DNA of 31,227 bases from a virus: positions 1-31,227 of IMG/VR virus record IMGVR_UViG_3300042560_001854; one strand, 5' to 3'. Numbering within the stretch: the stretch's first letter is position 1; every line of letters starts with the position of its first letter. The notes below the pieces were generated by a model that worked only from the letters and a program-made list of their open reading frames with translations, searched no databases and was not told the origin of the DNA. Below, one piece after another: positions 1 to 31,227 of the stretch. The position numbers and the translations under genes were made by a program.

Positions 1-349
1 AATATCCTAAATCAGCTAGCTCTTGAACATCCAAAGGATCAGCAGCATGTTTCTCATTAATACCCTCAATAATGCAGCCGATAACCCGTTCAGATTGGTC
101 GAAAGCTGCGCAATTACCGCACAAAGCACTTTGAACATGCTCTATATCCGTATTCCATAGTTCAGCTTTACGTTCCCAAAAAGATTTATCGGGGTAGTCT
201 GGATTTAAAGGACCGTAAGCAAATTTTTCTATAGTCCAATTACGATTTTTTACGTTCTCTTCTACATTTAAAGTTGCCGAGGGACAAGTAGAGGATTTTT
301 GCGTAATTTCCTTCTCTAAAAAAACTTTAGATCTACTGGTGTGTTCCAT
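1..349 (-). CDS. CGNCAAFD-type phage protein, 3' part outside the window
   Basis: Open minus-strand frame starting at ATG 349 (in-frame TAA just upstream) and still open at base 1, so about 116 N-terminal residues are visible and the C-terminus is missing. The visible part has a polar N-terminus, a segment FWERKAELWNTDIEHVQ and then CGNCAAFDQSERVIGC, a Cys-rich motif with CxxC spacing. I associate this motif with a widespread hypothetical protein of cyanophages and other tailed phages that continues with further cysteines. Metal binding is plausible from the Cys spacing but not shown. It starts 5 nt after the stop of the small upstream gene, so the two are probably co-transcribed. Function unknown. 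Confidence 0.8.
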   Translation of the reverse strand, partial: MEHTSRSKVFLEKEITQKSSTCPSATLNVEENVKNRNWTIEKFAYGPLNPDYPDKSFWERKAELWNTDIEHVQSALCGNCAAFDQSERVIGCIIEGINEKHAADPLDVQELADLGY

Positions 350-353
350 ATCG

Positions 354-521
354 CTATCCAATTAATTCTCCTCTCATAAGTTGGGAAGCTGCTTTTCTTA
401 ACAAATTTTCTTTTACACTAGGAACTAACACTGCGTAAATATCCTTAAATTCAGGTAGACCACTTTTTTCTCGATAGGATTCACCTCCGGAAAGAGCGGT
501 TATAAGAGTCGAAAGATCCAT
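354..521 (-). CDS. Small hypothetical protein, 55 residues
   Basis: Complete minus-strand frame, ATG at 521 and TAG at 354-356. It begins MDLSTLITALSGGESYREK and ends MRGELIG. It fits neatly between its neighbours: 25 bp downstream of the DUF5872-like gene and 5 nt before the next start, exactly where a gene is expected in this gapless cluster. No signal peptide or membrane segment is visible; it is mostly helical and charged. I do not recognise the family. Context suggests a small virion or assembly protein, but that is inference. Confidence 0.6.
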   Translation of the reverse strand: MDLSTLITALSGGESYREKSGLPEFKDIYAVLVPSVKENLLRKAASQLMRGELIG

Positions 522-546
522 AGTGAGTTTTCTTTAATTTTAAACT

Positions 547-774
547 TTATTTTTTAGATGATTCATATTCTTCCCGAGTCTGCCAGTCTTCCTTACCCCA
601 CCGAGTAAGTCTGTTGCTTTCCGATTTTTTACCTTCATAACGTCCACCCATATCTTTATAGTATTTTGTCGCGAGCTGCATAGCCCGAGCACTGTGGCCA
701 CCAAGCTTTTTCCGAGCTTTAGCTTTTGCTTGCGCCCATTTTTCAGGGTCGCGTTTTTTAGCGATTTCAGCCAT
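547..774 (-). CDS. DUF5872-like basic protein
   Basis: A 75-residue, very basic protein. An N-terminal KKRDPEKWAQAKAKARKK helix is followed by a GGHSARAMQLATKYYKDMGG core and a tail with RLTRWGKEDWQTREE. This layout (KW..AKAKA..K.GG, ARAMQLA.KYYK, L.RW..E.W.T) matches what I know as the DUF5872 family, found in phages and large DNA viruses. The charge suggests nucleic-acid contact, but the biochemical role is not known to me. The start codon overlaps the upstream stop by one base (TAATG), pointing to translational coupling. Confidence 0.75.
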   Translation of the reverse strand: MAEIAKKRDPEKWAQAKAKARKKLGGHSARAMQLATKYYKDMGGRYEGKKSESNRLTRWGKEDWQTREEYESSKK

Positions 775-1058
775 TAGTAAAGAACAAAAACGCCATTAAC
801 AGTACCACTTATTAATGCTGTACAGGCTACAGGGAATAATTCGTCACCCTGTAGGTTATTAACAGTAAGTTCTTGATTAGGAGCGTCAGCAAGTTCAACA
901 ACTAAAACATCTTTACCGGAATGACTTTTAGCTTCAATAAAGATTCCGCGACAGACGGGAAAGTTCTTTCTCCCAGACGCTGGAAGCCACTCAAATCCGC
1001 TGCCATAAGGAAGCGAAGAAGTTTGTCCGTATACACTTCCAAAAGCTTTAACGTCCAT
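774..1058 (-). CDS. Small beta-rich hypothetical protein
   Basis: Complete 94-residue frame with ATG at 1058. Almost all beta-prone with few charged runs: an N-terminal half with Gly/Ser turns and a C-terminal segment NLQGDELFPVACTALISG ending VNGVFVLY. The pattern 'F.N...G..LP(V/I)...(V/I)...GT.......LY' recalls small phage virion-associated beta proteins (head fibre, decoration or spike-like), a resemblance by eye only. It sits between DUF5872-like and DUF3310-like genes with a 1-nt overlap downstream and a 1-nt gap upstream. A structural role is a reasonable guess; the sequence does not prove it. Confidence 0.7.
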   Translation of the reverse strand: MDVKAFGSVYGQTSSLPYGSGFEWLPASGRKNFPVCRGIFIEAKSHSGKDVLVVELADAPNQELTVNNLQGDELFPVACTALISGTVNGVFVLY

Positions 1059-1059
1059 A

Positions 1060-1332
1060 TCAACCGAGTGTTTCTAACAGTTTAACAAGATATTCAACAG
1101 CTTTTTCTAAATCCTGTTTTCCGTTTTTTTGTTCCCACCGCCAGAGATATTTTTGTGCACAACCTTCAAGATAGCCTTGATACTTTACGAGCCCCATAGA
1201 AGCCCGTTGCACGTCGTAACACTCTAAACCTTCACGAACGTAGTAATTAGGTCGGACAGGATCTTCAACTGGGGTTGAACCAATAGACGACTCCTCCATT
1301 GTTTTCGACATACTTTCGTAACCGGTACGCAT
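1060..1332 (-). CDS. DUF3310-like protein
   Basis: About 90 residues. The core PNYYVREGLECYDVQRAS...YQGYLEGCAQKYLWRW..KNG.QDLEKAVEYLVKLLE matches DUF3310, a small helical family common in tailed phages. Its hallmarks are an N-terminal P.(H/Y)Y...G.E..D, then G...KYL.R...K.G..DL.KA..YL. Some members are labelled nucleotide kinase, but this one has no P-loop, so I leave function open. Three starts are possible: GTG 1338, ATG 1332 and ATG 1311. I use 1332; the core lies well after all three. A 78-bp gap separates it from the upstream glycosyltransferase-like gene. Confidence 0.75.
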   Translation of the reverse strand: MRTGYESMSKTMEESSIGSTPVEDPVRPNYYVREGLECYDVQRASMGLVKYQGYLEGCAQKYLWRWEQKNGKQDLEKAVEYLVKLLETLG

Positions 1333-1416
1333 CTTCACGACTAATAGTCTCGCACTTACGGAAGTTTTTTAGCACATAACAGACAGAAACAAAAGCCGCC
1401 CCACGGGAGACCACGA

Positions 1417-2286
1417 CTAGAGATCGAACATCTCCTTACAGTCTAAAACTCCACCTAACTTTGTGTATAACTCTGGCGCGTATTTTGTGTCATCATGTTG
1501 TAACAAACACCAAGGATGCGGTTGATACACACCCTTCACCTTTTTAATTGGAACACACCGTCTGTGTTCATGCCCCGCAGGCAGATTCTCAAAAGCTAAT
1601 CCCATTGAGCTCCGATCCGCTATCGGCCAGTTACGCACCCCGACAAGTTCATAACTCTTGTGGGGATCGAAGCTCTGAGATCGGATGTATTTATCTGCGT
1701 CCGTTTGATCCAGAATCATCGCTCCGTAATACGGATTAGCGACCTGAACAAACAAATCGAAATCGTGGCTGATAACCAAAATCTTCGGGACTTTAAATCC
1801 GATGTCGTGCCAGACGTTTTTAGTTTCTTTCGTTAGTGAATACTTTTGGTAGTTATCAAATGGAACTTTTTTACCTTTGAAGTTTTCATACCGAATAAAG
1901 CCGGGTTCTAATTTGTAACGAGCTAGCGGTTGCTTCCACCGGAGCCAGTAATGAAAACTTTCGACCGGAATGATCATGTCATTTTCTTGATAAATATAAA
2001 AATCTGCTTCTTTACGTAAAACAGCTGTAGCTAGATCGTTTTTATGTGCCCAAGTTAAATACCAGCCTTCATATCCTGGCGACGCCACAATCACTTCGGT
2101 TTTAAGCGAGCTAAAAGCCTCCAGAACAGTTTCTAACTGCTCCTGATCATTTTGAGAATCGTAATCAATATAGATTTTTACAGTGATGTCGTACGGGTAT
2201 TTACTGTAAGTATTTAAGACGTTTACAAGAGTATTAATGCGCTCTAAAGGCTTGTGGGCGGTTATGGCCAACCAAATTTTCTTCAT
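1417..2286 (-). CDS. Glycosyltransferase-like protein (GT-A type)
   Basis: A 289-residue protein starting MKKIWLAITAHKPLERI, a typical beta1/alpha1 opening of nucleotide-sugar-dependent GT-A transferases. A second strand VKIYIDYDS follows, and near residue 100 comes YIYQENDMIIP, where END takes the place usually held by the metal-binding DxD. The middle contains W/Y-rich segments and NPYYGAMILDQ; the C-terminal third has AGHEHRRC and HPWCLLQHDD. Donor and acceptor cannot be predicted. It lies directly downstream of the terminase gene (47-bp gap), an unusual spot for a sugar enzyme. I am fairly confident it is a glycosyltransferase fold, less so that it is active, because the DxD is not canonical. 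Confidence 0.65.
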   Translation of the reverse strand: MKKIWLAITAHKPLERINTLVNVLNTYSKYPYDITVKIYIDYDSQNDQEQLETVLEAFSSLKTEVIVASPGYEGWYLTWAHKNDLATAVLRKEADFYIYQENDMIIPVESFHYWLRWKQPLARYKLEPGFIRYENFKGKKVPFDNYQKYSLTKETKNVWHDIGFKVPKILVISHDFDLFVQVANPYYGAMILDQTDADKYIRSQSFDPHKSYELVGVRNWPIADRSSMGLAFENLPAGHEHRRCVPIKKVKGVYQPHPWCLLQHDDTKYAPELYTKLGGVLDCKEMFDL

Positions 2287-2333
2287 ACGCTCAGCCTAGA
2301 GTGACAGCACTTTAAAAGCAAAATCGAGACTCA

Positions 2334-3854
2334 TCAGTATTCGATAGAAAAATTTCCCCTCCTCTGTAAGAACGTAATCAACCACGTGTAGCTGTCCAGC
2401 AGATCATCGTGTGCGGTCGAACCGACGTTAATCAACTGATCAAACAAGGCGTCGAACTTGCGGTATTTGTTGAAGATAACTTTTTTGTTTTCGAGCAATC
2501 CCAGTGTGCCGCGAAAACGTGCGATCTTATCTCCACGGAAGCCTTTGACCTCGTGAATATGGAGGTTGGTTAGCTCTCGTTCGTTCAATAAAACACGCCT
2601 TAAATCCGCCGCAAGCGAAGCCTGATACGCAACGGATTCGACCACAAGAGTCACCGTGGAATACGTAGGGAAATAAATATCGCCTTGTTTATTTAAGATC
2701 CCCCACTCCAACAACATGTCGCAAAGCAAATCAATTTTTTCTAGGTTTCCGATGCTTCTACATTGGTGCGAATCGATAATGTAATATTTATCTTTTAGTC
2801 TTCCACCAAGCACAAACGCGGTGTAGTCGCTGGTTTCGTTTTTACTCGCCGAGAGGTCGATACCGACGGCTAAGGTGTCAAATTCTGTTACAACCTCACC
2901 TTTAATAAGGAGATCTGGTGACACGACCAGATCCGAAGTCATGACGGGTTGCTGTTGATACTGGAACGCAAATGCGACCGGATCCAGCTCCTTTTGTCCA
3001 AGCAGATAATCCACGGACCACTGCTCTGGCCAGTACGAAACAGGTTCTCCTCGGTCGCTATAAGTTAGTGCTTCTTGAACAACCTGTTTCCATCCTTTTG
3101 AGGGGATAAACATAGTTTTATGAATATCCAACGGGTGGAACCGAGTTCCCAAACAGATAGCCCGCCCACCTTCAAAAATAATTGGCGCGATAACTGAGCT
3201 CCAGTTCTGAAGCATTTCGTCCCGAATAGCTGGGTTGCGAATATCTGTACTACTTTTAATAGGGTCATCTAGTAATACCAAGTGAGCCCGCTTACTGGTA
3301 ATACTTCCACGCAGACCTGCTGCACGTAGAGTAAATTCTTCGTCACCAACACGAGGAATATCCGCGTAATCAAAATCAATCGACCAACCGATGTCGCTTT
3401 GCATCCCTGGCTTTAATCGGCACGACGGGAAGATTTTCTTAAAGGTTGAGCTGTCGACGATCTGCTTAATAATCCGGCTTTTTGGGATAGCCGTAGCAAT
3501 GTTGTACGACGTGTAAATAATTTGAAGGGGCTTCTTTGCTGCCGTATGCCGACCGATACACCACGCGGTAAACAGGTTTAAACACGTGGATTTGGCCGAA
3601 CCACGCGGGCTGAGGATGTCAGTGTTTGGGCCAGCAATATCAAGCAGATAACGGTTACTCTCGCCAGTTATAAGTTCTCTGTGCCACTCCAGCATATGTC
3701 GTGCAGGAGGTTTCTCAAAGAGAGTACAAAACGTATGAAAGTTATTTGATGCTCTGTTATATATCGAATCTACCGACTCAGAAAGTTCACCTTGCGCACG
3801 CAACGCATTCATTTGCGCTGTACGCCGATAAGCAAAACTTTCCCGACTAGGCAT
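2334..3854 (-). CDS. terL: Terminase large subunit (DNA packaging ATPase/nuclease)
   Basis: A 506-residue, full-length TerL. It pumps DNA into the prohead and cuts concatemers. N-terminal ATPase: Walker A as RGSAKST (residues 84-90), Walker B as LVLLDD (192-197), and a coupling motif GTRFH (236-240). C-terminal RNase H-like nuclease: GIDLSASK with Asp333, VVES with Glu406, and HDDLLDS (483-489) supplying the last acidic residues. All motor and nuclease motifs are intact, so it is probably functional. Start is ATG 3854 in a 52-bp divergent spacer shared with the plus-strand GT4 gene. No small subunit lies next to it; the 176-residue protein at 6157-6687 is a speculative candidate. TerL fixes the replicon as a tailed phage. 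Confidence 0.95.
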   Translation of the reverse strand: MPSRESFAYRRTAQMNALRAQGELSESVDSIYNRASNNFHTFCTLFEKPPARHMLEWHRELITGESNRYLLDIAGPNTDILSPRGSAKSTCLNLFTAWCIGRHTAAKKPLQIIYTSYNIATAIPKSRIIKQIVDSSTFKKIFPSCRLKPGMQSDIGWSIDFDYADIPRVGDEEFTLRAAGLRGSITSKRAHLVLLDDPIKSSTDIRNPAIRDEMLQNWSSVIAPIIFEGGRAICLGTRFHPLDIHKTMFIPSKGWKQVVQEALTYSDRGEPVSYWPEQWSVDYLLGQKELDPVAFAFQYQQQPVMTSDLVVSPDLLIKGEVVTEFDTLAVGIDLSASKNETSDYTAFVLGGRLKDKYYIIDSHQCRSIGNLEKIDLLCDMLLEWGILNKQGDIYFPTYSTVTLVVESVAYQASLAADLRRVLLNERELTNLHIHEVKGFRGDKIARFRGTLGLLENKKVIFNKYRKFDALFDQLINVGSTAHDDLLDSYTWLITFLQRRGNFSIEY

Positions 3855-3876
3855 ATCAGTAAACTAACAGTGCTGC

Positions 3877-3882
3877 TATATT
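3877..3882 (+). promoter_or_regulatory. Putative -10 element of a divergent promoter
   Basis: In the spacer between TerL and the GT4 gene the sequence TGCTGCTATATTAAC gives a TATATT -10-like hexamer 24 nt before ATG 3907. On the opposite strand the same bases read TAATAT, so the site could also serve terL. No convincing -35 is visible. TGCTGCTA recurs at 9848 and 10652, both between genes. Confidence 0.4.
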
Positions 3883-3906
3883 AACCGTATTAACAGCCAA
3901 CATCAA

Positions 3907-5079
3907 ATGGCAAAGATTCTTTGGTACGGAGATGCCTGCAGTAATACGGGGTTTGGTAGAGTAACACACAGTGTTCTAGAGCACTTGTGCAAACAACATG
4001 AAGTTCATGTGCTAGGAATAAATTATAGCGGAGATCCTCATACATATCCTTACAAAATTTATCCTGCGGCAAATGTCCACTGCGGAGACCGCTTTGGGCT
4101 TCCACGGGTGCCTGAGCTCATCGAGAAAATATCTCCTGACGTTATTATCTGCCTTAACGATATTTGGGTTGTAAATCAGTTCTGGGAACGAGCTCAGTTT
4201 CTGAAAGAAAAGCACAAATTTAAATTTTTAGCTTATTTCCCAATCGACAGCGAGCGTTACTTTCCAGACATGCTGTCGAATATCCCGCACTGGGATATGG
4301 CGATTACGTTCACGATTCCGTGTGCTCACCGAATTCTGTCTCACGGAATTAAGCCAAGCAAGATCGGTGTACTTCCCCACGGTGTCGATAACACCCGTTT
4401 TTACCCGATCGACAAAAAAGAAGCTCGCCGTCAACTGCGTCTGCCAGAAGACAAATTCATCATTTTAAACGCCAACCGCAACCAACCCAGGAAGCGGATT
4501 GATCTAACGATTCAAGCGTTTGCGAAGTTTGCTGTTGATAATCCGGACGCGATGCTGTACCTGCACATGGGTACAAAAGACCTAGGTTGGGACGTCATGG
4601 CTCTGTTCCAACAGGAGATGAAGCGCCGTGGATTGGAGGACAGCAAGCGCCTGATCCTAACGTCGCAAAACATTAACTACACAGACGCCCCACCGGATGA
4701 ACTGCTGAACGTTATCTACAACGCTTGCGACGTCGGCTTAAATACCGCTGATGGCGAAGGTTGGGGACTGGTTAGTTTCGAACACGCAAGCTGCAAAAAA
4801 CCGCAGATCGTTCCTAATCACACGGCGTGTGCTGACATTTGGAAGGAGGCCGGTGCTCTCGCCAACATTTCTACATGGATCATCGACAAAGATCTTGGAG
4901 TGGAACGCGGATTAGTCGACACTGACCACGTGGTTCAGCTCCTAGATGAGCTGCAAAGCAATCCGGACATTTACGAGGATGTGGCGCAAGCTTGCTATGA
5001 CGTCACGCAACGATCGGAATACCGCTGGGAGCACATCGCTTCCGGTTTCTCTCAAGCTGTCGAAGACCTCCTGAGCTGA
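3907..5079 (+). CDS. GT4-type glycosyltransferase (GT-B fold)
   Basis: A 390-residue retaining-type glycosyltransferase. The N-terminal Rossmann domain starts AKILWYGDACSNTGFGRV, with the Gly-rich acceptor-side loop. A hinge region around 150-200 contains VLPHGVD and NANRNQPRKRIDL, the classic start of the GT4 donor domain. The donor site is GEGWGLVSFE with Glu284 and Glu292 in EX7E spacing. Such enzymes move a sugar from a nucleotide-sugar donor to glycan, lipid or protein; the donor is not predictable here. It is the first gene of a plus-strand island inside the minus-strand left arm and is followed after a single base by the GH130-like gene, so the two surely share an mRNA. Confidence 0.9.
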   Translation: MAKILWYGDACSNTGFGRVTHSVLEHLCKQHEVHVLGINYSGDPHTYPYKIYPAANVHCGDRFGLPRVPELIEKISPDVIICLNDIWVVNQFWERAQFLKEKHKFKFLAYFPIDSERYFPDMLSNIPHWDMAITFTIPCAHRILSHGIKPSKIGVLPHGVDNTRFYPIDKKEARRQLRLPEDKFIILNANRNQPRKRIDLTIQAFAKFAVDNPDAMLYLHMGTKDLGWDVMALFQQEMKRRGLEDSKRLILTSQNINYTDAPPDELLNVIYNACDVGLNTADGEGWGLVSFEHASCKKPQIVPNHTACADIWKEAGALANISTWIIDKDLGVERGLVDTDHVVQLLDELQSNPDIYEDVAQACYDVTQRSEYRWEHIASGFSQAVEDLLS

Positions 5080-5080
5080 C

Positions 5081-6160
5081 ATGCAAACTACACATCGATT
5101 TTTTCACAAATACAGCAACGTCGTACACCCCGTACGGGTCGAACAACCCGGTATAGTCGACGTCTATACGCAAGCGGAGAAGCTAGGCGGTACGTTCACT
5201 CGAATCGTCCACAACCTCCCCGAAAACTCCGTAGCTAATTTCAGCCCTTGCGTCATCAAACATAAGGACACCACCTACATAGCGTGGAGGTCCCAGGAGC
5301 AGCCGTTTGGTTTCCGCTGGGACAACAAGTATTTCTATTTAAACGACACACCTACAGATATTTATATTGGGCATTTAGCTAATGACGAGACAATCTTAGG
5401 TGCAAAGAACATGCGTCCTAAGAAGCACCGACTCAGCTACGAAGACCCGAGGTTATTCGTAGGTCCCGATAACGAGTTGTACACCCAGTTCGTTGTTTCG
5501 GCTTACGCCAGTAAGTACGACAAAGGTCCGGAATCTAGATACGGTCAACCGAAGGTTGCTGTTTGCTACGTAGACGAAAACTGCGATGCGGTGTCAGCTG
5601 CGTTTCCCCCGATCGGTAATAACCGTAAAAAAGGAATAGCAGAAAAAAACTGGTGTTTCTTCAGCAAAGACGATTACCTTCACTGTCTGTACTCGACAAG
5701 ACCCTTAGTTATTGAGCGGGAACAAGGTGAAAAGTTGACGGTGGACACGTCCGTACTAGACGAAGTTACACAAAAATGTCCGACCTTTAACTCCACAGCT
5801 CCCATTAACCTGGGGTACGGCTACCTAGTGTTTTATCACTGGAAGCACATGGCAGCTACACCGACAGGGTTTAGCTTCCTTCTCTACCATTTGGGTGCTT
5901 ACATCGTTGATAAAGATTTTACCAAGATCCTGTATGTGGATAAAGAACCCCTGTTTTCAGGCTCGTTAAACGATCAGGTAATTCAGTGGACAAACTATGC
6001 GGGACAACCTGTGTCCACACAGCCCGCAGTAATTCTGCCATTTGGTGGCTTTATAGAAAACACAGATCTCGTGCTGTCGTTAGGCGTCAACGACGCATTT
6101 ATGGGGATATTTAGGTGCCCGGTAGAGAAGATTATGAAGCGTATGACTAAAGTAAATTAG
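5081..6160 (+). CDS. GH130-like glycosidase/phosphorylase (five-bladed propeller)
   Basis: A 359-residue protein with the layout of GH130 mannoside phosphorylases and hydrolases. It has FSPCVIKHKDTTYIAWR (residues 54-70), SYEDPRLF (119-126, matching the family's EDPR motif), EKNWCFF (188-194, like the phosphate-side KNW motif), STAPINLGYGYLVFYHW (238-254) and a late VILPFGGF. Family members split or, with phosphate, phosphorolyse beta-mannosides. Length and motif order are normal, with no truncation. Its start lies 1 nt behind the GT4 gene, suggesting a make-and-trim pair for one glycan. The 3' end overlaps the convergent minus-strand gene by 4 bp. The substrate is unknown. Confidence 0.75.
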   Translation: MQTTHRFFHKYSNVVHPVRVEQPGIVDVYTQAEKLGGTFTRIVHNLPENSVANFSPCVIKHKDTTYIAWRSQEQPFGFRWDNKYFYLNDTPTDIYIGHLANDETILGAKNMRPKKHRLSYEDPRLFVGPDNELYTQFVVSAYASKYDKGPESRYGQPKVAVCYVDENCDAVSAAFPPIGNNRKKGIAEKNWCFFSKDDYLHCLYSTRPLVIEREQGEKLTVDTSVLDEVTQKCPTFNSTAPINLGYGYLVFYHWKHMAATPTGFSFLLYHLGAYIVDKDFTKILYVDKEPLFSGSLNDQVIQWTNYAGQPVSTQPAVILPFGGFIENTDLVLSLGVNDAFMGIFRCPVEKIMKRMTKVN

Positions 6161-6687
6161 TTCTTCTCTTCTCGCTCTAACGTAGACCAGACCAAAATAG
6201 CGGCGTCGTCGACCAAGGTTTGCAGAGTGGGCTGACCATCGAGAGTCTGAATAAGCTCGCGAATACACCGGTCAGCCCCTGCAAGCAAAAGTCCACGGCG
6301 ATCGAGACCGTCGGTAATTGAACGCACGGCTTGGATGTGGGACCGCAGCTCTTTCTGTAGCGCCGAAATTTTTGTCGCTGCAGTCGCGAAATCTAACATC
6401 CCCGTTGTAGTCATATCCCGCACGTTTTTAATGTCGTCGCTTATAGCGTCGATCTCAATTAGGAGGACTTTACGTAAGTCTTGTTTAGGGTACTTTTCCT
6501 GTACCCATGCAGTCAAATCAGCAATACTGCCGTTATACCCAGGCTTTAAAAATCGAGCGTATAGATACGACTCAATGTCACTTGTAGCATTCTTTGCATA
6601 ATGTACAAACGCATCTTTTTGTGACTTGTCTAAACTTTCAAGCCACGATGCAACTGTGTCAGAACATCCAATAATCGACTTAATCAC
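6157..6687 (-). CDS. Helical hypothetical protein; small-terminase candidate
   Basis: A 176-residue, almost entirely helical protein with GTG start at 6687 overlapping the upstream stop (GTGA). The N-terminal part contains FLKPGYNGSIADLTAWVQ, possibly a small DNA-binding-like helical unit. The middle is a coiled-coil-like stretch (about residues 75-120), followed by ITDGLDRRGLLLAGADRCI. A helical head followed by a coiled coil is compatible with a phage small terminase subunit, and none is otherwise seen, but I have no motif that proves it. It is the last gene of the putative ejection-protein cluster and converges with the GH130-like gene (4-bp overlap). Confidence 0.6.
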   Translation of the reverse strand: MIKSIIGCSDTVASWLESLDKSQKDAFVHYAKNATSDIESYLYARFLKPGYNGSIADLTAWVQEKYPKQDLRKVLLIEIDAISDDIKNVRDMTTTGMLDFATAATKISALQKELRSHIQAVRSITDGLDRRGLLLAGADRCIRELIQTLDGQPTLQTLVDDAAILVWSTLEREEKN

Positions 6688-7460
6688 GCAAACATCCGCT
6701 GACCGGCAAGAGCCATACCGGCTCCGTACCGTTTCAGAGCTAACTGCCCTTCGATGTTACCCCGCTGAACAGCAAGTTGACTACGGGTATTCTCTTGCAT
6801 TTTTGAAATATCTAAATTAGTACGCGAGATGTCGCTCACCATCTTATTCCGAGTTTGTGCGGCGTCTAGCGTAGCCTGAGCCTGCGCTTGAGCCCCAGGC
6901 TGGAGAAGAGAAGTCTGACCCGCAAGTGCAGTCTTCTGTAAATCTCCCACGGTTGAAGCGTAAGTCTTAGCCAAACTCGCCGCAGTCTCAGGACCAAGAA
7001 GCTCTGTAGCTAACTTGGCTGAGCCTGCTTTCGACTGAAGATCCAGAACATTACTAGCGTATTGAGAAGCAATTCCAGCTTGAAGCGCACCTTGCGTGGT
7101 GTCACGAGTAGAGGCTTGCTGAAACTGGTCGTACGAAGTCTGAGCGCCAAACTGAAGTTGGCCTTGCAAACTAGAAACATAAGGAGCCATTAAAGCCCCC
7201 AGTTCCTGGCCAGCAATATTCAGACGAGTTGTTCCCGGAGCTAGCGCATTAGCGTATAAGGATGCGAAGTCTTGAGTTTGGAGTTGTCCGCCACCGCCTC
7301 CTCCAAAAATACTTCCGACACCTCCGACAAAACTACCAAGTCCTCCCAGAGTTGAACCTAAAGCACTTCCGGATAAAGCTCCGCCTAAAAAGCCCGCACC
7401 AGCTCCTCCTCCGCCTGTAAGCAAAGGCATAGCAAGAGCAGTAGCAAATGGAACCGGCAT
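6684..7460 (-). CDS. Gly/Ala/Gln-rich putative internal virion protein
   Basis: 258 residues. The first 60 form a low-complexity Gly-rich hydrophobic segment (repeated GGGG, LGGLG, VGGVG), like the membrane-active N-termini of phage internal virion and ejection proteins. From about 60 on it is Gln/Ala/Ser-rich helix with few aromatics, ending in a basic stretch GQLALKRYGAGMALAGQRMF. ATG 7460 lies just after the previous stop, and its own stop overlaps the next start. With the next two upstream genes it forms a set of similar size and composition, as in ejection-protein clusters of short-tailed phages. Assignment rests on composition and context, not homology. Confidence 0.65.
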   Translation of the reverse strand: MPVPFATALAMPLLTGGGGAGAGFLGGALSGSALGSTLGGLGSFVGGVGSIFGGGGGGQLQTQDFASLYANALAPGTTRLNIAGQELGALMAPYVSSLQGQLQFGAQTSYDQFQQASTRDTTQGALQAGIASQYASNVLDLQSKAGSAKLATELLGPETAASLAKTYASTVGDLQKTALAGQTSLLQPGAQAQAQATLDAAQTRNKMVSDISRTNLDISKMQENTRSQLAVQRGNIEGQLALKRYGAGMALAGQRMFA

Positions 7461-7462
7461 AT

Positions 7463-8197
7463 TTAAGCCCTCCCAGTTAAAGTAATCGGCTTAAGAGCAG
7501 CTTGAAATGCCTGACTGACAACATTGGGATTCATTTGAGAGGAAGCCCAAACAGCTGAAGCCAATGCTGCCGCTTGAGTTGCATTTGCATTTATCTGAGC
7601 GACTCTAGCCTCACGCCACGCTTGGATATTTTCTTTTTCTATTTCGCGAGCAGTACGTTCTTTTGATTGTCGTTCAGCAAGGGCACTTGTAACTATGCTG
7701 CGTTCTAGGGCCGCACGATTTTGAATATCACTTATAGCCTGCAACGTGGCAGGATCTCTAATTTTTTTAATCTCTTCTAAAATTTGTTGAAATTCGTTAA
7801 GTTGTTGTTGTTTAATAGTGTCTTGCGGTTTATCCCCCGTAAGAACCGGAGGAGCAGGAGGAGTATACGGACCTGCAGTACCACCATACCCTTGACCACC
7901 AGTAGACGCGGGTTTTTTATCTTCCTTAGGAGCGGGCTCAAACCCCTTTGGATACCGCCCAGTCACTTTTCTAAAGCTTTCACCAGACTGAGGACCATAG
8001 CCAGGTATTGTATATTTAACATCACCATCGGGCATTTGAACAGGTTTACCTACCTGTGATTCGTCATAACCATAAGGTAGTTCACCCCCAAAAACTTTTT
8101 CATCTAAAACGTTATAAGCCCGAGAGTGAAGACCGAAAGGGTTAAAAATAGTCCCTTCTAAAACGTTGTTTAAAAAACCAAGAGCATCGGGATTCAT
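7463..8197 (-). CDS. Putative internal virion protein, coiled-coil C-terminal half
   Basis: 244 residues. The N-terminal 90 are a Gly/Pro/Tyr-rich head domain with VQMPDGDVKYTIPGYGPQ. A Pro/Gly linker around 95-120 follows (TPPAPPVLTGDKP). The C-terminal half is a long helix or coiled coil with ALAERQSKERTAREIEKENI and then Ala-rich repeats. ATG 8197 has a strong Shine-Dalgarno (AGGAGG, 5 nt before), the best ribosome site in this cluster, fitting a protein needed in high amount. The coiled coil resembles that of the next upstream gene. I read it as a structural or ejected protein; no named family recognised. Confidence 0.65.
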   Translation of the reverse strand: MNPDALGFLNNVLEGTIFNPFGLHSRAYNVLDEKVFGGELPYGYDESQVGKPVQMPDGDVKYTIPGYGPQSGESFRKVTGRYPKGFEPAPKEDKKPASTGGQGYGGTAGPYTPPAPPVLTGDKPQDTIKQQQLNEFQQILEEIKKIRDPATLQAISDIQNRAALERSIVTSALAERQSKERTAREIEKENIQAWREARVAQINANATQAAALASAVWASSQMNPNVVSQAFQAALKPITLTGRA

Positions 8198-8206
8198 AAT
8201 AACCTC

Positions 8207-8842
8207 CTATACAGCTGTAGCCAGCTGCTCAAGAACAGGGCTAGACGCAAGGTTTTCTTTAGCGTAAACAGTTTTTATGGCTTCATTAAACATGTTTTTG
8301 GCTGCGTCAAAACTAGATTCAACACGTTGTCGTTGAATGTCCCCTAAAGAAGATAACTCCTGCTTTCTAACACCAGCCTGTGCTTCCATTGCACGTGCCA
8401 TGTAATCAAATTCTTTCTCGGCGCGAATTTTTTCAATCTCACGACGAGTTAAGTCTTGAGCTTGAATAAGTTGACGCTCAAGAGCTTTGTTAATAAACTC
8501 ATCCGTACTAGGAAGTTCGCCAAAAATATCGCCACGCCCGAAAATATTTGAAATAAAGTTATAAAGTTCTCGTTTGGGTATTTGCTCTAAAAGTAACTGC
8601 TCATACCCAGCCGCAGGTTCAGTACCTAAAAAATATCTTCCAACTGGAGCAAAACCAGCAGATTGAGGGCTAGTTGCTTGGTTAACAGCACCAACTGCGC
8701 CAGGAATTTGATTAGCTAAAATTTCCGCAAGAATCTCTAAACCGGCTTGACCTGCAAACCGCTTAAGTCCAGCACCAGCAGCGGAAGCTCCACCAGCCTC
8801 TAAAACTCCAACGCCAGCAGGTAAAACAGCAGGTGCAGCCAT
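8207..8842 (-). CDS. Putative internal virion protein, Ala-rich
   Basis: 211 residues. The first 60 are Ala/Gly/Val-rich and hydrophobic (VLPAGVGVLEAGGASAAGAG), a possible membrane-active segment. A central segment with YFLGTEPAAGYEQLLLEQIP follows, then a long charged helix with DLTRREIEKIRAEKEFD and QRQRVESSFDAAKNMFNE. The REIEK element recurs in the neighbouring 244-residue protein, so the two may share fold and role. The ATG overlaps the upstream stop by one base (TAATG). Likely part of the virion, possibly ejected with DNA; assigned from composition and neighbourhood only. Confidence 0.6.
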   Translation of the reverse strand: MAAPAVLPAGVGVLEAGGASAAGAGLKRFAGQAGLEILAEILANQIPGAVGAVNQATSPQSAGFAPVGRYFLGTEPAAGYEQLLLEQIPKRELYNFISNIFGRGDIFGELPSTDEFINKALERQLIQAQDLTRREIEKIRAEKEFDYMARAMEAQAGVRKQELSSLGDIQRQRVESSFDAAKNMFNEAIKTVYAKENLASSPVLEQLATAV

Positions 8843-9069
8843 TAATAAGAGGCCGGATTATCGAATCCGGTTCCAGTCCTAACCTTCTTAAATTGTACAT
8901 CCTTTGAAGAACCTTGTGGATAAACTCCAAGGTCCTTCTGTTCCTTAGAAGGAAGCGCAGCAGTTTGAGGAAAAGTAGAAGCGACGTACATGTCTAAAAA
9001 AGACACAGGATCCAACGGAGGAGCCGTCTTTCTTACATCGTTTTCCTGCAACTGGGCTAATCGATTCAT
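8842..9069 (-). CDS. Small hypothetical virion-cluster protein
   Basis: 75 residues from ATG 9069; a TTG two codons earlier is possible but would overlap the upstream stop. Content: MNRLAQLQENDVRK, then a Pro-rich stretch with PPLDPVSFLDMYVAS, then a basic tail with KKVRTGTGFDNPASY. No membrane segment or catalytic motif is seen. It is wedged between two genes of the virion-type cluster, overlapping the next start by one base. Probably a small structural or assembly component; family unknown. Confidence 0.6.
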   Translation of the reverse strand: MNRLAQLQENDVRKTAPPLDPVSFLDMYVASTFPQTAALPSKEQKDLGVYPQGSSKDVQFKKVRTGTGFDNPASY

Positions 9070-9071
9070 GA

Positions 9072-9575
9072 TCAACCTAACTCTTGATACTCAACCGAAG
9101 GCGGAAGAGAACTATTTGAAGGAGCGTTTAATAACGAATACTGCCCACCGTAGTTCGGAAGATCGTATTCGGCTGGACGCTGACGACTGAGGTATTCAGC
9201 TCCGTCTTCAGCCATTTGATTTTCGTTCTTTATAAACTCTAAAAATGCAGCGATAAGCTCGGGATCCTCCATAATAATCTGAAGGAGCTCGGCTGTTTCT
9301 TCTTCCGAAATATCATTTGTTACACCAGCCTGCAAGCGCCGTTCAAGCTGAACCTTAGCTTCAGGCTGACTCACCATCGGATACGCATTCAACGAGCGAG
9401 TAGCTGACGTATTAACGCCTTCACCCTCAAACCCAGGCTGAGGTGCAGGCATACGGTAGTAGCTACGCAGAATCTGCGAAACCAGAGGGGCGGCAGCGGC
9501 TTGCTCAGCTGGAGTCCTGGGAACAGGTAACCCAGTTAAGCGAGATGCGAGCTCATAATCGCTTGAACTAAACAC
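9072..9575 (-). CDS. Hypothetical acidic virion-cluster protein
   Basis: 167 residues from GTG 9575, overlapping the XRE-type gene's end by 8 bp. The N-terminus has a helical DYELASRLTGLPVPRTPAEQ segment. The middle is acidic and helical (SEEETAELLQIIMEDPELIA) and the C-terminus is Pro/Ser/Asn-rich (NAPSNSSLPPSVEYQE). No Cys, no membrane segment, no recognised domain. It is the first structural-type gene after the regulator and probably belongs to the same transcript. Confidence 0.6.
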   Translation of the reverse strand: MFSSSDYELASRLTGLPVPRTPAEQAAAAPLVSQILRSYYRMPAPQPGFEGEGVNTSATRSLNAYPMVSQPEAKVQLERRLQAGVTNDISEEETAELLQIIMEDPELIAAFLEFIKNENQMAEDGAEYLSRQRPAEYDLPNYGGQYSLLNAPSNSSLPPSVEYQELG

Positions 9576-9837
9576 CCGAACACACCACCATTACTGATTC
9601 TATTGTAGGCGTAATACTCAAAATATCGCCAGGCTGAACATTTAAAACGATACAGATCTTCTCTAAAACATCCGGTGAAGGAATGTATTTTTCATCCTGA
9701 TAAATTTTCCTAGTTGTTGTTGGAGAAAGCTCCGAAATTTTACTTAATTTGAAAGATGTAAGATTTTTAGAATCCAACAAGGACTTCAGATTATTAATTA
9801 ACCGCCCGCAAGATGTATAAGACGAGTAGTAGGGCAT
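9568..9837 (-). CDS. XRE/Cro-CI-type helix-turn-helix regulator
   Basis: 89 residues. Residues about 11-70 form a five-helix XRE domain: LINNLKSLLDSKNLTSFKLSKIS, then ELSPTTTRKIYQ as the recognition region, YIPSPDVLEKICIVLNVQ and PGDIL. This matches the pattern of phage and bacterial Cro/CI-like repressors, including the closing 'L....L.(C/I)..L.V.PGD(I/L)'. It binds DNA by family inference; its operator is unknown. It leads the minus-strand cluster and overlaps the following structural gene by 8 bp, so it may control the late genes it is transcribed with. No integrase is in the window, so a lysogeny role is not supported. Confidence 0.8.
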   Translation of the reverse strand: MPYYSSYTSCGRLINNLKSLLDSKNLTSFKLSKISELSPTTTRKIYQDEKYIPSPDVLEKICIVLNVQPGDILSITPTIESVMVVCSGV

Positions 9838-9847
9838 CGTATTACTA

Positions 9848-9855
9848 TGCTGCTA
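9848..9855. promoter_or_regulatory. TGCTGCTA motif upstream of the regulator cluster
   Basis: TGCTGCTA sits 11 bp upstream of the regulator's ATG in the 36-bp gap between the XRE gene and the GT2 gene. Read on minus it is TAGCAGCA followed by TAGTAAT, a -10-like hexamer. Identical 8-mers occur at 3871 and 10652, also at gene starts. Confidence 0.35.
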
Positions 9856-9873
9856 ACTTTACATAGTTTAAGG

Positions 9874-10650
9874 TTAAAAACCTAAATTTTTCTGACGAAC
9901 AAACTGCAAATTATACGTAGTGAAGTCTAGAGGAATCTCTGCGTTGTTAAAAGGGTATTCGTACACCTCCCCCTCTACATGAGCCTGCCACGCTGGGCTC
10001 CACTTGGCATGGAGATACGTCTTATTCAGCTCATGAGCGATGTGGATTTTGTGGGCCAGCTCCGGCTCCGAACGCCAGGTCTGACTCCCGTCCGCGTAAT
10101 CCCCGCTTGTTTCACCGTGGTAGTAAGGCACGCCAACGGATAGGCAACGCTTCAGATCCTTATGCTTAAACCGCATACCGTAGTCCATGTCCTCGCAGTA
10201 CGCCGGATACAAGTTTTCATCGAATAGTCCAAAATCTTGTACAACCCAGTCCTTCATCAAGAAGACATCCCAGCTTCCGTTTTCTCCGTGAACTATACCG
10301 ATTTCTGAATCTTGCGCGTGCGCCACCATGCGCTCCAGAAACCCAGGGGTAAACATGATGTCATGATTCACAATGACCCAATACGGGCACATCATGTAGC
10401 ACTTAATAATTAAGTTCCAGTATCCGCTACACCCGATATTAGAAGGCATGTGGCACACGACCACCTTCTTCACATACTTGTGGGGGACCTTGGTCAGCAG
10501 ATCTAGCTCTTCGGTTATCTGATCGCGCCCGTTATTATCGAATACAACAAAAGTATCTACAGGATAATCTATGCTATACAGTAACCTGTATACCCAATGA
10601 GGAGCATTAACACATGCTGTACCGATAACGGGTATGCTCATACCACTCAA
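9874..10650 (-). CDS. GT2-family glycosyltransferase
   Basis: 258 residues, GT-A fold. The N-terminus IPVIGTACVNAPHWVYRLL and strand TFVVFDNNGRD are the donor-side start of GT2 enzymes. MPSNIGCSGYWNLII (68-82) matches the 'N.G...GWN.GI' signature. VNHDIMF (94-100) carries the metal site with Asp97, and ENLYPAYCEDMDYGMR (145-160) matches the acceptor-side 'PAYfEDvDy..R' of rhamnosyltransferase-like members. Key motifs are intact, so it is probably active; the sugar is unknown. It faces the FkbM gene across a 34-bp divergent spacer, and a TATAAT on minus lies about 17 nt before its ATG. Confidence 0.88.
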   Translation of the reverse strand: MSGMSIPVIGTACVNAPHWVYRLLYSIDYPVDTFVVFDNNGRDQITEELDLLTKVPHKYVKKVVVCHMPSNIGCSGYWNLIIKCYMMCPYWVIVNHDIMFTPGFLERMVAHAQDSEIGIVHGENGSWDVFLMKDWVVQDFGLFDENLYPAYCEDMDYGMRFKHKDLKRCLSVGVPYYHGETSGDYADGSQTWRSEPELAHKIHIAHELNKTYLHAKWSPAWQAHVEGEVYEYPFNNAEIPLDFTTYNLQFVRQKNLGF

Positions 10651-10651
10651 A

Positions 10652-10670
10652 TGCTGCTATTATATTAACA
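10652..10670. promoter_or_regulatory. Bidirectional promoter-like element
   Basis: TGCTGCTATTATATTAACA lies between the divergent GT2 and FkbM genes. On plus it gives TATATT, 18 nt before ATG 10685. On minus it gives TATAAT, a perfect -10 consensus, about 17 nt before ATG 10650. It closely resembles the element at 3871-3885. No clear -35 is seen in either direction. Confidence 0.45.
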
Positions 10671-10684
10671 CTTAAGTTTCGAAA

Positions 10685-11386
10685 ATGGCTACTTATTATT
10701 GGTTGCCGGAGAAAAACGAAGCGATTCCCACCGAAGGCCCAGCATTCTTAATGCATGATGACCCATCCGGTCGGGCTCAGATGTTCCACATCGGGATCCC
10801 GGAGTTAGCAATTATCGAATGGGCACGTCGATTCTGCGATAAAAGCAAAACCTTCATCGACTGTGGCGCCCACATGGGCTCATACTCGATAATGCTGGCT
10901 GACGGATTTAAATATGTAGAAGCTATAGAAGCGCAGCGCCGGACGTACTACCAACTGTGCGGCAACATCTTCGCCAACGAAAAGTACAACATCCACCCGC
11001 AAAACGTTGCGATCACGTCGCACCAAGAAGCAAACGATGAAGTAACCCTATCAATCGTTTCAGAAGATGGCGGTGGTTCAACAATCTGTGAAACAAACGA
11101 AAAGGTCTTAAAAACGGAAGTCGTACGCACTAAATCAATCGACGGCCTGATGCCCACGAACGTCGGACTGATCAAACTCGACATCGAAGGCAACGAGTTA
11201 AAAGCCCTCAAAGGCGCCGACTGGACAATCAAACGCGACAAACCTCCCATCATCTTCGAGTCCAACAACACGCCCGAATTCCCCGAGCGCCGAACTGAAT
11301 TATTTAAATATTTGCAAACTATAAATTACTCGATCTCCGAAATCCGCCCGTTCGAAAACATGTACTTCGCTGAGTTCAATCAGTAG
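10685..11386 (+). CDS. FkbM-family SAM-dependent methyltransferase
   Basis: 233 residues. The SAM-binding motif I is FIDCGAHMGSYS (57-68), followed by EAIEAQRRTYYQLCGNI, the usual 'vEP.p..f..L..N' segment. IKLDIEGNELKALKGA (163-178) is the FkbM hallmark 'iK(i/l)DvEG.E...l.Ga', and PPIIFES closes the fold. Family members O-methylate sugars, polyketides or peptides. Beside a GT2 gene, methylation of a glycan is the natural inference. It is a single-gene plus-strand island whose 3' end overlaps the dCMP deaminase by 11 bp. Confidence 0.9.
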   Translation: MATYYWLPEKNEAIPTEGPAFLMHDDPSGRAQMFHIGIPELAIIEWARRFCDKSKTFIDCGAHMGSYSIMLADGFKYVEAIEAQRRTYYQLCGNIFANEKYNIHPQNVAITSHQEANDEVTLSIVSEDGGGSTICETNEKVLKTEVVRTKSIDGLMPTNVGLIKLDIEGNELKALKGADWTIKRDKPPIIFESNNTPEFPERRTELFKYLQTINYSISEIRPFENMYFAEFNQ

Positions 11387-11828
11387 GGTAATCCAACAGC
11401 ACAAAATCAACCTCAGCTTCCCTAAGCATTTCTTGCGAGAGCGAAAAGCTCGTGTGCCAGCGATCTGGGATCGGGTGATTAGGTGCTACCACGCGGCGTA
11501 TACCCGACTGAATAAGCAACGTGCAGCAGTTCGCACAAGGCATGAACTTCCAAACATAAATACATGCGCCGCGCAAACTGATGCCATCCTTGGCAGCGTG
11601 AGCAACTATGTTCGCCTCAGCGTGTACGGTGCGCAGGAGCTTCTCTTCGCGGTTGTTGAGCCGACCTGGAAGGTCTCCGATGCGATGCGGGAACCCGTTG
11701 TAGCCGGTCGCAAGGATCCTGCGATCCCGCACTGCGATTGCACCAATCTGACTTGACGGATCTTTACTCCACGAGCTGATGCACTCAGCCAATTTTAAAA
11801 ATCTGTAATCCCACTTTGTATCGTTCAT
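11376..11828 (-). CDS. dCMP deaminase
   Basis: 150 residues of the zinc-dependent cytidine/deoxycytidylate deaminase superfamily. HAE (69-71) supplies the Zn ligand and catalytic Glu, and PCANC (97-101) the two Cys ligands. GYNGFPHRIGDLPG matches the substrate loop of phage dCMP deaminases, and NREEKLLRTVHAE the segment before the active site. It converts dCMP to dUMP and so feeds dTMP synthesis during phage replication. All catalytic residues are present and the length is typical. It follows a zinc-ribbon gene by 3 nt and converges on the FkbM gene with an 11-bp overlap. Confidence 0.92.
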   Translation of the reverse strand: MNDTKWDYRFLKLAECISSWSKDPSSQIGAIAVRDRRILATGYNGFPHRIGDLPGRLNNREEKLLRTVHAEANIVAHAAKDGISLRGACIYVWKFMPCANCCTLLIQSGIRRVVAPNHPIPDRWHTSFSLSQEMLREAEVDFVLLDYPTD

Positions 11829-11831
11829 CCG

Positions 11832-12224
11832 TCAATCCTCGTCGTTATCACGCGGATCAAACCAGTTACATTCGTCTGCTTCTTCAGTTCCAGCTTCTGG
11901 GAACTCATAATCACAGATGTTTTTACGGTAATGAAGACACCCGAAACACTTTATGTCGAACTCTGAGCTGCTGTTTTCTTCCACGTGGCTGTCGAGTAAC
12001 GGCCGAATTAACTTTAAAGCTTTCTTTTTAAACTCAAGGGCTTCAGCAAACTCCTTATACATTTTCTCCGTCAGTTCAAACGTGCTAAACCGGTGTCCAC
12101 AATGACCGCACTGCATTCTCCTTCTAAGACCAATCTTAGATCTGCGAATCTCGAGGACTGAACTACGTTGTTCAAGGCAATTAGGGCACGAGGTTTTTAC
12201 TCGTTCGTTAATAACGGGGCTCAT
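11832..12224 (-). CDS. NrdR-like zinc-ribbon protein lacking the ATP-cone
   Basis: 130 residues. The N-terminal ribbon has CPNC (13-16) and CGHCGHRFSTFE (39-50), strikingly like NrdR, the repressor of ribonucleotide reductase genes, whose ribbon ends 'C..C..RF.T.E'. The rest differs: NrdR continues with an ATP-cone, whereas this has a basic helix and a second Cys cluster (C93, C96, C104, C119; CFGCLHYRKNIC). I therefore call it NrdR-like, not NrdR. It sits directly before dCMP deaminase, so a link to deoxynucleotide supply is tempting but unproven. It could equally be a general zinc-finger DNA-binding protein. Confidence 0.7.
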   Translation of the reverse strand: MSPVINERVKTSCPNCLEQRSSVLEIRRSKIGLRRRMQCGHCGHRFSTFELTEKMYKEFAEALEFKKKALKLIRPLLDSHVEENSSSEFDIKCFGCLHYRKNICDYEFPEAGTEEADECNWFDPRDNDED

Positions 12225-12240
12225 TTTCAGCTATTTAAAT

Positions 12241-12426
12241 TTACAGATTGTGAGGATCTTCGTCTAAAGTTTTTATATTCTCAAGAATTACCCGAGAATC
12301 GCGAGTTTGTTCATACTGTTTAATAACGTCAGTAATAGCCCAAAGCACGGAGGTACTGTCTTTATATGCGAGTAACCAATTAACCATGTGTTTTTTTACT
12401 TCTCGATAAAAGTCATCGCTGTTCAT
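12241..12426 (-). CDS. Small hypothetical protein, 61 residues
   Basis: Starts at ATG 12426 inside the end of the upstream gene (14-bp overlap). A helical, charged protein: MNSDDFYREVKKHMVNWLLAY, then a helix with VLWAITDVIKQYEQTRDS and an acidic tail. No membrane segment or motif recognised. Reading frame, overlap and tight spacing on both sides support a real gene; function unknown. Confidence 0.55.
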   Translation of the reverse strand: MNSDDFYREVKKHMVNWLLAYKDSTSVLWAITDVIKQYEQTRDSRVILENIKTLDEDPHNL

Positions 12427-12580
12427 GATTCAAAATTGGAGAAAGAAGTTCAAGTAGGTCTAACAAATACGCGGAAAACTCCACGTGGGTTGTGATCAGG
12501 TCGTCAGACGGTGCTGATAAATGAGGATAAGTATCTTCCCACCAATCTAAAAACGCTGCTTTAATCGATGTTTTGTTCAT
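12413..12580 (-). CDS. Small hypothetical protein, 55 residues
   Basis: I choose ATG 12580 (MNKTSIKAAFLDWWEDTYP). A longer frame to 12637 would run 77 bp into the upstream zinc-finger gene. Even so it overlaps that gene by 20 bp. Content: a Trp-rich N-terminal helix (DWWEDTYPHLS) and a leucine-rich helix YLLDLLELLSPIL. The 'F..WWE..YP.L..P' style is common in small phage accessory proteins, but I know no function. Confidence 0.55.
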   Translation of the reverse strand: MNKTSIKAAFLDWWEDTYPHLSAPSDDLITTHVEFSAYLLDLLELLSPILNHEQR

Positions 12581-12851
12581 TGTTGGCTGTAGCCAGTGGG
12601 TATTCATAAATAATGTTTGACAGAGTGCCGCCAGCATCCTCTCGAAGATTCAGCTTTCGTCTGCCCTTGAGAAGGTAGCCCCAATCGCGGGTCTCTGTCA
12701 CGGGAATGTCCTCCCTCCCGCACACATCACACACATCTTTGTATACAGAAGAACATCCGACGCTATACGTCCCGTACTTCTCACCACACGATGTGCAGCA
12801 CTTGTACGCATCTTTTAGACGTTGTTCCAGGGAGAGTTCAGGTTTAAACAT
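12561..12851 (-). CDS. Small Cys-rich zinc-finger-like protein
   Basis: 96 residues with two Cys pairs: CCTSCGEKYG (about residues 18-27) and CDVCGRED (about 41-48). This is a four-Cys zinc ribbon with a short connecting loop, followed by ETRDWGYLLKGRRKLNL. Zn-binding phage proteins of this size often touch nucleic acid; no family is named here. It lies 19 bp downstream of the tRNA pair and starts the small-gene run that ends in dCMP deaminase, overlapping the next gene by 20 bp. Confidence 0.65.
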   Translation of the reverse strand: MFKPELSLEQRLKDAYKCCTSCGEKYGTYSVGCSSVYKDVCDVCGREDIPVTETRDWGYLLKGRRKLNLREDAGGTLSNIIYEYPLATANNEQNID

Positions 12852-12870
12852 GTGACTGAGTAACTTAGTA

Positions 12871-12953
12871 TGCCTCCGGCGGGATTCGAACCCGCAAGCT
12901 TTTTAGGGCGGCGCATTTTAAGTGCGCTATGTCTTCCATTCCATCACAGAGGC
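12871..12953 (-). tRNA. tRNA-Leu (anticodon UAA)
   Basis: An 83-nt cloverleaf on minus. The acceptor stem GCCTCTG pairs with CGGAGGC (one G-U pair), discriminator A. The anticodon stem GCGCA/TGCGC holds loop CTTAAAA, anticodon TAA. The T arm GCGGG-TTCGAAT-CCCGC is perfect, and the long variable region fits class II tRNA-Leu. CCA is not encoded, so the host or phage must add it. It supplies the UUA/UUG-type leucine codons, frequent in this AT-rich phage. Confidence 0.92.
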
Positions 12954-12957
12954 GATG

Positions 12958-13030
12958 TGCGCGTCGTGAGGATCGAACTCACCTTCGTCCGATTATGAGT
13001 CGGAAGCAGTCACCAGATTGCTAGACGCGC
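12958..13030 (-). tRNA. tRNA with CAU anticodon (elongator Met or Ile2)
   Basis: A 73-nt cloverleaf on minus. The acceptor stem GCGCGTC/GACGCGC is perfect, discriminator A. The anticodon stem TCCGA/TCGGA holds loop CTCATAA, anticodon CAT. The T arm GTGAG-TTCGATC-CTCAC is perfect. It is not an initiator: base pair 1-72 is G-C and the anticodon stem lacks three stacked G-C pairs. Elongator Met and lysidine-modified Ile2 cannot be told apart by eye. CCA is not encoded. It lies 4 nt from tRNA-Leu and overlaps the last 38 nt of the zinc-finger gene. Confidence 0.9.
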
Positions 13031-13235
13031 TTTCGACACGCCGAAGGAACTGTTCCCGGCGAGTAGCAATAGCAAACTGGACGTTTGCTTTGCCTGAGCA
13101 ACGATAGTTGCAATAGGGGCCACGGATGGTTGGATTGCGGTTTTTCTTAATCAGCCAAAGCCGGAGCTTTCGTCCCTTTAAAAAAAACTCAGTGTCGCAA
13201 GAAGGGCAGATGAAAGAAGTCTTTTGACCCGGCAT
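12993..13235 (-). CDS. Small zinc-finger protein whose 3' end runs into a tRNA gene
   Basis: 80 residues with CPSCDTEFFLKG near the N-terminus and YCNYRCSG further on, a split CxxC...CxxxC zinc-finger layout like HNH-associated fingers, but no HNH catalytic residues are visible. A basic segment KGRKLRLWLIKKNRN lies between. The last dozen codons (RVESASSNLVTASDS region) are the 5' half of the CAU tRNA read as protein. The ancestral C-terminus may have been shorter, with the tRNA now supplying the stop. DNA binding is likely by fold type; role unknown. Confidence 0.6.
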   Translation of the reverse strand: MPGQKTSFICPSCDTEFFLKGRKLRLWLIKKNRNPTIRGPYCNYRCSGKANVQFAIATRREQFLRRVESASSNLVTASDS

Positions 13236-13300
13236 GAGGTGCGTGGAACCTCTGGTAGTAAACCACGCCGATCAAAAGCCCGCAAGCACCTGTGCGAGTC

Positions 13301-13618
13301 TTACAACGACTGCTTATAGAGCGTGGCCTGACTTTTGCAATATTTCAAGATGTCGTAGCCGTCGGCTCGCGGATGCTCGATTTGCACCTGCGCATAACAA
13401 GAATCATAAAATTCCTGTGCTTTGCGGGTCTTTTCACTAAAAGCAGGAGCTTCCGCCAAGATGGGCACGGAAAGAACAAGTCCAAGAAGACCGACAGTAC
13501 CTCCTATGGCTACGCCAAAAAAGATCCGGAGGATCTCAGGAGCTTTCCAAGCTAAAGCCGTGGTGGCGAGATGAACTGTGTTGGCGTCGAGTTTGAGGTT
13601 GGAGTTCGGTTTACGCAT
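13301..13618 (-). CDS. Small membrane protein
   Basis: 105 residues with one clear membrane helix at about 31-56 (IFFGVAIGGTVGLLGLVLSV), preceded by a charged/amphipathic segment and followed by a soluble, Cys-containing tail (FYDSCYAQVQIEH, YDILKYC). No cleavable signal is obvious; topology would be N-in/C-out by charge. Size and single helix could fit a holin/spanin-type or membrane-docking protein, but no lysis enzyme is next to it, so I do not assign that. Plus-strand frames across this stretch are shadows. It lies 65 bp upstream of the zinc-finger gene. Confidence 0.6.
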   Translation of the reverse strand: MRKPNSNLKLDANTVHLATTALAWKAPEILRIFFGVAIGGTVGLLGLVLSVPILAEAPAFSEKTRKAQEFYDSCYAQVQIEHPRADGYDILKYCKSQATLYKQSL

Positions 13619-13652
13619 CGGTTTAGAGCGGTAGTGTGCTCACCAGCAATCC

Positions 13653-13658
13653 TACACT
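13653..13658 (+). promoter_or_regulatory. Putative -10 of the methyltransferase island
   Basis: In the 92-bp divergent spacer (13619-13710) CCTACACTAG gives a TACACT hexamer 52 nt before ATG 13711. No good -35 is seen. Assigned mainly because a plus-strand gene begins here inside a minus-strand region. Confidence 0.3.
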
Positions 13659-13710
13659 AGAACTAAACGCGAGAAAAGCTGGTAACCTAAATTTGTCCTG
13701 AAATCCCATC

Positions 13711-14328
13711 ATGGTTTTTAAATTAGATAAAAAGTACCAGATTACACACGAGTGGTACCATCAACTTTTAAACGGCTACAAAGTAATTACAGAAGAACCA
13801 CGGGCGAGGAAACTAATTTTCGACCCGGCAAAACAACGCACCATTCTGGAGATCGGCGTTTACGAGGGCGCATCAACCTGCTGGTGGTCTGACAACTTCT
13901 TGAATCACCCAGACAGCAGACTGTACTCAGTCGATCCATTTACAGGAAACGACGAATACAAACAAAACCGCGCCAGTTTCCCCACGCTGGATCACATCGA
14001 AGTGATCGCTCGTTCAAACGTAGCTAAATCAAACAACGCAGGCAAAGTTGACATCCGTAAAGGATGCTCCTGGGATCTATTTCCCGCTCTAGCTCAGGAG
14101 CTTAAAGCGGGCGTAGACATTTTGTATGTAGACGGCGAACACACTTCGAACGCCGTGGTACGCGACTTGTCTCTGTATTATCCACTATTAAAATCAGGTG
14201 GCGCTTTAATCCTGGATGATTATGGTAACGAAGAGGTAAAAAAAGGTGTTGACGGAGCGCTAAGCGCATTCGGAGGAATAGAGAGCGCATTTTTCACAGG
14301 GTGGCAGTTGTGGTTGGTTAAGGCGTAA
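13711..14328 (+). CDS. Class I SAM-dependent methyltransferase (Methyltransf_24-like)
   Basis: 205 residues. Motif I is RTILEIGVYEGASTCWW (43-59), then YSVDPF for the ribose-binding acidic strand, DILYVDGEHTSNAVVRDL (136-153), and LILDDYG (167-172). The 'D.i.iDG.H.y..v..Dl......l..GG.li.DDy' pattern is typical of the Methyltransf_24 group, often found beside glycosyltransferases and thought to methylate sugars. The motifs are intact. It is a single-gene plus-strand island; its 3' end overlaps the oxygenase gene by 11 bp. Glycan methylation is the likeliest job given the other glycan genes. Confidence 0.85.
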   Translation: MVFKLDKKYQITHEWYHQLLNGYKVITEEPRARKLIFDPAKQRTILEIGVYEGASTCWWSDNFLNHPDSRLYSVDPFTGNDEYKQNRASFPTLDHIEVIARSNVAKSNNAGKVDIRKGCSWDLFPALAQELKAGVDILYVDGEHTSNAVVRDLSLYYPLLKSGGALILDDYGNEEVKKGVDGALSAFGGIESAFFTGWQLWLVKA

Positions 14329-15100
14329 AGTAAAGCCTATAGTGCTTACTTAAAGCAAACTTTGTACCTTGTTGCACAGGCGCTTCCCCGTGAAGCGTCT
14401 TTTTATTTGGTTTACCTTCGATTGTGAGATTGTTCCAAAGAACAACTAAACCAGTCTTTGGTTGAATCTCAACTTTCAACTCAGGAAAAAATAAATCACC
14501 TCCGATAACATCTTCATTTAAAAACGCGTGGATACTCCACGTGCGCTGACCTCCTTCTTCGAGCGAACCTTGTCTAAGCAACTCGGCTGAGTCAAAGAAA
14601 GAAAATCGAGGAGTAGAGCCGTCACCGATGTACGTACATTGTCCGTACATAGTCTCTGCCGACCGACGCGGCAATTTAGCGAAGACCTCAAACAGATCTG
14701 TGATGTTTTTATCTAGTTCTGCCAGATCTTTTGTGAACTTGACGTAAAAATTTTGATCAGATTTGAAACAGTCCTCCGAAACCGGGGACGACTCATCAGC
14801 GCGGGAACGAATATGGTCACAGAGGTAAGAGCAAAAGTCGGGAGAAAGAAAGTCTTTATAAATATAGAGTTGAGTTTCGTCGTTTGAGACCTTCACAAAG
14901 TTGTTATGGAGACTTCGGTTAGCCACCACAGCGAAGTCGGCCTGAAAAGGTGACTTTTCTGCCTGCAAAAGCTCTAAAATATTTAAAATTTCTGACTCAG
15001 AGTATCCCCTAGAGTCTAATTTCAAGATAATTTGCTTTTTTGTAGCCCGATTGCGAATCCAATCATTGACTTCAGAAAGAATTTCGTTGTCGATAATCAT
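14318..15100 (-). CDS. 2OG-Fe(II) oxygenase-like protein (prolyl-4-hydroxylase type)
   Basis: 260 residues. A small helical N-terminal domain (10-48) precedes the jelly roll: YIYKDFLSPDFCSYLCDHI (79-97), RTWSIHAFLNEDVIGGDLFFPEL (186-208), VEIQPKTGLVVLWNN, then LHGEAPVQQGTKFALSKHY (236-254). His237 is the distal iron ligand and Lys247 the 2-oxoglutarate contact. The usual HxD motif, expected at 168-170, reads FFD, so the first iron His appears replaced by Phe. Either the enzyme binds iron differently or the fold has lost activity. Family members hydroxylate proteins or small molecules. It follows a 204-bp structured gap and overlaps the methyltransferase by 11 bp. Confidence 0.8.
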   Translation of the reverse strand: MIIDNEILSEVNDWIRNRATKKQIILKLDSRGYSESEILNILELLQAEKSPFQADFAVVANRSLHNNFVKVSNDETQLYIYKDFLSPDFCSYLCDHIRSRADESSPVSEDCFKSDQNFYVKFTKDLAELDKNITDLFEVFAKLPRRSAETMYGQCTYIGDGSTPRFSFFDSAELLRQGSLEEGGQRTWSIHAFLNEDVIGGDLFFPELKVEIQPKTGLVVLWNNLTIEGKPNKKTLHGEAPVQQGTKFALSKHYRLYFTP

Positions 15101-15304
15101 ATAGAACTATGTAAGACACCCAGAAAAGCTCTGGGAGCCTACTGTAAAGCAAGTTTTTTAATAACGCAACCGCATAACGTGCTGTATATGCGCTACAGCA
15201 CACAAAATAGGGGATAGATGGATCCGGTGTGAGCGGGGTGGGGGCTCCCGGCAGGGACCGGACCTCTATCGAGAGAACTGTAGCACCGAAAACGAGCTTG
15301 TTGC
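15101..15304. promoter_or_regulatory. Structured 204-bp intergenic region
   Basis: The longest gap inside the left arm, between the 1036-residue gene's stop and the oxygenase start. It contains a hairpin CCCAGA-AAAGC-TCTGGG (15119-15135), an 8-bp perfect hairpin GTGCTGTA/TACAGCAC (15179-15201) and a cloverleaf-like fold (15225-15288). None has a U-run placed as in a classic terminator. No reading frame of note crosses it. Confidence 0.55.
15225..15288. other. Cloverleaf-like structured element of unknown nature
   Basis: Closing stem CGGTGT/GCACCG (15225-15230 with 15283-15288, one G-U) encloses three 4-bp arms: GAGC/GCTC (15231-15234 with 15244-15247), CCGG/CCGG (15248-15251 with 15258-15261) and CTCT/AGAG (15264-15267 with 15272-15275). 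The layout is tRNA-like but no T-loop consensus or 7-nt anticodon loop is present, so I do not call a tRNA. Confidence 0.4.
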
Positions 15305-18300
15305 TTAACGTCCGAATAAAAGTTCGGATAAACCAAACTCGCCACGGCGGGGGTTAAACCGCTCTTTAACTAAATCGATACGTTTTTGAATTTCGTTTCG
15401 ATTGTCCTGACGCGTTAGTTCTGACCGTTGAGATGACGTTAACGGTTTGAGTGTCGCAGTAAGCGGTTTTTCACCTGTTCGAGGTTGTGCTGTTGCACCT
15501 GTGCGAGGAGCCGTTCCAATAAACTGACGCAATTTTGGAACAATACCTTCACCCGTCTCTTGACGAACAACTTCATTTAAAGCACGTGCACCGGCAGTAC
15601 CAACAAGACCCGCACCGACTCCAGGAGTAAACAGTGCTGCCAACGGTGCTACCAGAGGAGTGGATAAAACACCAGCTGTTCCTGCTGTTATCGGTAAACT
15701 TTGTAAAAACTCTTGTCCTATTTGTCTACCCATGGCCACGGGTCCTCTAGCGTAACCGGTTTGAATTGCTTCAGGACTAGGAATAAGGTCAGCAGCACCG
15801 GGGAGAAGAGCAGAAGGAGTGCGGCGTAACGCACGTATAAGTTCTAATGCGCCAGGACCGGTACTTGCGACCGGATCTGTAGATAAATATCTCGGTGCGC
15901 CACTAAGGGGTAAAACGTCTTGATCAACCCTAAACTGTTCACCTGCCCGTGTAACCGTTCCCCTCAAAGCCGGTTCGGCTCTTTTTGGTTGAAGCGGTAT
16001 TACGTTTCCTTGTAGATCCACATAAGCATATTGCGTTCTTGCGCTATCTACAGGACCAAAACCGGCAGACATATATGCAGCTCCGCGTAAATTCGGAAGG
16101 TTTTGATTTTTAGTTTTAAAAGGTATAAGTTTACGAACAGTGCTGCTTGTGTCAGCGGTCTCTCCTTCTTTAAGTCGTTCTTTTAAAAGATCATCTGAAG
16201 GCATAGGAGAGTTATACACTAGAGTTCCTGGACGTGTCTCAGCCATAGCACGATTGCGAATAAACTGTTCAAACTTATCTGTAACTTCCTTAGGTAAATC
16301 TGTTGAAGCTATATAATTTGCCCAACCCTCATTAGGTTTGCGAGTATCAAAACTAATATCAGCTTTTCCTGTTACAGGATTATTAGCTAAAAACCTTAAA
16401 GTGTTTAATGAAATCTCGTCCGTAGAACCACTTAAAATATCGTTTATTCTTCTAACTAAAAATCCTTGAGGATTAGCGGGAGAAACTTTAACTTCATAAG
16501 CGTCAGGGTCTCCAATTGCAGCAGGCATAACCTCTTTAGTATCTGGATTGAAACTAAAAGCTGCGTTTGTCGGTAAATTAGTCGAAGACCGCGCTAATCC
16601 AGGAAATTGTTGTTCCAATAAATTTGGACCAAGAACATCCAAAACTTGTTTATAAGCATCATTAAATTTTCGCGCTCGCTTATTAATACGATCAGTGAGA
16701 TTTCTTACTTCTTCTTCATATTCGGGTTCCGATCTAGAGGGATCATAAACGTTTACATACCCTCCGCCGCCCACGATGGGTCGTTGCGGACGAAAAGCAT
16801 TTTGTTCAATTGCCCGTAATTCGTTTTCAAATCCTTGTGCACGAATTAAATCTCTAGCTAGCGCTTGAGATTTAGGATCTCCAGAACTATATAAATCTTC
16901 AATTGGAGATAAAATATTAAGACCTACTTTTTTTAATTCAGGGTCACCATAACTCGACAATATTTTATTGTATAAAGCTGCACGATCAGCAGGAGTGGAT
17001 ATGGTTTGTTCAGTATCTACGTATTGCATGTAGGGCTTAAACAGTTCCTGTTTAACCCTTTGCCGTGGATTTTGGTTTTCAACCCCATAAACAAGATCTT
17101 TAAGTTCAGGAAATTCCTGTAGAACTTGTTTAAAGTTTTCTAAACTTTCACTTCCGCGTTCAAGACGAGCGTCGTTAAAAACTCTAGAAAGATCTTCTTG
17201 AAGTCCCGGAATAATTCTTTGTCTACTTCTTGTGGGCATATCAAACGGCTCATCAAGTTGGACCTCTCTCAATGGAGTTTGTTGTATATTCTCTAATGCT
17301 CTTTCAATTAATTCACGTTGTTCACCTGGACGCATTCTCGCTGCTGCTCTGTTTGCACGCTCAGCTAACCTCTGAGCAAACAATAAAGGATCAGCATCTG
17401 CATCACTAATAGGGGTATTTTGTCGAGTTCTAGATTCTTGATAAACCCGCCTAGCAGCGTTAATAGCTGCATCTTCACCAATCACTCTACGAACAGATGG
17501 AAGTACATCAGAAGCATAATCTTGACCAGAATTAATTCTGCGAGCATAAGGTGATGTAGTGTCAAAAGTAGATAGATCTCTTTGAATTTGATTAAGAATA
17601 TTACGTTGATCTAACGCATCTTGAAGAGTAGCCGGAATCGTTTCTGATGGTACACGAGAACTTATCTCATCTAACCGATCATATAACTGTGGAGTAAATA
17701 AAGGATCACTTTCACGTGAAATTTCATTAAAACGACGATCAATAGTATCTCTTATAGTATTACGTTCCGTTTCTAAATTAGAAGGCAAATCAGCAATAAG
17801 ACGTAAACGATCTAAATCTTCCTCTGCTGCAGTAAAACCTTCGTAAATATCACGATCTAATCCTTCACTACGTCCACGGGTTCCTTCTCTTTCGACAAAA
17901 TTTGCTGCTTCCCATTCAGAAAACCCCGGAGAATTGTCGTTTAAAACATCAGATCTAAATGATTCACGTAAAGAATCTAAATCACGTCTATCTAATCGTC
18001 CAGTTATGACATCTTCATAAACGCGATCTGAGAGTTCAGGAGAAGTATCAGGGTTATTTTGTAAGTAGTTAATAAAAAACTGTCTCGCTTTTGGATCTTG
18101 ACCAGCTAAGCGATAAGCATCGTACCTTTCATTATCGGGATCAACGTCAAGCTCGTTAAAAGGTATTTCGTCACGTAAATCTTCTACTGTAAAAAAATTA
18201 CGAGCTTGATCTGGATCTACATCTTCAACATAAATACGTTCCTGCTCAGCTATTTGTTCTGCAGCAAGATCATCAAGTTCACCTGCATCTCTAGCTCGAT

Positions 18301-18415
18301 TGAATAAAGCGCGTCTAGCATCAGAAGAAAAATAAGGATATGTATAATCTTCTTCCTCTACAGCATCCGCTACCTTACGAATTAATTCGGGCGAATAAAA
18401 ATCAGGAACCGGCAC
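15305..18415 (-). CDS. Large virion-type protein, 1036 residues
   Basis: The largest gene in the window, from GTG 18415 (an in-frame TAA lies four codons upstream, so no earlier start). The first 450 residues are extremely charged, with repeated Arg/Asp-rich helices (for example DLDRDIYEGFTAAEEDLDRL). The middle (about 540-700) is mixed. Residues about 890-960 are hydrophobic and Ala/Gly/Pro-rich (LVAPLAALFTPGVGAGLVG), a likely membrane-interacting stretch, followed by a basic tail ending LFGR. No enzyme motif was found. Size, helical charge and a late hydrophobic segment fit a large internal/ejected virion protein; this is inference. It starts MPVP, like the 258-residue virion-cluster protein. 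Confidence 0.7.
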   Translation of the reverse strand: MPVPDFYSPELIRKVADAVEEEDYTYPYFSSDARRALFNRARDAGELDDLAAEQIAEQERIYVEDVDPDQARNFFTVEDLRDEIPFNELDVDPDNERYDAYRLAGQDPKARQFFINYLQNNPDTSPELSDRVYEDVITGRLDRRDLDSLRESFRSDVLNDNSPGFSEWEAANFVEREGTRGRSEGLDRDIYEGFTAAEEDLDRLRLIADLPSNLETERNTIRDTIDRRFNEISRESDPLFTPQLYDRLDEISSRVPSETIPATLQDALDQRNILNQIQRDLSTFDTTSPYARRINSGQDYASDVLPSVRRVIGEDAAINAARRVYQESRTRQNTPISDADADPLLFAQRLAERANRAAARMRPGEQRELIERALENIQQTPLREVQLDEPFDMPTRSRQRIIPGLQEDLSRVFNDARLERGSESLENFKQVLQEFPELKDLVYGVENQNPRQRVKQELFKPYMQYVDTEQTISTPADRAALYNKILSSYGDPELKKVGLNILSPIEDLYSSGDPKSQALARDLIRAQGFENELRAIEQNAFRPQRPIVGGGGYVNVYDPSRSEPEYEEEVRNLTDRINKRARKFNDAYKQVLDVLGPNLLEQQFPGLARSSTNLPTNAAFSFNPDTKEVMPAAIGDPDAYEVKVSPANPQGFLVRRINDILSGSTDEISLNTLRFLANNPVTGKADISFDTRKPNEGWANYIASTDLPKEVTDKFEQFIRNRAMAETRPGTLVYNSPMPSDDLLKERLKEGETADTSSTVRKLIPFKTKNQNLPNLRGAAYMSAGFGPVDSARTQYAYVDLQGNVIPLQPKRAEPALRGTVTRAGEQFRVDQDVLPLSGAPRYLSTDPVASTGPGALELIRALRRTPSALLPGAADLIPSPEAIQTGYARGPVAMGRQIGQEFLQSLPITAGTAGVLSTPLVAPLAALFTPGVGAGLVGTAGARALNEVVRQETGEGIVPKLRQFIGTAPRTGATAQPRTGEKPLTATLKPLTSSQRSELTRQDNRNEIQKRIDLVKERFNPRRGEFGLSELLFGR

Positions 18416-18493
18416 GACCGTAAATTAACCCATATACCATATTAGCCTCTTCCTTACAAGAAATAAAAACCCGCAGGCCCGCGCACGTAGTGC

Positions 18494-18499
18494 TATACT
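18494..18499 (+). promoter_or_regulatory. Putative -10 of the DUF6717-like gene
   Basis: TGCTATACTAAGCAC has TATACT preceded by TGC, 23 nt before ATG 18522. It lies within a short palindrome GTGCT-atacta-AGCAC. No clear -35. Confidence 0.4.
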
Positions 18500-18521
18500 A
18501 AGCACGCAATACCAACATCAC

Positions 18522-18902
18522 ATGCAAAACGCTATGTACGTCATTGAAATCTACCGCCACGCGGGCACGTGGTGTTTCACAGACGACAAACGAGGCTTGG
18601 TGCACGAACCTTTTGTACTCGGAATCCCTGAATTCATTGACGAAGTTATTGATTTGTTGTCTTTAGGTGAACTAAACGGCACCTACAAGGTAATTTTCTC
18701 CGAAAAAGTATTCCCGGCCTACCAAGGTTGTCTCTCTTTTAAAGAAACAGAGCACGGAGGCGCGTGGTACAGGATGTCTGTACTTAACCAAGACGCCAAA
18801 AACAGCGAAAATGGACGCGGTTGGCTCTGTCCGGCGACTTTAAAGTTCTTTGAATACTTTCCGCCCGAGATTTATTTCAAACTAGAGGCGCTGAAAGCTT
18901 AA
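18522..18902 (+). CDS. DUF6717-like protein
   Basis: 126 residues. The pattern 'M.VIeiYr..GTW.F.D...GLV.EPFV.GIPE.ID......' followed by 'yKViFS...FP.YQ...............W...........WLCPA..kFF...P..iY.K.EA' agrees with the family I know as DUF6717, seen in cyanobacteria and other bacteria. It is compact, alpha/beta and has no signal peptide; function unknown. It is the fourth single-strand island of the left arm, with an AACATC element just before the ATG and a 21-bp 3' overlap with the metallophosphoesterase, the largest of the convergent overlaps. Confidence 0.65.
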   Translation: MQNAMYVIEIYRHAGTWCFTDDKRGLVHEPFVLGIPEFIDEVIDLLSLGELNGTYKVIFSEKVFPAYQGCLSFKETEHGGAWYRMSVLNQDAKNSENGRGWLCPATLKFFEYFPPEIYFKLEALKA

Positions 18903-19397
18903 TTTCACGTCTTCCCACGCAATCGGAGCATAATTTGTCTGTTCGACACAGACACAAAGGTATCGCGGGTCGATTTTGCCTTCACAAAGGACCCGACCCG
19001 CGTGCAGGTGTCCGTGAACGTTGCCCTTAAATCGCATTAAAGCGTCCGGGTGCACAGGTATGTGTGAAAAGGAGTAGTTATCCATTACCCAGTACGCTCT
19101 AATGTCGCGAAACCTAGGGTAATAGTCTGCAATTTTAAAGGTGTCGTGATTACCTTTAATCAGAATCTTGTCACCGTTAAGGCGATCAAGCACTTGCAAG
19201 CCTTTTCGTTGAATCGCAACGTCACCTAAGTGGTAAACCTTGTCGTTAGGTTTAACAACTCGGTTCCAATGTTCGACTAAAGCCTCGTCCATTTCATCAA
19301 CATCACGCCACGGGCGTAAAAAGGACCCGTCCGGTGTTGTAAAAGTGCAGACTTTAGCGTGAGAGAAATGAGTGTCGGCTGTTAAAAAGATGTTCAC
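18882..19397 (-). CDS. Calcineurin-like metallophosphoesterase
   Basis: 171 residues with the complete dimetal motif set: DTHFSH near the N-terminus, LGDVA, GNHD, SHIPVH and HGHLH. This is the small phage/bacterial phosphoesterase type, which hydrolyses phosphomonoesters or diesters, sometimes nucleotides or RNA ends. The substrate cannot be read from sequence. I chose GTG 19397 (giving MNIFLTADTHFSH); a TTG two codons earlier is the alternative. It is downstream of the 52-residue gene and is probably the second gene of the minus arm leaving the divergence zone. Confidence 0.9.
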   Translation of the reverse strand: MNIFLTADTHFSHAKVCTFTTPDGSFLRPWRDVDEMDEALVEHWNRVVKPNDKVYHLGDVAIQRKGLQVLDRLNGDKILIKGNHDTFKIADYYPRFRDIRAYWVMDNYSFSHIPVHPDALMRFKGNVHGHLHAGRVLCEGKIDPRYLCVCVEQTNYAPIAWEDVKLSFQRL

Positions 19398-19440
19398 GTT
19401 CAATATTCACATTATTAATAATTGGAATTTACTTAAAAAT

Positions 19441-19599
19441 TTAATAACCGCCCGAAATTTGACGCATTTTCTTGATGGCTTCTTCTGTCGCTCGATTACG
19501 TTCTTGTAGCTTGTCGGCTACACTCTGCGCTTCTTGCACAAACCCACCGGGATTAACCAGCGCGCCGATGTATTTACGTAAAAAAGTGAGCGGGTCCAC
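19441..19599 (-). CDS. Small hypothetical protein, 52 residues (GTG start)
   Basis: Minus-strand frame from GTG 19599 to TAA 19441. It begins MDPLTFLRKYIGALVNPGGF and continues with a helix VADKLQERNRATEEAIKKMR. An in-frame TAG not far upstream means GTG 19599 is the best start. The first half is hydrophobic/helical with a Pro-Gly-Gly turn, the second a charged helix. It fits the space before the metallophosphoesterase, 43 bp away, and would be the first minus-strand gene out of the divergence zone. Family and function unknown. Confidence 0.5.
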   Translation of the reverse strand: MDPLTFLRKYIGALVNPGGFVQEAQSVADKLQERNRATEEAIKKMRQISGGY

Positions 19600-19811
19600 G
19601 GCGCTGCATGACGGTCTGAACTAAGTCTATCAAGTGAGCGCCGAAAGTTTGTGCTCCTATAGTGCTACCCAAAAAATTTTTTACCTAGTTTGCCAGCAAA
19701 ATTAATTTATTGTTCTCGCCGCCCCCGTCGTCGAAAGTCTATATATAAAAAAAAGGGCAAATTGCGGGCAGATTTCTTTACACATTGCGGGTCGCTAAGT
19801 ATAACGAACCT

Positions 19812-19894
19812 CGCGTGCGCGTATGTGCGTGCGCGTGCGTATGCGTGTGCGCGTGTGTGCTCGCGTGTGTGCGCGGGCGTGCGCGTATGTGTGT
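19812..19894. repeat. Alternating purine/pyrimidine tract (Z-DNA-prone)
   Basis: 83 bp of CG/TG/TA steps alternating perfectly except for breaks at 19860-19861 and 19875-19877. The block GCGCGTATGTG occurs at both ends. Such (CG/TG)n tracts are the classic Z-DNA-forming sequence and are rare in phage genomes. Confidence 0.9.
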
Positions 19895-20189
19895 TTCATT
19901 TTACCTAAACACAGCCCGTGTACTACTGTGTACTATGGACAATTAGCTAAGTGTCCCAACCCCCTTGACCTTTGCTGCTCCCCTGGGCCATGCTGTGCAC
20001 ATCGATCGGAACCCGGTCGACGCACCTAGACAATTCGAGACCGCAAGGGAAGTAGGGTCAAGCCGTGAGGCGCCGAAACGAACTGCGGGTCAGATATATA
20101 AAGACTTCAGAATGGAAGCGCAACGTTCCCGAACACAAGTAGGGCGCCGCAAGGTTGGATAAACGCCGACTCCCATTCTCTCCAGACTC

Positions 20190-20208
20190 GTAGTGTGTGC
20201 CACTACGA
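20190..20208. repeat. Perfect 7-bp hairpin in the divergence zone
   Basis: CGTAGTG-tgtgc-CACTACG. No U-run follows on either strand, so it is not an obvious terminator. Confidence 0.6.
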
Positions 20209-20288
20209 CGGCGCACACAATGTAACTATTGGCGCTAAACATTAATCACACTCGCCAAGTGATAACTGAATACATAAGTTGCACATTC

Positions 20289-20439
20289 AGTTAGTTACAG
20301 TTCACAGATAACTTGTCAGGTTGCACCTTAGTTGTGTGTCCTGATTCTTATCTTTGTATGATTCTCACGATGTCGTTTTACATTCGATGGCGAATCATAC
20401 AGTTCTAGATGAGATTCATTCTGTGATCTGTAACTAACT
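20289..20439. repeat. Inverted repeat with 20-nt arms, nested hairpin inside
   Basis: Left arm 20289-20308 (AGTTAGTTACAGTTCACAGA) matches the reverse complement of 20420-20439 at 19 of 20 positions. Inside, TGTATGATTC (20355-20364) pairs perfectly with GAATCATACA (20392-20401). Just outside, ACTGAAT (20265-20271) pairs with ATTCAGT (20285-20291), competing with the outer arm. Confidence 0.8.
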
Positions 20440-20571
20440 AGGTGCTAACTTTTATGTTTTACTTGTCTCCCGGTAGTTAACTTTACAGGGGGAGCATGTA
20501 ACACCTAGATGATTAACTTGTCCGATCACAGTTTGATCTTGTTAGGATCATTCTTGATCACAGTGATTCTC

Positions 20572-20641
20572 TCCCTCTGACTTCTTGTCAGACTGAGGGA
20601 TTCATTCCCTCATTGTTGTCAGCTGCCAGCTCTATTGCTGG
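20572..20641 (+). promoter_or_regulatory. Competing hairpins in the leader of the first plus-strand gene
   Basis: TCCCTC (20572-20577) can pair with GAGGGA (20595-20600), but the extended TGAGGGA (20594-20600) also pairs with TCCCTCA (20606-20612). A third hairpin CCAGC/GCTGG (20626-20641) ends 8 nt before ATG 20650. Mutually exclusive stems are what attenuators and translational switches use. Confidence 0.4.
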
Positions 20642-20649
20642 TGAATGTT

Positions 20650-20958
20650 ATGAACCTCAAAACTAATCATCAACCACGCGAGTTAAAGTATCTGTCTGAC
20701 TTTAACTCTGCAGATCAACATAAGATCCGATCACAATACGATTGGATGGATAAAGATAATCTTGAATGTAACTACGGATTCTTTAAGTACCGTGGTTGTT
20801 TTTATCATCTTCAAGACTTTCTTCGTGTAGCTAATGAATCAACCGGTGATCTTGTCGGTTGGGATGGTTACTCAAGTGATTCATTCTTTAGTGGTGTTGT
20901 TATCAAGTTAGTTGATAATGACTGCGATTCTGTTATTGTCGGACGCTATTGCTGCTGA
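20650..20958 (+). CDS. Hypothetical protein, first gene of the right arm
   Basis: 102 residues from ATG 20650; the frame extends to 20635 but an ATG is preferred. Content: an N-terminal helical part, then CNYGFFKYRGCFYHLQDFLR and GWDGYSSDSFFSGVVIKL ending VIVGRYCC. The core 'Y.G(F/Y)..YRG..YHL.(D/E)F.R...GWDGY..DSFFSGV.I.....D...VGRY' is a pattern I associate with small phage, plasmid and cyanobacterial proteins of unknown role. It lies behind a long structured leader and probably acts early in infection, by position. Confidence 0.7.
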   Translation: MNLKTNHQPRELKYLSDFNSADQHKIRSQYDWMDKDNLECNYGFFKYRGCFYHLQDFLRVANESTGDLVGWDGYSSDSFFSGVVIKLVDNDCDSVIVGRYCC

Positions 20959-21005
20959 TTAGTCTCACCTAAGTCAACACATTCCCACAATCATTTGCAA
21001 TCATC

Positions 21006-21260
21006 ATGAACAACTTACAGGAAACAACTTACATCTTGCCCGCACACTGGGCCAGTGTTCTTATCAATTTGGACTATAGCGGACTAAGTGATGACGAAGA
21101 GAATCAGTTAGATTCATTTATAGATGGTGAGTTCGGTGAACATTTGTTCTGCACAGTTAATGTATCGGAAGATGCAGAACCTTCGTTTTATAAGTATCAC
21201 GATGCACAACCTTATGGTGTGCTCGCATGTGATTGCTTAGAGTTTACTTTCACTCACTGA
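21006..21260 (+). CDS. DUF6926-like small protein
   Basis: 84 residues. The opening YILPAHWASVLINLDYSGL, the acidic helix SDDEENQLDSFID and the closing ACDCLEFTFTH match the pattern '(I/L)LP..W...LINgDysGL.d.d...ld.wl.......v.V........W..D.......v.efTf' of DUF6926, a family of small proteins in phages, plasmids and bacteria. Function unknown. The start is an ATCATG context without a Shine-Dalgarno. It sits 47 bp behind the previous gene. Confidence 0.7.
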   Translation: MNNLQETTYILPAHWASVLINLDYSGLSDDEENQLDSFIDGEFGEHLFCTVNVSEDAEPSFYKYHDAQPYGVLACDCLEFTFTH

Positions 21261-21280
21261 TAACTCTAACTAACATCATC

Positions 21281-21538
21281 ATGAACTACACATTCACTCG
21301 CGCACATTATCCAAACACTGTTAATTGGTACAGAGAACTTGTGCACCTTGATGGTGAACTTGTCGCTGAGATCAATGAACCTACAGACTCAACATTCGCC
21401 AACAGGATCTACAGGGTTCGCAAGTATGAACCCCTACAAGTTGCCGATGATGTTGTTTACATTCTCGGTGATGATGTAGCACGATTCGATACAGTTTGCG
21501 ACTGTAAAGACTTCATCAACAACGGAGGAATCCAATGA
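21281..21538 (+). CDS. Small hypothetical protein, 85 residues
   Basis: The frame is open from 21233, but ATG 21281 in the AACATCATCATG context is the natural start, avoiding overlap with the previous gene. Content: MNYTFTRAHYPNTVNWYREL, then mixed alpha/beta with VVYILGDDVARFDTVCDCKDF. No membrane segment. Coupled to the next gene by a 4-nt overlap. I do not recognise the family. Confidence 0.6.
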   Translation: MNYTFTRAHYPNTVNWYRELVHLDGELVAEINEPTDSTFANRIYRVRKYEPLQVADDVVYILGDDVARFDTVCDCKDFINNGGIQ

Positions 21539-21744
21539 ACACATTCACATTGGCCACGGGGCGTGTTGTTACTAAAGACGCAACACATTGTGTGGCGGTT
21601 AAAGCTCGCGGCAGGTGGAATCATAAGTTCTACAAGTCATTCAAAGGCGCAGATAATGAGCTTAAGTTTCTGCGTCGGATGCACGATGACACGCGAGCTT
21701 ACTATGACGTGCAGGATTTCAAACTAATTAAACCTGAATCATGA
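21535..21744 (+). CDS. Small basic hypothetical protein, 69 residues
   Basis: Start ATG overlaps the previous stop (ATGA). A basic protein: VVTKDATHCVAVKARGRWNH, YKSFKGADNELKFLRRMHDD and a short beta end YYDVQDFKLIK. Size and charge resemble phage early proteins that bind host factors or nucleic acid; that is a guess. Also coupled to the next gene by ATGA. Confidence 0.6.
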   Translation: MNTFTLATGRVVTKDATHCVAVKARGRWNHKFYKSFKGADNELKFLRRMHDDTRAYYDVQDFKLIKPES

Positions 21745-21944
21745 ACAACACACTTAGCGCAACAACTATCTGGACAGCACTTGTTGACTATCGGGCAGAA
21801 CTTCTGCGCATGAGTAACAAGTATCCCCAGATGTTTGCCGCCAATGAAACAGTCATCAAGGAGATTGATGATGCCTTGTTGTCTATCTCAGGCAACATAA
21901 CCTCAGTTCAAATTATCCCCAACACTTGCAACCCCAACATCTAA
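21741..21944 (+). CDS. Small helical hypothetical protein, 67 residues
   Basis: ATGA overlap with the previous gene. Two predicted helices, TTIWTALVDYRAELLRMSNK and NETVIKEIDDALLSI, are separated by a Pro-Gln turn, with an unstructured Asn/Pro tail. No motif; function unknown. Part of a coupled run (21281-21944). Confidence 0.55.
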   Translation: MNNTLSATTIWTALVDYRAELLRMSNKYPQMFAANETVIKEIDDALLSISGNITSVQIIPNTCNPNI

Positions 21945-21946
21945 TC

Positions 21947-22141
21947 ATGAGACGCAAACTTTCTAAGAAGGAAACTGTATCTATGTTCCTTGAAACATGG
22001 CGCGAGAGTATTAGTTTCAACCGCAATCTTCGCGGTGATGCTGTTGCCAAGCGAACAGCATTTAATGACTTCGTCGATGGTCTCAACAAGGATGGTTTAG
22101 TTAGTGACCATCAAGCGTATACATGGAGCAACCCTTTCTAA
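21947..22141 (+). CDS. Small hypothetical protein ending in a YTWSNPF motif
   Basis: I take ATG 21947 (TAATCATG context), 2 nt behind the previous stop, rather than the earlier frame start at 21926. 64 residues: MRRKLSKKETVSMFLETWRE, then AVAKRTAFNDFVDGLNKDGLVSDHQAYTWSNPF. The C-terminal 'R.A(F/W)NdfvD.L.KDG.(I/V)...Q...W.NPF' is one I know from many small phage and bacterial proteins without function. Confidence 0.7.
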   Translation: MRRKLSKKETVSMFLETWRESISFNRNLRGDAVAKRTAFNDFVDGLNKDGLVSDHQAYTWSNPF

Positions 22142-22148
22142 CACCAAC

Positions 22149-22691
22149 ATGAAACATGTAACTAAGACAACGCGAGCATCCAAGGATGGTAAGTTTATTT
22201 ATTGTCCTAAGTGTGGAGCTGTAGCTAGAGTGTTTCACTTTAGTTGGAGCGCATTAGGTTGCTGCAGCTGCAATGAAATGATCCCTAAGTATGATTGGCT
22301 TTTAGAAGATCCGTGTATCCCACGGGGTGAGAATCGTATGGTGTTTTCTTTAGTGTTTGACAGAAACTATACAGACTTTGTGTTTAAGTTCAACGAGAAA
22401 TATTTACATGAGCACGGATATTATCTCGATGAAGTAGACGCATCAGGTAGCAGAACTGTATGGTGCTGTTTACCATTGGGTTCCTCTAATTATGAGGACG
22501 CTATAGATTTTCCTCAATGGATGTATGACGACTTCAGACAGTGGTTACTCATGCGACACAGAATGAAAGAGGATGACTTCTCAATCTGTAGAAGAATGCC
22601 TGATCCCGGATTAGGGATCATGCTACCTGAAGACTTTGAACTTCTAAAGAAAGGTGGCACGCCGGATGGTTGTATCCGTGTAACTACTTAA
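22149..22691 (+). CDS. Zinc-ribbon hypothetical protein, 180 residues
   Basis: ATG 22149, 7 nt behind the previous stop; an upstream frame start at 22104 would overlap that gene. The N-terminal ribbon has CPKCGAVARVFHFSW and a second pair CCSCNE, giving CxxC-x(16)-CxxC spacing. The remaining 140 residues are mixed, with YHEHGYY-like aromatic segments and a WMYDDFRQWLLMRHRM helix. The ribbon suggests zinc binding and possibly DNA or RNA contact. Family unknown. A CACACAAA repeat follows directly on its stop codon. Confidence 0.6.
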   Translation: MKHVTKTTRASKDGKFIYCPKCGAVARVFHFSWSALGCCSCNEMIPKYDWLLEDPCIPRGENRMVFSLVFDRNYTDFVFKFNEKYLHEHGYYLDEVDASGSRTVWCCLPLGSSNYEDAIDFPQWMYDDFRQWLLMRHRMKEDDFSICRRMPDPGLGIMLPEDFELLKKGGTPDGCIRVTT

Positions 22692-22735
22692 CACACAAAC
22701 ACACAAACACACAAACACACAAACACACTCACACA
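22691..22735. repeat. Tandem 8-bp repeat (ACACACAA)n
   Basis: Four exact copies of ACACACAA followed by degenerate copies, lying between the stop at 22691 and ATG 22744. As RNA it is an unstructured A/C-rich leader right before a start codon. Confidence 0.9.
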
Positions 22736-22743
22736 TTAACATC

Positions 22744-23097
22744 ATGAGACTCATTGAACGCAAGATGATCGCTGCTATCTATGAACGTAAGGATTGGAAG
22801 TGTGACAACACGCGTGTTATCTGCACGCAGTTTGTACACTCTGATCACATCATTGATCGCGTGTCTGTTATTCTCCACGGCTCAACAATCGCAATCATCA
22901 CACCGACAGACGTAGATGTATCCGACTGCGGATACCAAACACCTACAACAAAGTCCAGACTAAACGCAATCTTGCGCGAGTTCTGTGGCGCTGGTATTTA
23001 TCAGAAGAACCATAAGTGGTTCGCATGTGCTGAGGGTGAGAAAGATTGGGAGGTACGTAAAGGATCGCGGCAGTTGTTTTATAGGGGGGAAGGATAA
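22744..23097 (+). CDS. Hypothetical protein, 117 residues
   Basis: ATG in the AACATCATG context directly behind the A/C-rich repeat. Content: MRLIERKMIAAIYERKDWKC, a beta strand with HSDHIIDRVSVILHGSTIAII, then the conserved-looking TPTTKSRLNAILREFCGAGIYQKNHKWF. The order 'L....(N)....r..vyLhG..IA.i........ls..G..T.TTrsRLNAlL........i.Q....w' is a type I know from phage and plasmid accessory proteins, function unknown. It is followed by about 150 bp without a gene. Confidence 0.65.
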   Translation: MRLIERKMIAAIYERKDWKCDNTRVICTQFVHSDHIIDRVSVILHGSTIAIITPTDVDVSDCGYQTPTTKSRLNAILREFCGAGIYQKNHKWFACAEGEKDWEVRKGSRQLFYRGEG

Positions 23098-23246
23098 AGC
23101 TCTATCATCAATCCTCCCTCGCTTCGCTCAGTCCGGGCCGCCGCATTATTTCACTTTATCAACACAGGATGGATCATTAAAGAGCATCCCGATTCTCCCA
23201 TGCAGGAGAAGAAACCTACATTCACCTGACACAACATCGTGGAATT
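23098..23246. other. 149-bp stretch without a supported gene
   Basis: No ATG frame longer than about 10 codons fits. A longer frame seen here (22985-23311) is out of phase with both neighbours and has coding-unlike composition. Nothing else recognised. Confidence 0.5.
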
Positions 23247-23423
23247 ATGGAGTATTTACTGACACTAGAGCCGCACGAAGCAGGTTTAATCGCATTTATT
23301 TTGAACAGTGAACTGAATCGCATCGAACTTGAAACACCTTGTGAACTCAGAGAGCCCGACTCTTATGAACACAGAGTGAAAGATCTTCACAGAAAGATTA
23401 TGAAACTCACCCCAAACATTTAA
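23247..23423 (+). CDS. Small hypothetical protein, 58 residues
   Basis: ATG 23247 to TAA 23423. It begins MEYLLTLEPHEAGLIAFILN, continues SELNRIELETPCELREPD and ends with a basic helix HRVKDLHRKIMKLTPNI. An amphipathic two-helix protein with no gaps in codon sense; it fits exactly before the next gene (14 bp). Family unknown. It was found by hand-translation of a stretch that otherwise looked empty. Confidence 0.6.
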   Translation: MEYLLTLEPHEAGLIAFILNSELNRIELETPCELREPDSYEHRVKDLHRKIMKLTPNI

Positions 23424-23437
23424 CTTCTGCAATCATC

Positions 23438-23620
23438 ATGACTTATCACATCGTACACTTCAAAATAGGCGATTTGGAATCTTTAGAATCCTTTGATACC
23501 TACACAGAAGCCGACTTAGCTTACGATTCTTACTGCGACAAACACCCTAATGCGTGGCTTGAAATCTTCTCCCACGCTGAATACATCGAGTTTCGCGATT
23601 CGCAGCAAGCACGCCAATGA
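23438..23620 (+). CDS. Small acidic hypothetical protein, 60 residues
   Basis: ATCATCATG start context. MTYHIVHFKIGDLESLESFD, TYTEADLAYDSYCDKHPNAW and LEIFSHAEYIEFRDSQQ: an alpha/beta small protein with a beta-loop-helix opening. Overlaps the next gene by 4 nt (ATGA). No recognised family. Confidence 0.55.
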   Translation: MTYHIVHFKIGDLESLESFDTYTEADLAYDSYCDKHPNAWLEIFSHAEYIEFRDSQQARQ

Positions 23621-23841
23621 AAACTCTTTATAGATCTGGCGACACGCTAATCGAGTATGAACCGCTCAATTTTCTAGGCAACCTTGAGTGGTTCAACATT
23701 GCTAGATGTGCCAGAGAAAGGATGACGGAAGCTACACAGAAGGGCGACTTTACTATGTGGCGAAGACATCGTAAAACATTTTATGTCGCTCTAAATAGGA
23801 TGATACTGTATCCAACAAACCTTATACTATGTGACGGATGA
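23617..23841 (+). CDS. Small hypothetical protein, 74 residues
   Basis: ATGA overlap at the start and again at its end. Content: MKTLYRSGDTLIEYEPLNFL, then helices NIARCARERMTEATQKG and MWRRHRKTFYVALNRMIL with a basic centre. The charged helical pair might bind nucleic acid, but this is a guess. Family unknown. Confidence 0.55.
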   Translation: MKTLYRSGDTLIEYEPLNFLGNLEWFNIARCARERMTEATQKGDFTMWRRHRKTFYVALNRMILYPTNLILCDG

Positions 23842-24017
23842 ACAACCGCTCAGGTTATGCCGTATGGTTAGACAATCGGTTTGATTGTTTCGCCTTTACT
23901 TTTCAGAGTGCATACAAACGTCGGGAGCAATTACTCCGAAAAGGTAAAGATCCTAAGCGTTGTTTCATAACACGAGACGACATCAATTCTAAGTATCTTC
24001 GACTTGTACCTAAGTAA
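23838..24017 (+). CDS. Small basic hypothetical protein, 59 residues
   Basis: ATG 23838 overlaps the previous TGA (ATGA), and TAA is at 24015-24017. It reads MNNRSGYAVWLDNRFDCFAF, then SAYKRREQLLRKGKDPKRC, then an ITRDDINSKYLRLVPK end. Very basic middle helix. It is the third coupled gene of 23438-24017 and was found by following the overlap. Function unknown. Confidence 0.65.
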   Translation: MNNRSGYAVWLDNRFDCFAFTFQSAYKRREQLLRKGKDPKRCFITRDDINSKYLRLVPK

Positions 24018-24287
24018 CTTGTACACACAACAACTTAAGTTTCAAATTCGTACATACCATAAAGTACGCCCGCAAAGAAGCAGTACATAAACCAATGTGT
24101 CAGGTCAATAGGAAGATCAATCATGGGTAGGAATAAATGCCTACCAATTCAATCTGCCTTGACTCTCACTTTGGTACATGTATCTTGGGCGACCATGTGA
24201 GGCGATCAAAACTTAAGTATGTTTCAGCTTTTACCCGGTTCCCCGCACCGTGGGTATGATTAAACGCCAACCATCTTATGTTGCACC
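24018..24287. other. 270-bp intergenic region with a promoter and a hairpin
   Basis: No gene-length frame. It holds hairpin GGTAGG-aataaatg-CCTACC (about 24126-24145) and, just after it, a sigma70-like promoter (24159-24186). The arrangement suggests the end of one transcript and start of the next. Confidence 0.5.
24159..24186 (+). promoter_or_regulatory. Sigma70-like promoter
   Basis: TTGACT, 16-nt spacer, TATCTT. The next ATG is 24288, so a leader of about 95 nt is predicted. It would drive 24288-25439. Confidence 0.45.
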
Positions 24288-24473
24288 ATGGCTGAGTTCC
24301 GTATCTATTTTTCTGTCACCGATTCCGGTTACATCACATGCCCAACTGAAGCAGAAGCAAATGCAGCTTACAAATTGCTGACAACGACTAACTGCACAGT
24401 TGAAGAGTTAGGTCACATTGTCGAATGGAATGATTCTGAGTTTGTTGCAGATGAACCTGCACGTTATAACTGA
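24288..24473 (+). CDS. Small hypothetical protein, 61 residues
   Basis: MAEFRIYFSVTDSGYITCPT, a helix EAEANAAYKLLTTTNC and a strand-rich acidic end HIVEWNDSEFVADEPARY. A compact alpha/beta protein. First gene behind the 24159 promoter, ATG preceded by CACC. Family unknown. Confidence 0.6.
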   Translation: MAEFRIYFSVTDSGYITCPTEAEANAAYKLLTTTNCTVEELGHIVEWNDSEFVADEPARYN

Positions 24474-24484
24474 AGTACACACTA

Positions 24485-24721
24485 ATGAAGTACAAAGTAG
24501 TCTCAGTCTCGTTCGACATCGAACCTGTTGATTTAACAGAACAAGAAGTATCCCTTGTGCACTCACAGATTTGTGATGAAGTGCGCAGTAAAGATTGGGA
24601 CGCTAAAGATCCTGAGGATCTCTGTTCACAAATAGCGAATACTTTTAAGTATCCGTTGTCTTCTATTATCTTTGCTCCTTCACTTGCTGATGAAACCTAC
24701 AACTTTTATCAAGACGGCTGA
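24485..24721 (+). CDS. Small acidic hypothetical protein, 78 residues
   Basis: A beta strand opening KYKVVSVSFDIEPVDLTEQE, then a helix VHSQICDEVRSKDW and the ending FKYPLSSIIFAPSLADE. Starts 12 nt behind the previous stop and overlaps the next gene by 32 bp. Not recognised. Confidence 0.55.
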   Translation: MKYKVVSVSFDIEPVDLTEQEVSLVHSQICDEVRSKDWDAKDPEDLCSQIANTFKYPLSSIIFAPSLADETYNFYQDG

Positions 24722-24896
24722 ACTCGTCGAACTAAAACCTAAGAAGTATTTACTTTGTGTGGAAGAAAGTAACGCCTACATTGAACGAAACTCTTTTAAT
24801 TCCACGGGGGCTGCGTACGCTTTTGCGCTTACACGTTATTCACTTCCTAAGCATCTGATTAACTTTTATCCTCTGGAGGATTATGAATCATTCTGA
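24690..24896 (+). CDS. Small hypothetical protein, 68 residues
   Basis: ATG 24690 lies inside the end of the previous gene (32-bp overlap); a frame start at 24672 is less likely. MKPTTFIKTAELVELKPKKY, then LCVEESNAYIERNSFNSTGA and a C-terminal LPKHLINFYPLEDYESF. Its 3' end carries the GGAGG ribosome site of the following gene, tying the two together. Family unknown. Confidence 0.5.
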   Translation: MKPTTFIKTAELVELKPKKYLLCVEESNAYIERNSFNSTGAAYAFALTRYSLPKHLINFYPLEDYESF

Positions 24897-25185
24897 TGAA
24901 ATTGAGGTAAAGCCTGAAATGCAAGGCTTTACATTATCTTTTTCTCAAGCTTACCAGCTCTTCGATTTCGACAACATCGACAAAGCGTTAGATCGTGGGG
25001 ACATGGAGGAAGCCTACAACATAATGCTGGAAGATGTAGATGAAGTAAAGCGTATGTTGGTGAACTTGAAGTTCAATAAGTTTGAAATACGTAGTGTGGA
25101 CGCTAACGGGATTGTGTTCTACGGAGAATCCTTAGAAAAACTTACAGACTTTAATGATCTTTGCTGGTCCGTTACTGAACTCTAA
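24883..25185 (+). CDS. Hypothetical acidic protein, 100 residues
   Basis: Start ATG preceded by GGAGG six nucleotides away, inside the previous gene, one of the few strong Shine-Dalgarnos in the right arm. Acidic: MNHSDEIEVKPEMQGFTLSF, DFDNIDKALDRGDMEEAYNI, then beta-rich ANGIVFYGESLEKLTDF. The helical acidic centre recalls DNA-mimic proteins only in charge; no function is claimed. Confidence 0.6.
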   Translation: MNHSDEIEVKPEMQGFTLSFSQAYQLFDFDNIDKALDRGDMEEAYNIMLEDVDEVKRMLVNLKFNKFEIRSVDANGIVFYGESLEKLTDFNDLCWSVTEL

Positions 25186-25187
25186 AC

Positions 25188-25439
25188 ATGATCAAACCTT
25201 CTTCTTTCGGTTTCAACAGAGGACACCTAATCGGATTTAGTTTGGCGTTCTTTATGTGGGTTGTTTTTTGCTTGATTCAAGCACAAATGAACAGCCTTGT
25301 TAAAGACAGCTGCCCAGAGAAGACGCACAGACTAGAAACCCTGAAAGGTACAGTCCCAGATCAATACATTTGTGTGCGCAAACCAATTAACCCTAAGCAC
25401 ACGCTGAACATTATGCGTAAGAACAGTACGGAAGTTTAA
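25188..25439 (+). CDS. Small single-pass membrane protein, 83 residues
   Basis: Starts 2 nt behind the previous stop. One membrane helix at about 14-32 (LIGFSLAFFMWVVFCLIQ), then a soluble tail with two Cys (SCPEK, YICVRK) and a basic end. A cleavable signal is unlikely as the helix runs straight into the mature-like tail; topology is probably N-in. Role unknown. Its stop overlaps the convergent 39-residue minus frame. Confidence 0.6.
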   Translation: MIKPSSFGFNRGHLIGFSLAFFMWVVFCLIQAQMNSLVKDSCPEKTHRLETLKGTVPDQYICVRKPINPKHTLNIMRKNSTEV

Positions 25440-25555
25440 GCGATAGCTCCCTTCTTTTCTTTTAACTCTCGAATCAGAGCTGCCTTACTGGCTTTCTGAG
25501 AATTGATGATAGAGAGCTTGAGTGAAGCCCAGGAAATAAGGAATGGTTTTTTCAT
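25436..25555 (-). CDS. Possible small minus-strand protein, 39 residues
   Basis: Minus frame ATG 25555 to TAA 25436: KKPFLISWASLKLSIINSQK, then a basic helix ASKAALIRELKEKK. Its stop overlaps the plus-strand stop by 2 bp, tail to tail. No Shine-Dalgarno seen. It would be the only minus gene in the right arm, so I keep it at moderate confidence. Confidence 0.4.
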   Translation of the reverse strand: MKKPFLISWASLKLSIINSQKASKAALIRELKEKKGAIA

Positions 25556-25801
25556 AATCGCAACTTTGTATCTATTGATACTGTAGCAACGTATGGTTTT
25601 TACTGTTGTTCACTGAGATACATAAAGACGACGAAAAACGAAATTTACGTTAAGTAAAAGCAGAAACTAAAGGAAAGTAATTATGTATTGTATTTTCGGC
25701 CGAGCTATCGCGTTATGTCAAATAATGTAATTGTTACAACTAAGTAACCATGATGATAAGTTTAGTGTTGTCTGATAAACTTTTGACGTTGCACTTTTCC
25801 G

Positions 25802-25981
25802 ATGCACCCTTCAAAGACCAAGACTCAGCACGAATTTGACGTTTTCGTGAAAAAGCCCAAGATCGGATGGAGATTCGACAGCAGGGTTCAAGCAGATTCG
25901 CTGGAAAAAGCGAAAATAAAGTTCTTAGAAGAAAATCCATACGTTCCTAATAACTATGTGACCGTCTACCCCCGACGCTAA
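25802..25981 (+). CDS. Small basic hypothetical protein, 59 residues
   Basis: ATG 25802 to TAA 25979-25981. MHPSKTKTQHEFDVFVKKPK, then IGWRFDSRVQADSLEKAKIK, ending ENPYVPNNYVTVYPRR. A plausible beta-beta-alpha-beta small protein with good codon sense; it lies over a longer minus-strand shadow frame. Preceded by about 245 bp with no supported gene apart from a 15-codon frame (25683) and followed 4 bp later by the promoter for the next transcript. Confidence 0.6.
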   Translation: MHPSKTKTQHEFDVFVKKPKIGWRFDSRVQADSLEKAKIKFLEENPYVPNNYVTVYPRR

Positions 25982-25985
25982 GGGG

Positions 25986-26014
25986 TTGACGGATGCACCC
26001 GTTTTCAGTACGAT
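25986..26014 (+). promoter_or_regulatory. Sigma70-like promoter for the AAA+/VWA region
   Basis: TTGACG, 17-nt spacer, TACGAT: the best-spaced promoter seen in the window. It overlaps the 5' end of a frame open from 25993, which argues that translation starts at ATG 26077. The leader of about 55 nt contains repeated GGTGCACC/ATGCACCC elements. Confidence 0.6.
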
Positions 26015-26076
26015 ACAGACCATGGGTGGCACCGACCCTTAACGGGGTGCACCAACATCACATCCACTTCAAAACC

Positions 26077-26499
26077 ATGATCCGCACAACTGACTTGGTA
26101 AGTCTCGGCGCCACGGCTGCTGAAGCTTACGATGAATGCGACACTGCTCAAACCGAACTGAACGCTTCCTTTGGCGTTACGTTCGAAGCAGCTAAAGACA
26201 ACCTCCTGCGTGACTTCAAACTCGCAGAGTCTGAGGGTATGGATCTGAGCTGCTTTCAGGGTTCCGACAGCCGCTTTAAGTACAACCAGTTCAATACGAA
26301 CATCGTTGTTCGCGTCACCAGAATCCCCACGCCTCATTCCAAACTGGAGAAGCTTGCTGCTCGGGTTGAGAAGCTGGAAGCAGAGCTGAAGATTGCAAAG
26401 ATGCAGCTCAAGCACACGGCTGAACAGCTCGTGGCCAGTGGAGACTGCGACGAACTGACCGATAAGGTTTCGCTCGCCTTCACGCGACTTAAGCGTTGA
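26077..26499 (+). CDS. Coiled-coil protein preceding the AAA+/VWA operon
   Basis: 140 residues from ATG 26077 (upstream ATG 25993 lies in the promoter). The N-terminal half is helical/mixed (LGATAAEAYDECDTAQTELN, FEAAKDNLLRDFKLAE). Residues about 88-115 form a coiled coil (LEKLAARVEKLEAELKIAKM). The C-terminal helix ends LAFTRLKR. No enzyme motif. Its position right behind a good promoter and 121 bp before the DUF3150-like gene suggests a partner or an independently dosed accessory protein. Confidence 0.65.
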   Translation: MIRTTDLVSLGATAAEAYDECDTAQTELNASFGVTFEAAKDNLLRDFKLAESEGMDLSCFQGSDSRFKYNQFNTNIVVRVTRIPTPHSKLEKLAARVEKLEAELKIAKMQLKHTAEQLVASGDCDELTDKVSLAFTRLKR

Positions 26500-26540
26500 T
26501 TGTAAAGACTGTTACAGATAAGATCTTCAAAACAGTATAA

Positions 26541-26582
26541 ACCGCATAAGATTCTACAAATCGTGTAGGATCTTCATGCGGT
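26541..26582 (+). promoter_or_regulatory. Long hairpin ahead of the DUF3150-like gene
   Basis: ACCGCATAAGATTCTACA (26541-26558) pairs with 26564-26582 over about 18 bp with one bulge and one G-U, loop AATCG. No U-run follows, so termination is uncertain. It overlaps ATG 26576, favouring ATG 26621 as the real start. Confidence 0.6.
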
Positions 26583-26620
26583 CACACACCGCTCCTGTAC
26601 TTCATTTCACTTTTACTGCT

Positions 26621-27826
26621 ATGCTTTCTCACTACCTTCTTTCCTGCTCCATCTCTGCTGATGTTCGGCAGAGTGTTCAGATCAAGTTCGACGATCTGAA
26701 GCTTCCTAAAAGTGTGATCGACACTCTTGAAGAAGCAAACACTGTGAGCATTCGCCCCAACCTTTCAAATGCTCTCAAGAAAGAACTGGATCAACTTCGC
26801 ATCCGTCAGCGTGAACTTTATGACGGCTATTGCATTCATTACGGCGATTCTCATTTTGTCACTAGCAGTTATTTTTATGACGCTAACGAATTGATTAAAG
26901 AGATCCGTAAAGAAGCTGAACAAGCAAACCTCCGAATGAAGGAGGTTTGGGAAGACGAGTTCGACCGCTGGCAAAAGACAACCGAAAGCATTCTGCGTCC
27001 TCTGTTTGTGGACGATGTGGAATACAAAATGGCGTTCGAAGCATACATGAGGTTCTTTCCAACTAAGGAAGAGTACAAGAAACCAATTCGCGTAAGCGTT
27101 CTTGGTCCGCTGCCCGTAACTCTAGAGAAAGTGAGTAAGCCAATCGAAGAAGATGTGGATGCTCTAATCGCTTACGAGAACAGCGTCAACACACAACAAG
27201 TTCTTCAAGCAGCCAAACAAAACGCAGCTGATCGCGCACTTAATCTCGGCGCACAACTTCTTGATGATCTTGATGCCAGACACGTTAGCAAGATCGGTAA
27301 GCAGCAAACAGGTTCACCTAAAAAGCGTGGATCCTGGCAAATTACTGCTGAACGACTGCAACTGATCAGTAACTCTGTTCCTGGTTTTGAAGTTCTTACC
27401 CGGCTCACCGAAAATCTTTTGGACATCGGTAACAGACTACAAGCAAAGGACTTCAATGTTCGTAACGAAGCTTCGACAGATCTTGTCGCCACGCAAGATG
27501 AAATTCGTAAGGAGTTAGCAGAGATCTGCTCTTCACGCGATTCCTCACAGGGATTGGAAAAGCTCAAGCAATCACTTGCGCTTTCAACTTCGTACAAGAC
27601 TTTGTGCGAAAAGATTAAATCAGCAGAAAATTCCAACGCACTGAATTTGCTTATGCGCGATGTAAACCTTGAGGTTGACATCTATGAGCAACGTTCGAAA
27701 CAACTTAAGAAACTCATTGCTCAACGTAAAGAACTTATTGAAGATGCCTCCGACAACATCGATCAACTGATCAGTGAAGTCAAAGAAACGGATGCAACAA
27801 CCGACGACCTTGAAACGGATTTCTGA
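26621..27826 (+). CDS. DUF3150-like protein (partner of MoxR/VWA)
   Basis: 401 residues from ATG 26621; the frame extends to 26576, but that ATG is buried in a hairpin. It opens LSHYLLSCSISADVRQSVQI, with CIHYGDSHFVTSSYFYDANE near residue 80, helical repeats and a coiled-coil C-terminus (LKKLIAQRKELIED). The opening '(L)...lv.cSIs....', the central 'h...Gv.f......s......' and the long helices agree with DUF3150, a family that often sits beside MoxR-type ATPases and VWA proteins. I read it as the third component of that machine. Followed 1 nt overlapped (TGATG) by the next gene. Confidence 0.7.
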   Translation: MLSHYLLSCSISADVRQSVQIKFDDLKLPKSVIDTLEEANTVSIRPNLSNALKKELDQLRIRQRELYDGYCIHYGDSHFVTSSYFYDANELIKEIRKEAEQANLRMKEVWEDEFDRWQKTTESILRPLFVDDVEYKMAFEAYMRFFPTKEEYKKPIRVSVLGPLPVTLEKVSKPIEEDVDALIAYENSVNTQQVLQAAKQNAADRALNLGAQLLDDLDARHVSKIGKQQTGSPKKRGSWQITAERLQLISNSVPGFEVLTRLTENLLDIGNRLQAKDFNVRNEASTDLVATQDEIRKELAEICSSRDSSQGLEKLKQSLALSTSYKTLCEKIKSAENSNALNLLMRDVNLEVDIYEQRSKQLKKLIAQRKELIEDASDNIDQLISEVKETDATTDDLETDF

Positions 27827-28038
27827 TGAAAAAATCAATTTATGTCATTCAATCGGACAAAGGTTTCCTTTGCGACGTTGAAAAATACACAAACGACATT
27901 CACAAAGCTGCTGTATTTGTAGATTACGATGTAGCAGTTAAGAAGCTATGTGCAGTTAGTGGTGTACTAACTACCGAATGTACAGTAACAACCTCGGCTA
28001 TCGACTTTCCGCGACTCTATCCAATTTCAAAACAATGA
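27826..28038 (+). CDS. Small protein inside the AAA+/VWA operon, 70 residues
   Basis: Start overlaps the previous stop (TGATG) and its own stop overlaps the MoxR start (ATGA). MKKSIYVIQSDKGFLCDVEK, YTNDIHKAAVFVDYDVAVKK and a Thr-rich end TTECTVTTSAID. The opening strand-turn-strand and helix look like a small alpha/beta domain. Unknown family. Its tight placement between DUF3150-like and MoxR genes suggests it works with them or regulates dose. Confidence 0.6.
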   Translation: MKKSIYVIQSDKGFLCDVEKYTNDIHKAAVFVDYDVAVKKLCAVSGVLTTECTVTTSAIDFPRLYPISKQ

Positions 28039-29225
28039 ACGAAACTCTCTTTATCAAGCTGCAAAACTTCCGATCCGCTCTCAATAACTCGGCCCTTGAA
28101 CGTGAGGAAATTGTTGACGGACTTCTGGCAACTTTGCTAAGCAAACAAAACGCATTCCTTTTGGGAGAACCAGGAACAGGTAAATCAGATCTTGTCCGAA
28201 CATTGTGTTCTGGTATTGAAGGGGCTAACTACTTTGGTTATCTCCTTACTCCCACGACGGATCCATCTGAAGTGTTCGGTCCTGTAGCAGTAACCAAACT
28301 GCTGCAGGATGAATACACAAGGGATGTGGACGGTTATCTTCCTTCTGCGCACATCGCATTTTTGGATGAACTCTTCCGTGGGTCATCAGCGATTCTGAAT
28401 TCGTTGCTGACTCTGCTTAATGAGCGGACGTTTAACAACGGAAAGCAAAACATTAAAACTCCGATTCAATCGATCATTGCTGCTACGAACACATGGGCAG
28501 ATGAAGAATCTCTGCAGGCATTTGCCGACAGATTTTTGTTTCGACCGACGGTTCGCAAACTACGTAAGCCTGCTTCAAAAGCTCTGCTTGATCAGTGGGC
28601 AGCTGGCATTCAAGAAAGACCAGAGGTAGCTTGCTTCTTAAGTTTGGATGAGCTAGCCGAGCTTCAGGCAGCTGCAGCAAACATAAATATCTCAGAAGAT
28701 TTTCTTTCAAAATTCAGTAGTGTGTGGGAAATGCTCGAACAGCGAAGCATCAGCATCTCAGATCGTCGACGCGTACAAATTCTTAAGTTCCTTAAAGCTT
28801 GGGCGATTGTACAGGGCGACGATGAACTAAGCCCAGAACATATGCACAACTCAGTGATTCACATCGTGTATCAATCTGAGGAAGACAAAGACGTTATTAA
28901 AGCAGTTCTGGAGCAGGAGATTCCCACGGCTGAGCGTGTACTGAACGATGCACGGAGAGCAGCGACAGGAATCATGGCTGAGTACAGCGCTGTGCACGCC
29001 AGACATCAAGCCAGGGGTTTGGGCGATCTGAATGACATGGTTATCCAGCTTCGTAAGTTTCACAAAGATATGTCTACAGTTCACGAGAAAGTGAACGAGG
29101 TTTTAGACGGAAACAAATTTAAAATGTCAGTAACCGTTCGAGCGAACGGAGTCAAACTTACACGACAACTTCAAACTCACTGCGAAACCCTGGCTAAATC
29201 AATCAACGACCTTACAACATCATGA
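28035..29225 (+). CDS. MoxR/RavA-type AAA+ ATPase
   Basis: 396 residues from ATG 28035 (ATGA overlap); an earlier frame start at 27978 would overlap the previous gene by 61 bp. Walker A GEPGTGKS (44-51), Walker B IAFLDE (107-112) followed by LFRGSSAILNSLLTLLNER, sensor 1 IIAATN (147-152) and an Arg-bearing ADRFLFR (164-170). The Walker B context matches the RavA branch of MoxR AAA+ proteins. These hexameric chaperones remodel or load metal/cofactor complexes, normally with a VWA partner, here the next gene. A C-terminal helical region of about 200 residues follows the core. Confidence 0.92.
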   Translation: MNETLFIKLQNFRSALNNSALEREEIVDGLLATLLSKQNAFLLGEPGTGKSDLVRTLCSGIEGANYFGYLLTPTTDPSEVFGPVAVTKLLQDEYTRDVDGYLPSAHIAFLDELFRGSSAILNSLLTLLNERTFNNGKQNIKTPIQSIIAATNTWADEESLQAFADRFLFRPTVRKLRKPASKALLDQWAAGIQERPEVACFLSLDELAELQAAAANINISEDFLSKFSSVWEMLEQRSISISDRRRVQILKFLKAWAIVQGDDELSPEHMHNSVIHIVYQSEEDKDVIKAVLEQEIPTAERVLNDARRAATGIMAEYSAVHARHQARGLGDLNDMVIQLRKFHKDMSTVHEKVNEVLDGNKFKMSVTVRANGVKLTRQLQTHCETLAKSINDLTTS

Positions 29226-30778
29226 ACTTCTCTCTCGAAACTAAAACCGAACTGATCCACCTTGTAGACAATGCCCCTCTTACTCTGGCGTGCTCAGCTC
29301 TTGCTGATTTTCTCTGGGATGATTTTGTTCGTGAAGCTCGTCCATCAGTAAAGTATCTCATCGAGAAATACAACATTAAACAGCTTTCACGTTTCGGGAA
29401 AGAACTATTTGAGCGCTTGTATAACGCAGACAGTGTTAAATGGTTAGTATCTGAAGAAGACTACGAGAACTATTACAGGAAAGTATGTAACGGAGAAAAA
29501 ACAGATCTGCCTGAGGGATACAAACCTGAGAATGGTTTCTGGTGGGCGATTATGTCTGAGCTCAGCCAAGCTGCAGCGTGGGGAGAACTTCTTAAAAGAA
29601 GTTATGGTTCTCAATTCAACGCAGGTAACAACGCAATCAATATCCTTAACGAGCTGTCTGAATACATTGAACAGCTTATTGAATCTCAATCAGTTGACAT
29701 CGAACTGTTAACTCAAAGCGGTGAAGAACTAGAAAAACTCAGGCAAAAATTCAAAGACGCGATTAAAGCTGGAGATAAAGCCACAGCGGCAAAAGCTAGG
29801 CAGGATGGCAAGGAGTTAAATCAAAAACTGACTGAAGAAATTCAAAAGGCTCAGCAGTTGGTACAGGCACAAGTAGATAACGTTGTTGACGGTGCAGTAA
29901 AAAGCAATGACGAGATGTCTGAGAACATGAGCAATATGTATGGAGATAACGAAGGCTCGCTTTCGGAAACAACAGATTTAAACGAGAAGAAAGCTTTAGC
30001 TAAAAAGCTGGAGCAAAGTAAGCACTTAAGGGAAATCGCTAAGAAGTTGGGTGCGTTGAAACGCGCTTGGATAATGAGGAAGCGACAGAAAAAAATTACA
30101 GCATCATACGAATCAATTACTGGAGCTCGTTATGGAAACGATTTAACGAAAGCTTTTCCTAGCGAGATTGCACTAGCGAATACGCCAGAAGGCAAAGCTC
30201 TTTTTGCTCTTAAATACTCGCAAAAGACACTGTTTATTAAGGACTACACCGCCACGGCAAAAGATCTAGCGAAAGGACCTGTGGTTATGTATGTCGACGT
30301 GTCGGGTTCGATGCTGGGAGAATCAGAGCTCTGGAGTAAAGCCGTTATGTTTGTTGTGGCGGAGAAAGCGTTGAAGGAAAAGCGAAGTGTACACGTTTAT
30401 TTGTTCGATACAGCTATTAAAAGTGAAACTGTATTGGATTCCGTTAGGAAGAACAACAGTGAACTACTTGATCTAGTGGGACGAAGAGTCTCCGGCGGAG
30501 GTACAGCATTTAATTGTGTCATTTCCCACGCGCTCAACAATGCCGAGCTGGACGATCGTGCTGACATCCTCATGATCACGGATGGGCATTCAGACGTAAA
30601 CCCTAAACTACTAAAAAGGTTGGAGGAATTCAAAAACAGTACAGGTACTCAATGGTCCACCATTTGTATTGGAGACTCAATGCCTTCTGTCTGTAAATCT
30701 TTTAGCGACGAAGTGTTCACGGTTGATATCCGCAATCAGAATGAAACGGTCGATGCCCTTTTGAAATGCGTTCGATGA
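29222..30778 (+). CDS. VWA-domain protein with intact MIDAS, MoxR partner
   Basis: 518 residues, ATG overlapping the previous stop. Residues 1-280 are helical, with a charged coiled coil around 160-220 (ELEKLRQKFKDAIKAGDKA). The VWA domain begins at about 353: VVMYVDVSGSM with DxSxS (359-363), GGGTAF with Thr428, and ITDG with Asp454, so all MIDAS residues are present and Mg2+ binding is expected. The layout parallels CobT and ViaA-type partners of MoxR/RavA ATPases, in which the ATPase acts on or through the VWA protein. What it remodels in a phage is unknown. Confidence 0.9.
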   Translation: MNFSLETKTELIHLVDNAPLTLACSALADFLWDDFVREARPSVKYLIEKYNIKQLSRFGKELFERLYNADSVKWLVSEEDYENYYRKVCNGEKTDLPEGYKPENGFWWAIMSELSQAAAWGELLKRSYGSQFNAGNNAINILNELSEYIEQLIESQSVDIELLTQSGEELEKLRQKFKDAIKAGDKATAAKARQDGKELNQKLTEEIQKAQQLVQAQVDNVVDGAVKSNDEMSENMSNMYGDNEGSLSETTDLNEKKALAKKLEQSKHLREIAKKLGALKRAWIMRKRQKKITASYESITGARYGNDLTKAFPSEIALANTPEGKALFALKYSQKTLFIKDYTATAKDLAKGPVVMYVDVSGSMLGESELWSKAVMFVVAEKALKEKRSVHVYLFDTAIKSETVLDSVRKNNSELLDLVGRRVSGGGTAFNCVISHALNNAELDDRADILMITDGHSDVNPKLLKRLEEFKNSTGTQWSTICIGDSMPSVCKSFSDEVFTVDIRNQNETVDALLKCVR

Positions 30779-31020
30779 ACGACACTAGAAAACTAGGCAA
30801 CATTTTAAATGAAATTGAACAAGTAAGTAACTCCTATAAAGAAAGAGTTAACAAGGTTGCTGGGATTGCTTCGTTTGACGCGCCTTATGTAACTGAATCG
30901 AATATGCCTGAAAGCGCTCAAATAGGAGACTTTTGGTACTGTTTAAACAGACAAGAACTATTTATTTGTAATGGTGTTGTAAACGGAACCCCAAAGTGGA
31001 GCTCCATTTATGTCGACTGA
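30775..31020 (+). CDS. Small protein with a virion-appendage-like motif, 81 residues
   Basis: ATG 30775 overlaps the VWA stop (ATGA). The first half is a helix (LGNILNEIEQVSNSYKERVN). The second has ESAQIGDFWYCLNRQELFIC and WSSIYVD, matching the 'a.iGD.Wyn....el.i..g......W....' repeat common in phage tail and adhesin proteins. A structural-type motif in an AAA+/VWA operon is odd; it may hint at the operon's target. It overlaps the next gene by 11 bp. Confidence 0.6.
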   Translation: MNDTRKLGNILNEIEQVSNSYKERVNKVAGIASFDAPYVTESNMPESAQIGDFWYCLNRQELFICNGVVNGTPKWSSIYVD

Positions 31021-31227
31021 AATAGAGGAGTTAGTAAAAGAGTACGGTGGCTCTGTATTGGAGTTCGACAAACTTTGCCGTTGGTTACTGACTTGTCTCT
31101 TCTTTAAATCCAAAAGTCCATCAGTGTTTTATCGAAGCACTTTAATAAAATGCGACGGTACAAATAATACGTTCAACTTAATTTATTCGAATTATGAGCA
31201 CGCCCTCTGGAAGGAAAAACAGATATC
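31010..31227 (+). CDS. Hypothetical protein, cut by the window end
   Basis: ATG 31010 inside the previous gene, open to base 31227: 72 residues visible. MSTEIEELVKEYGGSVLEFD, CRWLLTCLFFKSKSP, then NTFNLIYSNYEHALWKEK. Not recognised. Co-translation with the AAA+/VWA operon is likely from the overlap. Confidence 0.55.
   Translation, partial: MSTEIEELVKEYGGSVLEFDKLCRWLLTCLFFKSKSPSVFYRSTLIKCDGTNNTFNLIYSNYEHALWKEKQI

Follow-up and report, generated by a model that had tools for sequence, protein, structure and literature searches.

Comparison of related sequences identifies the 20-nt inverted repeat of a 31,227-base virus record (the window, as the whole stretch is called below) as the closing helix of a branched 3' domain in a multi-domain structured RNA. 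The arms form one domain of a longer structured non-coding stretch, which carries promoter-like and boxA-like parts upstream. Our tentative reading, possible rather than probable, is that this stretch encodes a leader RNA made by the host polymerase, and that the RNA probably acts on the polymerase in the manner of rRNA antitermination.

Among annotated phages, the top match of the window's terminase is that of Synechococcus phage S-EIV1 (52% identical), and Synechococcus phage S-CBS4 matches part of the phosphoesterase gene at the DNA level (67.8%), so that a cyanobacterial host appears likely. No convincing gene is seen in the 1.25 kb that hold the element, which are flanked by the divergent phosphoesterase-like gene (18882–19403, - strand) and by a row of small + strand genes, the next of which starts with an ATG at 20650. 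This interval (19404–20649, + strand) contains the whole element and is non-coding in relatives too; a protein-coding region was rejected, since only short ORFs are present and these differ between loci. Elsewhere in the window, two adjacent tRNA genes, Leu (taa) and Met (cat), lie at 12871–13030 on the - strand (one relative, L037, also has two adjacent tRNAs), and a MoxR-type ATPase gene is followed by a VWA-domain gene at 27978–30778, a pair kept in the 87-kb contig G007.

A branched domain closed by the inverted repeat

The two arms (20289–20308 and 20420–20439) are complementary at 19 of 20 positions with a spacing of 111 nt, which bears out the initial annotation of 20-nt arms around a loop of about 110 nt. 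The perfect 10-bp hairpin placed by that annotation inside the loop is present (TGTATGATTC...GAATCATACA) and included in the predicted fold, and the flanking hairpin that it had described, ACTGAAT (20265–20271) with ATTCAGT (20285–20291), reaches nine pairs, TAACTGAAT/ATTCAGTTA (20263–20293, + strand). As had been proposed, this hairpin competes for bases, overlapping the 5' arm and also the 5' strand of an outer stem, P0 (20276–20284 with 20442–20451, + strand), which is predicted both in the window and in separately folded relatives. The arms close the P1 domain (20289–20439, + strand), delimited by fold, arm match and alignments, and this domain contains two covarying + strand hairpins: P2 (20315–20345), with 8 of 10 pairs changed on both sides, and P3–P4 (20346–20414), with 11 of 14 pairs so changed and the conserved letters CAC...CG...GATGGC. 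The region 20260–20455 folds at -72.0 kcal/mol on the + strand, while 200 dinucleotide shuffles gave -41.28 (sd 4.22), for a z of -7.28 with none of the 200 as good. The minus strand gives a good fold too (z -7.21; 0 of 200), and folding alone therefore does not decide the strand.

Arms diverging without compensation, the pattern named beforehand as speaking against the proposal, were not what the relatives contained: over 36 consensus pairs, 94.0% of the cells are paired in alignment A4 (22 sequences, model-aligned and hence fitted to its own structure), and both letters have changed in 20 pairs; the covariation score was equalled by none of 500 shuffles. In alignment A2 (MAFFT, 16 distinct sequences), for which the RNAalifold structure was derived from the same alignment on which the pairs were counted, 94.6% of the cells of 36 pairs are paired, 15 pairs have changed on both sides, and the covariation score was reached by 0 of 500 shuffles; when the partners were slid as a control, pairing fell to 23–40%. 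A measure based on further pair types was weaker, being reached by 38 of 500 and 6 of 500 shuffles in two alignments. Compensating base changes stand above the controls, the mark of a structured RNA. The 12-bp arm helix is itself 97.7% paired in the 22 sequences, but its letters are mostly invariant (six wobble cells, six mismatched cells and one A-U to U-A exchange in two sequences), so that the proof rests mainly on the inner helices P2 and P3–P4.

The paired columns of A2 contain 31 G-U and 6 A-C cells besides 25 other mismatches, all from related sequences and hence not independent; because G-U outnumbers A-C, the + strand is most likely the RNA. This excess, as RNA predicts, weighs against a structure acting at the DNA level, that is, a replication origin or another protein-binding site extruding hairpins, for which the position at a divergent-gene junction near an alternating purine-pyrimidine tract and the good folds on both strands would speak. 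No clear GC-skew turn is seen at the site either (1-kb steps, 31-kb fragment), and a DNA-level structure is considered very improbable. The repeat had first been offered as an ncRNA, a replication structure or a regulator site; covariation supports the RNA, and nothing specific was found in favour of a replication structure.

Competing pairings recur in the relatives: contiguous ones of at least seven pairs are found in 13 of 17 loci and ones of just five pairs in the other four, which form a second clade (G-U allowed; a raw count without shuffle control, in which the identity of the hairpin varies and is not always that of the window). Strand exchange in which the 5' arm would pair with a copy of the 3' arm lying upstream was also considered and rejected, being non-significant in 15 of 17 loci (the exceptions are L043, P 0.04, and L047, P 0.005). 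At the 3' end lies a terminator-like hairpin, TGAGGGATTCATTCCCTCA (20594–20612, + strand), followed by TTGTTGT; similar hairpins occur in relatives, the T-run is missing in L054 and L060, and the GAGGG of the hairpin has an alternative pairing with an upstream CCCTC. Next comes a conserved 21-mer with the hairpin CCAGC-TCTATT-GCTGG before the start codon (20621–20641, + strand), which is exact in 13 viral stretches and altered in L054, L055, L058, L059, L060 and L061; where the downstream genes of these 13 stretches are related, they are only 34–65% identical.

Such mutually exclusive pairings, together with the conserved hairpin before the start codon, could make up a cis-acting translational or attenuator switch, in which P0/P1 against the upstream hairpin, and CCCTC/GAGGG against GAGGG/CCCTC, would control the next gene. 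However, four of the 17 loci have only a short version of the competing hairpin, the hairpin before the start codon has changed or is absent in several, L028 has a different next gene, and a kilobase of swappable modules exceeds what a switch would need; this explanation is held to be improbable.

Relatives and upstream modules

In all, 26 viral contigs contain the P1 domain: the window, 19 reached by the arm pattern and six more by the model R1. These yield 22 distinct domain sequences, 16 of them in A2 and six added in A4. Relatives were reached through the next gene, the arm pattern, the conserved 21-mer before the start codon and the upstream module. A search of 19 whole records gave a strong match in 12, each at a single place, where the opposite strand also scores weakly; extra weak matches occur in G018 and L058. 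A simple terminator or a transposon end was rejected as an explanation because the arms enclose a branched covarying domain that occupies one place per contig. The contigs tested for neighbours share genes with the window (L054–L061 lie outside this test), and G007 contains many window genes, with a terminase 85% identical. Several loci are near-duplicates (e.g., L055, L058 and L059), so that the locus counts given here are not counts of independent events.

No R1 match is present near relatives of the next gene in other settings (L004–L013) or near relatives of the phosphoesterase gene (L015–L027), which led to the rejection of an element bound to one neighbour gene; since the next gene is different in L028, the RNA is not tied to one gene. 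One stretch, L014, is identical to the window over 505 bases and stops before the element. S-EIV1 has neither the arms nor an R1 match, and its divergent junction shows no TTGAC and no boxA-like pattern. A host-borne element was likewise rejected: a scan of genome contigs for the exact arm pattern was empty, and R1 gave 0 matches, under stricter filters, in 201 genomes of a Prochlorococcus genome's family, a set that included no genome with a known match.

The base pairing, the modular build and the shared position of the element all emerge from the comparison of loci, which also favours the + strand. In the 17-locus alignment, which extends from the promoter-like site to the arms, the promoter-like site is followed by a hairpin with a motif near GAACCTTGAAAACTGAATAG, then by module II, another hairpin with its motif, one of several versions of module III, and finally the P0–P4 domain; from the promoter-like site to the next + strand gene, the element measures about 0.65 kb in the window and up to about 1.06 kb in relatives. 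The putative promoter of the window, TTGACC–18 nt–CATGCT (19965–19994, + strand), has homologs in 17 of 17 loci, all of which show TTGAC-N17/18-hexamer, with the hexamer ATACCT, TTACCT or GTACCT in 13, a pattern composed after the family had been seen; a generic sigma-70 scan of the window did not list the site. A second TTGAC site lies 104–141 nt farther upstream in 11 of the 17 loci. Also upstream of the promoter-like site is an alternating purine-pyrimidine (GT/GC) tract (19810–19893), whose alternating run is 49 nt long in the window and up to 66 nt in L062; its composition is prone to Z-DNA, and in 9 of 17 loci the GT/GC run is longer than any found in 200 shuffles.

Downstream of the promoter-like site, a hairpin at the boxB position (20002–20020, + strand) is predicted in the window transcript, with a hairpin at the same place in relatives, and is followed by the boxA-like motif GCACCTAGACAATTCGAGA (20022–20040, + strand), which is degenerate in the window and aligns with stronger copies in relatives. 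Module II is absent from the window, L048 and L062, which have a single motif copy, and L049 has another, shorter stretch at this position. Where present, module II comprises 30 predicted pairs, nine of them changed on both sides (20 sequences, without shuffle control). When its sequences are folded one by one, the ACCU of the first motif is in many cases taken up by an AGGU that precedes the second motif, so that the boxA-like motif would be hidden unless Nus factors bind first. Module III (20041–20262, + strand) is present in the window in one of several alternative versions, another of which shows compensating changes.

The size, the several covarying domains and the modular build would also suit a large ornate RNA that stands alone, being released from the mRNA either through the terminator-like hairpin at the 3' end or through processing. 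Such an RNA might work as a particle or a scaffold, which is what has been proposed for GOLLD and ROOL, and the boxA-like units would then serve only to assist the polymerase in making and folding a long RNA that is not translated. GOLLD and ROOL are, according to passages of PMC12286853, phage RNAs of 650–850 nt with no known function, and a next gene that can differ also fits this possibility. Against it, a conserved hairpin runs up to the start codon, the terminator-like hairpin with its T-run is not conserved, one module only is common to the isolated phages discussed below, and no tRNA island adjoins the element in the window, the two tRNAs being 7 kb away. A stand-alone RNA is judged unlikely.

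Resemblance to ribosomal RNA operon leaders

The pattern GAACCTTGAAAACTGNATAG occurs in at least 117 stretches of genome contigs. Among the matches listed (80), 68 come from records named as cyanobacteria, and of the 81 occurrences in them, 53 are found no more than 1.5 kb downstream of a 16S 3' end, three before a 16S start and 25 were not placed, as judged from short 16S strings. This 20-mer is taken as the boxA of cyanobacterial rRNA spacers, and the phage motif resembles it. Between promoter and arms, the best boxA match has 2–5 mismatches of 19 in 13 of 17 loci (P <= 0.01; 200 shuffles for each locus). In the window, L055, L059 and L062, it has 7 or 8 and is not significant; the window motif has 7 mismatches of 19 (shuffle P 0.105), with a better chance match (5) elsewhere in its contig. 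The rest of the same loci, longer and searched on both strands, gave best matches of 4–7 mismatches (5 in the window; L058 not computed).

Some further copies of this kind were seen in cellular genomes. Among the matches listed, a GAATAG-bearing boxA 20-mer lies outside recognised rRNA operons in L087, L089 and L129 (cyanobacteria) and in L095, L113 and L125 (Oscillospiraceae); the three cyanobacterial copies come after a stretch with TTGACA, and the one in L089 stands before a tRNA-like sequence. A GAATAG boxA-like copy also occurs in 5 of the 201 genomes of the Prochlorococcus genome's family (L197–L201), beside opposite-strand genes.

A version of module III was found, by DNA similarity, in the isolated T7-like Synechococcus phages S-CBP1 and DSL-LC07, both annotated as Autographiviridae. 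In these, the genes for terminase and thymidylate synthase and one small gene precede the module, and directly behind it begin the first small genes, which from their place and kind would be early genes; in DSL-LC07, a product annotated as antirestriction is encoded within 1 kb downstream. S-CBP1 shows TTGACA-N17-TATGGT, a hairpin and CTCCTTGACAACTTAATTA ahead of the module, and DSL-LC07 a hairpin and GCACCTAGACAATT, the same 14 letters being found in the window motif. The outer stem of module III has been swapped by compensating changes between contigs and isolates (8 sequences). The P1 domain was not found in the stretches of the two isolates examined, and a single module is common to the contigs and the isolates. 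The order of promoter, hairpin and boxA is found in the 17-locus alignment and in the two isolates, the promoter being recognised by its sequence only. According to passages of PMC10250234, boxB, boxA and boxC of rrn operons lie just past the operon promoter P2 and are repeated upstream of 23S, and in E. coli boxA is both required for factor recruitment and by itself enough for it.

For the leader RNA that we tentatively prefer, we infer a course running from transcription and its early timing through Nus recruitment and read-through to fold switching. Early in infection, the host polymerase would start at the promoter-like site, and the hairpin-plus-boxA-like units on the nascent RNA, placed after promoters as in an rRNA operon, would recruit host Nus factors. 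Thus modified, the polymerase would pass the structured leader as well as the terminator-like hairpin and go on to transcribe the next genes. The P1 domain and the competing hairpin may act on the passing polymerase or protect the transcript, and the hairpin, where present, may delay or gate the P0–P1 fold. Counting for this leader are the covariation, the + strand preference, the compensating changes in modules II and III, the promoter-like site in all 17 loci, the boxA resemblance, the rrn-like order, the module in S-CBP1 and DSL-LC07, and the variable next gene. Counting against it are the four loci, including the window, in which boxA is not significant, the better match elsewhere in the window, the pairing of the first motif's ACCU in many module II folds, the failure of the generic scan to pick up the promoter-like site, the two loci that lack the T-run, and the mutual dependence of structure and alignment in A2 and A4.

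A bolder and rather unlikely proposal is that the element is a cyanophage mimic of the rRNA operon, in which promoters and repeated hairpin–boxA units would capture the host rRNA antitermination machinery at the start of infection, interchangeable RNA modules would be exchanged between unrelated families (S-EIV1-related and T7-like), and the 3' domain would toggle between two folds. If true, it would give large phage RNAs, for which there are few testable functions, a concrete job, and it would mean that RNA domains are swapped as modules between phage families. Little was found in the literature searched on how cyanophages seize host transcription. With a covarying structure, a clear place before an operon and a module that two isolated phages of Synechococcus also carry, the element allows direct tests of its expression, its boundaries and its effect on the polymerase.

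Comparison with known RNAs and systems

A search of the whole window against Rfam 15 at the gathering score returned two tRNAs only, both outside the element, and no Rfam 15 family reached threshold within it, so that a known RNA family was rejected as its identity. At E up to 5, window positions 19400–20700 gave sub-threshold matches only, all on the GT/GC tract, and six relatives searched at E up to 1 gave two tRNAs and weak sub-threshold matches. The element is not described in the passages available from CC-licensed PubMed Central papers on cyanophage RNAs, antitermination, boxA and large phage RNAs.

With GOLLD and ROOL, the element, at 0.65–1.06 kb, shares the character of a large, multi-domain, covarying phage RNA; in contrast to them, it matches no Rfam model and is placed as a leader before a gene. 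A homo-oligomeric cage would be a further criterion for counting it with GOLLD and ROOL. HK022 put sites are RNA signals early in the transcript that modify polymerase. The same is stated of phage nut sites in passages of PMC10250234, and of the eps-associated (EAR) RNA in passages of PMC2864571. The element is like these three in kind but much larger and modular, put and EAR sequences having been compared with it through Rfam only. The manA and wcaG RNAs are, according to passages of PMC2864571, structured RNAs in the 5' regions of cyanophage genes, as the element is; however, they belong to T4-like phages, differ in structure, and have Rfam accessions that do not match the element. The boxB-boxA leaders and spacers of rRNA operons (NusB/S10; rrnTAC) resemble it in promoter, hairpin, boxA-like motif, structured RNA and repetition of hairpin and motif, but no rRNA lies downstream of the element, and its motif is imperfect, and degenerate in the window. 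The element is a new family of a known broad kind, that of large structured phage RNAs and phage antitermination leaders, and its unusual part is the rrn-like layout combined with swappable modules.
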